This document shows positions 1 through 64,000 of a stretch of 64,000 bases of DNA, piece by piece. The stretch is from positions 710,135-774,134 of the forward strand of contig SJOL01007501.1 of NCBI GenBank assembly GCA_004794785.1. The letters run 5' to 3'. This stretch comes from Opisthorchis felineus (taxonomy: Eukaryota; Platyhelminthes; Trematoda; Opisthorchiida; Opisthorchiidae). Under the pieces are notes generated by a model. It worked only from the letters and a program-made list of their open reading frames with translations. It was not told the DNA's origin and did no database searches. Numbering within the stretch: position 1 is the stretch's first letter; the number at the start of each line of letters is the position of its first letter. The position numbers and the translations under genes are program-made.

Positions 1-229
1 CCGAATAATTTCACAAGCCCGAACGACGTAAGCGAAATTGTCCGACAGATTTCAAACGTTCATTATGCAACCTGACTATGGAGTTCTAGATAGCATGTCA
101 AGCGACCGACGCAGCCAAAACACTTACTGGGTCGTCGCAGAAGGCATTCGGCTAAGCAACCAGCTCGCTTTGTCGTGAACATGTTCATCTGTTCGGGCGG
201 GAAAATTCAGCTGCGTTCTGTGAACACTG
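1..229. other. No recognisable feature
   Basis: I see no coding, RNA or repeat signature in this stretch. Confidence 0.4.
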
Positions 230-303
230 GTTAAGTAGCGACAATGCACTTGCCTGGAACGACAGACGCGTGAGATTCAAATCCCAGCGCTGCCAAGGAG
301 ATC
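230..303 (+). repeat. tRNA-like SINE head (candidate)
   Basis: A GATTCAAATCCC segment resembling a Pol III B box lies at about 272-283. It sits downstream of a TGGTTAAGTAGCG segment that could be a decayed A box. The spacing is close to that of a tRNA. No cloverleaf is intact, so this is read as a decayed tRNA-derived SINE head and not a tRNA gene. Confidence 0.3.
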
Positions 304-1580
304 CACCGGTGCTGGCCTGTAATTCCAGGACAGCCCTAAACGAATTCCTCCCCTCTTCAATTTAGACTGGCCGGAAAAAACCGTTCCGGAGCAGGAGCGG
401 AATTGTCTGTGTGCATGGATTTTTGCGGATGCAAGACAACGCCGCTCCAGGCTAAGCACACCATTTTCCATAACTGTCATTGACCAAGTTACCTGGGCGT
501 GATCGACCGCAAATTTATGTCGCAGGAGAAGGTCCAGATTTCTCTAGATCAAAGTTTCCCTTGGCAACAATTGTCAGAATCCGGTGGGGTCTTTCCTTCT
601 ACATTGCGGCGTTTGTTGAGAGGTGCGTGGGAACCGATCATACGGCAAGTTACTCGGGCATTTCATCCTTTGTACAAAAGTCTTCTTTCAGCATATGGGA
701 GAGGTCCTCTTAAGGAACCAAATAAGGTGAACTTATCCTGAGAACTCATCCCTTCCAAAGATGACCCCTCTAAAGAAAATCATTCACAAGAAGTGTACTC
801 AACCCTGAATGAAGCTCAGCAGATCCCTACTAGGACAGCGGCATCAAGGTACATTGAGTCCTGGTGTGGCTAACTGTGAGTAAACCGTAACTTCGTTAAT
901 AAGATTTCGTCGAATTTGATATTACTGTGCCAGCAGCGACCAGGTACTTCGACAAGATCAGCGACTGCAGTTGGCCCTTTACAGTGGACTTCACCAAAAA
1001 CGAACTGCTCACCACTGCAGAATTCATACCAGTGTCCTTAGTTTGTGATCTTCTACAGAGGGCTAACCACCGACAGGAAACATCTAGTCCTTCCGATTCT
1101 GTTTCTCCGGGCTGAACTGGCATTTCCAGAAAACCCTCGTTGATTACACACAGCCAGGGTTATGCGAGGCAAACCACATCAGTCTTTTATAACTCAAGTT
1201 TTAGATATTACCGAGTGGTTATCTTCCATGAAATTCACCTGGTATATGCAAATTCATAATTCCCACTTGCAAAGCGCACTTATCATGAAAGTGTTACATT
1301 CCAAGAGAAAGCAATAAGGTCGGATTGATTCTTTGTCAGGAATCACGAACAAAGAATGCCTTCAAGTGAACTGTGGTCTTCTGATTACAAAACAAGAATG
1401 CCATCCTCATTCCATCTGCGGATAGGAATCGTAAATTATGAACTGGTCAAAATTTCAGAGCTCCAGTAGTACACATGCAGGACTGTTTGAATGAATGTGA
1501 TGCGCTCAAAGTATCCCAGCGTCATTTAAGAGTAACACCGTGTGAACGCAGGCAATCTTTCAACACCTCTTTGTCTACCT

Positions 1581-1583
<3 letters not shown>
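304..1583. other. Intergenic or intronic DNA, nothing recognised
   Basis: Short open frames occur here on both strands, but none has family resemblance, splice support or coding-like composition. No repeat family of this window was recognised in it. Confidence 0.4.

Positions 1584-1622
<39 letters not shown>
1584..1622. repeat. (TA)n microsatellite
   Basis: About 39 bases of uninterrupted alternating T and A lie directly against the left edge of the F1 element that starts near 1625. Confidence 0.95.
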
Positions 1623-1624
<2 letters not shown>

Positions 1625-1625
<1 letters not shown>

Positions 1626-1965
1626 TGAAAACTCTTTGACAGCCCACGACCGATTTTGTCCTTCTTGAGGCTCATCAGGTAGATGCAGTCCACGGGTTTC
1701 CGTCAAACTTATGTTCTAGTTGAACCCAAATTGGAAGCCAGTCATGAGCTGTCACAGCGCTTCTAGTAACCTTATAAGTAGCATGATACTTCCAAACGAC
1801 AGCGCATTGCGATACCTCGAATATCTTGCCCAGTGAAGCTTGAGACGGCCTGGTAAAGCACAGTCAGTTGAAGTGGAACATAAGAAGCAAGGAATTAAGC
1901 TGGGTTCAGTTGAGTCTGTTGTAAAAACCAAAGCCGTGTGCAAGGGAGAGTACTTGGCGAAGGTC
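1625..1965. repeat. F1 hammerhead repeat, inverted pair of partial copies
   Basis: The left part (1625-1720) is a minus-strand F1 hammerhead domain. Its core is damaged: the conserved GAAA reads AAAA and helix II is imperfect. A plus-strand F1 arm follows (about 1747-1965), beginning in hammerhead-3'-flank-like sequence, passing the imperfect palindrome near 1810-1826 and ending in the family's terminal segment, here GAGAGTACTTGGCG. The two parts face opposite ways, an arrangement seen at several F1 loci in this window. It abuts a (TA)n tract. Confidence 0.75.
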
Positions 1966-2066
1966 ACTTAGTTCTTAGAAAGTTTGGTGTCTTAATTTGT
2001 ACCTCAGAAAATAGCCTAAAAGCAATTAGTAATGGAGAGTATTTCACTGTAAGTGAAATCAATCTA

Positions 2067-2290
2067 TGCTGAAAGGCTGAGAAAATCTGTACAGCTGTTT
2101 CACTCATACTGGAACTCACCAACAGTGCGCATCTCATGGATACGGGTAAATTAACAATCCTGTATCCAATACCAAGATGATATGCTAGAACAAAACCCCT
2201 GTGCCCTCTGAAATAGGCAGTGTTATTGTTCTGACGTACACATGGACAACTGCCTCGTTGTTAGACCACTTAAGCTATCACCACGGGAAA
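2067..2290 (-). repeat. F2 tRNA-headed hammerhead-like repeat
   Basis: The segment 2067-2141, read on the minus strand, has the F2 body: GTGAG, an imperfect stem, TGAAAC, the palindrome ACAGCTGT and then ACAGA. The core box is degraded to TTGGTGA. Upstream on the minus strand (about 2230-2285) is a possible A-box-like segment, TAGCTTAAGTGG. The copy is old. Confidence 0.55.
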
Positions 2291-3479
2291 AGATAAATTG
2301 ACTGATGGACGCACGCTGAGGTCGCCTGACGTGGAAGCTGGTTTTTAGCTCCTCCCCGATAATAAGATGTCTGACGAAGGCCAGGTTCAAGCGAGCAGCA
2401 GGAAATGTTCCAGTAAACGTCCCAAGTAATCCTCTCTCCAGCAGTTCACTTATCTCATCGCCTTTGAACGGTAAACAAAGATAAACAGACCCGCAGTAAA
2501 TCTACCGATTGTTACCAAACTTTTCCGAAAACTAGGATATTCTTTACTCGTAGAGCTCCTTTTCAACCTCTTCCGAATGGCTATTTCCTTGAAACGCCCC
2601 TTTCAGAAGTTCATTCCTTCCTCTTGAGTGTTTACTGCCCTGTCATTTTACAAGAGTACTTTTGACCTTGACAAGCTGTCCGTCGGTAGTAACTCAACCG
2701 GTCCTACTCCTGTATTGTGAACCAAAATTTTTCAAATGTTGAACAAAATCTTCATTTTCAAAAGGTCTTTTCCGAGGGAAACTCTGGTTCTTGAAGTTTC
2801 ACGGCAACAGAGTTTGGTGGAAGATAAAAGTTAGTGAATTTAAACCATCGGAAGCCTGGAAACAGTAGTTAGCGAGTGCTGTAACTGAATCACTCATGTT
2901 GTTCAGACAGCGTATAAAGGAGTTTGAAACATTCAAGGTTTGGGGAGAATAATCGAAGCAAATACACTCAACGGAAAGTCCTGAAATAACTGATTCGCAA
3001 GTAATTAACTTGTCCCGGAAAGCAAGTCAGAACTGTTCCGGAGAAGTCAGTTCAAAAACCAGTACAGACTGCCCATCAAAATTATCGTGACGCTGTAATT
3101 CAAATTTTCGTCAACGCAATTTGGTTTGCCATTCTTTCCGAATAATAATTGATGGATACAGGGAGAAACTGGTTTGTTTTGGGGGTGGGAATAGTTGTTT
3201 GTAAAGTAGGTCTACTGTGCAAAACTAAGTGGGAAAAAGTTTTGAGAGGATTATAATTCTGCTAGCGAATAATTTATCTCGACGTCAGCGGTCTGAAATG
3301 GTTCAACTTCTCCCATCGGTATTATTGTTTTACTGCAGAAAAGATGCCCAGGAGGGATGGTCCAACCGGGAGCTTTTACCAAGCGACAGTGCGCGTTCAA
3401 ATGGTATCTCACTCCAAAAGGAAACAGATTGCTTCCAAGTAAATGAAAAAATTGTTTCCAGCTACTTGAGTGGGAAGTC
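2291..3479. other. Nothing recognised
   Basis: No coding, RNA or repeat family was recognised. The open frames are short. Confidence 0.4.
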
Positions 3480-3850
3480 TGACAGGCGTGTCAGTCGGTC
3501 GACACAACCAGGAGAGTTATTGGGTAACCTTTTAAGGGGTCGGGCAAACCAATCGCATGGCTCAAGCGTGAACACCATCGCCTGTTCAAAAGTGATGATT
3601 CAGATGTGTCCAGCGTGCTCTCGCGGAGTAGTGGTAACACGCTCGCTTCGCAAGTCAGATGTCTGGAATTTGAACGCCAACACGGGCCAAGACTATGCAC
3701 TGCTGATGAGCTCTAATAAGGGCTGACGTCGAGCCCGGGGATTCCGATGGCTTTTGGTATGGACTCAGCAGAATAATTGCACCAGGACAGGAGGACGACT
3801 ATCCAAATCAGAGTGATGTGAACGCAAATTCCGTGAGTCTCGCAACCACT
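3480..3850 (+). repeat. F3 SINE-like repeat with tRNA-like head and hammerhead
   Basis: Upstream unique sequence of the family (3490-3610, shared with 32880-33000) leads into a tRNA-like head at 3627-3680, with TAGTGGTAACACGC as A-box-like and GGAATTTGAACGCC as B-box-like. The hammerhead domain follows: helix I strand GCACTG at 3697-3702, CTGATGA at 3703-3709, helix II GCTC (3710-3713) with GGGC (3720-3723) around loop TAATAA. The GAAA and cleavage segment is mutated (TGACGTCGAG where sister copies have GAAACTCGAG), so this copy should be inactive. A 165-codon open frame over this repeat (3229-3726) is regarded as fortuitous. Confidence 0.75.
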
Positions 3851-4509
3851 TAAAACATACGAAGATTTTTAACAAATGATCCGGTAAGAGCCAGATCACA
3901 TCAACCAGTGGCCTGAAGTTCAGATCTGAACACTTTTGCTATCGCATGAGAAGGACAAATATTCATCTTGTGTGGCATATGTCTCATTATTAAAAAGGTC
4001 TCGTCGCGTCTCATCGTATGCCCCTGGGTAATTTGGCTAAGCCGTACACAAGAGAAGCGCGCTGACCTTGAGTTTCGTTTCTATCCAGCTCATCTGCTGT
4101 GCATATTCTTGGCCCTGCCGCGAGTTGGACCCCGGACACCTAGCATGCGACGCAAGCATGTTATCACCAATCCACCAGCGCAGGCTGACTTGTCACTTAT
4201 GAATATAAGTTCTGGAAATCACAACTGGACCGAGAATTTATCCACTGTAACTATTCAGTCTGATCACATTGCGATGGACATCTTTTCTTCACGGAAAGCC
4301 GATCTTCTCTCTTTCAAGAAGTACTGCTCTGGACCACGAGGCCAGATTCCAGCGATTTCGTAGCTGCACAGTAATCCTGCGGGATTTAAGACTGTGCCTT
4401 GTAGTAAGAGCCAATACTAGGGGGTTCTCTGTCAGAAATGGCCCTCAGTAGATGGTTTTGATAGGTTTGCTTCACATGTGGCTCCGGAAGCTCCTCTATC
4501 GTCTAAGTG
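3851..4509. other. Nothing recognised
   Basis: A 131-codon plus-strand frame (3968-4363) is present, but it shows no recognisable domain and has no splice or family support. Nothing else was seen. Confidence 0.35.
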
Positions 4510-5260
4510 AGGTGTGCACACCTTTAGCACCCTTGAAAAATGCAGCGAGAAGCAGCAACGAACAAGCGCATGATCCGGATCCACACAGGTGTTCCAGAAC
4601 GAGCCACAGTCAGTAATCGACCCACGCTACCTATGGCTAATATCGATGTGGTCTACTTGTGTTGCAATTTGGCTCGCATACGAGGGTCACCATGTGGTCA
4701 AATGGTTTCAGTTGTTTCAGAAGTTAGTACTGCATAGAAACAGTCTGGGGTCAACATATAAGTGCGGCATTCGCTGTTTTCTGTGCGTCTTGATTCCCTA
4801 GATGAATATCTACATGAACTTCAGAAGCGCTAACTCTATCTACTAGCGCATTCATATCCCCGGCAACCCTAACAAGCTCTGAGCTCTTAGCCTGCCTCAA
4901 CAAGACGCTTAAAGTGTCATGCAAGTTGTCTGTGAGTGTACCAGAGCCATCGTTTGTTGGAGCGTAAGCAGATAAGTTGAACAGGCAGCGTTTTTTAAAT
5001 GCTCAAGGGAAAGTCTCACTGCACAGAGCCGGTTATCAAAGGACAACCACTCGACCAGAGACCCTTCAAGTCGGTGGCCCAGAGGCAGAGACCTATTAGT
5101 GGGGTGGAGGGAAAGTGGAAGAAAAATCTTGTAGAAGAGAAGGAAGGGACTCGTCAGTAGAGGACTGTTATCGCCTATCGGCCCTGATATATACATCAAG
5201 TAAGGCCATCCGGCTAGTGAAACCATACGAAGACCGATGTGGCATGAGATTATTTCTAAA
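4510..5260 (-). mobile_element. RTE-type non-LTR retrotransposon, endonuclease-domain fragment (broken)
   Basis: Read on the minus strand, this encodes a decayed apurinic-type endonuclease domain of an RTE-like LINE. In order there are a DNRLCAVRL segment (about 5015-5045), SAYAPT (4955-4972), LLRQAKSSELVRVAGDMNA ending at 4847, a QVDHIDISHR segment near 4640, and PDHALV (about 4566-4583), the conserved C-terminal Asp-His of the EN fold. In functional relatives this domain nicks target DNA to prime reverse transcription. The frame shifts between the DNRLCAVRL and SAYAPT segments, stops interrupt it before PDHALV, and no RT follows, so it is a dead 5' fragment. The 105-codon minus frame at 4909-5226 covers only part of it. 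Assignment to RTE rests on motif memory, not a search. Confidence 0.8.
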
Positions 5261-7004
5261 CGTGAGATTTACGGTTGTACATAAGCCGTGACACTGCCAG
5301 GGCGCCCACAGCTTGACGGGAGGACGACTAGTGTTCTCAACCAGTCTTTAGCTCAAAATTTTAACCGCAAGGCAGCGGTGGTTGACGTAGGACTGTCAAT
5401 GCAGTCTGAATTGTTAAGGAGTCAGTCGCCACACATGTCGCAATCCTCAAACTGGAGGACCACGAGACTGTATTAGTCAGATCCTTACCCATTGACCAAG
5501 CTGGTGTGAGAGGCTGCGTTCGCGTCACTCACTCCCCAGTATAGCTGGGTGGCTTACCCAGGTGCACAAAGCACCACACTGCGGTAAGTTTCTGTCTGTT
5601 CGTAATACTGGAGGAGGATAACCAAAGGAATGCCAACAATAATCGTTTCGCAGCCTCACATAGTGTATGACACTTGATTCCCTCCGGTCACAAGCATGGT
5701 CCCGACTCATAATACTAAAATGTGATGTGAACTCAGTAAATCTATCTATGAATGAAACAGCCCAGTTCAAGCCTGAAAAATACGCTAATCTCTATAATCA
5801 ATGTAATCAGCTTGTTGTTGTGAATTCCGAATATTATACCTAACACGGCATATTTGGATCTATTCCACAATCTCTGCAAATGCGTACCGAATTGCGTGAA
5901 GCAGCAAAGCATGTGTTTTCTCTGATCTAGACAAACCCAGAATAACTCATTAACAGCCATACTCTATCGGATGCCCCCAAAACCATCGCCTCACATCCCT
6001 GCAGAGAGTCCCCTCGTGCGAACCAGGAAAAATCCACTGGATCTCTCGTTCCCAGGGTCTTGATAATCTAGCCAGGCCATACGTGACACTAACTATCGAC
6101 CAGTGGCGGTTGTGGTGGCTTTAATAAAGTATTGCGCTGTTACGGACGCCTCCGCGGCAGCAGTAGCAGAGTTTCGGGCTGGACAAACTTAGCTTTCAAA
6201 ATGACAGGATGTTACTTGGATGTCCCACTTTGAGCTGCCGGCCAACGAGCTTTATTGTGTGGATGCTGGATAGTCTTCGAGGAAAGACCCATCTGAAACG
6301 ATTACGAAGAGAATTTCTGGGGATACTAACCACAGTCAACGACGACAATAAAACTAGCCAGATGTGCACCATCAAATTTTGGTAGCGCGTGCAAATTTGA
6401 TTTGTATTTAAAAGCTTACAGTTAGGTCATACGGTGATCATACTAATCACCTCCATGGCTAATTTCTCTTGAATTGCATTTGGGATGTGGACGATAATGA
6501 TCGTGTATTTCTTCCAGAATCTTCCGGACAATCGTTTACATGTTCCAGGCAGAAGTACCATCGAGTGCTACTGTAAACAAAGTGTGAACAAACAAATACG
6601 CACGAACTAAAACCATATCAGAAACCACCCGTTCAATGGTTTTATGTCCCTTCAACTGGGTTACTGAGAGACCCTCCCGAAGTCGATCGACTGCAAACGA
6701 CTCCACCTATCGTTCACCATGCACAGGCACCAAAAGGGCAGCGAGTGAAATTTTGCATTGGGCTTTTTGTTGACATCATCCAAACAGACAAACGAAAGTT
6801 TGGATTTGGAAAGGTTTGATGAATATTTCAAGGAGAAAGTAAACAGTCATACAGTATGATTGAAAAGACACCTGGAACATGTGCGACTGCCGTTAATTGT
6901 GAAGTGAAAACAAGCGACTACCTAATGATCCTAGCGATCTTTTTTTTGTTATCCGGCGCCTCATACGTGAAGTTTTGGTCCGTATGTTGGATTTGTGTCA
7001 GCGT
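5261..7004. other. Nothing recognised
   Basis: A hydrophobic 94-codon frame (6856-7140, plus) starts here. It has no family resemblance and runs into tRNA-like sequence, so I do not call a gene. No repeats were recognised. Confidence 0.35.
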
Positions 7005-7075
7005 CTTTATCTGGCGAGGCAGTTTTCCTTTGATTAGGAGCTTGGTGGTTCAACTCCGAGTCATACTCTGTGTAG
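7005..7075 (+). repeat. tRNA-like segment (candidate SINE head)
   Basis: GGTTCAACTCC at 7047-7057 matches the Pol III B-box consensus. About 35 bases upstream is CTGGCGAGGCAG, a poor A-box candidate. No tRNA cloverleaf is evident. Confidence 0.25.
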
Positions 7076-7335
7076 TTTTACTTTCATTCCAAGGTCATGA
7101 GTCTGGGATCACCAAGACTCATACGAAAGCAGCCCAGTGACAACCTTTGACATCCAAAAAAGGCGGTTGTCAAAAGAAGGGCCACAACATGCCTCACCAC
7201 GATGTCGGACTTGCTTCATGGAGGAGCTGATATTTGGGTTAAGGCTTGTATCATACTGGAAGTCAGCAGCTGTCACTACCTATGAAAGGATGTACGTCCT
7301 TCAGTAACGAGTCCTCTGGTAAACTGCAACGAACT

Positions 7336-7580
7336 AACCCTTTACAAGCTACTAGACACGACAGTAAAAATCTAATTTGCTCACGGTGAAAAGTGAACAT
7401 TCTCAAGCGTCCCCTTGAACTTTCCTGGACGTTCATTGAATATTAACCAATAATAAACAAGCAATGCAAAGCAGTTCCATAATTACCGCACCAAACTTCC
7501 ATCATTTGCGGGGACGTTGTTCTGACACGTGACTAGACGCCACTCACATGTTTCATCAGTGCTATACACCGTTACATCCA
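7336..7580 (-). repeat. F4 dispersed repeat, copy 1
   Basis: This stretch is alignable by eye over its whole length with 19103-19345: both contain the ordered blocks AACTTTCCTGGAC, AAGCAATGCAAAG, GGTTCCATAATT or a near match, a GCGGGGAC block and TATACACCGTTAC. It matches part of 20532-20705 in the opposite orientation. No coding or tRNA-like part was identified, and the family is unnamed here. Confidence 0.7.
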
Positions 7581-8750
7581 TGTAGCTCATATTCGGAGAG
7601 GATCAAGTTTACTGATTTGTATTTGAGGCGCTTAGTTTACTCACAAATCTGTGGTTGGTACTATGACAATTGCCCCACAACACATGTTAACCCTGATGAG
7701 ACTGTCTAAATCTTGGCGTCCGGAAAAGAGCAGAGAGTAGTGCTCAGTATGTCCGAAAGGCTCACCTTCTGTGAAAATAAAGTGGTCCTTGAATTACCAT
7801 TATCTTTGGCAAGGAAAAACAGATGAAAATTTGGGTAGTACGTCCAGCTGATCAATTCAAGACCAGCAAGACCGACAGCAGACCGTCGAGGACTTTTCAT
7901 CAACCTCAAAAATAGTATCGTTCCTGTTTTGATTGGCAGGAACTTAACTTCGCTCTCGAAGAACCTACCTGTATAGAGCATGTGAGACTGAAATGAAAAG
8001 ATTCACCTCTTTGTTTTTGTCAACTACGGGGCAACGTAAACTTGGTCCAACGAAACTGTAAACATTGTCATAAAGTTTAAAGGTTTGTTTAGGTTCGGAC
8101 TATGCATGTTTTGGATGAACCTTGCTGACAGACAGATGATACTAGGGCAGGCCTGCTCATAGACAACTGAATCGGTGAATACGATTAAAGAACTTCTCGG
8201 AATCAGGCAAAGACCAACGTGGAATTCTGTTGATTCATGCAAGTTTAATAAACTTCGCGGGGGTCCGTTCACGTGTGTGAAAATGGAGTGACAGTTAATC
8301 TTCGTTAAAAATTCTGACAAGTAATAAGCATCAATAGGGATAAACACTGAGCGTAAGCGTTGCCTAGACTTTCCTCAAAAGATTCACTGAAAGCGTTATG
8401 GGGCAATAAACCGAACTAACCCATGTAATAAAAATTACGTCAAGTTAAGGAGTGTGATTATCAAGTAAATCAATACAGAAAATTGATTATTTATGAATGC
8501 TCATGAATGAAAAAGTTATTTTCGAGGCGAATTCCGTCTGCCTGTTAACTAGCAAACACAAATGGGCTGCATGACTGCGACTGCGACATGTACTGAATTG
8601 TGAATTTTCTAACGATGTTGAAATGGCCTTGGAATGATCTCCGTCAAGCGGGTAGCCTCACCGTAGCATGTCACACGAAAATCCAGGTGGTTTTTCTCCG
8701 TTGAGTCTATTTCACCTACAAAAGGTGAAGAAAGAAAATATAACCTTCAA
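7581..8750. other. Nothing recognised
   Basis: Two minus frames of 91 and 107 codons (7706-7981, 8024-8347) have no recognisable domain. No family repeats were seen. Confidence 0.35.
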
Positions 8751-8950
8751 CAAATACACTCATTTGCATATCAATTTGGCTTTCACGCAAAACTCAACTG
8801 AGTCCCTCGTTCACGATATTCTTCAGCCGAATGTGCTGCTGTTCAAGTAGAAAATAAGTTGACAGAAACTCGGGAACTGTGCCTACCTGATGAGCCCTAA
8901 GAAGGGCGAAACCGGTCGTGGGTTGACGAAGCGTTTTCAGCAATCTTGTG
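8751..8950. repeat. F1 hammerhead repeat: inverted arm plus intact hammerhead
   Basis: A minus-strand F1 arm (8751-8845, starting with the family terminus AAATACACTCATTTGCA) is joined directly to a plus-strand F1 hammerhead domain (about 8850-8950). The outer part of helix I is recognisable on both sides of the ribozyme (AAACTC at about 8866-8871 and GTTTTC at about 8933-8938). Confidence 0.8.
8881..8923 (+). ncRNA. Hammerhead ribozyme, F1, intact core
   Basis: Every canonical core position is present. Helix I is GCCTAC (8881-8886) paired with GTGGGT (8918-8923), with wobble pairs. The CTGATGA box is at 8887-8893. Helix II is GCCC (8894-8897) with GGGC (8904-8907) around a 6-nt loop. GAAA is at 8908-8911, followed by CCGGTC (8912-8917). 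The cleavage triplet is GTC, so scission is predicted after 8917. Helix III as written is only A-T plus two C-G pairs with no loop. ACCGGT is self-complementary, so a dimeric ribozyme is the likely active form. Confidence 0.85.
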
Positions 8951-10729
8951 AGTAGTTTTCTTTAGGAGAATATAATCAGCTTTCAGGCCCTGATTATCCG
9001 CCTAGCCAGAGAGTGCCTCCAATTTGTAAGGATTTTCTAAACGAAATTCAGTAAAACATAGGGGTGTCTCAGTGCTAGCCAGCAAAATAACCCTAAGGAA
9101 CGCGTATCGAACATGTTTTGTCCAAATTGGTTTGGGAAACAATATGATGCTCAGATATTTCACTGAAGGGCACCAGGAATGACATCTCTTGTAACGTGTA
9201 CCTCAAATATGGCTTACAAAGTATATCGATGTAATTGAGCTATGTAAAATGTGACAAAATGGTGAGAAATCACCATGAACAAGCCTCTAAATTACAGGAT
9301 CTGGTGAAAAATAACGCAAAAATATAAGAACGCATTCGGCTGACATGATCTTGTCCGGTAAAGTCGGTGGGGAAGGAATCATGCTCTAACATCATCGAGT
9401 TAGGCGTCAGAGTAATGGATTTACGTCCATTGGAAGATGTGAAGCCTGTAGTTGGTGCAATAGTCACAGAGATCATTCAAGAGGCAGGCTTGCAAAAGCA
9501 TTAGTATAGTCCGGAAACATCCTTCGAAATAATTCGGCTTGCATATTAAAAATCCGTTCCATTTCTATCCGTCTTTTGTCGCAAAGCTGTAAATACGGAT
9601 GTAACCAGCACAACAGCTCAGGATGTGATGGGAACTGCTCGATTCCACTGGAGTATGAAGCCACAGATATAGTCAAACGTCAGGAGAAAGTTTCGTTTAT
9701 AATCTGGAAAAACTCATGCACAGCATTTGGAAGGTGGAAGAAGGAGCAATCTCACATTAACCATTGTTGTTTTAAATTGGAGAATTCGAAAATAATAGGG
9801 CATCGCCATAATGATCACGCTCAAAAGCTTATAACACATGTCACTCTATACAAGCTCCCCAGCACTCTGAAGAAGCAGAGTCACGGAATGCAGACAGGGT
9901 TGCCTTCTAAGTCGTTGGTGATTTAAAATAGGACGACGTCTGGAACGCCTCCACCCAACAACCGCCGACAGCTACTAGTTTCTCAAACCTTCATGTGTGC
10001 TGATCGCGTTGTACTTTGGCCAGGTATCTACTTCAAGTGTATTTCGAACATACACCTCAGCTCTGTGTAGTTTCTACATTTTAGTACTCGTATTCACTGA
10101 CAGCATTCTCCTGAAATAATGGCCTGAAGTGATATTCGCCGGGATTGCATTTTATCAACATTCGCTCGCAAATTTGCGTTGGAATTAATCGACAAAAACA
10201 ACCTCCAATCCAGCTTGGTCACAGCACAACACTGCCAACAGCCCACTACCGACGTCAACTCCATTGGAGACGAATTAACCAACCCGGAATCAGTACTTCT
10301 CAGTTTGTAGCTATCCGAGGACTACTTGGTGACCAGTAGAAGGTTTCGGTGATTTTTCACGACACTTTCGTACGGAATCCCTAGGGCGATTAGTCAGCGA
10401 ATCACCATGACTCAATAAATCCATATGATGATAGATAGTGCAAAAAAGACTTGAAATACCCGGAACCGTGATCAGTAAGACATCCTAGTCATCAAAGTGT
10501 ATATACAATTTATGATAACACCTAGTGAAGCTTGGCAAACGTTGAAGGCATCCACTCAAACCATCTAAAGATGCGCTTGAAGAAAATCGGCCAAGTAGTC
10601 CACTGGCAGATGAGGCAGTATACAACACGGGTAGCCCTCCAGACATGATGTATGTCTGCAATTAATTGGCTGCAACAAAGTCTAAAGTGTATTGAGTGTG
10701 AAGTTAGTATGAGATTCCCGATTTTTTCA
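8951..10729. other. Nothing recognised
   Basis: A 116-codon plus frame (9576-9926) begins with a small Cys cluster (CKYGC and CDGNC), but no domain is recognised and start and splice sites are unsupported. No family repeat was seen. Confidence 0.35.
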
Positions 10730-10929
10730 GTTGAGATTTCGTCCTGCAGGTAGAGTCAACCGGGAAACACTACACAATTGTTTTATTCTTATTATGAAAC
10801 AACAGCAACAGACATCCCACGAACCCCCAAAAAGGTTCAAACTCGAAACCTCTCAGTTACTGGTTACTTTCAGCCACGAGCAGGTAATCAGCAGACAGGA
10901 TATAGCGGCACTTACCCTTCAACCACTGA

Positions 10930-10990
10930 GTTCACATCACGTTATCTCGTCTTGACTTGCTCCTCGAGTGACGACTTCTCGGTTGTTAAG
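10930..10990 (-). repeat. F2 5' segment fragment
   Basis: The block CTCGAGTGACGACTTCTC is shared in near-identical form with 21215-21245 and 38800-38825, where it forms the outer end of F2 elements. Only this end is recognised here. Confidence 0.4.
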
Positions 10991-11524
10991 TTCAATCGTC
11001 CTGGCAATTAGGCTTCCGTCTGAGTTACTTAGTTTTCAGCATGGCAACGTCTGAATGCTGATAGCTCGGATGAGTTTATTGGCCGTTGATCAGATGGCAG
11101 GCAATGTGCTCACCAAGCCTGGCAACTTGCTTGCAAACGTTTCGTCACCACACGAAGGCACGTCGTCACTACGAGCGTTGTCGTCCTCCGTGCACTGACG
11201 AGGTACCCTGGCATGGTGACGGAGCTTTGAAAGGAAATTGCCAAACTCGGCGAACTGATCTCAACAACCACCTGATCAAACGAGTAAAGAATTGAAAGCT
11301 GGAACACTTCATTTCATAGGAAGACTAGCAATAAAACCCCACAGTTTGTGGAGATGGGTTACTGGATCTGAGCGGATGGCCAAGTGATATTACTGCGGAC
11401 TGGTATTGTGGCTCAACCACATCGTAGTTAGGCCATAGTAGGATTTGGAAAGAGTGCACAGAAACCGTGACCACGGCACACTGATAAGTATGGCTTCACA
11501 AAAATAGAATAGAAGAAATCGACA

Positions 11525-11790
11525 AATGTTCTCATTTGAACACGAATTTGGGAGACTCAGTTGAATCCAGCTGAATCTCGCGTTTATGATGGTCCGCTTC
11601 GTGTGCAAATGAGGGTACTTGTCGAATGTGTCGAGCTTGCTTTATTTGTCCATTTAGGGTTCAAGTAAAACATAAGGCTGACGGAAACCCGCGGACTGTG
11701 CCTACCTGATGAGCCCCAAGAAGACTGAAACCGGTATCGAGCTGTCGAGGAAGTTTCAGCAATCTTATGAGTAGTGTGTGACAAGAATAG
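11525..11790. repeat. F1 hammerhead repeat, rearranged and decayed
   Basis: A minus F1 arm (about 11525-11595) is joined to the tail of a plus arm (TGCAAATGAGGGTACTTGTCG near 11604-11624) and then to a plus hammerhead domain (about 11660-11775). CTGATGA is present at 11706-11712 and GAAA at 11727-11730. Helix II no longer pairs (GCCC against GACT), and the cleavage region has an extra base (CCGGTATC). The ribozyme is judged inactive. Confidence 0.75.
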
Positions 11791-12474
11791 AAGAAAATTT
11801 AAAGGTGGCATGATATAATTTGCTGAACTGGTACAGGGGGGTTGCTTTTGTGGTAGCTTACGTTTGAACTTGATTAGACTTCTGTTCGAAGGGGTCTAAT
11901 AAACTAGCGAAGAAGCGAAGAACACCCTCACAGACAGTGGGTCCCCGGTGTAACTTACTCAAATAGCAAGTCTGTAGTTGTGGTAATCCAGGCTCGAGTG
12001 ACCGTGGAACACCCTCAGTGAGGTGATCTCCAAGATATGTTGTGGAGGAGGACAAAGGCATCTGACAAAATGGACGCTGCAGGTGAGTCGTAGACCAGTA
12101 GTAGGTTGTCTAGCAATATTCTGGTGGCGACAGAAAATAAGTGGAGGGATTCAAACAGCTGCTTGTGGGGTTGTCGAGATGAAAAAGGACCACCCACACT
12201 CATCACGAGCAACTCTGTCTACAAAAGCAAAGTGACGGGATGTACTCAACGACATTATCACGTATCGCCGTCTCATCACCGTCATCAGCGACGACAAATC
12301 CGGATGTGAATATTGGTGCTTCTCTGCCAAACAGCCATGTCAATGAATTTGAATAAAGCCTAATAATGGAAAGGAGAAAAAATTGGACCAGGAGGAGGAC
12401 TTGGGATTAGTCTACACCAAACACCTGAGGTGCCCACATCTCCAACAGCCTGCCAATCTAGACGGGAACTGTCA
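11791..12474. other. Nothing recognised
   Basis: Overlapping short frames occur on both strands with no coherent signal. Confidence 0.35.
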
Positions 12475-12790
12475 GCATGAATGCCACTGACGTCGGTTAG
12501 CTGCGGGAGGGTTTAGTGGACCTCATCCTGGGAGGCGAACAGCACCGACAGCGCCCAAATTTTTCGTAACACCCTTCATTTCCTTCTGTCATGTCAACTT
12601 CTATCCACTTCTGAGTTTGCGCTACTCCAAATTAGGCACGTAACACAGCGCTCGTCTTGCCAGGTGGTAAATCGGTATGAGTAACATGGCCCAGCACTCT
12701 TACCTGGTAGTGCTGGATGCAAACTTTAGGAGAATTGCTGTTTGCTGCGCCAAAAAACCGTCTGTGTCTCATTTCGAATTCCATTTTTTT
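12475..12790 (-). mobile_element. RTE-type retrotransposon, RT C-terminal fragment (broken)
   Basis: On the minus strand the order matches the region downstream of the reverse transcriptase in RTE-like LINEs. MRHRRFFGAANSNS (about 12740-12780) is followed by VLGHV (12683-12697), a segment like LPRRALFA, then RLPG-stop-GP (12517-12537, where the family has a Trp at the stop) and RRQWHSC (12475-12494). The TQWLETL-type linker between the last two motifs is missing. Stops and the deletion show it is dead. The 123-codon minus frame at 12632-13003 overlaps it and is partly explained by it. Confidence 0.65.
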
Positions 12791-13507
12791 TTGCCGTCTA
12801 GAGAATGTGTAAACCAAAAAACTCGCAAAACAATCAGTAGAAAACCATAATGACCCAGAGAACCTCCGAAGATCACAAGTGAGGAGTAGTGGATAAGATA
12901 GCGTAGTATTCGAATATTCCACGCACCTCGAACGTTCATGGCGGACCAACAGAATAACAGACAATTCCACCAATTCTGGGTATCCCAGAATACAAACTTT
13001 CAAAAGAGCTCTAGAAAAGCTTGAAAAAACTCGTCAGTGAATCACAGAATTCAAATCATTACAATTTCTGGATAAATCGAAGTACGGAACCATGAGACCG
13101 GACTAAATAATGGTCTCATCTGATGCGATTTTACCGTTCACACCTGCAGATCTCCACTCGCTGAATTGTTGGACAGTCGTGGACTTCCCAACGGATCCTT
13201 GAAGAAGGAAAACACTGCGGACTGCTCAACACTGCTCGACCACATACTTTGAACTCAACAAATATTTGAAAATTACAAACAATCGAGAGAAATGTCAGCG
13301 GGATTTTCAATTTTAGTTCATACCGAAGGGATCATGAAGTAAAAACCGCCAAGGATCGTTCCATCAAATATCAATAGTAAAATGTAGCTCCGCTAAATTG
13401 GTGGTACTTTTTTTATCTCGAAAAATAATAATTTGCGAGTAACGAGGCAAGTGTATTTCAAACCGCGCTCGTTTGAACAGTCCTCTGGCGCAAATATTCT
13501 CATTTTC
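12791..13507. other. Nothing recognised
   Basis: No coding or repeat signal was recognised. It could contain more of the 12475-12790 element, but too decayed for me to read. Confidence 0.3.
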
Positions 13508-13581
13508 CAAAGTGCTGAGAGGCACCGTGCATCCGTTTCATCCTTATTGAGATTCATCAATAGTACGCATCTCACGAATGT
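13508..13581 (-). repeat. F2 hammerhead-like body
   Basis: Read on the minus strand this copy has GTGAGATGCG, TTGATGA, a hairpin with loop CAATA, then TGAAAC and a diverged palindrome (CGGATGCACG). It is close to an opposite-strand F2 copy at 13665-13760. Confidence 0.6.
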
Positions 13582-13664
13582 CCAGAGAGATTTCAGCTCG
13601 TAGTCTATAGCCAAACCGATCGACCACGACTGTCTGATCTGCAGTAGAAGGTCATTAGAACTTT

Positions 13665-13760
13665 GCGAGACGCGAACTGCTGGTGATCCTCATTAAGGAT
13701 GAAGCAACTGTACAAAGCTTCTCGGCTTTTAAGCATAGACTGGCTTCACTTACAGGACAA
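13665..13760 (+). repeat. F2 hammerhead-like body
   Basis: GAACTG is followed by CTGGTGA (one base off CTGATGA) at 13678-13684, then the perfect hairpin TCCT/AGGA with loop CATTA. A single unpaired T, GAAG and CAACTGTACAAAGC follow. The A before TCCT could pair with the T after AGGA, giving a 5-bp stem but removing core position A9. With the 13508-13581 copy it forms an inverted pair spaced by about 83 bases. Confidence 0.65.
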
Positions 13761-13974
13761 CATCTCAGTTGAAAATTCCCCACTGTCCTTACACTGTTAG
13801 CAGTCTATACAGTAGCCCAGAGAAAGAATGATTTTACAAGACGAGTGAAACTTTTATCAAACGGGTGGCCACTCTAGGAGTCTGTCAGCACATAACCACG
13901 TGATTTGGATTCCGTGGGCGAACAATGAGTGAAGTTTTATCCCGCCTAACTGTGTGGTAATTACACCGTTGATC

Positions 13975-14110
13975 AGCCGCTTGTGGTCAAAATGTAGCAT
14001 TCAACCACTAGCTGGAATTTTTGTGAGATAAGTACTGATACGGATTCCCAATAGGAATGAAACGGCTGTAGAATGATTCTTGGCTTTATGATAGATCGCT
14101 TCCCCATACT
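13975..14110 (+). repeat. F2 repeat with tRNA-like head
   Basis: The head GTGGTCAAAATG with TTCAACCACTAGC (13984-14012) matches the tRNA-like heads at 38643-38699 and 42349-42412. The body follows: GAGATAAGTACTGATACGG, hairpin GATTCCCAATAGGAAT, then GAAACGGCTGTAGAA. The CTGATGA box carries extra bases, so ribozyme activity is doubtful. Confidence 0.6.
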
Positions 14111-14767
14111 TTTTACCTCAAAATGAAATACATCTAGTTTGGAACGATAAGATCTTGTAGAGATTTTCTGATGAAATCCCTCACAGAACAACTTGTGTTC
14201 TTTGGGATTTCTTGTTCATTCATCGGTGCACCAAACAAGGACAAGCGTCCATTACCTCACGATTGAAGAACACAGCCACCCTTCACACAGTGGCCTCACA
14301 CTTGAAGTGTCTTCAAAGGTGATTCCATCTAATCACCAGGATCAACCAGGATATGTGCACCGCTAAAAACAAACAACGTCAATATTTCGAAGGTGCTTTG
14401 CTTTGAAGGCTGTTCATTAATATGGGGAAAGCGTTGTCGCCGACTTTAAACGTTCATTAAGAACAAATTTTTGTCCATATACAACTTGACAACAAACTTG
14501 ATGCTCCCTATAGTCTGAGAGCAAGGGTACACGTCATGTTTGTTTTCACCCAGTACATCCCAACTACCTGCAAAACAAGATAACCATCCAATTTTCTTTT
14601 GGACCACTTCCTAAAAGTTAACGAGGCATATCGGTGGCTTGGACCGCTTCTTATTCCGACACAGTCAAACACTTTAATGTTAACGCTCTGTGTATAAGAT
14701 TCACTAATCAGAATCAGAAAACTGATTCAGCAGTCACTTGGATTTCAAAGAGGAAACTGCTTACAGG
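14111..14767. other. Nothing recognised
   Basis: No signal was seen beyond short frames. Confidence 0.35.
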
Positions 14768-15567
14768 GTTGATAAAAACTCTTCGACAGCCCACGACCGG
14801 TTTCACCATTCTTGAGGCTCATTGGGTAGGGACAGTTACAAGTTTTTCGTCAAACTTATGTTCTTCTTGGGTGTCATAAACGAGAGATTCAGCTGGAATT
14901 CAGCTGTGTCTCGCGTGAAACGCAAATTGGTATGCAAACGAGTGTATTTGTCGAAGTTCGAGCAATTTGGATCCACATAGAAAGTAAGGTTGACGGGGAA
15001 TTAGGAATTGCACCTACTTGCAGATCTCCAAGAGGGGTGAAACCGTTCGTATGCGAGTTTTCAGCAACCTTATGAGTAGTGTGTTGCGTCTAGACAACAA
15101 CGTACTGCTATATGTCGAATATCTTTCCAACTGAAACAAGAGACGGCCTGGTACAACACTTCTAGTTGAAGCAGAGCATCACAAACGAGAGATTTAGCTA
15201 TATTCGGCTGACCTTCCTATCAAAACCGAATTCACGTGCAAATGATAGTATTGATCAAAATCTGTCCAATTTGGGTTCTGGTAGAATATAAGGTTGATGG
15301 AAACTCGGAGACTGCGGCTACTTGATGAGCCCCAAGAAGGGCGAAATCGGTCGTGGGTTGTCGAAGAGTTTTCAGCAACCTTGTGAGTAGATTCCTTTAT
15401 GAAAATATAGTGCGATATCTCGCATATCGTGTCAACTGAAACATGAAGCTGCTTTGACGAGGCATATTCAGTTGAAGAATATCATTAACCAGAGATTCAA
15501 CTGAGTCTGTCGAGTCTCTTGTGAAAAGCGAATTGGTATGCAAATGAGTGCATTTGTCAGTCATTTG
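14768..15567. repeat. F1 cluster: inverted hammerhead plus head-to-tail dimer
   Basis: The order is as follows. A minus hammerhead domain (14775-14866) has its CTGATGA box mutated to CAATGA. A plus arm (14874-14965) precedes a plus hammerhead (about 14985-15083), whose CTGATGA box reads TTGCAGA. A complete plus arm follows (15085-15270). The second plus hammerhead (15285-15390) has TTGATGA (15322-15328) in place of CTGATGA, but helix II GCCC/GGGC, GAAA (15343-15346) and GTC are intact. A final plus arm spans 15400-15567. The CTAC beside the core recurs at 15014 and 15318, a 304-bp period. All three ribozymes look inactive through point mutations. Confidence 0.8.
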
Positions 15568-16747
15568 GTTGTCTGATTAAAGTTAGCAGACGGATAAAAT
15601 TGTTCCTAAAAAGGGCTAGGTTAGACGTTGCAAAGTGCCGTTGTATCAGCTATTTGGAAGAACGACTATAACTGAACTGAACAGCAAAAATCGGAAGGTG
15701 AAACGACACTTTTAAGAGCATTTGCCATAACGCGCTTCTGACCATTGATGAGGAAATGAACAATATGTCCTGGACGGTTGGCAAAAAGCCAGCTTAGTAT
15801 GAGTGAATAGCGAGTGTAAGAAGTTCATCTGGGGTGTAATTTGTGGGCAGCAACAAGACAGGCAAAACTGACGGTACCTGTTTTCATAGGAGAAATTTTT
15901 ATGTTTCCTAAAGGTTAGGGTTGAAGGCCGTATGACTTCAAGTTGAATCCGTAACTCAGTCCGGACCGGAAATGGGGAACTTCTTTAGAAGTTGAATATC
16001 TCCAATGGTGACAGTGAGTCTAAATGTCTATGACTAACGTTCAGTCTATGAAAACTTCTGGTATTCGCAACGAAGGCACTTCACATGTATTCTGAGAGCA
16101 TTTCCCAAATCACTTCGCACTCAAATGCACTTCCATGACAATGATCCAGCTAGTTTCTCGATAACCTGCATTCCCTCAATGGGAGAGTTCGGTCCCGGAT
16201 GAGCCTCATTAACTTTCAACAGAAAGTTATTACTACATTGGCTCTATAAACCTGTCCATTCCCGGTGAAGGAATAAGTGTCTTAGGCCATCAGTTTTTAC
16301 TGCATGTCTCAAGTTTCTTTCAGAAATGATGAATCAGCCAACACAAAGCAACGCAAAAAACTACAATCAGGCTCTGACTGTACCATTCGCATTCACTGAA
16401 CACTGTGATATACCGACAATCTCGCCAGCAGACGCATTCAGGCGTGGAAAGGTATATGCATTCATTCGGCAGTGAAAAGCCAACCAATCGTAATCACCGT
16501 ATGCCTCCTGATTGTGATTGGTCAATTTAGTCAATCGACCACCGGCTACCTCAGCCGGTCGTCACAGGCGTGTGTGACTCGAGGCCTGTCTGAAACCACC
16601 ACAAATGTGCTTGCCAAGCACGCGATGCATGGCTGGCAGGTTGGCATCATGAGGTCAGCGCTAACCAGTATCCAACTGATGCACCCATGCAAAGGAATTA
16701 TTTTGCACACCTTTAAATCTGATTTATGCCAGACATTGTGAACCGAA
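15568..16747. other. Nothing recognised
   Basis: No repeat or coding feature was recognised. An 89-codon frame (16472-16741) begins with a signal-peptide-like hydrophobic stretch (VITVCLLIVIG) but has no other support. It ends in TGA, and the frame then stays open into the candidate exon at 16748. Confidence 0.35.
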
Positions 16748-17185
16748 ATGGATACAGACGTGGATTTAACGGAACTTGATGACTGGTTGGGAACACTTGA
16801 GGAACTACAACTGGTAAGAATATTACTAAGTGACAATGAGGTTTGTGTGCAGAATTGTTTAAATTCAGGTGCACAGGTCACGGGCAAGTGGTAATGAAAA
16901 TAAAAATAAAATAATCCCAATCGGGTTGTTCTCTAGGCACCCAATATATTGATTTTTACTGGTGATTACGAGTACAAATAGCTAGACTACGCAACGGAGT
17001 TGAAAGCGCAATTTTTTTACGACTTCAGTGAAAATTCATTCGGATTACTAGTAGATAGTTCAAGTGAACCGAATACTGATGACAGTGCTTTTTTCTCATC
17101 TAAATACTTTCACCTTCAACCTCAAAATTATTTTGGAGAACTGCGACCAGCTTGCGGAAATTGGAATAAGAAGCAAAGATTGTAG
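16748..17185 (+). CDS. Candidate two-exon gene fragment, function unknown
   Basis: Exon 1 candidate: an ATG at 16748 opens 22 codons rich in Asp, Glu and Leu (MDTDVDLTELDDW and on). They end exactly at a consensus donor GTAAGA (16814) in phase 0. Exon 2 candidate: after AG at 16980-16981, the same phase gives LDYATELKAQFFYDFSENSF and continues acidic and Ser-rich to a TAG at 17183-17185. The implied intron is 168 nt. A 39-nt intron ending at 16852 is an alternative. The acidic, aromatic composition would suit an activation domain, but no family is recognised. A tRNA-SINE begins immediately downstream at 17188. It may also be chance. Confidence 0.22.
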
Positions 17186-17187
17186 CT

Positions 17188-17371
17188 ATCGACAGCTCAG
17201 TAATTTAGGCACAAACGTACCAGCCGGAAGGTCCATGGTTCGAACTCAACCTCCGCATCTTGACTGTTTTTGTCTAAGCTTGGGCAACCTGGCAGTATCT
17301 CAGTCCTCGTGCGTCCTCTGGGTGATGTGGGAGCTGGGCACGGAAAGCGTGTTGGAGCTGAACGATTAGAA
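17188..17371 (+). mobile_element. tRNA-derived SINE (F5), decayed copy
   Basis: The A-box-like CAGCTCAGTAATTTAGG starts at 17193 and the B box GGTTCGAACTC is at 17238-17248. The body GCTTGGGCAACCTGGCAGTAT and the tail GGAGCTGAACGATT (17354-17367) are shared with the SINEs at 55866 and 61681. No clear target-site duplication was found. An A/T-rich tail follows. Confidence 0.8.
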
Positions 17372-19102
17372 TTTATTATTTTAAATAAAGACTAGCCCAA
17401 GGGTATTGCTTCTCAACAGGTAACGTTTTGTTTTGTCCTCTAAAGCCCCAATTCTATTTTAAGACTGCAGAGAGCCTATCTCCTGGGTTCGGAAACACAT
17501 GGAACCAGATAATTTTCAATGTTTCACATCGTATTTATCTTGAAATATCTTAAAAAGGCATTCCCCAACAGAACAAAGACACCATGGGATGTACACCTGA
17601 CTATACATGAATAGCCCTCGTGACAACGACTGTCTTGATAGTTCCTTAGAATTATCTATGAAACCGAGTGTAATAATACCACTGAAGCCTGTCTAGTTAC
17701 GCCCGCTAGATTAGAGGGAATACGGTCAAGTATTTGTCCGTACAGACACCCACGTCTCAGCACAAGCCTCACCATGACCCAAAAAATAATCTGCTTGTCT
17801 CCATGGCTCTCTCCATTTCGGGTGGACAAAAAGACTGAACAACTGAACAAATTCCATTCTAGTTAGCAGATGGTCTCGTGCGATGCATAAGTAAACAGCT
17901 TGGCTTCGGCCCACCTAGTACGTGAAGATTAATACGTGGAAATTGAAACTGCCCTCAAGGTCATCCATGAAGACCGTCTAGGAGTGGCAAGAATCCGGAT
18001 GATGAATACAGCTGAAACCCTCTCTGCAGGCAAGCATTGTGCTTTCCGAAACATTTTCCCAGGTGTTGCGTTTACCCGGGTCTAGCCACATCAGTACAGA
18101 TAGCACGTGCAAACGGAAAGAGCCGATGCGTTTGAACATGTGACCACAGTTCCTCGGCTGATCCATCCTTACTGTAGTCAAATTACCCGTTTCATCCATT
18201 TAACCTGTTGCTCTTACCGAATATGTGTATGGTGGCAAACTGATTTGGACTCATATACATAAAAATCTTAAGGTGAGATCTTACCTGATCTCTATTCTAA
18301 AGATTGATCCTTCAGACCAGTGATCGCCTGACTTTCAGGGTTTTTTCTGCAAGAAAACATCACTCATCAATTGTCTAAAGGTTTGAAGTGACATTCGGCG
18401 AAAAAAAACAGAGACTGTGCTCTGTTGTAAGTAAAAGTACACAAAACAACCTCCGTTGTCGATATACTAGTCTACTTTGAATACTCAAAGCCAGTTCCCG
18501 GATAGCGCTGATCCATCATGGCCAGTCAGAATGACCCTCAGAATGACCCGACATGTGGGCAACTTTTAATCAGGTTGGTGTCAAGTGCGACAATGCAGCA
18601 GGACACTCAGCGTGAATGGCGCCATACCACATTTCAGAAAAGATAACACGGGAACCGATCCATAAAATTGTTTGGTTTGTACTGTACAAGGATATTTCAC
18701 AGTATTTCAAGTGACCAGCTACAAACACACCAGGCTGCGCTTCGGAGAGGCTCAAAAACTGTTCCGCAGTCAAATCTTAAAAGCGGTCTGTCCCGTGTCA
18801 TAAAATTCTAGATGGGCTTCTTGAAGGGTGTTCTTTGCCGACTAAGCGAAGTGTCCCGCTTTTTGCCTGAAACGCCGACAGATTCAGAGCAATAATCCTC
18901 GTGACACGGTCACTGACAAAACACTAAATGTTTACACCGTGACTCATCTCTGTGGTGTTTGGAGCTGCTTGATGGTATTAACAGCTGTGTTACGTGACGA
19001 ACGAGACCTGATTTGTGTATAGTGATTTTCCAAGGCAGACAACTGTACACAGGTGGTACGGATGAAAGGACGAGCGCTCTAGAGCGGAGGTTTTTTGTCG
19101 AA
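17372..19102. other. Nothing recognised
   Basis: There are short frames only. No repeat family was recognised. Confidence 0.35.
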
Positions 19103-19345
19103 TAACACAAACTATGCGTTTACAAGCTATTAGAAACGACAGTGAAAATCTCACTGGGACAGTTTTTGAAGAGTGAACATTCCCAAGTGTAGTCTTGAAC
19201 TTTCCTGGACCTTCTTTGAACATTAAACAATAATCAAGAAGCAATGCAAAGTGGTTCCATAATTCCCATAACAACCTTTCATCAGCTGCGGGGACCAGAC
19301 TTACACACCGCTTTCAGGTTTCATCAGTAGTATACACCGTTACAC
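19103..19345 (-). repeat. F4 dispersed repeat, copy 2
   Basis: This aligns block by block with 7336-7580: TACAAGCTATTAGAAACGAC, GAACTTTCCTGGAC, AAGCAATGCAAAG, GCGGGGAC and TATACACCGTTAC occur in the same order and spacing. No coding content was seen. Confidence 0.7.
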
Positions 19346-19494
19346 GGATAGTGATGCACAAGATAGACCAAACAGCACCTCAGTCTACTCTATAAACTGC
19401 ACAAATGAAACCAATAAAACGCTTTCAATTCAGTCAAGATTTCATGCTGCAGTATGTAGTACCTACTGGCGAGTTGCTCATACTGCCGATCATC

Positions 19495-19575
19495 CAGTCG
19501 TGGCTGAACGTTGTAGTCTCAAATTGCTAGACCGGAGGTCACAGGTTTGAACCATCCAAACAAGGGTCAGACCGC
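19495..19575 (+). repeat. tRNA-like segment (candidate SINE head)
   Basis: GTGGCTGAACGTTGTAG resembles an A box. About 30 bases on, CACAGGTTTGAACC resembles a B box. No cloverleaf and no known body follow. Confidence 0.3.
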
Positions 19576-20531
19576 TGTAGAGTTCTTATTGGCTATTCAG
19601 TGTATAGACCGACTTCAACAACATGATAGAGTCTCGATCAAACTTTCCTGGTCTCCTCCGACTGCCCCCAGGCATTTGTTAGCCGTGCGTCCTCCAAGAA
19701 AGCATATTTATTAGACATGTACATGTTGAGCTCTGTGGTGATGATACGTGTAATCCATCTATTTAACATCAAGTTAACTTTGCCACTAGAATGGTAGCTT
19801 ACGAAACGAATGTTTTTTCCAATTCTGTAACAAACTGGAAGTCCTTACCTCACTCTACTGTTCCCGGTATTATTAGAGCTTGAATTTAAGGGACCTTTTA
19901 AGCATAAAATGAGTGCGATGGGTTCTCATATTTTCTGTACGACCAAGTAAGGTCAGAGATTCGAGATTGTTGTCGAGATTCAGTCATTGCTGTCTGAGGA
20001 TATGCGGTTTGATATCGTCCATTTATTGCGTATTAATTTGTATTAAATATGTATTCAACGCGAAATTGAATATTTACTCGGAATAAATTGGTTCCCAGAG
20101 GTTGGGGTACTTTGGTGACCTCTATTCATCATCATTCTAGCGGTCACTGTTCTGTTGCATGAATTCTGGTCAACTGTTTGACCGCTCCATGCCCTTTACA
20201 AACAACTTTGAGAAGTTGGTAAAAACCCGACAGAAGTATATAATTGGAGAAACAAGGTGACGTTGATGGAAAGAATGGCTCTGAGAGTCTTGTCAAATCA
20301 AATGACTCTACAGTCGTCCCTGATTGAGCCCATCGAAAATGGCCGTTCCAGATCGGGTGGGCGCCATGACGCACACACTAGTGCGGCACGATACATCAGC
20401 AATAACCCCAGTGACGTTTGCCGTTAGATTTTTAAAGTGGAACATCGCTGCCTATCACGGCGGAACGAATCGCCTCTATAGAAAGGTGCAACTCTATTTT
20501 GTAAGCGTCAGAACAGAACTTCCACAAGAAT
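19576..20531. other. Nothing recognised
   Basis: There are no features beyond short frames. Confidence 0.35.
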
Positions 20532-20705
20532 GACTACCAGTGTAACGGTGTATACTACTGATGAGGCATGCGAGTAGTCTGTGGTCTGGTGTCCAAGTTC
20601 CGCCCGCACGTCTGATGGAAGTTTATTCCCGGAAACTGTGGAGCCGCTTTGCAGTTTCCTTTCGTGTCTAATGGCTTGTAACTGCTTAGTTCGTGTTTGT
20701 TAATA
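20532..20705 (+). repeat. F4 dispersed repeat, copy 3 (opposite strand)
   Basis: GTGTAACGGTGTATACTACTG, a CTGATGGAAGTTT block and a TAATGGCTTGTAA block match the reverse complement of the two other F4 copies. The middle is shortened. A CTGATGA occurs (20549-20555) but without the GAAA partner, so it is not called a ribozyme. Confidence 0.6.
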
Positions 20706-20987
20706 AATAACCTAGGAGAGAAGGAATTTCCTTCTTTTATCAGTATACCAGTTCGAGGGCCGGTGGCTCTTAAGAGCGTGCGCTCACTATGCTTCTAAAT
20801 GTGGAGGTATCCATTGCCGTTTGGGTCCGTCAATTCTAGTTAAGATTGAACTTTGTTGCTTAAATCGAAAAAAAGCATGACGGCTTCCTTTTGAATGAGA
20901 TGTGTGTGAAAAAATGACCAACAAGCGGAGCGTTTTTGTTTTCCAGTGGAGACTTCTTCCTGTAGGTGAAGCAAATCTGTAGTAAAA

Positions 20988-21245
20988 GGCCAAGAAGTAC
21001 TGCATAGGCGTTTCATCTCTATTGGGAATCATTCTCAGTGTACATCTTAAGAAAGTTCAAAGTGTTTTGAATTCGCCACCTTCCGACCTGAAGTTGAATA
21101 CTTGGCAGTTCGGTGACGAGAGCCTGATCATCAGTGTGAGTAACTCGCACTTCCACAGGGTAGAAAGCCAAGTAGCCTTCAGTCACGAAGTTCAGAGCAC
21201 GTAGTCTCGTGTTGACTGGTTCTTGGAGCGACGACTTCACAGATG
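20988..21245 (-). repeat. F2 repeat, old copy
   Basis: On the minus strand the body at 20988-21042 shows GATTCCCAATAGAGATGAAACG, broken here as hairpin plus GAAAC, with a diverged palindrome. The outer end near 21215-21245 carries the GGAGCGACGACTTCAC block shared with 10930-10990 and 38800-38825. Confidence 0.5.
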
Positions 21246-21487
21246 GAAGGTCCTCTGGTTTTCGTGCGAGTCATTCTTTCACCTGAGATAATCATATTTT
21301 TGATCTAGCGATGCAATCGGGTTTTATACGAATAGGGTTGTCCACCGTTGTTTAAAACCGTCAATCAAATCGGGGATGATTATGCCGGAGCGCTCAGTAA
21401 ACTTAACAAGCAGCAGAGACAGAAAAACCTCAGTGCCTCCTTTCTACCAAATGCGAATTTGGTGTTTGCGGAGAGTACAAGGGCGAA

Positions 21488-21523
21488 AAATAAACAAATA
21501 AATAAATAAATAAATAAATAACA
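21488..21523 (+). repeat. (AAAT)n microsatellite
   Basis: Nearly nine units of a tetranucleotide made of AAAT permutations, with one C interruption near the start. It could be the A-rich tail of a retroelement, but no body was recognised upstream. Confidence 0.9.
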
Positions 21524-21589
21524 GTTGAGGAAACAAATTGTTTACCTTGGCACGTCACCACCTGTAAGCTTGTTGAAAATATTTGGATA

Positions 21590-21960
21590 GGACACTATCG
21601 GTTTTTGTCGCCTTTGGGCTTATCGGTCAGGCCTAGTGTCTGAAGACGCATCAGTCTCGGTTTGCAGTTGAACGCCACAGCAGATTCAGTTGAATATTCC
21701 AGTAGGACCGTTCTAATTTGAAAATGTGTGTCTAGTAGTGCACGCGTCGAATTTTGCTATCGAATTACGAAGTCAGAGTGATGGAGATTGGGGTAGTGCG
21801 TCTGCGTGTTAAACTCCGGCGAAGAAGAAAACCGGTTCTCAGGTGTTCCTCAGATTTGTGAGTAGAGTTACACGAAGAACAATTCTTTCATACCTTGCGT
21901 ATCGTTGACACCAAAATATTAGATGTTTTTTTACACACTACTCTCATCTGACGGATATTA
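21590..21960. repeat. Diverged F1-like repeat, inverted parts
   Basis: A minus-like hammerhead remnant (about 21595-21650, with the segment ATCGGTTTTTGTCGCC resembling the reverse complement of the F1 core) is followed by weak arm sequence. A plus-like remnant (about 21815-21860, GAAAACCGGTTCTC, then GATTTGTGAGTAG) comes next. All core boxes are damaged. This is judged an old F1 or a related subfamily. Confidence 0.4.
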
Positions 21961-22795
21961 CAAAGGAGATATTCAGTTGAAGAGTAGCTAACTCTCCCGG
22001 TAACAGGTAAAATGTTATTTTTTAATGGATATGGTAAATGCCTAAAAAATCTCTTCATGTTGGACGCTGTCGAAATGGTTAGCCTGCAAACTTGAGAGTA
22101 TAGCCTGTCCCAGAATAGTTACACATCTTCCCTAACATGTGTTTTACAGATTATCTTGTCTGGCACCTTCTGCTTTTGCATTTAGTAGCCTGTACAAATG
22201 AACCACACACTTGATTGTTTGCACACGAAATCTATGCATGTTGACGTAACAATGAGGTCGAATAAGGCTGACTTGCTAAAAAAAACTGGTGAATAGGTGT
22301 TTCAGTTTTAATGGAAATCAGTAGTCCAGTAATTGTGACATAAAGTAGCCCTTAATAATTACTGACAAATTGTCTACGTTTCACAAAACGTGTTCACCCC
22401 CCTCAAAAAGCATAACTCCACTTGAGAAGTACTGATTGGCTTTTAAGGGAAGGGGGACTTTACACCAAAATTGCGCCTGACGAGGAACGAGGAGGATGGT
22501 ATACTAAAGGAGGTATTATCACGAGAATGTTTTGTTGGAATAAGCTACCAGAACATCTTGCGCCAGCATTACATTGAGCACTAAAATATGTCAGGAAATA
22601 TTGCAACAACACAGCATGCAGTACTGACAATAGCAATCTGAGCAATACTCACGTTCTAAAGGCTGCGAAGTGAAACGCGAAGGTATGTCATGGACAAATT
22701 TGTAATTATCCACTACATAAGCTCCCGTTCCTCCATGCTGCCTTTTAAACAGATGCATTTTGTTCATGACATGTTCTTCATGACATTCCCATAGG
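21961..22795. other. Nothing recognised
   Basis: There are no features beyond short frames. Confidence 0.35.
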
Positions 22796-23381
22796 TAGTG
22801 TTCTAACCCCGTATCTCACGGTTTCATTCACACTCGGTTTATCAGACAAGCTGGTTGCAAAGAGGATACGTGCATTCATAATTTATCTGGTGAGTGTTTT
22901 GGTGTACTATCCTCGTTCGCGTTGATCAATAATGTTTCTGGTGACCTCCGCTCCTGCTCAAAATGCATCCTTAAAATGTATACGACTCCAACTCAAGGCG
23001 CATCGTCACTTTAGTGATCCACTTAGTGATTGCACAGCTGCTGATTTCTACATTCGAGTTGCTCGAGAGTTTGACCAATGTTGGTCTCAGTTCGCCACTG
23101 CAATATGCGTAATTAGTTATTCACTTGGGGTAAGCAGTTCTTTTGAATCGAATGAAGGGTACCACGAGGAATCTTGTTCCCCCTAACAGGCTGGTCATGA
23201 GTTTAGCAAACTGGTTCGTTCGGGTGTTCTGAGTTCGGAGGAAGCAGAGAAAATCAGTGCATGTGGTAGCCTTACTAACGTTTTGTACAGTACAACCCCC
23301 ATGACATGCAAGTATCGGTTATCTACCGGACGGAACTATGCAATATTCACTGTGCATATTCACTCTACCTCAAACATGTAG
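22796..23381 (+). CDS. Candidate multi-exon gene fragment, function unknown
   Basis: Three consecutive open segments have fitting splice sites. Segment 1 starts after the acceptor-like TTCCCATAG (AG near 22795). It is open in one frame (beginning VLTPYLTVSFTLGLSDKLVA) to a consensus donor GTGAGT near 22888. Segment 2, open from 22926 with an ATG at 22932, includes FYIRVAREFDQCWSQ and ends in phase 0 at a donor GTAAGC (23130). A 60-nt intron ends at CTAACAG (23183-23189). Segment 3 continues in phase as AGHEFSKLVRSGVLSSEEAE and on to a TAG at 23379-23381. The join of segments 1 and 2 lacks a good acceptor, so they may not belong together. The composition is protein-like, but I recognise no family. 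Confidence 0.3.
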
Positions 23382-26300
23382 AAACACCGCTAAACTAAAT
23401 AATAATCCGGATGACATTGGATAGGCAGCAGCATCTCACGTAATTCTGGTCAATTTTTAGAATCAGATGTCCAGGAAAATGCCTACTGTACAGAACTGGA
23501 CAGCTACACCTGTCCTTGAGGTCCATACTACACCATTAAGGGCGGAGAAGTGCCACTTCCACGAGCATTTCACAAATTGCTTTACCACCAATTACAAAGC
23601 TGTGTTTTCAACGACCTCGCTTCGCATCACATAAGGGGTGGATGAGTGGGCTGTACATTCTATTACCTTCTTTCGTCAAAGAAGCAGACCACTCTGGCTT
23701 TGCAGAGGCGCAAAAAGTGCGATGTCAGCATTTTTCATTGTTTGCAGTTGCACCCAATAATATAAAAAACACCTGATACATAAACCTTATGGAGTTGTCC
23801 TTTCAAAAGTAAGACACCATTGGGGAAGAAGAATCTTGGTCTGTCTTGAGGCTTGCCCCTCCTTCCAGGCGCGAGGTCTTCCGCCGTACATATGTGGGCA
23901 GGTATATTCTGATCCGAGAAAATAGTGGTCAGTGGTCCGTGCTCAAAGGTAACCCGATATAATAATCACAACTAATAGAAAATTGTGCCTTGATGTTTTT
24001 GCCGTAAACTCCTAATAGGCCCATTTCTTACCTGCTTTTATTATTTTTACAATAAGCTTCTAAATAACTAATGGTGGTATTACAATGAAAAATCGGTGTT
24101 CAACAATAACTTTGTGCTGTCGATGATGATAATGACAACGAAGACCCTGTCTACTAAATCAACGGTCTCGTCATAAAACATCAAGCCCCGAATCTCTGCA
24201 CGTCCTGATGGTGAGCGCCCCACAGCCACAATTGTTTTTTTTATCGTATCGGAACATGTTTGTAGCTAACCAGTTTTCCACGAGTCCTACCTGAGTTTAG
24301 CTGGGTGGCAGATGCCCGACAATATAACTGGAAGTAACTGACGCACTAAACGTCATTTGAGTAGTAGGTATCCACCATATGTAGGAAAGACTACCGACTA
24401 TTCAACGCGTCCAACTAAGGTGAAAAACTAGTCTGATAGCACATCTGGGTTCGCTGTTGAAATTGGGCCAATAAAGCTGGAAGATTTTCCCATCATAGCA
24501 AACGTCTCGGATGGAAGAGACATTGAATTTTACGTGCCCCAAAAGCTTTAGTTCTCACTGAGGCCAGCTGCTTCTAATTTGAGAACTACTGTATGTGGCA
24601 CGAGTTAGCTTCTCGACTTTCAATAACACCCTGCTCTTGGGATCGATATTTGATCCATTTTGTATACCGAGGTGCAGATGTGGACTCAGGTAAATAATCT
24701 TTATGAGGGCGTCGTACTAAAAATGTCACAAGCTAATCGGGGAGACTAGACAATGAAAAATACTTGGGGTTGATTAAGGAGTCACCGCTTACCGCCGTCG
24801 TGGGTTATTAAAAGCTACACTGCTGGGGATCTGACGTGAAAAGGACGATGTCTTCTACGAGTATCAGGCCAGTTTGAATCTTCACACAAATTGTAACATG
24901 GTGTTCATTCCAGATGCAACATCAAAGTGAGAGTTCGGAGCCTACCCTGGAGTAGTAAACGTTCATATTGCATCGTGTGGAATCAAGCAATTTCGCTATG
25001 TAGAGAAGTGTCCGACCGGAAGATGACCCAGATTTAGGTAGAAAAATACTTCAAAAATGTGTATACCCGTCAGATTGGATTAAACGGCAACTAATGACGC
25101 CGGTTTGAAGGCCCAGTATGAAATGGACCAACAAGGTAGTTATCCAACAAAAAGCAGAGACATCTGAAGGAGCTGAACAAAGCCAGTATTAGAGTAACCT
25201 TGCAGGAAGGGAAACTCTTCGCACAGTATTAGATCGCCTACCCCCGGAAGCTGCATATATAAACTCAAATACAACGAATGCGCCAAACCTACACAGGATA
25301 AACAGACGTGGAAATGCACACCTGTATGGTGAGCGCAAGAGAAGAATAAACAACCCACCGAATAATGAGGATGAGTATCATCCAAAGGTCAACAAAAACT
25401 GGGAGGTGGTCGGACATACAGTAGACATAGGACACAGAATAGTTTGAGCAGCTGGGGAAGCTTTAAGACGGTGACTGCTGTGGATACAGAAGCCACCAAG
25501 AATAGAATAGGTGTCGAGGTATGGAGCTTGCGGAGAGCGTTTTTTAACCACCCGACTTGCCACGTGACTACCTGTAGCTAACAGTCAAGAGAGGATATTA
25601 ACAAAAGTTATTCGTCTCTAAAGCAAAAAGCGAGCCCGAAAATCCCACGTAACCTCCTTTTGCTGGCCCATTTGCAGTAATTACCACAAAGATCATTAAA
25701 ATTTATGATCACCATACAAAAAGAATCATCGACTCTGTTGACTCTGAAGGAGAATATCTATGTCCCCAAACCCTTATTTAACGACACCAACTGGCAAACA
25801 GATATTCTTTGGTGACACGTGACAATGACCAAGCCTGTCGTAGACAAGAAACGTTGCTGGCTGTTTTCTTAGCTGCTTTAAAACTGTACCAGTTTTTTAG
25901 CCTAGGCACCAGCCCTTACAAAACCTTTGTATATAAATCAAACGACGCCAGCAACAAAATCGCCAGCTGTTTTCAAAACTTTTCTGAAACTCTGAATGGA
26001 TGTACAAACCAAGCATCTAGTCTACAAATCCAGTAATTCCTGTCATTAATATCCTATCAGTTACATCCCCTTAGTAATAATTGTAGATCGTCCCTGAGGC
26101 AAACAGACCATTCGGTAATGTTCAGTTGTACCTTATCAACTAGCAACAAGGTTAAACGCGTCCTTCGGGTGATGATAAAGCTTTCCTCTCATCAGTGAAA
26201 AAATCGAGATATGGTAAGTAGACTGGCTGCGCCCGAGGCTGAGCACTCCCCGAAAACTGAGGAATGAGCATGAGTGAGATTTTCGAGAAAATGCAGTGAA

Positions 26301-27769
26301 CACTAACAGCATCCTCACTGGCCCAAACCAATACACATCAATGAAGAATCGTGCAATGAAGAGAACGATTTCTCGTGAGACGAAAACAGATTTAAATGTA
26401 CCGCCTCAAATAACCTAACGAGGGCTTTGAAGCTTCTAATACTGGACACAAGAATATCGCTACAATACATGGTGCATGTGAAATACACAAAAACGAAAAG
26501 TGGTTCTTGAGTTTGTTTCGGCCATATTCAAGACAGAATGGACTGGGCCATGATTTGTATCACCTGGAACTTTGAATGGAATGGTTCAAAGTTTGTTGTC
26601 AAAGGTAAATAAGCGACCACTTGGACAAAAAGCTAAAACTGCGGCAGCAGTTGTGTGCTGGGCTGGAGCGCGACCTTCGCAGAGGGGAGTCTTCATTTGA
26701 GTTGTTTAAAAACGGCGTACGAAAATGACTCACATAGCACAGCACGGAATTCGTTTATTCTTCCGTCAACTCCAATAAGCTGGAAAGGATTGGTAATACT
26801 TAAGCAAGAGAAGGCAGGGACGCGTATAATCTAACCTTACGAAAAGAAGAAGGACCGGTCCTGTTAGAGTATGGAGTTCAGTCTGATGAAGAACGTCAGG
26901 ATCTGCTGGCGAGATGAGTTTATGCGAATGGTGGCATGTTCCGAAAAATTCACCGTCACTTAGGGCTGGGCGAAAGTTTAAGTTTAACCCAATGAAAATA
27001 TTTGGACAAACGATCCGAAAAAGTTTCTTGCCTTTTCGTCCACTGTTTTTTACCATGTACCTAGAGTGTTCCTTGTTGCACTGTGTACCTCACGGGGACC
27101 TGATCTGCGAAAAATTCACCCAAATTGTGGCTAATTTTAAACCCACAAAGGTGTACCGACACCGGCTGAAGTGCACTATCCAAATTTTGTTTCTTACCAA
27201 TTATTTGGTGTTGCACCGCTTTCAGCTCAGCCTGGTACTTTAATACTTGTCATCAAGATACATCATTCGTCCTTTGATCACCTGAGTGACTCAAATATAA
27301 AGTGACCTAAAATGAAGTAACACAAACTTGCAGTTCACATAAAGTGCTCCTGTGAAAAACACTGTAGCGTATAATGAACTACGTCATCGTTGACAAACGT
27401 CTTGTAATGATGCTATGTGAACAGTCAGTCAGGTTCGTCACAGGTTGTGTGCGTAACCTTAAATAAAAGTTCGGATCAGGACAAGGAATTTGTGATTCAA
27501 GCTGCAGGCGGTGAGTTCTAGGTTGACCCGAAAGTATCATGAGAACAAGCATCACAAAAAGAGAGTTAGGTTGATCTCAGTAGTACACAATTGATTACCA
27601 CTGATATCTAACTTTTGATCAAATCTTTGCACTGAATGGTTTGCGAGTATTGAAAGTATTTATGCGGATTTTCATCTGGTAGCTGAAACCATTCTAGGTT
27701 GAAAAGATGAGTGACATTATGTTTCATCCTTATCAGACACCATCTACATTGGATATCTCATGAAACTCT
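23382..27769. other. Long featureless stretch
   Basis: Over 4 kb in which I recognise no repeat family, RNA or coding domain. Frames up to 109 codons (for example 26914-27243 plus) have no recognisable domain. It could be intron or old, unrecognisable repeat. Confidence 0.35.
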
Positions 27770-27835
27770 GGGGGGATTTGAACTCGCAGAGTTAAACCAA
27801 TTGGGCCAATTGGCTGACCAGACATGTGGCGGGAT
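27770..27835 (-). repeat. tRNA-like segment (candidate SINE head)
   Basis: On the minus strand, TGGTCAGCCAATTGG (27806-27820) resembles an A box, and GAGTTCAAATCC (27774-27785) matches the B-box consensus. The spacing is short for a tRNA, so this is a decayed tRNA-derived sequence at best. Confidence 0.35.
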
Positions 27836-30800
27836 ATACCATTCATAAAATTGCTGTAAACACTTCGACGGTTGGCTTGCCCCTCTTGGGTTTCGACAGT
27901 TAGGCGTAGTCCCAGATTTTCCATAAAGCTCGTGTTCCTCCTAAACACCAAACTGCACGCAACAGATGAAATACACTCATTTGCAAACTACTTTGGTATG
28001 AACTGAAGTAAGTAAGCAAGCAACCTGCTCCCAAAAATTCCACAAGATGTACAAGTCTTCCATCAAGAACGAACTAGGCCAAATCGAACCACGTGACGTG
28101 AATTGCAAGGATGGCGACGCTTTACTCCGTCTAAGCGCACACTGTTCAGGAGCACACTACTGATCAGCCGGTCCTGATCGAATATTACAGAGTTTCACCA
28201 TAAGGTCGCGAATTCGTGAGATTCACCCTCCTGATGATTCCCTATGTGGATGCAACAGCTACGCAGTTGTGCTCGACTTGTCAGCATAGTTTTTCTTCGC
28301 TTGTAAGATCTGAAAGACAAAAAGAAATCGTTTGGCATTTGATAAAATGAGACGGAGAGACACACTGGTCTTGAGAGCTGGGTCCCCCGTGACACCAAGA
28401 GCATACGGGTGTCGATTAGGATTCCCGTAAAATATTAACACAACAAACGATTTCTCATGGTCCTTCGGGGTGAAAAAAAACAGAAAAATGTGTTTACTGA
28501 ATGACCTAACTAGGCTTCCGGTGAACACCCTTCTCTGTTGCACTGTCTCATGGAATCTGTATCAGTGGAATCAAGCATATCCTATTTTTTTCACTCTACA
28601 TGTAAACATAAGGCTCCGTCATTCACCAGCACAGTATTATCTACATAATTCGAATACAGGGTTTAACAGTGGTCTGGTAGTCGAATTTTCAACGTCACTT
28701 TGCTGGGTAAGCGTACTAGGCTCAAGCCTGACCATCTTTTTATTGAAGTTGACTTACTGTTCCTGTGCGAAGCAAGTGTTCGCTTGAGTGTGTAGCCACT
28801 TTAGCATGGTAAATGCGGAGTAAGTAGGATGGATGGTAAGTGATCAAAAGACATCACGTCCTTTGTCTTCTAGAAAGCCATTTTTGAGCCAAATGCTTCC
28901 GTAATTTGATTTACAACCAAGGTGCTCAACTACCTAAAGGATAAACCTATTCTATTCATAGGAGTTGTAGCTTGACACCTTTCGATGGACCATCCCCAAC
29001 AACAAAAAAGGTCACCCTAGGTGTCCCCAAGGAACACTTTTACCCCCGAACAAACAACACCGGGACCACGAAATTAATTCTTTGGGTTTTCTTAACTTGA
29101 GGCACTAGGTGTGCCCATGACCAACCCCAGTACACATAAGTTTGCTCCTTATGCATTTAGAATTTCCAAGTGTGATTTTCAGCCACGTTAACCTCAATAA
29201 ATAGACACCTTCAACGTGACTCCTTCGCCCTGAAGATATACACTAATGTTCGTTGTCATCCGTGACTACGTAGACAGACCAAAGTTCATTTTGGTAGTCT
29301 CCTGAGTTGTTGTGATTTACACACGAACAAAAGGTTGAAACTAATTAGACAGATGCAAAAACGAAAAAGACCGATTTCCTGATAATTTAACGGATTCGTT
29401 CTAAACTATTACCCCGCATGTCACGTGCATTAGCTGATTTTGGCTGTTCACAAAGGGTAAGCATTCACAATTCGGCCAGTTCACTTAATTTTGCTGACTC
29501 ATTTCCACTTTTCTGCGATACTAGTTTCCAGTTTATTCAGTCAAAGTACTTGGGACTTTTCATGTTTCCTGGCTCCATGGCCCGTGTTCGAATATTCGCG
29601 TGTACTGCTAAATGAACCTACCTATGTAGGAGATGGACAGGGAAGCTGCATGCAGGAGCGCCGCACCATGTCAGAAATGAGTCTGACTACACACTACCAA
29701 ATGTATGGGTAAACCGTTGAACGATGTGGATACTGCTCGTTATCAGACACAGTGAGTAAGGTGCAGTCAGCGCACCACGAATTTGGTCGGCTGCTTTTGG
29801 CTGGCCTCCACCATACCGGGACACTGTACAGCCATAATCACAACCTATTCTGGGGTCCAAACAGATTAACAATAGCACGGGGTCAGTGGTTACCGATTCT
29901 AGAAACCTTATTCACAGGTGAGTGCTTTCATAAGAGCCCAAGTCCGTCAGCGAGAGAGAGAGAACTGAAATACATGGGTTCACTGCAGTAGGCGGAGATG
30001 CATTTGAACAATGCCTTATGCGATAATGCATGATTGCCTGGTATGAAGTTGCAATCATAACAACTCACATCGACATTTCGATAGCTGCAAATATCCTCGA
30101 CGGTAATCATGTCGTAGTCCTCCAAGAGAGACCATCCTCCCAATGAAGACTCAAGAGGTAGAAGTTGACAGTCACATCTCTCGGGAGACCATTTCCACAC
30201 CTCCCAACAGAGGGTCGTCTCAGTATCCCCCCAAAACACCATCCCAAAAAACAAGTTCTTGCGCTAGTGCTTGAAAAATGACTTGAATATTGCTTTGTTC
30301 CCCCCAGTGATTGAGACTTCTATAACATGAGTTTCGTCTGTGCGGCAAAAAACTACTGCAAAGAATCCTTACTAACAAAGCCATTTTTCGGATGAAACCA
30401 GTTGTGGTGAGTCGCTTGTCATTTGTTTTAATGGTTAGGTCACTCCTAGAAGGGACAAAATATGGAAGAAATCATATTGCGTTGACTCCCTGCGGTCTTC
30501 ACAGTCACACTTTCCCGACAAAGGCCACTTAAAAGCACCAATCACAAGTTTTCACTTTAAAGGTCTATATGTACAGTGCGAGTACACCTGTACTCCTCTT
30601 CTAGGAGAGTTTGCCACTGAAAACACTCCATAGGCGGTTGGTCGTTTCTGAAGTTGATCTTTATAGGGATGAACAGATTGAGTGTTACAACAATGACCTC
30701 TGCCTCTGGAGGTCTGTGCAACCTTAACTGGAATATGGCTCATTGACATTGCACCAGAGGCACTTTTATCAGTTCTCTCTAGTACTTGAAAAAAGCGCGC

Positions 30801-32604
30801 GGATTTGACATGGCTTTGAATAGTCAGTGTACTGCAGATATCACACAGAAAGCTCACAGCAAAGCTTCAGTGTGTACACTGAGATCCTGCACAAGTTTAG
30901 GCCCCAACGAGAGTCTCTGGTGCAATTTATCATAATCGCTGCCACCTCCTAGTGGTGTTTTACCAGCTTGCACTGATAACGGTGCACGTGGGCGATAAAA
31001 GTGGCCTTTATAAGGGGGTGACTGAGGAGGGTCACAATATTAGTGCAACAGCTTTCGTCGCGTCATTGTATTACTGCTAAGAATTTGAAGCACATACATG
31101 ATTAATTTCTTCTCACGGTCAACTGAGCTTATTCAGTCCCTGGAGAAACCAACCCCCAAACTAAGAGCAGTTGGATCTCTTCTCGGGGGACCACTGCGAT
31201 TTGAAGCTTTCGGAACATTCAAACGGTCAGCGTGAAATATCTGTGTCGTTACTACTCCAATCAATAACGGGTCTTCCTTATCTATTCCTAAACAGGATTA
31301 AAGATGGCTAACTTTTAGTCAGACAAAAAACAACTTTTGCAGAAAGTCATTTGAAAGTAGATCGCTTCGGGACGAGTGAAAGTGACTCCATGCAGGTAGT
31401 TTGTAGAATAAGGTTAACATAATTGATTGACTGAAACAATAGGTTTTGCGGATCCACCTGCATACAAGAGAGTACTGACAATACATCTTAGTTAAACTAT
31501 TCTTTGTAGCACGGGTTTTCGACTTTTACTTTCTTAACACAACCTCTGTACTCCAACTTCACCCTCCAAGTTGAAACTGATGCCTTTAGAAAAAACTTAT
31601 TTACTCTAAATAGAAAAGTGTGACTGACGTGTAGAGAATGCAGCTTTTCTGTTTTGACGAATAGAATGACAGATGCCAGTGGTGTTGAATAATGCAGTAT
31701 AATTAATTACCAGTGGGTCCACTTCATGGTCAGTGAAAAAGTATTATATTGAATTAGCAAAAAAAAAACTGTGCCCATTGACGTGGAGTTGAAGGTGAAT
31801 ACCTGTCAGTTTTCCCTCCACCCCTGCCTTCCAAACCCCTCAAAGTGGATAACACTCATCCAGAGGATTGGAGTCACCTACAGTGAAAATCTTTGGCTTA
31901 CGATAAAACGGGAAGTAAAGAAACAAATCGAACGAAGGAAATGTTGCTATCAAATCTTGTTGAAGGCGATCAGAATGTCCGTTGTAGAAATAGAAAACGT
32001 CCAGACTATAAAAATCAATGCATTCAAGATCCTCTTCGAATAGAAAACTACATTTAACAAGCCCCGCCATTTTTCTTCCAAACCGTGGCTCACATTTCGA
32101 CATTCGGACATTAAGGGCTACTGATCACCAGGTTGGAACAGCTCCAAGGACAGGAGTAACAGACAGCCCAGAGGACCCGTTTTCTGAACATTTTTTTTCG
32201 GTTGGTGACGCACTAATACTTTGATAAGGTTAAGATGTACATCCAATCAAGTTGTTTTAACTCTACAAGGCATCGCACAACACTGAACACCTCACGTAGT
32301 CCATGGCTTCATTTCTGCTGTGGCATGGTGTTAAAAGCTGTTGTTTACACATTCTTGCCTTCCACTAAAATGGTAATGCCCGATAAATTGGATTCCTGGG
32401 TTGTTCAAATAATGGCCGCAACAAGGTCTTGTCTGATTATTTTGCCTACTTGAAATGAATACGTTCACTAATGATTAATCAGTCTCAAACCCACGGCGAA
32501 ATTTCTGACAAACGGTCAGCGTCTTATTGTAGTTCAAATAACCAGCCATAGGTATTTCACTAACCTTATATAAACTCAAAGCTTCTAAGGCATTTCTTCT
32601 GTGG
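27836..32604. other. Long featureless stretch
   Basis: There are no recognisable domains, RNAs or repeats of the families seen elsewhere. A GTTCGAATATTC at 29587-29598 resembles a B box but has no partner. Confidence 0.35.
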
Positions 32605-32660
32605 TGCACTAATTTCGTGCGACTTGGGTTCAAGTAGAACATAAGATTGGACGGCATTGT
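32605..32660 (+). repeat. F1 fragment
   Basis: GGGTTCAAGTAGAACATAAG (32627-32646) followed by a degraded GTTGACGG-like segment matches the F1 sequence just 5' of the hammerhead. The ribozyme itself is missing. Confidence 0.5.
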
Positions 32661-32719
32661 AAGTCGTTAACAGTCATACATTAGTACTAGGAGGGATTTT
32701 TAGATTTCATATCACTCAC

Positions 32720-32862
32720 GCTTGAAAAATCCTCCTCTTATCCTGAAACACATATTCTGGTGAGTCCACCCCAAATTGAGAAAGCAATGAACTCGAGTTT
32801 CCCTGCTGTTTGGAATTCCGGACATCTGACATATGAGGGGCACGTAGGACACATCTGATTTT
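32720..32862 (-). repeat. F3 repeat with deleted hammerhead 5' half
   Basis: On the minus strand the B-box region (GATGTCCGGAATTCCAAAC) runs straight into GGGAAACTCGAGTTCA, so the CTGATGA box and the 5' strand of helix II are missing. The 3' body matches other F3 copies (GTGGACTCACCAGAATA). It lies head to head with the plus F3 copy that starts at about 32880. Confidence 0.65.
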
Positions 32863-32879
32863 TCACGTCTGAACAGGCG

Positions 32880-33235
32880 GAATTTGCGCTACCTGACTGT
32901 GAAGTCCGGACAAGTAGGTCAACCTGTCGATAACCCGGTCGTCGGACAAGCCAATCACATCGTTCAAACGTGAACAAGTTTGCCTGTTGGGACGTGATAA
33001 TTCGGGTGCGTTCAGCTTGCGCTTTTAGAGAGGTGGTAACACGCGCTCGTCCGGAGTTCAAACCCCATGACAGTCAGGGATATGGACTGTTGATGCGCTC
33101 ACATAAGAGCGAAACTCGAGTTCAGTGCTTTCCCCGCTTAGTGTCTTCTCACCAACATAATTGCGCCGGGCCAGGAGGAGAAGTGTTTAAACGAAAGTCA
33201 CGTGAGGCACGCATTAATGGAGCACTGGCACTAAG
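32880..33235 (+). repeat. F3 SINE-like repeat with tRNA-like head and near-intact hammerhead
   Basis: The leader (32880-33010) is shared with 3490-3620. The tRNA-like head spans 33031-33067, with GGTGGTAACACGCG as A-box-like and GGAGTTCAAACCCC as B-box-like. The hammerhead and a 3' body follow (TAATTGCGCCGGGCCAGGA), shared with 3770-3795 and 44768-44786. This is the same plan as the schistosome Sm-alpha repeat: a Pol III-type head upstream of a hammerhead. Confidence 0.75.
33084..33128 (+). ncRNA. Hammerhead ribozyme, F3, two core changes
   Basis: Helix I is GGACTG (33084-33089) with CAGTGC (33123-33128), pairing at 5 of 6 positions. The core box reads TTGATGC (33090-33096; consensus CTGATGA, so C3 and A9 are changed). 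Helix II is a perfect GCTC (33097-33100) with GAGC (33107-33110) around ACATAA. GAAA is at 33111-33114. The palindrome ACTCGAGT (33114-33121) forms helix III only between two molecules or copies. The cleavage triplet is GTT (33120-33122), a permitted NUH. The two core changes probably abolish cleavage in this copy. Confidence 0.7.
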
Positions 33236-33261
33236 CCAGTTCTCCTATTGACACTACTCAT

Positions 33262-33535
33262 AATGTTACTGAAAATTCTTCGACAGCCCACGACCGGTTT
33301 CGCCCTTCTTAGGGCTCATCAGGTAGGCGCAGTCCCCGAGTTTCCGTCAACCTGATGTTCTACTTAAACCAAATTGGACTGATTTCGACAAATACACTCA
33401 TTTGCAAATCAATTTGGTTTTCACGGGAGACCCAACTGAATCTCTCGTTTGTGATATTCTTTAACTGAATGTGCTGCACAAAGGCCGCCTTATGTTTCAG
33501 CTGGTACGATATTCGAGATATCGCAATGGATTTCC
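33262..33535 (-). repeat. F1 hammerhead repeat, single copy with intact ribozyme
   Basis: Minus-strand hammerhead domain (33265-33360), then the linking segment and the arm with the terminus AAATACACTCATTTGCAAAT (33384-33403). The far portion (33475-33530) is TGCTGCACAAAGGCCGCCTT and the palindromic CGATATTCGAGATATCG. It directly follows an F3 repeat, so this is a nested or clustered insertion site. Confidence 0.85.
33287..33329 (-). ncRNA. Hammerhead ribozyme, F1, intact core
   Basis: On the minus strand, helix I is GCCTAC (33329-33324) with GTGGGC (33292-33287), six pairs with one wobble. CTGATGA is at 33323-33317. Helix II is GCCC (33316-33313) with GGGC (33306-33303). GAAA is at 33302-33299 and CCGGTC at 33298-33293. 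Cleavage is predicted between 33293 and 33292. The helix III segment ACCGGT is a palindrome. This is the copy with the best helix I pairing of the three intact ones. Confidence 0.88.
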
Positions 33536-33970
33536 ATACAGGGTTATCAGTATCATTGTCGACACTAATACTGTACCACAGTACAGTACTTTCAGTCGTT
33601 TTTTGTTTAAAACCTCATGGTAGAAAAAGGTTGGATTCGACGAACATGGCTTACATCAAAGAGAATGAGATGCCCATCCCTCAGAATGTGTAATCAGGCA
33701 ATATTAAAGAAACTAACAGCCTAAACACCACTGACATCTATCAGCCGTCCTTTTTTACGGTCTCCAGCCGAGTCCAAGAAGGGGGTCACCGGGACCACGT
33801 CCTGTGAGGCGCACTAACGACACCCAGACGTACATTTGCTTAATCCACGCCCTACTGCCAAACCACACTCTTTCCTCCCGGTGGGTTGCAGCGTAACGGA
33901 AGGGATACGGAGACCAACATTTTTTTCGGAAACCGGCCATTCAGTATGCGTAACGTATGATCGTGTCCCC
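33536..33970. other. Nothing recognised
   Basis: A spacer of about 430 bases lies between two F1 loci, with short frames only. Confidence 0.35.
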
Positions 33971-34306
33971 ACATCATCAGGTAGGCGCACTCCCAGAGTT
34001 TCCGTCAACCTCATGTTCTACTTGAAACCAAATTGCACGGAATTAGCGAAATACACTCATTTGCAAATAAATTTGGTTTTGCGGGAGATTCACCTGGAAC
34101 CCAGCTGAATCTCTCGTTTATGATGTTTTTTAGTGTATTACGTCTATACTTGTATCGCGATATCTCGAATATCGTGCCAACTGAAACATGAGGTGGCCTG
34201 ATGCAGCACATTCAGCTACTTAGAAACACCATAAACGAGAGATTCAGCTGTGTTCCAGGTGAGTCTCTCGCAAAACCAAATTTGTTTGCAAATGAGTGTA
34301 TTTCGC
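33971..34306. repeat. F1 foldback element: inverted arms of 83 nt
   Basis: A minus F1 begins inside the ribozyme core (TCATCAG at 33974-33980, the rest of the hammerhead missing), continues through the 5' flank, and has a complete arm at 34046-34128. A plus F1 follows from CGCGATATCTCGAATATCG (34156-34174), with its arm at 34224-34306. The two arms are reverse complements at 78 of 83 positions by my count, with termini GCGAAATACACTC and GAGTGTATTTCGC. The result looks like a terminal-inverted-repeat element but is built from two F1 pieces. Confidence 0.85.
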
Positions 34307-37300
34307 CAATTCTCCTATCCTTTGGGGGACAGTGATAACCTAGTCTTCACGACTGGGTCGTCTCGGAACAGGGGCCATTCAGTTACAAAACTTCGCGATT
34401 GAACTCATAGAACATCGGATTGACAGCTCTGACCAGGACAAAAGCAAGATTAACCGTCGTTCAGCCTGCGCTTCATGGAATATCCCTTCATTTGCGGTAT
34501 TACCTACGAGCCTGTTTGTGTAGAATGTTTCAATGTGAACCTCATTAGGCAGTAGCATGAGGTTAAGCGTATTTTTTGATCAACTTGGCTTACTATAACT
34601 GAACAGGATTAGAAATCAAGCATCAATCGTATTTTTTGACTTTCGAAAAAACGTCCGGTCGTGTACTGTAGACTGACCAAAATTTCCGGAAGAGAGAGGA
34701 GTTCCCTTGGTTAAATGTGAGCTCTATTCAGCCAACCCTGTTATTAAGGAGTGGTGTTCCAGAGCGAATGACTTCCTTCGAAAGGCATCTGTTTCGCGGC
34801 ATATCTATGGTAGGTTTAACACCGGAAAATGCTTGTTTTGTAGCCCAACTTGTCAACTTACAAAAGACTAGATTCCAAACCAAAATAACCGGATTCGAAT
34901 AAAAACTGGCACTTGGTAACATAACAGAAAGTGAATTCGCCTTGTGGTAAAAAATCGCTCAGCTGAGGTCAGCCTCAGTTCGTCCAAGAAACATTGCGAT
35001 CAATGGAGTATTTAAGATATACATTTGATTTCTGGGTGTACGCGCATTTGGCTGTTCAATTCAATTCAGTTCTCATAAACCTGATTGGCATACAGAAGGA
35101 AGTCAGTGATTGTAGATGCCTGTTGCTTACATCAGTAAAAGATAACGGAAATGATCTTACTGGATAGCTAACTTGTTAACTTCAGCCTCGACGTTGCAGA
35201 AGGACTAACCAAAATTAAATTGCTCTGCTTCCAAATGTCCTGTCTTCGTTATTATTCCACGATTACCATTGGACGTTGCTTGATTCGCTCAATTAAACAG
35301 TCAGGGTGATTTCAGTATGAAGTGGTCGACCAAAACCAAAGTTTCCATCAGACGATAAGGCCACAGGTATGGACCTCGAGATGGGTAGCTGGTTCCTGAG
35401 CGCTGCTTCTGAATGCTGGTAGCCGTTTAAAAAAAAAAACAAAGTAGTGTCAAATGAGTCTGATGTTTCGTAATTCTTGGGCTCGGTATATCCACTTCTT
35501 GTCGATGCTACCTTCTTGATTTATCACACTCTATGTTGCTTCGCTCAAGAAGCCAACATAAAGCAGGAGAATTCTCCACCCTCCATGTTTGTGTAATTGA
35601 AAGCAAATGATTGGACGATTATCTGGACTGTAATATCTATGGGGGGAATCTTTAGCACACTTGAGAGCCTATCCTAACAACGTACTCTCTGGATTTTGGC
35701 GTAGCGTTCCACTTTGTGCCCGTTCATGAAATCTTCTGTTGAAGTTTTCAGTCAAAAACCAACCGCCTGGCTTACGCGGTCAGTCTGCCAGCTTGTATGG
35801 TAAAATACGAAAACGCCGGGCGAATGAAAGCATATCGACACGCAAAATGTCTTACTGAGTGCGACCCACAAACGCACCTTCATCAAGGTGTGCACTACTG
35901 TCCAAAATTTCGTGAATGTTTTCCTTATCTTGTCAGAATATTGGGCAGTACCGCAACCCCCATTACCAGCAACAAGAAACATCAGTTTATCATCGTATAC
36001 GACAGCACTTCTCCCACTGAATAGAAAAGTTCGCCAATGGGGATTTTACGCCGACAATGAAGTGGGATGTGGCAGTGCACACACATTCTCCGCTTTATTA
36101 TCAACATCTGTTTTTATTTACGTCTGCCTTACTGCCCAATTCGTGAAAATCTACCATGTGTTGGGTTCGTCCCATACGGCCGAATGAGTGGTTGCGGCAA
36201 ATGCGTTGGAGATTAGTAAATATTTTGTGAACAACCAATGAGAAAAAGGAATAATAGTGTCAAAACAAGACAACCGGATTTCACGGATAACGTAAAACCT
36301 GAGGGACAATATTAACCGAGAAAAGGTCTTGTGTACGTGGCAAAATAGTGTGTTCGAAACAAATCGTTGCGTCGTCGGCTTTTGCGGCTGGAGATGAACA
36401 ACAGCAATGTGAATGATCAGCAATGATCCACAGAATTCAAACATTTTCTCACAAACCGCACTATTATGTTTGACTTTTGGATTTCTGTTTCGAATAACTA
36501 GGAAGCGCTCCTTACCGAAATCCTGTTTGTTGTGCTCACCCTATATGTCGAAGAGGATTGGAACCCTCAGTATCTTCAAAACCGTATCCTACGTTCTGTC
36601 GATGATATGTGGTTGGCCAATCTGTACCACGTTCAACTTGCAGTTTTCCAGTTTTGATTGGTTCGCCAATGATTCTCGAATGACTCACCCAATGTCTGAC
36701 CTGTTTTTACTAATGATTTGAAGCGCAAATAAGAAACACTGCATTGCATCGATCAAAATAGGGCATGTTTCATTCGACTCATTCTTGTTGAAAATTTATG
36801 CTGCTTTAATCAAGAATCTCGTTTTTGCGCACACAGGCAGAAATACTATTAAGAAATACACCTTTCTCTAACGAATAATTTTTGGGTGACTTTACCTATG
36901 TTCATCATCATAAACGACCCGTCAATGGTCGACTAGTTTTTATGCCTAACCAAAAGTTAAGCTTTCCGTTCGATACTTCCAGATACTAGTCCTGCGACTT
37001 TTATTTATTGCCGAGCTGGAATTCAATTTAGAAATAAACTTCCTGGTTCGGAAGTAGTCTGAAATGGCCCTTTTGAAGCAAGGTTTGTTTACAGACCACA
37101 CATGACGTAGCACATATTTTTAAGCCATTGGTCTGAACCACTGGCTTATTAGCGGAGGTTAGTGAAGCCACAGTTTCACAGGAGAGTCAAACTTTTCTCC
37201 ATGCCTACTGTCAAAGTATAATTTTTTTTGATAAAATCAACCAGCGAAAATCGTCTGCTTTCTAGTGAAACAACTGAGTGACCCGACACAGTCTGTACAG

Positions 37301-38538
37301 TCTGAAAGAGAGATACTTTAATGTACATATCATTGGAGGATTTACAAATCCGTTGGTATCAAACTCATCCGACTATCTATTAGTACTTTATCTTATGTCC
37401 CAATGTTTTCCAAAAATTCTGCCTCCGACATCATTTGTCATTTCTCTTACGATTGTGGTTACAGCCACTTCGATAGACCCAATAAGCGGATCTGTAGGCC
37501 AAAATGTCCGTAAACCCCATTCAACACACCAAGCAAAATTCACGGAATGTGACAAAAATGTGAACCATCAGTTGTGCAGCATCCCGCCGAAAGCATCCAA
37601 AATATCAACTCCCGTTTTGTTACACACCCTGCGTTGAAGGTCCTCCGCCTTCTATAAAAGAATGCCGATAGACTCGGGTAAAAAGAGATCGTTTGCAAAA
37701 ATTGATTAGTTTGATACGATTACCCTGGAACTGGCCCTCCCAACCGTGCCCTATGTTGTGTGACTGCGAGACTTGATATTGTGTGTTTGTTGCCTCGGTT
37801 GTCAACTGTTCCGATTACTGAAGCAACAGCAACCACCACATTCCACTATCTATCTTTCCTGACTGTCACCGTAAGATCCCTTTTCGAGAACCAGTTTTTT
37901 TCCAGGCATTCCATGTGATAAAGTATTCGTGCTAACAAGAATGCGCTTGAGACGCCCATAACAGAAATGCAACCAGTATGAAGCTAGAAGACTGAAAACT
38001 GAAATTTCATTTAAAACAATATGGAGAGGAACCACCACAGCGCTTTCATAAGATAGCACCTCCAGAATGAAGAAGGTCCCCAGAGGAGTGATTCAGCCGC
38101 TGGTCTGAATTTTTATTGGTTTGAAATAGATTGTGACACCTCAGTCAGAGCCCAATTTCGAAAGGGACAAGGTCCAGTAGCTAGAAATCAAAAATCAAAC
38201 TTGACATGAGAGGACAATTCTAAAAATCTATAGATGGGCTTTAACAAAATGTGATCTTTCTGATGCGGCCTAACCGAATCATTCTTTGGGAATTCAGTCA
38301 AACTATTCACTTGTCCGCCTACTTCTTGCTGGTTAAAGGTCATGCGTCTATAGTTTAGTCAGTCTGGCAATCGATCTGAACAGTCGGCTGCATTCCTTAC
38401 TCGGTTCAGCGACGCAGGATCTTATGGAAAGTCCAAAGTTAAAACACAGCGTGGAGAAATGAGAAAGCAGGGTGCTATGCTACTGCGAATTTGTTGATAG
38501 GTGTGAAGATTTGATCATATCCAAATGTGAATTCGTCC
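34307..38538. other. Long featureless stretch
   Basis: No repeat of the described families and no recognisable coding domain. The longest frames (119 codons at 37278-37637 plus; 102 at 36413-36721 plus) lack any motif I know. Confidence 0.35.
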
Positions 38539-38835
38539 TTTCAGTAAAGCCAGTGTACGCTGAAAAGCTCAGAAGCTCCTTACAGCTGCTTCATTCTTAT
38601 TGAGAATCATCAACTGTGCACATCTCACAAAACCAAGAGAGTTTCGGACCCCTGACCGTCCGGCTAGTGGTTGAACACGTAGTTTTTTGACCACAAGCGA
38701 CGGAACAACAGTGGGATTAGCTCTCACTCAGACAGAATATAACGCCACTCATCCCCTAGTCATAGAAACCACATTACGCGGTTACGCACTGACTGGCTTC
38801 CCGAGTGACAACTTTTCAGATGAAAGTTTTCCTTA
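38539..38835 (-). repeat. F2 repeat with tRNA-like head, well preserved
   Basis: On the minus strand the outer block (near 38800-38825, AAAGTTGTCACTCGGG) leads to a tRNA-like head at 38643-38699 (CTTGTGGTCAAAAAACTACG, then CACTAGCCGG, then GGGGTCCGAAACTC as the B-box remnant). The body (38539-38630) follows: GTGAGATGTGCACAG, TTGATGA, a perfect 4-bp hairpin TTCT/AGAA with loop CAATA, T, GAAG, and CAGCTGTAAGGAGC. The core has C3 changed to T and GAAA changed to GAAG. Confidence 0.7.
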
Positions 38836-40111
38836 TCTTTTAAAATTATTCTTCCCCTGGGCAACTTATGGCACTTCTCTTTGGTTCTAACGCGAAAAAG
38901 AAAACGCTAGAAGTTGTGAGATGACTGTACTATATGAGAGGTGTACGATGACTCAAAAATTTCACCTGCCAGTCATTATTCCTTTGAACAAGAAAGAGAT
39001 ATGATAATTGGATAGGTCACTGTTAAACTAAATCAGATTATAGGATGGCTTTGATAGTGGAGCTGACAAATTTTGAAATAGGCGATTTCATGGTGAAGAA
39101 GTGACTTTTTGAATGATGCGGCGGTAACCAAAAGAGGGTATTGTTCACTGAAGGACCAAGTTTTCTTTCTCCTTCTACGTGACTGGGGACTGACACACGT
39201 CAGGCTCCCCTTGATGTCAGAAATTCGGGCAACAAATCGCTTCATGATTAGTGCAAAGTACTACTCAGTGTCCCAGTTTGGAAGAAGGGGGGCCACAGCC
39301 AGTGCTATGCATTCCATGAGAAACTATTCAACTGACACAAACTTCTTTATGCCAATCGGTGAAACTACCCTTATTCTGGATACTGATACGACTGGTCCTG
39401 ATCCTCACTAAGTTGTCTAATTCCATAGCTCCTATCACCAGTTGCCATGATGCATCACAGTTAGAATTCACACAAACTTAAGAGCGGAACCGCACACAGT
39501 AGCCAAGATTCGAATAACAGTGCATCAGGCGGCTGTTGATCTGTTCGCCAAGCTTGCATTTTGTCGCTGTTCCAAGAGACATCATTAGCGCGCAGCTTGG
39601 CTTTGGGCTGGGATCCCTCCAACCACACTGATGACGATTCCTCGAATAGTGGAAAAACGTTTGCGAGTCAGCTGCGAAGCTCTGCGAGATTAGCGGCCAC
39701 CTAATTAACTACACATTGAAGCGGTGTAATCAAGGCTTAGTTTTGCTCCAATGCGTTCACGGTTCTGTTAGATTTTGTTGATATTACAGCGGTCATTTGA
39801 CAAGTAATCTTGGTACAGTAATCCGGCTAAAAGAGCTTTTGGAAGCCAAGAAGATCTGCTAATTTGCGTATCTACAGAAACACTGTACTTGTTGAGAGTT
39901 CACCAGAAAAAAACACGTTTTTATTGTTGTACATATTCCCCTTTTTGCACTGAAAGCGGACTCAGAGTATTTGTTGTTTGAGATTCACACAAGTCAACTT
40001 GTTTGCTCAGCCGGAATGCCGGCCCCGTTGGTTCACCTCGTCAAGTTCAAGCGTCGGAATCCATTAGGAATGAGGAACTAACTTCATCTGAACCCTTATC
40101 CTTCAACTGAA
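38836..40111. other. Nothing recognised
   Basis: Only short frames were seen, including a 100-codon plus frame (39109-39411) without a recognisable domain. Confidence 0.35.
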
Positions 40112-40192
40112 GTCAGTCTACACTGAAAGCCGGGAAGCATCGCATAGGTGTTTCAACATTGTTGCTACTCGCCAGCACTGCGCGTCAGACGA
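40112..40192 (-). repeat. F2 body, decayed
   Basis: On the minus strand GCGCAGTGCTG, then GGCGAG, a damaged hairpin, TGAAACACC and ATGCTTCCCGGCTTTCAGTG follow the F2 order. The palindrome is lost. Confidence 0.55.
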
Positions 40193-40904
40193 ATCCCTAT
40201 TGGGAGTCGAGTTGGTAACTGGGCACCACTCCATTCGGCACTTCCGGTGATTCGGTCTTTCATGATTGATACTGGTTGCCAAATGTTAGTTGACTGCTTT
40301 CAACGAAAAATCGGATAGCTACCAATGCTTGGGCATAGGATTTTACAATAGACAGTTAACTCTGAACATGCACGTAGGGCGGCTGAGTTCGGTTACCTTA
40401 TCGGTAATAATCAAGATGGAACATATAACGGATTATCTTCATGCTGCTACACAAAATAAGGCTCTGAAATGATAATAAAATTAGAATCCTAGCTTTTTGT
40501 CAGATATGTAAGTTGTGAAATCCGATTGTATCATTTGCATTTGGAGGTAAGCTGTGGACCATAGATTCCCGGAAGCACGCCTTGAAAGGATCAAAGTGAA
40601 ACGGCATCATTTATAACCACAGTTTCTGACCCATAAGAGACTATTTCTGCCACACCCTAAAATTTTAGAATGTTTGACTTAGATATGGTTAATTGACCAA
40701 TGGTAGTTTCCTCTATTAAACCTGGAAACCGATTCTACTTTGGAGTTTTAACGACCTTTACATCCAATGATGGTAATACAAGGCACTGATTGGGTTTACA
40801 AATTCACAGAATCCACGGTAGCTTACTAAGTCCAACGCAACTGTGAAGGTGGTGATAAAATAAGTCTTCTTCGTAACAATTACTAACCTGAAATGACCAA
40901 TAGT
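40193..40904. other. Nothing recognised
   Basis: There are short frames only. Confidence 0.35.
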
Positions 40905-41218
40905 TTGCGAAATACACTCATTTGTATACCAAGTTGGTTTTGACGGGAGGCTCACCTGAAACCCAACTGAATGTCCCGTTTATGATGTTTTTCGACTGAA
41001 TGAGCTGCACCAAGCCGCCTCATGTTTCAGTTCGTACGATATTCGAGTTATTGCGATACACGTATGGGCGTAATACATTCCTCATAAGGTTGCTGAAAAC
41101 TCTTCGACAGCCCACAACCGGTTTCGCCCCTTTTTGGACCATTCTAAACAAGAGATTCGGCTGAAGTCAGCTTCCTTCAAAACCAAATTTGCATGCGACT
41201 GAGAGTACTTGGCGTATA
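40905..41218. repeat. F1 inverted element with half ribozyme
   Basis: A nearly full minus F1 runs 40905-41143: terminus GCGAAATACACTCATTTGTA, arm, TGCACCAAGCCGCCTCATG, palindromic segment (about 41037-41053), then CCTCATAAGGTTGCTGAAAACTC as the outer helix I strand. The 3' half of the hammerhead (GACAGCCCAC to TTTCGCCCC) ends abruptly in the helix II loop. It then switches to a plus arm (41148-41217) ending in GAGAGTACTTGGCG. The ribozyme is bisected and inactive. Confidence 0.8.
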
Positions 41219-42271
41219 CCTTAGCTACTTATAGATCTTTTGGATCAGTACGAGGCCAATCTGACCGCTATGAACACAAATGTCGCTATCTCGACTGGCC
41301 TGGTGGTTTGTTCGGCTATTTTACCTGTTTACGGAACAGTTGGCGTACATTAAACAATGCAGCAGATAACTCCACTACTTGCCAAAAGAATCCATGCTAG
41401 CGTCTAACATGTACATCTGTGCTAACACCAAGTGTGTCTCTCGGAATCTTTGTCTGTCTCATTTTCGAATAATTTATCATGTGACAGTGTCCAGCTACCG
41501 TTAATCTACATCGGGCTTGTAAAACATGTGTGATCCCAATATTTTTCTGCTCCTGCTCACTACTCCTTTGTGTTTTTTTTCATTGTTGTTCTAGCACCTG
41601 GTAGTACTAATTTGTCTGATACAAATAAGTCCGGAGGTATTGCAGCAAAATTACGCAAGATGCAGAGCCCCGTAGAAAGTATAACATATGGTAATTTTTT
41701 TCGCTATCGAATAAGAAGGTTTGTTTCGTCGACAACCGTTGGGTTATTTGTGCAGCTGTGCAATCTGACGTCCATTTGCACAAACAGAACCGAATAGTCT
41801 ACCTAACAAGTAGTTAATCAGCCTCCAAATTAAGTCGATCAGTTACGGTTATCCTGAGTCGCATTTCTCTAGATGAGAAGATTGTCGGTCTGTCAGATTC
41901 AAAGTAGTATCACCAAGCGGGTAGCAAAGGTCGAGATTAACTTGTCAGACGACGCCCGGATGGTGTCACAGCAAGAACTAATAGGAATATCTGGATTAGC
42001 TCGGCAGGAATCCAAGTTTTGGTATTGATTTTTTGCAAAAACTTTGTTTGCTCGATTGACCCTTCGTTTGTAGTATGTGCTGTGGACGAATTTCAACAAA
42101 TAATGGAATTCTGGCTAGACGATTCGAAGATGTTTAACGATACGGGTGCAGCACTAGCTAAACTTGGATCAATAAAGATTTTATGCCATTTAAGAACTTT
42201 TTGCAGCCTACGTATCTGTTTTTCCATGCTCCTTTACAATTGAAAAAATAGAGATTTCAATGGATATTTCT
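41219..42271. other. Nothing recognised
   Basis: Frames up to 75 codons are present with no domain or repeat recognised. Confidence 0.35.
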
Positions 42272-42413
42272 TTCTGGAAAAGCCGAAAAGGACTGTGCAG
42301 CTGTTTCATCCTGGTTGAAAGTCATCAGCAGCGCAGTGATTCGCCAGGGTAATTCTAACCGGCGACCTCCGGCTAGCGGTTGAAGACTAAACCGTTTGGC
42401 CACGGGTAGGTGA
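42272..42413 (-). repeat. F2 repeat: tRNA-like head plus hammerhead-like body, best copy
   Basis: On the minus strand the head at 42412-42349 reads GTGGCCAAACGG as A-box-like, TTCAACCGCTAGCCGGAGG, then GGTTAGAATTACC as a decayed B box. The body follows with the core box CTGATGA intact at 42328-42322, preceded by GCGCTG. Helix II is imperfect here, then TGAAAC (GAAA at 42307-42304), CAGCTG and CACAGTCC. Helix I would be CTG/CAG followed by a mismatch and further pairs. This is a tRNA-derived SINE whose body folds like a hammerhead. Confidence 0.72.
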
Positions 42414-44192
42414 CCGGCAGTTTGATTAACTCGTATCCCAACAAAGAAAAAAACGACTGTACAGCGCATCACGGTATTTCGGTGTTGATTGACTTGTTAC
42501 TTGACGGAAGCTCCGTTGAAATTCTTAAATCTCCTCATACCATCAACAAACTGATAATCAGTCCACTCGTCTAGAACTGTTCCGCTAAGAACTGGCTACA
42601 TGACTGAAACAAGTGTTCAAGCCCTTCGACGCATGTAAATTAACGGGCTCACGCTGCAACTTGCACATAAACAAGGCCATTCAACAGAACGAATAATATC
42701 AAGAATGGCTAGTTTTTGCAAAAGCCACCTCTCCGGACGACTTAAAAAGCATCCGTTGATACCTATGACCTCAAATGTGGAGACATCTCTTAGCAAACGT
42801 TGCCGTATCCGGGCAAGAATTTCACTCCTGGCTGATAAGTGGTTTTTTCAGTACGGAAGAAAACTGAGAAAAAATTGATGTTACTCATAGCCTTATAAGA
42901 AAACCGTAATGGGCAATGGTTTGTACAACGTCTTATCCTCACATCAGATAAAGCATTTATGATTTAAAAGAGGCGTGGGTGATTTTGATGTAAAACAATA
43001 ATAGCAACTTTGACTTTGGAATTCGTATAACACAAACGTAGGGCAGAAAGCTCGTATTAGCTGCCATCATGGTGGTTTCATTTCTGCAACCAACAAGTTA
43101 TTGGCAAATCGACATTTCACCATAACCAACTAGAGGTTGAATGATGTGCACTGACGTCATAGCATGCATCACCGAACGATTTCCTCTTGGTGTCGGTGAT
43201 CCTGCAGGCATTTTAGCATCCAACATCACTGTCCATACGGAAACAAGCTGATGCCGTTGTGCCAGTCAAATGTTCTTGTTTCATATTCTAAAGACTACAG
43301 AGCGCGTGGATTCGCTCATACGTGACAGATGCGATGAATGGGGGAAAAAAACAGACAAATTAAGTCCACCGTTTTCTTTCAACTCTTCAGTATAAATGAA
43401 ATTCCATGTTGCTGTTTTTACTGCTGACTTCATTAACTCAAACTGCTACTTTTTCATTATGACATTCATTCAAACGCTGCGCTTCCCTGTTAGTCAGTCA
43501 CTCTGTAGCAGAACTCTCCAACAAGCAGCCGTTCATCCAAAAAAAATCTGCGGATAAGCATTGATCGATATTTTCAATACAATGATCGGTTTTGAGCTGG
43601 GGGGTAAAAGTTGTGACCAAGCTGAAAGATTGCGAAATCATCGTAGAAAACTGATTTACCTTTGAGAATAATGTTCATTACTAGGCACAATGATCACGAT
43701 TGCGAGATGTCTGGAGTTGACCGTTGCTCACTAGATGCAGTCCAGTCAGTTTTGACCAAACTTTCCACTGATGGCTTTGAAGTTAGTTGGACAACCAGGT
43801 CAAAAACACAAAAAGGATGTTTTGTGGTACCGATATGATTGAAACACTGGTTTGACCGTAGCTGACAGACTGAAGCGTTTACGTCACTTGTCACCTGCAG
43901 GAGTCTTTACAGGTAATTCCACCATAGTTTCATTCCGATGGACAGGCTAGAGGCCTCCCACGCGCTCATTATCAGATGACCCCTTAACTTCGCGTGAAAT
44001 GAAGTCGTCGTTTTTTAAGAATCCTTCCCATCGCTCCAACAAGATCTGTGATCGTGTCCTATTGCGATGACTTCGAGGTCGTTTTTCTATCCAATCAGTA
44101 CCGGTTCGACAGTACACTGACCGATGAGTCACAGTTCGAGGAAATGCAAATTAGGCGGTGACAGCTGCGGAGCGTTCCTATTGATTTTCTTC
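42414..44192. other. Nothing recognised
   Basis: There are no coding domains or known repeats. Confidence 0.35.
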
Positions 44193-44214
44193 GCGCGCGC
44201 GCGCACACACACAC
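44193..44214. repeat. (CG)n-(CA)n alternating purine-pyrimidine tract
   Basis: About six CG steps run into about five CA steps. Such alternating tracts can adopt Z-DNA, and the CG steps are striking in an otherwise moderate-GC region. Confidence 0.9.
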
Positions 44215-44599
44215 GTCCGTATTGTAAGAATGTGGTGCCATTTTGGTGCCATCACGTACCACATCCGTAACGGCTTTCAGTCGAACGGAAACCGCAAGCA
44301 TAACAGGCTGTGAAAAATGGCACGATAACATTATATTTCCACAGGCACCCAAATGTGGCACATTGATGCCTTAGCATCTGGATAAAAAGCGAAATATGGT
44401 TACAAAACTGGTTGCTCAGTTAGTCTATGGATATTGCAAGTCTCAGCTTAAATATTTATTGTTTCGCTGATGTAAATCAGCTGCTTCGCGTACTTTCTCA
44501 TTTCCAGACAGGAAATAAATGAGCACATAAGACTGTTTCACCTCAAAGCAGTACCAGTTACATTGCTCAACCATGAACACCATGGTCTGTCCACAGTTG
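44215..44599. other. Nothing recognised
   Basis: No feature was seen. Confidence 0.35.
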
Positions 44600-44840
44600 A
44601 AAATTCAGGTCTACCCAGCTTGCTTTAGTGGAGTGGCGGTAACACGCTTGCTTCGCATGTCAGATGTCCGGATTTCAACCCCAGACACGGCCGAAGATTT
44701 ACACTGATAATGAGCCTGGCGAAAATCGAGTCCAGTGCATCCTCTATTTGGTGTGGACACACGAGAATAATTGCACCAGGACAAGGGGACGACTGTTCAA
44801 ACGAGGGTGATGTGAACGCGAGTAACCAAATTCCTCATAT
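44600..44840 (+). repeat. F3 SINE-like repeat with tRNA-like head and damaged hammerhead
   Basis: Head: GTGGCGGTAACACGCTTGC (44634-44652) with B-box-like CCGGATTTCAACCCC (44668-44682). Hammerhead: ACACTGATAATGAG (44701-44714) carries two extra bases within CTGATGA. Helix II is shortened, GGCGAAAATCGAGTCC keeps GAAA and GTC, and CAGTGC is at 44733-44738. The 3' body AGAATAATTGCACCAGGACA is shared with 3769-3788. The ribozyme is inactive as written. Confidence 0.72.
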
Positions 44841-45289
44841 AGATCTCAAGGCTCTGTGCAGCGATTCTCCTCAATGTTGCTGGGATCTGCCGTTCGTTGT
44901 GACAGTCACACAACGAGGTTATCAGTTGCACTGAGACGTCAGCTGTTCACCCATTAGGCGGTCATGTGACGAATCCTTATGCTGCCAAAGACATGAGATA
45001 ACGTCCGCGCCAGACCGTTCTTTGATGTGATCGTCCAAAAATCATGTAGTGTGAATTCACCTCTCTTCAAATTTTTATTCGGCGAACACAGTTCTTGTTC
45101 AGGTCAAAGTTGGTTTGTTAGCCATTCTCCTGTTTCCTGGTGTTCTACAAACCTGCGATTAGGAGTAAATCCGAAGGAATTGTGTGTACGCCATCACTTA
45201 ACAGAATCGAAGAAGCGTGATCACCACTGCCAAAAAACTGATCAATATGAGGTGGTTGCAAGATCTGCAGACTTCAAGTTCACATCACT
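44841..45289. other. Nothing recognised
   Basis: A 136-codon frame (45027-45437) spans this and the next repeat; its second half is antisense to F3. No gene is called. Confidence 0.35.
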
Positions 45290-45600
45290 CACCTTGAAGC
45301 AATTCCCCTCCCATCCTGGCAAAATTACTCTAGTGACTCCACACCAAGAACTGAACTCGATTTTCGCTCTTAGAACTCATCAGAAGTGGATATCCATGAC
45401 CTTGTCGGGGTTTGGACTCCGGGCATCTGGCATGTGAAGCGCACGCTGGAAGTACCTCAATTATTGCGTCTGCACGCTTGAGCGATTTGACTGGTGTGCG
45501 CGACGGCTCAAACGATTACCCAAAAACTATTCTGGGTGTGTCGATCGATCGACCCGCTTCTCGGAGCTTCCCGCTCTGGTAGCCACAAGGACGCTTGAAA
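45290..45600 (-). repeat. F3 SINE-like repeat with tRNA-like head; hammerhead boxes intact
   Basis: On the minus strand the leader (45600-45460) and the head, with GCCCGGAGTCCAAACCCC as the B-box region (about 45426-45409), precede the hammerhead. CTGATGA (45383-45377) and GAAA (45365-45362) are both intact. Helix II is GTTC with GAGC and a 3-nt loop. An extra A and TCGAGTT, with cleavage triplet GTT, follow, then CAG. Helix I is weak (CACTT upstream against CAGTTC). This is the only F3 copy here with both core boxes unmutated, but pairing is poor. Confidence 0.72.
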
Positions 45601-47287
45601 CGTGCTCCACACTTTTTGATTAGTTATAGTTTTGATCGGTGTCAACCTCTAGATCGTTCAGGTGGAATCACTAGCTGTGTCACTTAAAGTTCCTCTGTCA
45701 AGACTCACCGGAAACAGCGTGGGCAATTGCAAGCAGGTTACGGTAAATCTCCTATTCTGTCACTGAAACGCCACACTAAGGAATTCGGTTTACACTGGCC
45801 AGCACACTGCGCACCTCTAAACTGGGTTCAATAACTCAGTTATGTCAGTATTTGTCATATGTGACAAAAAATCCAACTTCTCCCGCTCCGTCCCCATTCC
45901 ACGTCCCAAGATAGTCTATGGTAAGAATTTCTCTAACAAGAATAACGGGCGTTTAGAACGTGAGCGGTCATAGCCATTCTTGTTCACCTCATTGGTTAAG
46001 AACATCCTCAAGGCCAATGAGCGGCTTTCCTATTTTGTTGTTGTTGCAAGTCTTTGATTTTTGACGTCTTCGGGCATTCCACCTCCGTCTGGCTAGCATG
46101 GATGTGGTTCACTGTCATCAACACTGAGTTTTTATACGACGCCGGACGTACAGTAGCAAAGCACTTCTCCTTAAGACGGACTACCGATGAGAAAAATAGT
46201 ATCTGACTTTTTCTGACAACCAACATAACTACGTACTTTGAAAACCACACCTGAGGAGTGGTGTAGTGTCGCCGTAATCCAGGTGAGAAAGCTTGGTCAC
46301 GGTACACACACCCAGAGTCCCTAATTGCAACTCAATGTTTATAACCCTTATTACTCTATCTGAAAAACATATCGTTTTGCTGGATGAAGAGGGAGAAACT
46401 GCCTTACATTCGACTTTTGACAAATGTGGTATGATCCACTTTTACTCTCAGCTGGACCTTGTTTATGCGGTCGCATCCGATAGATGATGACACGATGTCC
46501 AAGCCACACTGTTGATCACAAACAGTGTTAAACTGTCTCTGTACAGTGCTATTAAATTTGTTCTGGAAACCTAACATTAGGACATAAACGTGAACGTATC
46601 CCCTTTTGTGTCACCACTAATTGCAGGATACTCGTCTCCCCCTTTCGCATGGCCGTTGCGAGCACACTCCGAATGCTAACTACTTCATCATGTGACATTC
46701 GTGCCATAAGCAGGACGCCATTGAATTCTTGCATACACACGTATGAAAAGCTACTCTCCAAGTGCATGTGGCCTTCGAAAGCATCAACGTGCTAATCTAG
46801 GCAAGCCGACTTGATGTTTCTTCCACGACCTGACAGAAAACTCTTCATATTTCGAGGATATCAAAATGCTGATCATAATTTGGTTGAAAATAATTCAACT
46901 TTGGTCCGTTTGCAACCCGAAATGAAACACAGAATTACAGCGGACCCTTATTCACTCGTTTCCTCTATTTAGGTATTTTTAAGGCACTCGAATAATTCAG
47001 TGCAATCGAAACGGAAGGAACAGACATTGCGTGTGTGACAGTCTGCCTGCCAGACGATTGCTCCACATCAGGATTTCGTGCTTCAGGGTGGAGGAACAGT
47101 TCCTTTGGGAAACAAATCAAACATTCCTCGAGTCCGTTTTGGACAAAAGACCCCCGACGATTCGCCACCCTCGCTAAATGCAAGCTTCGCTCATCAAACG
47201 GAAGTACTTAGTTCCAATGTTACCCTAATCTCACTGATCCATTCTGCTGTTAGTTATGTTCTTTTAACATTCGCCTGAAGGAGAGTG
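45601..47287. other. Nothing recognised
   Basis: The frames at 46008-46307 and 46229-46423 (minus) overlap and could be one broken coding sequence, but no domain is recognised. Confidence 0.35.
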
Positions 47288-47470
47288 TTATGAACGAGAG
47301 ATTCAACTTGGATTTAGGTGATTCCCCCGTGAAAACCAGACTGACACGCAAATGAGTGCATTTGACGAATTTCGTGCAACTTGGATCCAAGGCTGATGAA
47401 AACTCGTGGACTGCGGAACCGGCAATAGGCTGTCGAAGAGATCTCAGCAACCTTACGAATGGTGTGTTCC
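47288..47470 (+). repeat. F1 repeat with ribozyme core deleted
   Basis: The plus arm (47290-47372) and flank are followed by GAAAACTCG, GGACTGCGG, then AACCGGC and GGCTGTCGAAGAG. The whole CTGATGA box and helix II are missing, while the flanks and the outer helix (CAGCAACCTTA at 47446-47456) remain. Confidence 0.75.
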
Positions 47471-47689
47471 GTCTGGACTACCTTCGTTTACATTCAAGGT
47501 CAATAAGGTATATGTTGTCGTTAAGATGAGGTGCCTGCCTGCACCTCTACTAACTTCTAACACCAAAAGCAAACGTAATTACAGTCCGGAGACATAAACG
47601 GAACTATGTACTAAGGTGCAAATCAACTTGGCATTTGCCAGATATAATCAGGATACCAGCTATCAAAACGTTTTCACTAGGTAGAAGAA

Positions 47690-47965
47690 GAACACTTCGA
47701 TATCTCGAATATAGTTCCAACTGGAATTTGATACGGCCTTTGTGCAGCACATTTATTTAGAAGATATTATGAAGGTGAGGTAGTTAGCTGAGTCTCCCGC
47801 CAAAACCAATTTTTCGCAAACGAATGCATACCTTCAGTTACGCACAATATGGTGTTCAGTAAGAAGTAGAATTGTCCGAAACTCGAGAACTACGGCTGAC
47901 CGATAAGCCAGACTGGTGGTGAGCTGTCACAGCGTTGATCAGCCTTATAAACAGTTTTGTTCTCA
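47690..47965 (+). repeat. F1 repeat, second unit, decayed
   Basis: It begins with the palindromic TTCGATATCTCGAATATAG (47697-47715), continues with the arm (GTTAGCTGAGTCTCCCGCCAAAACC) and a hammerhead remnant (47880-47955) with the core unrecognisable. It lies about 220 bases after the 47288-47470 copy with unrelated sequence between, so it may be the second unit of an interrupted tandem. Confidence 0.65.
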
Positions 47966-48375
47966 AATGTTTTCGTAGCCAACTGGAACTGTTCAACGTA
48001 GTTGCAAGTCGATTATTATTTTCTGATTAACCTTTGAACATATGACATAAAAGTCTCCTGCAGAGAAAGAACATCATGCTTATGCAGGCCGGTATTAGCA
48101 ATGATTCCTTTAGTAGCAAGCTAAACATTGAGTGGCTGTCAGCAAGGACGGGTGTCTTTGGACCAAGGTCAAATTTCTAGGAGATGGAGACTGATGGAGA
48201 AAGGGAAAGGAATCACCAAAAATGGGTCCCAAGTGTCATCCCCTGCATCCTCACATTCCGTCAGTAGAGAGAAGATGGAGGACCCAAGCCGCCCCGTGTT
48301 TTTCGGCTAGCACTTCATTCAATACATTGCAGTAAATTTTTCTGACACATGCTACTCTGTATGTTGCTTGGAGCT

Positions 48376-48500
48376 TTTCGACTGCCCACTGTCGACAGAA
48401 CATAAAATTGACAGAAACTTGAGGACTACGCCCATCTAATGAACGAAAACTACAGTGGGGTGTCCTATGGTTTCCAACAACCTTATGAGTAACATTTTAT
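48376..48500 (+). repeat. F1 hammerhead domain remnant
   Basis: GAACATAAAATTGACAGAAAC, then CTAATGAACGAAAAC where the core would be, and CCAACAACCTTATGAGTAAC. The outer helix strands are clear and the core is destroyed. Confidence 0.65.
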
Positions 48501-51500
48501 GTTGACAGTACCCTAGTGTTCATTTACCTGAATCAGTGAATGTTAACTATACTGGCTGATAAAGTGCACCCACTATTCAAAAATGCAGGCCTTCTGGAGT
48601 TTTTTGTTCAAACGAAATTCAGTCGTGATATTTTCCTGGTTCACAGTCATTCTTTCTTAGAGCCCATCCAGTTTCTTGGCTGGAACTTACGTGGACTGCT
48701 AGTAAAACGAATCCATGCCTCCATTGGCGCGCGGTTCGTGCAGCAGAATTGAAAAAAGACGAAGTGAGTAGCGCGCTAAATTTAATGTCCACTAAGGATT
48801 GTTGCACATGTATTGGTACTCGCCTAGAAACAAAATATTCTTCATTAGGAGAAACGCCCCACCGCAAATCGTTCTATGCAAACAGTGTTTTTTGCCTTGT
48901 AAAGGATTAACAAAAATCCTGGCTAAAATCATTATGTCTCCGTTATTGACCCCGTAGGAAATAATATTAGAGATGGTGCTATATCGTAATTTTCGTCTTA
49001 CTCTCCTCGGTAGTGGACATCAAACATGAGGATTGCACACAAGGAAGAGTAGAAACAATGTTAGGCAGACACTGATTGGTTGATTTGTTTATATCCCATG
49101 ATCATTGCTAGGTTGAGCAAATCGTTTGCTTCACCCGTTTTGTGCGGTTCGTCGGGACTGATGTGAGTTGATCCAATTACTGATAAAAATCTTTGGGTTT
49201 GTGTTGCACAACAGGATTCGCAATGAGTTCTAGGAGTCAGTTTGATGTTTGATGTCTGACAGGTGTTTGGCTATCAACGGTGTAGGATTGTGAGTTAAAC
49301 TCGGATCTGGCAGTAGTCTCTCCAATACATAATTCGGAATGTCTCGTCGCACCTTCCGCTAGATATATGTCTGTCTTTCAGTACAAGCGACTTCGTAGCT
49401 GCAGACGCACCGGAAGACTACACGAAGGGCTGTTGTATTAAATGATCTAGGTTTACGTTTATCCTCTGGCAGCCGTTATCATTTGTTGCTGGACCGCAGT
49501 ATTCACGAGCCTTGGAGACGAAAGTGGACAGCCTCTTATGTCGCTATTCACGTGGTCTTCTTTGAAGAGAAGTAGTGAATATATATCTTCCTTACTCGCC
49601 AGTTGAACTGCGTTTGTTTGGGTGTCCACTCTACAATACCAGAGGAACCGCCTGGGCCAACCAAATGAAGGTAGGGCAATAATCTCAGTCTGCGGCTACA
49701 CTACAGCGATAGCCGACTGAAGGAATTCTCACTATTTGGCTAGCGTTTGTCACGTTTCCAAGTCAGTCCATTTCCGGATTAGGCAGTACGACTGATGTCA
49801 GCCTAAACCTGACATATCAGGATAAATGAGTGTTGAGCTGGAGGTATCAATTGTTTCGTTTGAGACAAAAAACCAGCTACTGAACATCGACATGTGTATC
49901 CCAGGTCTACAAATGTGGCACTTCTGGATATTACGGTGGCCTCAGACTGAATACACGGAGCCAAATTACAGAACTGTTCAGTAAATATCGGCTTTCGCGA
50001 AAAGTACGCTTCGTTTCTAGTGACTTTGTGCAGCTAAGCCCAACTCAGAGTGAGAGCTTATGGCAACCTTTGAGTGTACTTTGTCGTCTTCAAAGGTGTG
50101 CGATAGGGTCGTCGGATATCACACACAGATTTGCCTCAATTTCGCATTCTTCTAAGGCCAGGACAGGCACCGACGACGACGGTGTCGACCTCTTGTCAGT
50201 TTTGGGATCTCAGACATGTAGTATGCAGATAATAAGTGTAACCCATACCTGCATTCACCCTGGTCGGTGAGAGTTTAAAGCTTGTTAATAGCTTTCTCTA
50301 TCTGAGGAGTTGCGTCACGGTTGACAAATGCATTGAGGAGGAGTTATCACGGCGGAGGTAGGGTAGCTTTTGCCAAGTCAAAGCATTTATGTGTCCACTA
50401 TGAAGGGCAATGTATGCAAAACCGTACTCTATACGGCTGCAAAATGTGACCGGTACATACGAGACTGTCCGTAGAATAACAGTTTTCAGTAGCTGCTGTT
50501 TACGTAGCACTGCTGGCGCAGGATGATAGAGTTATTCACCTGGCACTGATTGCTGCAATTCTACAACTGAATGATAATATTTCACCAGATGGCTTAAAAA
50601 AATTCTGCGAATGCTTCCTCAGCGATTTCAACCATGTGCTTGGCTTCCCCTTGCGCTTCTTCTAGTAAGGTAGACAGAAGATAACCTAGTTTAAAGACAC
50701 AAAGAAACTCACAGAACTCTCAGTTTTTGTTGATTCCGTTTCTCTGCCAGATATGGGTCCGGAAGATGCGAAAACCTGTTGACTAGAAGCACTGAAACAG
50801 TTGACCGAAAACCGCATTTAGTGGCACCAGCTTCCTCTTTTTATCGCGAACCATAACGGGAAAACCAACAAGAAGGCAAATAAAAAGGTCCTTATTTTTG
50901 TGGGCTTTGGTTTTCAGATTGTAGATTTCTATGGCACTCAGTCTACATATATCTAGTAATAATAATATTAGTAATATGGCAGTCAGAGATGGGAAGAGTC
51001 AAATTTGAATTTTTTCACCTTCTGAAGAAGACCAAAGCCATCCAGTAAATGTTAATGGTCCTGCTCAGAACAAAATAGTACGATAAAGGGTAATAGATTT
51101 GAGAAAACAGTTGACAAACAGGCAACACTTTACACTGAAACTACAAGAAACAAATTGAGGGTGAAAACAGTCATTTCGTACAAAATAAACCAGCTGAGTA
51201 CATCGCCACACCACTGCGATTTTTACCCTCCCTATGATTGAGCGATCTGCCCAATGGAGATTGGTGTTTAATTTATTTGTTCTACTTTATTGTACATGTC
51301 AAAGGAATACTCTTCAAATTAGAAGTGCCCTTCTTACCTGATGATCCCGTCTACATGCTGCGTACGCCTGCATACCAGGCAGTCAGCTTAGACCAGCTCT
51401 GATGCCTTCTCATCTTGTGCGCGTGTTTTTGCGTCACTGTTGGGTTCCATTTGGACGTCAACAAATGGATCGGCTATCTGTCTGTTTGTGTTGGACGATG

Positions 51501-51676
51501 TGTGTGGGACAGAATTCCCCCCTGATGAGAGGATGATGGCTGCCAAAACGGTGATTAAAATGAGCGACACGTTACCCGAAATGATTCACTCTGTTTTGTC
51601 GATAACTCGTGTTGCAACCAGGCTAGATCGTTCTTCCAGGCATCCTTCGATCAAGTACTCCCTAGTCTGTATTAAA
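48501..51676. other. Long featureless stretch
   Basis: There are no recognised repeats or coding domains. A B-box-like GAGTTAAACTC at 49292-49302 has no partner. Confidence 0.35.
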
Positions 51677-51938
51677 CGATTTCAAATGGACTCATTTGCA
51701 AACAAATTTGGTTTTGTGGGAGACTCACCTGGAACCCAACTGAATCTCTTGTTTATGATGTTTTCAAGCAACTGAATGTGCTGCACAAGGCCGCCTGATG
51801 TTTCAGTTGGTACGATATTAATCATAATTGGGAGGTTCAGCTGGGTTCCAGGTGAGTCTTTCGCAAAAACAAATTGGTTTGCAAATGAGTTAGCCAATTT
51901 CAAGAAAAACATAAGGTTGACGGAACCTCGGGGACCGC

Positions 51939-51987
51939 GCCTACCTGATGAGCCCCAAGAAGGACGAAGCCGGACGTGGGCTGTCGA
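51939..51987 (+). ncRNA. Hammerhead ribozyme, F1, unit 1, mutated
   Basis: CTGATGA (51945-51951) is intact. Helix II is GCCC with GGAC, GAAA is changed to GAAG (51966-51969), and the cleavage triplet GTC is changed to GAC. These changes break the conserved A15.1-U16.1 pair, so this unit should not cleave. Confidence 0.75.
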
Positions 51988-52247
51988 AGAATTTTCAGCA
52001 ACCTTATGAGTAGTACATTGCGCAAAATTACATGCATCGCGATATCTCGAATATCGTAGCAACTGGAACATGAGGCGGCCTGGTGCAGCACATTCAGTTG
52101 CATGGAAACATCACAAACGAGAGATTCAGCTGGGTTCCAGGTGAGTCTCTCGCAAAACCAAATTGATTTGCAAATGAGTGTATTTCTTGAAAACAGTCCA
52201 ATTTGGGTCCAAGTAGAACATAAGGTTGACGAAAACTCGGGGACTGC

Positions 52248-52290
52248 GCCTGCCTGATGAGCCCCAAGAAGGGCGAAACCGGTCGTGGGC
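52248..52290 (+). ncRNA. Hammerhead ribozyme, F1, unit 2, intact core
   Basis: Helix I is GCCTGC (52248-52253) with GTGGGC (52285-52290), six pairs with two wobbles. CTGATGA is at 52254-52260. Helix II is GCCC (52261-52264) with GGGC (52271-52274), loop CAAGAA. GAAA is at 52275-52278 and CCGGTC at 52279-52284. Cleavage is predicted after 52284. Beyond an internal loop, helix I continues with GAAAA (52231-52235) against TTTTC (52301-52305) and ATAAGGTTG (52220-52228) against CAACCTTAT (52308-52316), nine perfect pairs. It is a type I arrangement with very short, palindromic helix III. Confidence 0.9.
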
Positions 52291-52500
52291 TGTCGAAGAA
52301 TTTTCAGCAACCTTATGAGTAGTACATTGCGCAAAATTACATGCATCGCGATATCTCGAATATCGTAGCAACTGGAACATGAGGCGGCCTGGTGCAGCAC
52401 ATTCAGTTGCATGGAAACATCACAAACGAGAGATTCAGCTGGGTTCCAGGTGAGTCTCTCGCAAAACCAAATTGATTTGCAAATGAGTGTATTTCTTGTA

Positions 52501-55500
52501 GTTTATAGTCATTTTCGTGTTAAAACGTAATAAGATTTCATCGGTTTTGAAATTTGTGTGGTGACCTATGTTCGCGTTCTAGTGCTGACCACCTGAAATG
52601 ATACAAAAGGCTTTGTAAGTTTACGCCACCAGGAATGACGTTTCGTTTTACTGATCGGCAAACACCAAACATTGTTTTCAGATAGCGTCAGGGTTGTAGC
52701 GCGAATAAAACTCACGGGCTCAGTTGACCGAGCGGACTCTGGTCACCTATTTCGTTGAAGCTCCAACGATACCCGTAAAGGCTTTGTGCGCTGACCAGGT
52801 TATACGAAAGGATGAAACAAAATGTTTTGCGCAAGTAGATCTGAGTTCGTCCGTGAGTAACATTCGAGAATATGGCCAAAAAAAGTCGGCTAAAAGAGGT
52901 GGAGTCAAGTGCTCATTTGCAGACTCATACGGTGCTCAGTGACACTCAAGTAACTACGTCGCCTGCAGCATTTTTCAATACAATGTGCTTGGCAGAAGCC
53001 ACCCAACAGCATAGTTGGATCAAGAATGAACATGTTCTAGTATCTTTCCTGGATGCAATAGTACTCTAAAGGCGCTACGAAAAGCAGCCAAGCATCAGTG
53101 TTGAACACTAATGTTATGCTGTTGGTGATGATGCTGATGACTAGGAAATCTCATTATCGACCTACTCTCGGTCTCCCGTTTTTCGAAAGACAAGGTAGGA
53201 TTCCTATCGGACTGATGGAGCATGTTTGCAATTCAAAGCTCATTTACAGACAGTCGTCTACTCTTCCGAGGTTGCCGAAGAAGTTCAGTTGTCTCAGTGT
53301 TGACACGACAGTCATTGCATTGACTACTGATGACCATCCACAGAAACTCTAACCACATCAACCGAAATACCATACTGTCAGCAAATACGGTCAATCTAAG
53401 TCAAGTGCATTATACAGCTCCTTCATTGTTGTTGGGCACCACCATAGGTGCGTACATCGTGGACCTGTGGAGAGATTCCCACTCTCAGTCTCTAGATTTT
53501 CATGAAGAGACTACACCATCTGATCACCAGCGACCAATGAGTAGTATGAACAACTTATACTTAGACAGGATATGTCATGCGTACATGATCCGGTGTGGAA
53601 TAACTTATTGGTGCAACTTCAGAAACCTTGTCACCACTTAGTAGATCCAGTAATCAGCTGGTCGGAAGTTACCGGTGAACGTGGGTTCGAAATGACACTG
53701 TCATCTGCTAAACTTTACTTGTTGATAACCAGCTTGCCTAAAGCCATACATGTAAAGGATGCCAGTTTTTAATTGAGTATAGTTAATCTCTTCCGTCGCT
53801 CATCAGTGGCTCTGAGGAAGCTATGTTCTGAATTCGCATGCAGGGCAACCACGCAGTTTGTTAGCTCCGGGTAGTGACGTACTTTTTTTGGTTTTCTCCC
53901 TTAAGGTGAACAAGTATAGCCTTCTCCGTGTGGTTTAATGCAGTACCCCTCAGCAGAAACATAAAACACTTGGTTCCGTTCTTGTGTTTCGATTCACTCA
54001 ACTGTCCGCCCATTAGTTCAGGCGTTGACTTCTTCATTCCAAACAAGCACAATCGCCTATCTATGGAGTACAGCGAGTGAGATATTGAGTATCTGGCGTG
54101 CTCAGAGACTTTCTGACTCACCGCTGGAGTGCCTCGAACTGTGCGATAGCGACCGCCCCCAGCATTTAGCCCCAATAGCGGTTTGTCCATTGGAAGCAAT
54201 TACGGTTTGACGCATTTTTATTTAAGCATGCCTCATTCTAGTGAAGTCCTAAAAACTTCCTGCTGCTCATACACCCTCAAAATGGGCAGAACTCGCTTTT
54301 GGACTCCTGCGAATCCCATTAATGTCGCACTTGAATTGCTGTAAAGAACGTTATGATTTGCATTTCTAGCTAGTTTATGAAGGATGCATTTATCAAAGGT
54401 TTTGTCAAAAACGGACCAAATTTGTTTGAACTAATAGCGCACCCATGGACAGCTTAACCTGGTCTATACTGTCAGTAAATATGCCGACTGTTTGCCTGAA
54501 GAATGGTAAATCCAGTCACACGACTTCCTGCCAAGCGGTATTAATGCAGTTCTGTTTTGAATGACAGTTAGACAGCGCTTTGCTTCGCCCCTTGGGAATC
54601 GGGCAAAGAAATCAACGCCGGATGTTGTTTTAGCGAATGACTTATGGGTGAGAGCGGGCAATTCAAACTTCTTCCTCACCTCAGTCCATACCGCGGCGAG
54701 CTATCAAGCGAAATGCACACGCCACTTATCGTGCCTGTAGAGTGGCTAAAACAGTTAATGAATTATTTTTTCCACATAATGGTTTACTGTAAATGAGTTT
54801 GGGCTGTTTCTCGGACCAGTGGGGGGACTATACGAGACTGTCAACGATCCGCGTCACAGCAGGAAAGCTATAAATCCCAATTGAGTATCGATATATGGGA
54901 CGGACCTGTTCTTTTGGTATAGTTAAGCTCTGTCAGAGGGGGAAATAGGTTTTCCTCCCATGTATCTCAGGACCAAAAAGAACCTATGAAAAATATATTT
55001 ACGACTTGATTGAAACCGAGTAGTTTTATTGCGCCGATAAATCGTTCATGAGCTGTTGCATTGGTTGATCAGTTCTGAAGTTTTTTGACAAATTCTTTAA
55101 ATGTGTATTCTACCTCATTCCCCAAGTGGGTGCATACAGGTGCAAGTGGGTTGATTGTTCGTGCTGCGTTTTGAGACGTTATTCATTCGCACATCTGGCG
55201 TGATTACTTCACGGATGACTGGCTGCGAGACTATCTTGCCGGACCACTTTGCCTTCAAACTAGGTCCTCTGTGTTAACCAAAGAGAATCCAGCTTAAGGT
55301 TCGGTCAATAGTCCAGGCCAAGTTCGTTTGGGCGTCACTTCGTCGTTCGTCTTAAGTAGATTCACGTTGCTGCGCAGTAACAGTACACCAAAGGTATGTA
55401 GATTAGCGAAACACTTACCATGCCCACCGTATTTCTGCGCTCTACAAAAAAAGATACAAAAGCCTGACTAGCTCGGCTTCTGAGCTGGGTTGATCGGGCT

Positions 55501-55856
55501 TGACACCTTGGTTAAATATTCGTCATTTCGAATGTTGCCGTACCCAGGCATTCTTCTTTTAGTCATCTTGTGCTGAACCCCAAGCCTTAGCGTCTTTCTT
55601 AAGATTTTCAACTACATAAAACCTCCTGTTATCGATTTCATGGATTCCTGCATGCTAATTGGATGTCACACCACCTTTCGCTCATCGCCCATTGGACGAA
55701 AAACGCTTTTTAAACTGATTATTTCAAGTGTATAAGCACAGCTGATTGCGCACTGCTGCTGACTCGGCTCACTGACCTCATCCAACAGTCCAATTAAGAT
55801 AGACGCCCCTCTCGGAATTAGCAAGCAGAATTGTTAGGTCCGGTAAGCAGTTTTGA
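52501..55856. other. Nothing recognised
   Basis: Several frames of 60-112 codons occur on both strands (for example 53330-53641 plus, 53861-54199 minus) without recognisable domains. No repeat family of this window is present. Confidence 0.35.
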
Positions 55857-56062
55857 AATTTCGTGGACGAGATGGCTCAGTGGTTAGAGCGCGAATTTAC
55901 TGAACGGAAGATTCGTGGTTCGAATCCGACCTCTGCCTCTCGACTTCCCCTGTCTAGGCTTGGGCAACCTGGCAGTATCCCAGATCTGGTGCTTTCTTCT
56001 GGTAGCATGACAGTTAGACACCAAAAAAGTGCTACAGCTGAACGATTAAAAACAATTTCGTG
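55857..56062 (+). mobile_element. Complete tRNA-derived SINE (F5) with 9-bp target-site duplication
   Basis: The direct repeat AATTTCGTG occurs at 55857-55865 and 56054-56062 and flanks the element exactly. Inside, the head starts with GACGAGATGGCTCAGTGG. The A box TGGCTCAGTGG is at 55873-55883 and the B box GGTTCGAATCC, a perfect consensus, at 55918-55928. The body GCTTGGGCAACCTGGCAGTAT and the end GCTGAACGATTAAAAAC are shared with 17188 and 61681. Low decay and an intact duplication suggest a fairly young insertion. It should be transcribed by Pol III and mobilised by a LINE in trans (inference). Confidence 0.92.
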
Positions 56063-56717
56063 ACCCTATTTGCTAAAGTGTAATGAACTCATACAATGAG
56101 AAGGCCCCATACCTGAGTTGCAACTCTGGCTGGTGGCTACCTCAGTACCCACCGAATTCCCCAATTTAATAGTACACGTTTTGTAGCGCAAAGCGGTCAC
56201 ACAAAATACACAGTCGAAAATCACAACAAGAACGTCAAGCGGAAATACAGCGGAGATATAACCGTGCGAAGTCTAGTTTCAGTTCTCTTGAAAGACTCCA
56301 TAATCTCCTGCTATGAAGACCTGGTAAGACGGAAAAATCGCCTTCGGAAGGTAATCACAGGCTATGCATGACAGGATGCATCCCTTCGTTCGTTATCTGG
56401 ATGGCTACACTTATAAATTTATTCAAAAATCAACAGTAAAAAGATATCTTGTCCTCAAAAAAAGTCACCGAAAGGTGAAAGTTTAGTGAAATTGCCCCCT
56501 TAAGTATCGGAACTTCTGTAATTCGGCGCTCAAATACGCAAAAGAAACAGTTCAGTTTTCTACTCTGTGAAGGCGGACTCGCGAAAAAAAGCCAATCCTT
56601 TTTTATCACTTAAAATGTATTTAAGAGTCACCACTTGCTGACAAAGAACTCATCGGAATGTTTCATGGAGATATTGAAATTTTTATTCTAAATTTCATCC
56701 AGAAAGTGCATTCGATC
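56063..56717. other. Nothing recognised
   Basis: No feature was seen. Confidence 0.35.
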
Positions 56718-56945
56718 CATACTGAAAAACCGAGAAGCTCTGTACGGCTGTTTTATCTGTGTTTGACGAGAACCATAATGCGAATCTCCCGAGTCTGTAC
56801 AACAGATTCGAACCCGTGCCCTCCCGGCCTGTATTTGATCAACCCTCAGTTAGACTGAATATAGCGCCACTCATTCTTCACCTGCGCAGTTCGCATCAGC
56901 TGGACACTGATCAACCTACTCCTAGAGTGATGAGTTCTCGAATGA
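56718..56945 (-). repeat. F2 repeat with B-box remnant
   Basis: On the minus strand, GCACGGGTTCGAATCTG (about 56819-56803) contains a good B box. The body follows: GGAGATTCGCATTATGG, a damaged core, AAAACAGC, CGTACAGAGCTTCTCGG. The GAAA box is AAAA. The outer segment (56850-56945) matches the F2 sequence beyond the head at 38728-38830 (AGACTGAATATAGCGCCACTC and beyond). Confidence 0.65.
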
Positions 56946-58392
56946 AAGGCTCATGCAATCTTGTGACATGTCCTCACTTTTGGAAAGGCTGCTCACGGTT
57001 TGATTGTGTATTAGATAAACTATATGTATTATATATATGCTATAGGTAAAGCGTACCAAGTGCATATTCTAGGTAAACAAAAGGCTGAAGAAGTTTAACT
57101 GGCTTGTGTAAGGAGATATAAACATTCGATTGTTCTCACTACATAAATGTTCTGGAGGGGATATTACGAACAGCTCAGTGACATTGCGATGCATAACCTT
57201 TATCAACACCGCCGCCTAGATCTTTTTCAAGTCATTGATAACACCGATAATAGGCACTACAGTCAACCCGAAATGGTTCAGAAATCTCATTCAATGGACC
57301 AAAGATGTGTTACTTTGGAGTGTTCTTTCAGTGGGTGTTAGAACCTGTGACTTAGAGGAGTTCTGAAATGGTGGCGTCGTTGGAGTGATGTTCCGCGCTG
57401 AACTATTTGGACCAGGTTAGAACGCGTAATAAGGGCTTTTCGCGAAAGCGTTATGCTGGTTCAATTGATTACTCAATACACAAACCACCGCTTTAGGTCG
57501 ACCAAACCGGGGGCTTCCCCCAGCCTGCGACGCGTCCACACGGTTAAATTCGTGAAACGGCCTGCATTCCCACAACCACGGAAAAATAACTCGGTACGTT
57601 CGACTAGCCATGCTGGACTCGGATTCCCGGATTTGATGACGCTAAAAACGAAAGACAGCCATGCGATGCTGTGGGCTCAGCTTCAGTCAAAAGGATCGGT
57701 GGTCTGGTGGATGTGTTGAAAGCATGACGGCGGCTAAGGACTAAAAGTCAATAAAGGCTTTGCGCTAGCTTGCCTCAGCTTGCATCAGCCTACGTGCAGC
57801 GGGACCTATTTACAAGCGAGAAAAGTACAACCGTGCGCACATCTGAACGAAATATTTGCGTGACATTTCTACCAGACCAGCCAGCTTTTGCACAAAATTC
57901 CACATTGGCAGTGTTGTTACCCGTCAACTTATCAATGGTTTCTAATGGAATTCGAATAGCCTATATTGTCAGCGTTCTGGAAAAGTCGACAAGTTGACGT
58001 CAGTTGAGTTTCAAATAAGAGAATTCCAGAGAAAGAATCCAGAATCCACTGAAAAAAGATTAGCTTGGGCGCACTTGTATTTGATCGTTCTCGCAAACAT
58101 ACCCGTGGTTGGCACCACTTTGTTCCACTCAGTGGTTTGGTTCCAAACATGAAAGACGGTCTTTGACGATCACAAACAGACTTGGAGAACATGATATAAC
58201 ACAGACGGTAAAGAACTAGCAAATACGAAAAAACAAAACTGACCATGGTTTTTAGGCGTGAAACGTTTAGCATGCAAGAGCGAAGTCCCAGGAGTTAGGA
58301 CTGATAAACGACACAGAAGATGCTGCATCCGAAAACGACGTGTGTTATTTTACGAAACAAGCAGTTAAGAGTTTGGTGGCTTGAAAAACACT
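56946..58392. other. Nothing recognised
   Basis: Short frames only. One of 88 codons (57453-57719) has no recognisable domain. Confidence 0.35.
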
Positions 58393-58555
58393 ACTCACTC
58401 TCCGACAACCCAAGACCGGTTTCAGCCTTCTTGGAGTCCATTAGATAGATGTCGACCTCAAGTCCCATAAACGAGAGATCCAGGTGGGATTTAGTTGATT
58501 CTCCCTTTAAAACCAAATTGGTTCAAAGATGAATTCCTTTCGTGAAAGTTTGCTG
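58393..58555. repeat. F1 inverted fragment pair
   Basis: A decayed minus hammerhead domain (58393-58470; GACAACCCAAGACCGGTTTC is recognisable) is joined to a plus arm (58468-58552, ATAAACGAGAGATCCAGGTGG and on). The CTGATGA box is changed to CTAATGG. Confidence 0.7.
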
Positions 58556-59200
58556 ATTTTTCTAAAGGTTATTTAGTTAAATGTAGGCTTGTACACGCTC
58601 GTGCAGTGAAACGAGTCGAAACTTCGAAATTTCACCACACTAACAAAATATTTTAACGTGTTAAGACAAAGGAAAGAATCCTTTAGGTCCAGTAATTCTT
58701 TCTTCTGAGAAGATGGCACTCAAGAAAACAGACCACGTGATGCAGACTGTGAGAATGAGGGATGGTTGTATTATACCCTGTCTATATTCAAGTTAATCAC
58801 ACCGCGAATCATCCACTAATGGCTACATTCAGTGGCTTTTTGCTACTGAAGGTAGTGGGTTCAAAGTCTCCCGGAGTTTCACATGGTACACACTGCTGAT
58901 TAGTCTTAGCCGAACAGATGTGGTGAACAAAAGACATTATTGGCTGGTCTTCAAATTTGGTTTGAGATAAGAGCATGGCCAACCCTGTGGATCAGTTTAT
59001 TCCTAAACCGATAAGTAGATCGTTGCAAGTTCTCACCCATTTAAACAACAAACTTGGTTTAGTCAGGTCAATCACTGAAACAAGTGGGAATTTGACGAAC
59101 CATGGCTTCTAGCATCCATCGATTCGGTGCAGATCATGACGCCACCATATTGTTCATTCGTCATAACCTTTCATGGACCGAGTGAAATGACAGAGGTGGT
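58556..59200. other. Nothing recognised
   Basis: A GTGGGTTCAAAG at 58856-58867 resembles a B box but lacks a matching A box. Confidence 0.3.
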
Positions 59201-59535
59201 CATGAACATCAAAAGAGCTCATTTGCGTAACCAGGGTACATCATATTTACTGTACTATGTACTATACTCTATATAGCGTACATTGTATATGCTTTACTAC
59301 ATATACTCTTTAAACTCTACATACTATCCTACTATATTACTAGTATACTATGCTACTGACAAGGAACTCCATGAACATGAAACGAATACAGTTGAGTGAC
59401 CTGGATATACCATATTTACCATACTATATACCATACTATGTATAATATAATATGGTATATATGCTGTACCACATGCACTGTATATACTTTGTATACTATA
59501 CTACATTCTACACTTTACACCCATATTAAATGGGA
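59201..59535 (+). repeat. TA-rich tandem duplication, 169-bp period
   Basis: CATGAACAT starts at 59201 and again at 59370. Each is followed by a similar leader, then CATATTTAC and about 120 bases of imperfect TACTATA-type sequence. The second unit differs by several indels. The 72-codon frame at 59396-59614 is low-complexity noise. Confidence 0.75.
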
Positions 59536-59621
59536 AACCACGGTACCTGCCGCGTTTCATCCTATCTTGGACCATGTTAGACTTGATCTGCAAAAGACAT
59601 CCCTATTACCTTGACAAAATA

Positions 59622-59840
59622 CGCTCATTTGGAGAATATCTTAAACAAGAGAACCAGCTGTCTCTTTCGTTAAGATCAGCGGTTGAGTGCATTTCTCCAA
59701 TGGCATACAAGCTAGTGTTGTACTAGAACATAAGACTGATGGAATCTTGCGGGCCACGTCTGCCTGATGTACCCCAAGAAGGTTCAAACCAGTGGTGGGC
59801 AGTCAAAGAGCCTTCAGCAACTTCATCAGTAGTGTGACCG
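59622..59840 (+). repeat. F1 repeat, decayed
   Basis: A minus-like terminus (AAAATACGCTCATTTGGA) and a short arm are followed by plus arm sequence and a plus hammerhead (59715-59835). CTGATGT stands in for CTGATGA, helix II is lost, and CAAACCAGTGGTGGGCAG replaces the GAAA and cleavage region. The outer strands GAACATAAGACTGATGG and CAGCAACTTCATCAG remain. Confidence 0.7.
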
Positions 59841-60937
59841 GTAAAGATCATGGCTGTTTCTTCGGTCACGTATTATCCCCAAAACCACTTAGTTGTCTTA
59901 TACAGATTTATCAGTTTCATTGAAGTGAGTATTTGCCCTTTTTCCTCTCATTTACGTGCGATTGAAACTGACTTAAAACACCACAGTATATCTTCCAGCA
60001 ATCCTGAAAACATCCGTTTTCCCCAGATGAAGGTAGTTGAAAAATAAGCTATTCGGAACTAATGCCACTGGAAACGCCACATGTTTTCGCGTAATCCGAG
60101 AAAGTTAACTTAACTAAAAAGAACGTAAGTGGAAGTAGCCAGGTATTAATTTTTATTACGTTTATATTAGGGTTAATTATCTGTCTACTCCGCGCTGTTT
60201 TGACGAGTTGCAATATAAGTGTCTCTGAAGCCGCGCTGTCAACATACAGTGCATATTTAGCTGAACGGAAGTCATAAAATCAGTGGTTCAGCCATACGAG
60301 ACAAATGTTCGGAAAACTGGTAATTGTGTCGGGACACACTTGAGTGTGAAACGCGCCTGAATAATAGTACTTGACTGTCCAAAGGGTTTTAGTTTAGCAT
60401 TTCCTGTTGGTTTTATTACTTGTTCCATGAGGGCGGACAGTTTCAGTATCGCTTCTCCCGCCTCGGTTGTCCTCACTCCTGAGATTGCAGACGAATAAAA
60501 CCAGGTGATGCGTGTGAACATGTCACGCCGACCTAGTTTCATTGTGTACCTAACAAACGCTTGTAGCCGGTATACGACGCATCATTTGTGACCGTCGTTT
60601 CGTTAGCTCTGCTCAAATGCCCCTGGGTTTTGTCTTCCAGATTTAAATGTGACCCTATTCATGTCGACACTCCTATCAGTTATGCGACGGCCAGCGGGTT
60701 ACAGACGTTGTACGTGGATCTATGTACTGTTGGACAGATTTTCGGAGTGAGAACGTCATAGCTTCGGATTTTAAGGTGGTCAGTTTATCTAAGAGGATAA
60801 TGCAAACATGAGGTTGGGTAATCAAGTGCGGGATGAAATTGTCCGCAATGCTGCATTCTTGAAAGACTTGACTTGAACAACATGGAAGAAATTTAGGTTC
60901 ATTCATAACTTATCTAACGAAAACTATGGCCATTCAT

Positions 60938-60985
60938 TCTATTTTAATTCTGTTTTAATTTCTATTTTAACTCTATTTTGATGTG
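60938..60985 (+). repeat. Short imperfect tandem of a TCTATTTTAA unit
   Basis: Four near-copies of a 12-13 base unit (TCTATTTTAAT and variants) lie in a row. Confidence 0.8.
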
Positions 60986-61274
60986 TCTAGTCTCAGTAAA
61001 ATGAATTTCAACTTTTTGGACGATTGAATTTGTAATCATGTGATCCTGTTCAATAATATCAGTGTGGCAAGTAGAGAATACATGGTCGAACTTTTTCAGA
61101 AGTAGCCGAAACAATCAACTTGCTTGTTTCTCTTTAGTTCTCGGAATAACAGGGAGTTTTACTGAATGGTTAAAACCATATTAAGGTTGTAGTGTTCACG
61201 GATCTGGTGCATTTTTAAGGTCTAGTCATAGGACACTTTTTGTCTGCACAATAAAATGACACCCATCCTCCGAC

Positions 61275-61502
61275 GTAACGCACTACTAATAAGGTTGCTG
61301 AAAACTCTTCGACAGCACACGACCGGTTTCGCTCTTCTTGGGGCTCATCATGTAGGCACGGTCCCCGAGTTTTTGTCAATCTTAGGTTCTGCTTGAACAT
61401 AAGATTGCTTAAAATTATCATAAGCGAGAGATTAAGCTGGATTCGAGGCGAGTCTCCCATCAAAACGAAATTGGTATGCAAATGAGTGTATTTCGCTGAC
61501 AC
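61275..61502. repeat. F1 inverted element
   Basis: A minus hammerhead domain (61288-61395) is joined to a plus arm (61396-61496) ending in GAGTGTATTTCGC. The ribozyme is nearly whole, but CTGATGA reads ATGATGA, helix II has GCCC against GAGC, and helix I GTGTGC. It lost activity by few changes. Confidence 0.8.
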
Positions 61503-61680
61503 TCATCCTTCCTTCAGTAGCTAGATGGCCTCCAAACTACTAATAGTGGAGGATTACTTACACAGTCTTGAGTCTAAATAACTTCGAATCATCAAGACAG
61601 GTGTTGCGTTTTAGAGACTTCTGGGATTATCTACACTTATCCATTGCTAAAAATGAGCGCTTGTCGTTAATTCCTCAAGT

Positions 61681-61859
61681 CTGTAGCTCAGTGGTGAATG
61701 TGTGAACCTACTGCCATGAAAGTATGTCATTTGACCCCGACCCCCGGCATCTCGACTGATGCTGTCTGGCCTCAGCAAATCTGGCAGTATCTTCACTCTC
61801 GTGCTTCCTTCGGGTAACGTGGGAGGAAGGTACCAAAAAGGTGTCGGAGCTGAACGATT
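61681..61859 (+). mobile_element. tRNA-derived SINE (F5), decayed copy
   Basis: The A-box-like CTGTAGCTCAGTGGTGAATG starts at 61681. The B box is decayed (CATTTGACCCCGACCC). The body (AAATCTGGCAGTATCTTCAC) and the end GGAGCTGAACGATT are shared with the F5 copies at 17188 and 55866. Confidence 0.8.
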
Positions 61860-62219
61860 CTACTGAGGAGGTCTTAGAGTCTAATGAAAATCGCGAAAAG
61901 GTAGGCCATACCACTCAACTTAACTGTAAAGCCTTCTAAAACGGCCGGAAAATAAATTACGGCCTAAACTTCTGAGGTGAACCGGGACTGCCACTTTACA
62001 TAGTTTATTACTTTAGACAGTTGGAAGTTAGAGAAAGACCTCGTTCCATAATAGTTTGCTAACCACTCGGTGGTCTGCCAAACCTTTCCGAAGCGATGAC
62101 TTTTTGATCGGCTCGAAACTTTTTCCAACTGATAGAGGTAAGCCAACCATAATCAGGTAAAAAATGTTTGTTTGGAAGCGAAAACAAGTAAGAGAAAGAG
62201 TAAGGGCCAATCTTTAATA
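61860..62219. other. Nothing recognised
   Basis: No feature was seen. Confidence 0.35.
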
Positions 62220-62329
62220 CAGGGACATCAGTTGGTTTGTTCTCAGCACACGAATTTGGTGTAAACGATCATGAGTTCAATTTCAACCTGTCAGCGATAA
62301 ACCTTGTAACATGGCCAAACTGGTTTCAC

Positions 62330-63530
62330 CTGCTACAGTTTCAATCACCGGAAAGTGGGAGAGTTTGGGACCTATGGCCAAGCCTTGGAGGCGATGGCGC
62401 GTTCAGTTAGTTCGGGAAACTGGGCAGCTACGCATTGAAGGCAATAGCTTCGATGCACGAGCGCCATTGACTGCGTGATTGGGCCATCTCTGCCATCGTC
62501 AACCATTGGTGAGTTGACTCCCGGGGTCCCCATCCAGGGAGGCAGCAGTTGTCGACCCGACTAAGTTTACTGGTTAGTGTTTTCATACATTGTTGCCAGG
62601 CCATACACTGTCCACCTCTTGGTCGCTTCCACTCAGCTCAGGACTGGGCGAAAAGAGCTCTGCGGGGCAGACGGTGTTCTGGAATGCGGAGTACATGTCC
62701 CAACCAGCGTAACCTATGAAGACTGAGTAATTTGCCCATTTCTGAATAGTTCCTTCTTCTTTCTAGCGTATCTAAGCATTACCAATCCGATAATTCCACC
62801 ATACCCGACTGATGCTCCGGAGACACCGATGGTCAAACACTAACAGCTTTCGTATGTCCTCGGCGCATGAAGGCCACGTCGAAGATCCATAAAGCAAAGG
62901 GATCACACTGCCGCAGTGTAAACTCTGCTCTTGACAGACGAACAGACGTCACGTCGGCGCCATAGGTGTCGGAGGTTGGCAAAGGCTGCCCTGGCTTTCC
63001 CGATCCGAGAAGTAATCTGATCTCCAGCCAGTCTGCCGGAACTTATATAACTGCCCAGGTAAACAAATTTGTGTACTACGTCGACTGGCTCGCATGCAAG
63101 CATGAGGTTTGGGTTTGATCCCACCTAGTCTTGCAGCAGCACCTTACACTTTGCAGGTGTGAACCGCATGCCAAACAGTTTGGAAGAGTTTTAGGTTATT
63201 TAAAATAGTTTATATTTTTGAAGGATCTGAACCAAGGACAGCAATACCATCCGCGTACTCAATGTCTGTGAGCGAACCTCCCAGCAGCATTTCGACCCCC
63301 GAGGTTTCAGAGGCAGGCAGAGAAATTTCAAACAGCAAATCACCGACAAGGTTGAAGAGGAAAGGCGAGAGAGGGCAGCCTTGTCTTACATTACTGGACC
63401 TGGTGAACGATAATGAATGCCTGCAGTTAGACATAAGCGGACAAACTGCACCGCGACCGGTTGTGTTGCATCCGTACTTTGTCCTGTATGCCATCTTGAA
63501 TATATACTATTTCGAGTCATTCATGTAGCA
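62330..63530 (-). mobile_element. RTE-type non-LTR retrotransposon, RT and 3' part (broken)
   Basis: On the minus strand, the motifs run in the family's order. NVRQGCPLSPFLFNL, the RT motif 4 region, has QGCPL at 63385-63371. The catalytic box reads YADG (about 63257-63246) where active enzymes have YADD. FVYLGSYISSG, the thumb region, is near 63040-63070. DHRCLRSIS is at about 62834-62808, LRWLGHV near 62692-62718 (one start frame off), LPGWGPRES at 62541-62515, and a SQWRSC-type end near 62440. Stops and frame changes separate them. The 5' end (EN and RT fingers) is missing, as usual for 5'-truncated LINE insertions. The 94- and 73-codon frames here are pieces of it. Its role in life would be target-primed reverse transcription. 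Confidence 0.9.
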
Positions 63531-64000
63531 TACTAACTGAACTCTGCAACGATAAGCGCTGCATCAAGACTGGCTTTTAGTGTATTGACGGACAGTCACG
63601 TGAGCTGCATTGTTCACTCAACTCTTTTTTTCAGACAATCCACGACTTCATTTGTTTACTTTACCCGATGTTAAACAGATGTTCACTAGGCGATCCCTTA
63701 TCTCACGAGAGTTCGTGCGCATCTGGTAGCGTAGCATAATAGGCATTGTGGTTTATCATTACTGTGGGGAACGAAAATCGGAGTTTTCCTCAAAGCAACT
63801 CTATTGTAACTACTTTATACAAAGAGTGTGAATCCGGTTACATTTTGAAATAAATATGAAGTCTCAATGAGGATGTTGTTGAATGGTGAAATGGTCAACC
63901 ACACAACCGTTGAGGTCATAATTGAGACTGAATGTAACGAACACAAGAAGCTGTTGCTGAATATTTCAGGAAGTTGAAGATAAACAGTCTGGTAGAATAG
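63531..64000. other. Nothing recognised
   Basis: No feature was seen up to the window end. Confidence 0.35.

Follow-up and report, generated by a model that had tools for sequence, protein, structure and literature searches.

F1, the repeat family behind a head-to-tail pair of 309-bp units in a 64-kb stretch of Opisthorchis felineus DNA (the whole analysed stretch, called the window below), is probably a non-coding, non-autonomous retroelement of retrozyme type that relies on the Penelope-like elements (PLEs) of the same genome. It resembles the retrozymes in its unit and the PLEs in its ribozyme and insertion pattern. Most F1 copies that end on a 3′ side do so at two regions of the unit, and PLEs would mobilise these copies in trans, with the ribozymes of neighbouring units acting as dimers.

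Structure of the tandem locus and its hammerheads

The F1 locus of the window is a composite, in which an inverted partial unit and a truncated unit are followed by two full units:

51684–51819, minus strand: inverted arm, running from unit 305 down to unit 170, outer end at site B; 89% complementary to 52050–52185
51802–51890, plus strand: partial unit (unit 213–299) that overlaps the inverted arm at its inner end; 82% identical to the young unit
51901–52209, plus strand: tandem unit 1; 51905–51974 holds all nine differences from unit 2, and 51975–52189 is identical to it
52210–52498, plus strand: tandem unit 2; with 52190–52209, it matches eight of the nine units of locus L011 with zero differences
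51933–51995, plus strand: unit 1 hammerhead with an altered core (A15.1 and U16.1); Rfam HH9, 22.7 bits, E 0.006
52239–52303, plus strand: hammerhead of unit 2, intact core, loop-less helix III (A.CC/GG.U); Rfam HH9, 32.7 bits, E 3.7e-6

The copies at 51901–52189 and 52210–52498 are spaced by exactly 309 bases and share 97% identity over 289 nt without a gap, and Tandem Repeats Finder gives the pair a period of 309, 1.9 copies and a score of 1133. The exact 309-base repeat with one hammerhead per unit, as described in an earlier note on this DNA, is confirmed by self-comparison, Tandem Repeats Finder and Rfam. The GC content of the unit is 46.9%.

Unit 1 differs from unit 2 at unit positions 25, 27, 43, 46, 56, 63, 84, 89 and 94, and the confinement of all nine differences to unit 25–94 has a chance of about 5e-6. 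The last of them lies one base before unit 95, the predicted cut site, and the next 215 bases are identical. Two pieces would then make up the window locus, an old one that extends from the inverted arm to about 51974 and a young one (51975–52498) attached to it. Because all nine differences form one block before the predicted cut, the inactivation of unit 1 is assigned to the old piece. The joining may have occurred by any of three routes, namely insertion into the old copy, gene conversion or unequal exchange. There is no clear target duplication at this locus, the best flank match being 5 bases. The "dimer" of the earlier note therefore stands as a tandem pair, but one pieced together from an old and a young part, and not a dimer that arrived in a single insertion. 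An open frame of 200 amino acids on the minus strand (51900–52502) spans both units, continuing through them because 309 is a multiple of three. Pfam gives no match above cut-off for the three open frames tested at the F1 locus, this one included, and the frame is probably due to chance.

Both HH9 matches lie under the family cut-off of 52 bits, and the Rfam scan of the 64-kb window yields no match at gathering score. Compared with an expectation of 0.03, the strict motif CTGATGAG..CGAAAC is present at three places in the window, once in unit 2. The core of unit 2 is intact and that of unit 1 is altered at A15.1 (unit 89) and U16.1 (unit 94), just as the earlier note had read them; a third change near the core of unit 1, at unit 84, disrupts a stem II pair and was absent from that reading. 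From the known hammerhead numbering, the unit 2 ribozyme presumably cuts after 52284. The unit sequence following GAAA is CCGGUC, and helix III is composed of A15.1–U16.1 and two C–G pairs without a loop. Judging by its sequence, such a helix should not close inside one hammerhead, and two hammerheads could pair through it. With units 1 and 2 paired, each active site would take A15.1 of one unit and U16.1 of the other, and the changes of unit 1 should spoil both. PLE hammerheads reportedly cut as dimers, according to a paper of 2017. Minimal PLE hammerheads and dimeric cutting are also described in the available text of two reviews (PMC7761336, PMC6155905). The release of a 309-nt monomer, which the earlier note anticipated from a transcript crossing both units, is not to be expected from the window locus alone, because unit 1 is inactive and helix III should form only between two hammerheads.

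The predicted fold of the 309-nt circle has −97.1 kcal/mol, compared with −77.8 (sd 5.2) in 200 shuffles. Covariation among 15 copies lends no support to the hammerhead helices, with 89.0% of cells paired against 89.1% in shuffles. Old copies differ by majority from the young unit at 14 positions, and unit 64–134, which extends from the hammerhead core to site A, contains just one of these (111), a hint that this segment is under constraint.

Copy ends and inverted arms

The genome comprises 630 Mb in 1848 contigs. A search with an 824-base query found at least 233 F1 matches (40 of the 9008 candidates scored). Head-to-tail arrays of 2–11 full units exist elsewhere, with 11 units in L012, nine in L011 and L026, and eight in L014. 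Twenty arbitrary 10-kb stretches (L029–L048) contain eight F1 loci, corresponding to about 33,000 in the genome (95% interval 14,000–65,000), an estimate that is rough because 48,033 of the 200,000 bases read N. The window holds 16 more matched F1 loci besides the tandem locus, 17 in 64 kb, so that the 264 kb of window and arbitrary stretches, of which 216 kb are free of N, hold 25 loci in all, with the window enriched relative to the arbitrary stretches. The tandem copies that the earlier note looked to in the genome do occur, in arrays of up to 11 units, but most mapped loci are dispersed and short.

For 45 loci (17 from the window, eight from the arbitrary stretches and 20 from searches), a script located both outer ends on the unit. 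The 3′ side faces outward at 70 of the 90 ends; both ends are 3′-outward in 25 of the 45 loci and both 5′-outward in none. The 20 5′-outward ends have scattered positions. Two regions collect the 3′-outward ends:

52309–52344, plus strand: site A (unit 120–155, commonest position 134 = 52323); 26 of the 70 3′-outward ends, nine exactly at 134
52494–52505, plus strand: site B (unit 305–309 plus a few following bases), where the window locus ends on its right; 32 of the 70 3′-outward ends, at unit 305–309/1–6

Site A is situated 25–60 nt past the ribozyme cut and site B 210–220 nt past it. The two sites take 58 of the 70 3′-outward ends against 10.6 expected for 15% of the unit, the A and B windows having been chosen after the data were seen. 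The remaining 12 lie outside A and B. Within the window and arbitrary loci alone, 31 of 39 ends are at A or B. Furthermore, 25 of the 26 A arms run across the cut junction, for which reason a ribozyme-cut linear monomer was rejected as the template. Because copies run through the intact junction, the template should be an uncut multimer or, presumably, a circle.

An inverted 5′ arm is present in 12 of the 20 searched, mostly young loci (L009–L014, L017, L018, L020, L024, L025 and L027) and lacking in five (L019, L021, L022, L023 and L026); L015 and L016 are blocked by N, and L028 is unclear. Of these 12 inverted arms, nine begin within A or B (P about 6e-6, with the windows set post hoc). Both ends could be classed in eight of these inverted-arm loci, and all eight pair an A end with a B end (P 0.02). 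L013 and L017 were re-read by hand as bearing an inverted B arm. With the hand corrections, the A/B pairing counts are 17 mixed, two B+B and no A+A, compared with 14, two and none by script alone (permutation P 0.001 and 0.004, respectively); these counts include old, non-independent loci, with an unclassed end in nine of 25, and do not serve as main evidence.

Flank duplications scoring at least 8 are found in 10 of 43 loci against 2.3% of mismatched flanks, and those scoring at least 10 in five of 43 against 0.06%; L016 was skipped in the scoring because of its N. Target duplications of 9–15 bp thus mark a minority of loci, and like those given for metazoan retrozymes they exceed 4 bp. The other 33 of the 43 loci, the window locus included, have no duplication at a score of 8 or more. 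In L013 and L017, flank duplications of 14–15 bp are visible by eye, which the script missed because the ends of these loci were misplaced.

Compact copies and further F1 loci in the window

Several of the other F1 copies in the window are well resolved:

33253–34304, minus strand: F1 insertion with an inverted arm, ends at sites A and B, interruption of about 440 bp; 14-bp flanking duplication with one mismatch
61274–61494, minus strand: compact form in which the hammerhead/A arm is joined to an inverted B arm; 13-bp flanking duplication with one mismatch
8746–8956, plus strand: compact copy with an intact strict hammerhead motif at 8887–8912 (motif scan and end mapping)
11519–11775, plus strand: compact copy; perfect 13-bp flanking duplication
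14756–15555, plus strand: old copy, inverted A arm followed by tandem units to site B (unit and end mapping)

The compact form measures about 226 bp. The 241-base query 61264–61504 is matched nearly end to end, across its inversion, at 78–84% identity, and all 39 of the 39 other scored loci span the inversion (40 of the 4499 candidates scored). The compact form propagates as a unit with its inversion ready-made, and because its inversion is spanned in 39 of 39 loci, the old F1 loci are not independent events. The notion that every inverted copy represents an independent two-ended event was withdrawn, since the compact form is copied as a unit, and was kept only for the searched, mostly young loci. 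The window's own inversion is spanned by nine of 39 other scored loci, with gaps. A local check among the 12 searched inverted-arm loci found no inner junction in common at 90% or above, the closest pair being L012 and L020 at 87%. In this check the junctions of L013 and L017 are poorly tested, having 70 and 93 spanning hits of lower identity (those shown 66–83%), which were taken as ordinary unit sequence.

Copies of about 335 bp at window 1623–1955 and at L031:1035–1373 apparently have a common inversion joint, with the A arm from 8–10 and the B arm from 86–87. The local junction check gave no spanning hit for either, and a second compact form is possible but doubtful. The parts 33253–33531 and 33974–34304 were scored apart by the script and merged by hand on their duplication. 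In the intervening 33532–33973 (about 440 bp), one stretch resembles, by eye, the PLE 5′ region of L056, and the segment may be another dispersed repeat. To the right of the tandem locus, a tRNA-like motif, GGCTCAGTTGACCGAGCGG, is located at 52717–52735 and is perhaps part of a tRNA-derived SINE; ARAGORN finds no tRNA gene in the window, and the five tRNA-like motif matches there are no excess over the 3.15 expected.

Penelope-like elements and the proposed mobilisation of F1

The genome is rich in PLEs. A reverse-transcriptase (RT) query scored at least 150 PLE matches among 2873 candidates, several of them in open frames of about 860 amino acids and some in longer ones. A GIY-YIG search gave six matches (L049–L054), of which L049 is SLX1-like; L051 and L052 contain RT and GIY-YIG frames, and L054 resembles both. 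The GIY-YIG match exceeds the Pfam cut-off, and the RT match (E 6e-6) is just below it. The GIY-YIG match of L053 is likewise above cut-off, and the locus is not assigned to the PLEs. At the tandem junction of PLE-A (L055), a minimal hammerhead is located at 252–285, at the start of the frame. All three dispersed PLE-A copies (L051, L052 and L054) stop matching at one base, 42 nt past the cut, and the inverted arm of L052 starts 72 nt past it. Both flanks of L052 carry the 12-bp repeat ATATTTGAAGAA, as seen by eye. PLE-C (L057) also has a minimal hammerhead, with an inverted arm from 97 nt past the cut. A motif scan of the PLE 5′ regions of L056 and L058, two of the four that were read, gives no hammerhead. 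Among the 150 listed matches, 11 PLE pairs lie within 5 kb; by eye, four are direct, six are inverted with 3′ ends outward and one is inverted inward. An F1 match beside the PLE in L051 was considered as a PLE terminal repeat and reads instead as an old F1 insertion of its own, with a truncated PLE downstream of it.

Metazoan retrozymes, according to the available text of PMC7229834 (Cervera and de la Peña 2020), are tandem non-coding units of 150–450 bp with one type I hammerhead and a GC content below 50%, ranging from dimers to long arrays, with duplications of more than 4 bp and platyhelminths among their hosts. F1 agrees with them in its 309-bp unit, its single type I hammerhead, its GC content, its arrays and many dispersed copies, and its duplications. 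In contrast to them, the F1 hammerhead has no helix III loop and thus departs from the canonical closed helix III, and its inverted arms and two end sites are a feature that the same available text does not describe for retrozymes. That text assigns minimal hammerhead variants to PLEs and Terminons; since it allows weak helix III in amphibian retrozymes as well, the loop-less helix lowers the case for retrozyme membership without excluding it. The retrozyme-like label of the earlier note accordingly holds for unit size, hammerhead type, GC content, arrays and duplications, whereas the ribozyme class and the copy ends are PLE-like.

An anole PLE (PMC11167929) cuts both DNA strands and extends them, initiates reverse transcription at two positions within the RNA, and has a hammerhead that cuts only when the protein is present. 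Rotifer Penelopes, in the available text of PMC3846280, have direct repeats and an inverted one, duplications of 8–10 bp and a 31-bp tail on one inverted repeat, and can be mobilised in trans by their terminal repeats alone. F1 shares with the PLEs a minimal hammerhead, direct repeats plus an inverted repeat, target duplications (in a minority of loci), and ends at a set distance past the ribozyme cut that differs between the two arms; the A/B asymmetry resembles the Penelope tail rule in that part of PMC3846280. Compared with the PLEs, the F1 unit is 309 bp rather than a spacing of about 2.8 kb (C909), and sites A and B are 171–180 nt apart rather than the 30 nt between the PLE-A ends. F1 is not itself a PLE, because it has only 309 bp per unit and its three frames give no RT or GIY-YIG match above the Pfam cut-off. 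Schistosoma Sm-alpha (PMC6155905) and W-elements (PMC8490949), as far as the available text describes them, are also tandem or dispersed fluke repeats with type I hammerheads. Sm-alpha differs from F1 in its full hammerhead with loop contacts, the likeness being one of description between uncompared sequences. For W-elements, the available text of PMC8490949 takes autosomal copies as signs of mobility, gives one presumptive target duplication and leaves the mechanism open.

In the proposed mechanism, an F1 array would be transcribed, and the minimal hammerheads of neighbouring units would pair via their self-complementary helix III and then cut. Cut units may be religated into circles. A PLE protein, by analogy with PLE biochemistry, would recognise the F1 RNA and cut both strands at a new site. 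Reverse transcription would start inside the RNA at region A or B and run back through the intact cut junction, often over several units. Extension of both target strands would often leave two outward-facing arms, one side carrying the inverted one, along with a short duplication of the target, which is the pattern seen in the copies. The window locus would be an older insertion of this kind, its right part replaced or extended by young sequence.

Several observations count against this PLE reading. F1 has no sequence similarity to the four PLE 5′ regions, two of which are without a hammerhead motif hit, and plain homology to these regions was dropped as an explanation. The end spacing of A and B differs from that of PLE-A, the compact form exists, 33 of 43 loci have no duplication, five of the 20 searched loci have no inverted arm, 12 of the 70 3′-outward ends lie elsewhere, and covariation among 15 copies does not support the hammerhead helices. 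More tentatively, F1 might join the retrozymes to the PLEs as their missing link. It would then be a circular hammerhead RNA carrying two start sites, and a PLE protein dimer would prime both cut DNA strands on it together, one at A and the other at B, and roll out identical tandem units in one event; this is conceivable, though rather doubtful.

Mobilisation of F1 by PLEs would fit a published suggestion. The available text of PMC7229834 leaves open which enzyme moves animal retrozymes and calls PLEs a strong candidate, a view repeated in that of the review PMC7761336. F1 adds sequence evidence from one genome for such a link, with ends that follow PLE rules beside PLEs showing the same rules. 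If true, it would tie together two odd kinds of jumping DNA, and sites A and B provide defined start regions for tests with purified PLE protein. A literature search, which covered few subscription papers, found none describing such insertion ends for retrozymes.

Three rival explanations were considered and then dropped on the counterevidence given with each. It is unlikely that F1 is an ordinary metazoan retrozyme whose 309-nt monomers are circularised and reintegrated by a LINE, with the inverted arms as 5′ inversions from twin priming. Unit size, arrays, the single hammerhead per unit, GC content and duplications would all suit it, and LINE products are known to carry inversions at their 5′ side. 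Twin priming, however, would be expected to fix one end and let the internal start vary, whereas in the searched loci nine of the 12 inverted arms begin in the two regions where the 3′ ends also fall; moreover, the hammerhead is of the loop-less kind and a poly-A end was not noticed by eye. A DNA transposon with terminal inverted repeats (MITE) that carries the hammerhead by chance is barely credible: a compact form with inverted arms that is copied as a unit would be in keeping with it, but the two ends differ (A and B), the 20 5′-outward ends of the 90 are scattered, the duplication length varies from 9 to 15, and the inner junctions of the 12 searched inverted-arm loci mostly differ, although L012 and L020 may share one.

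Very improbable, too, is a satellite-type repeat in which unequal exchange or rolling-circle DNA amplification enlarges and homogenises the arrays and the hammerhead is a passenger. It draws on runs of identical neighbouring units in L011 (eight), L012 (nine), L015 (four) and L026 (six), and on edge units that differ. Such a process leaves unexplained why the majority of mapped loci are short and dispersed, why their end sites recur and why some have duplications; besides, 74 of the 82 units extracted from the window and 20 loci have an intact hammerhead motif, and the edge effect may be an assembly or polishing artefact. In this effect, 44 of the 52 private differences of first units are at position 155 or below and 48 of the 62 of last units above 155, while the 41 inner units have 48 private differences, most of them common to the inner units of L026. 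The effect fits young units inserted into old copies, homogenisation that spares the edges, or an assembly artefact; the last is unlikely as the whole story because the young right end of the window locus abuts unique flank. By eye, L014:355–641 appears to be a young F1 array within an older F1 copy, and the family may insert into itself.
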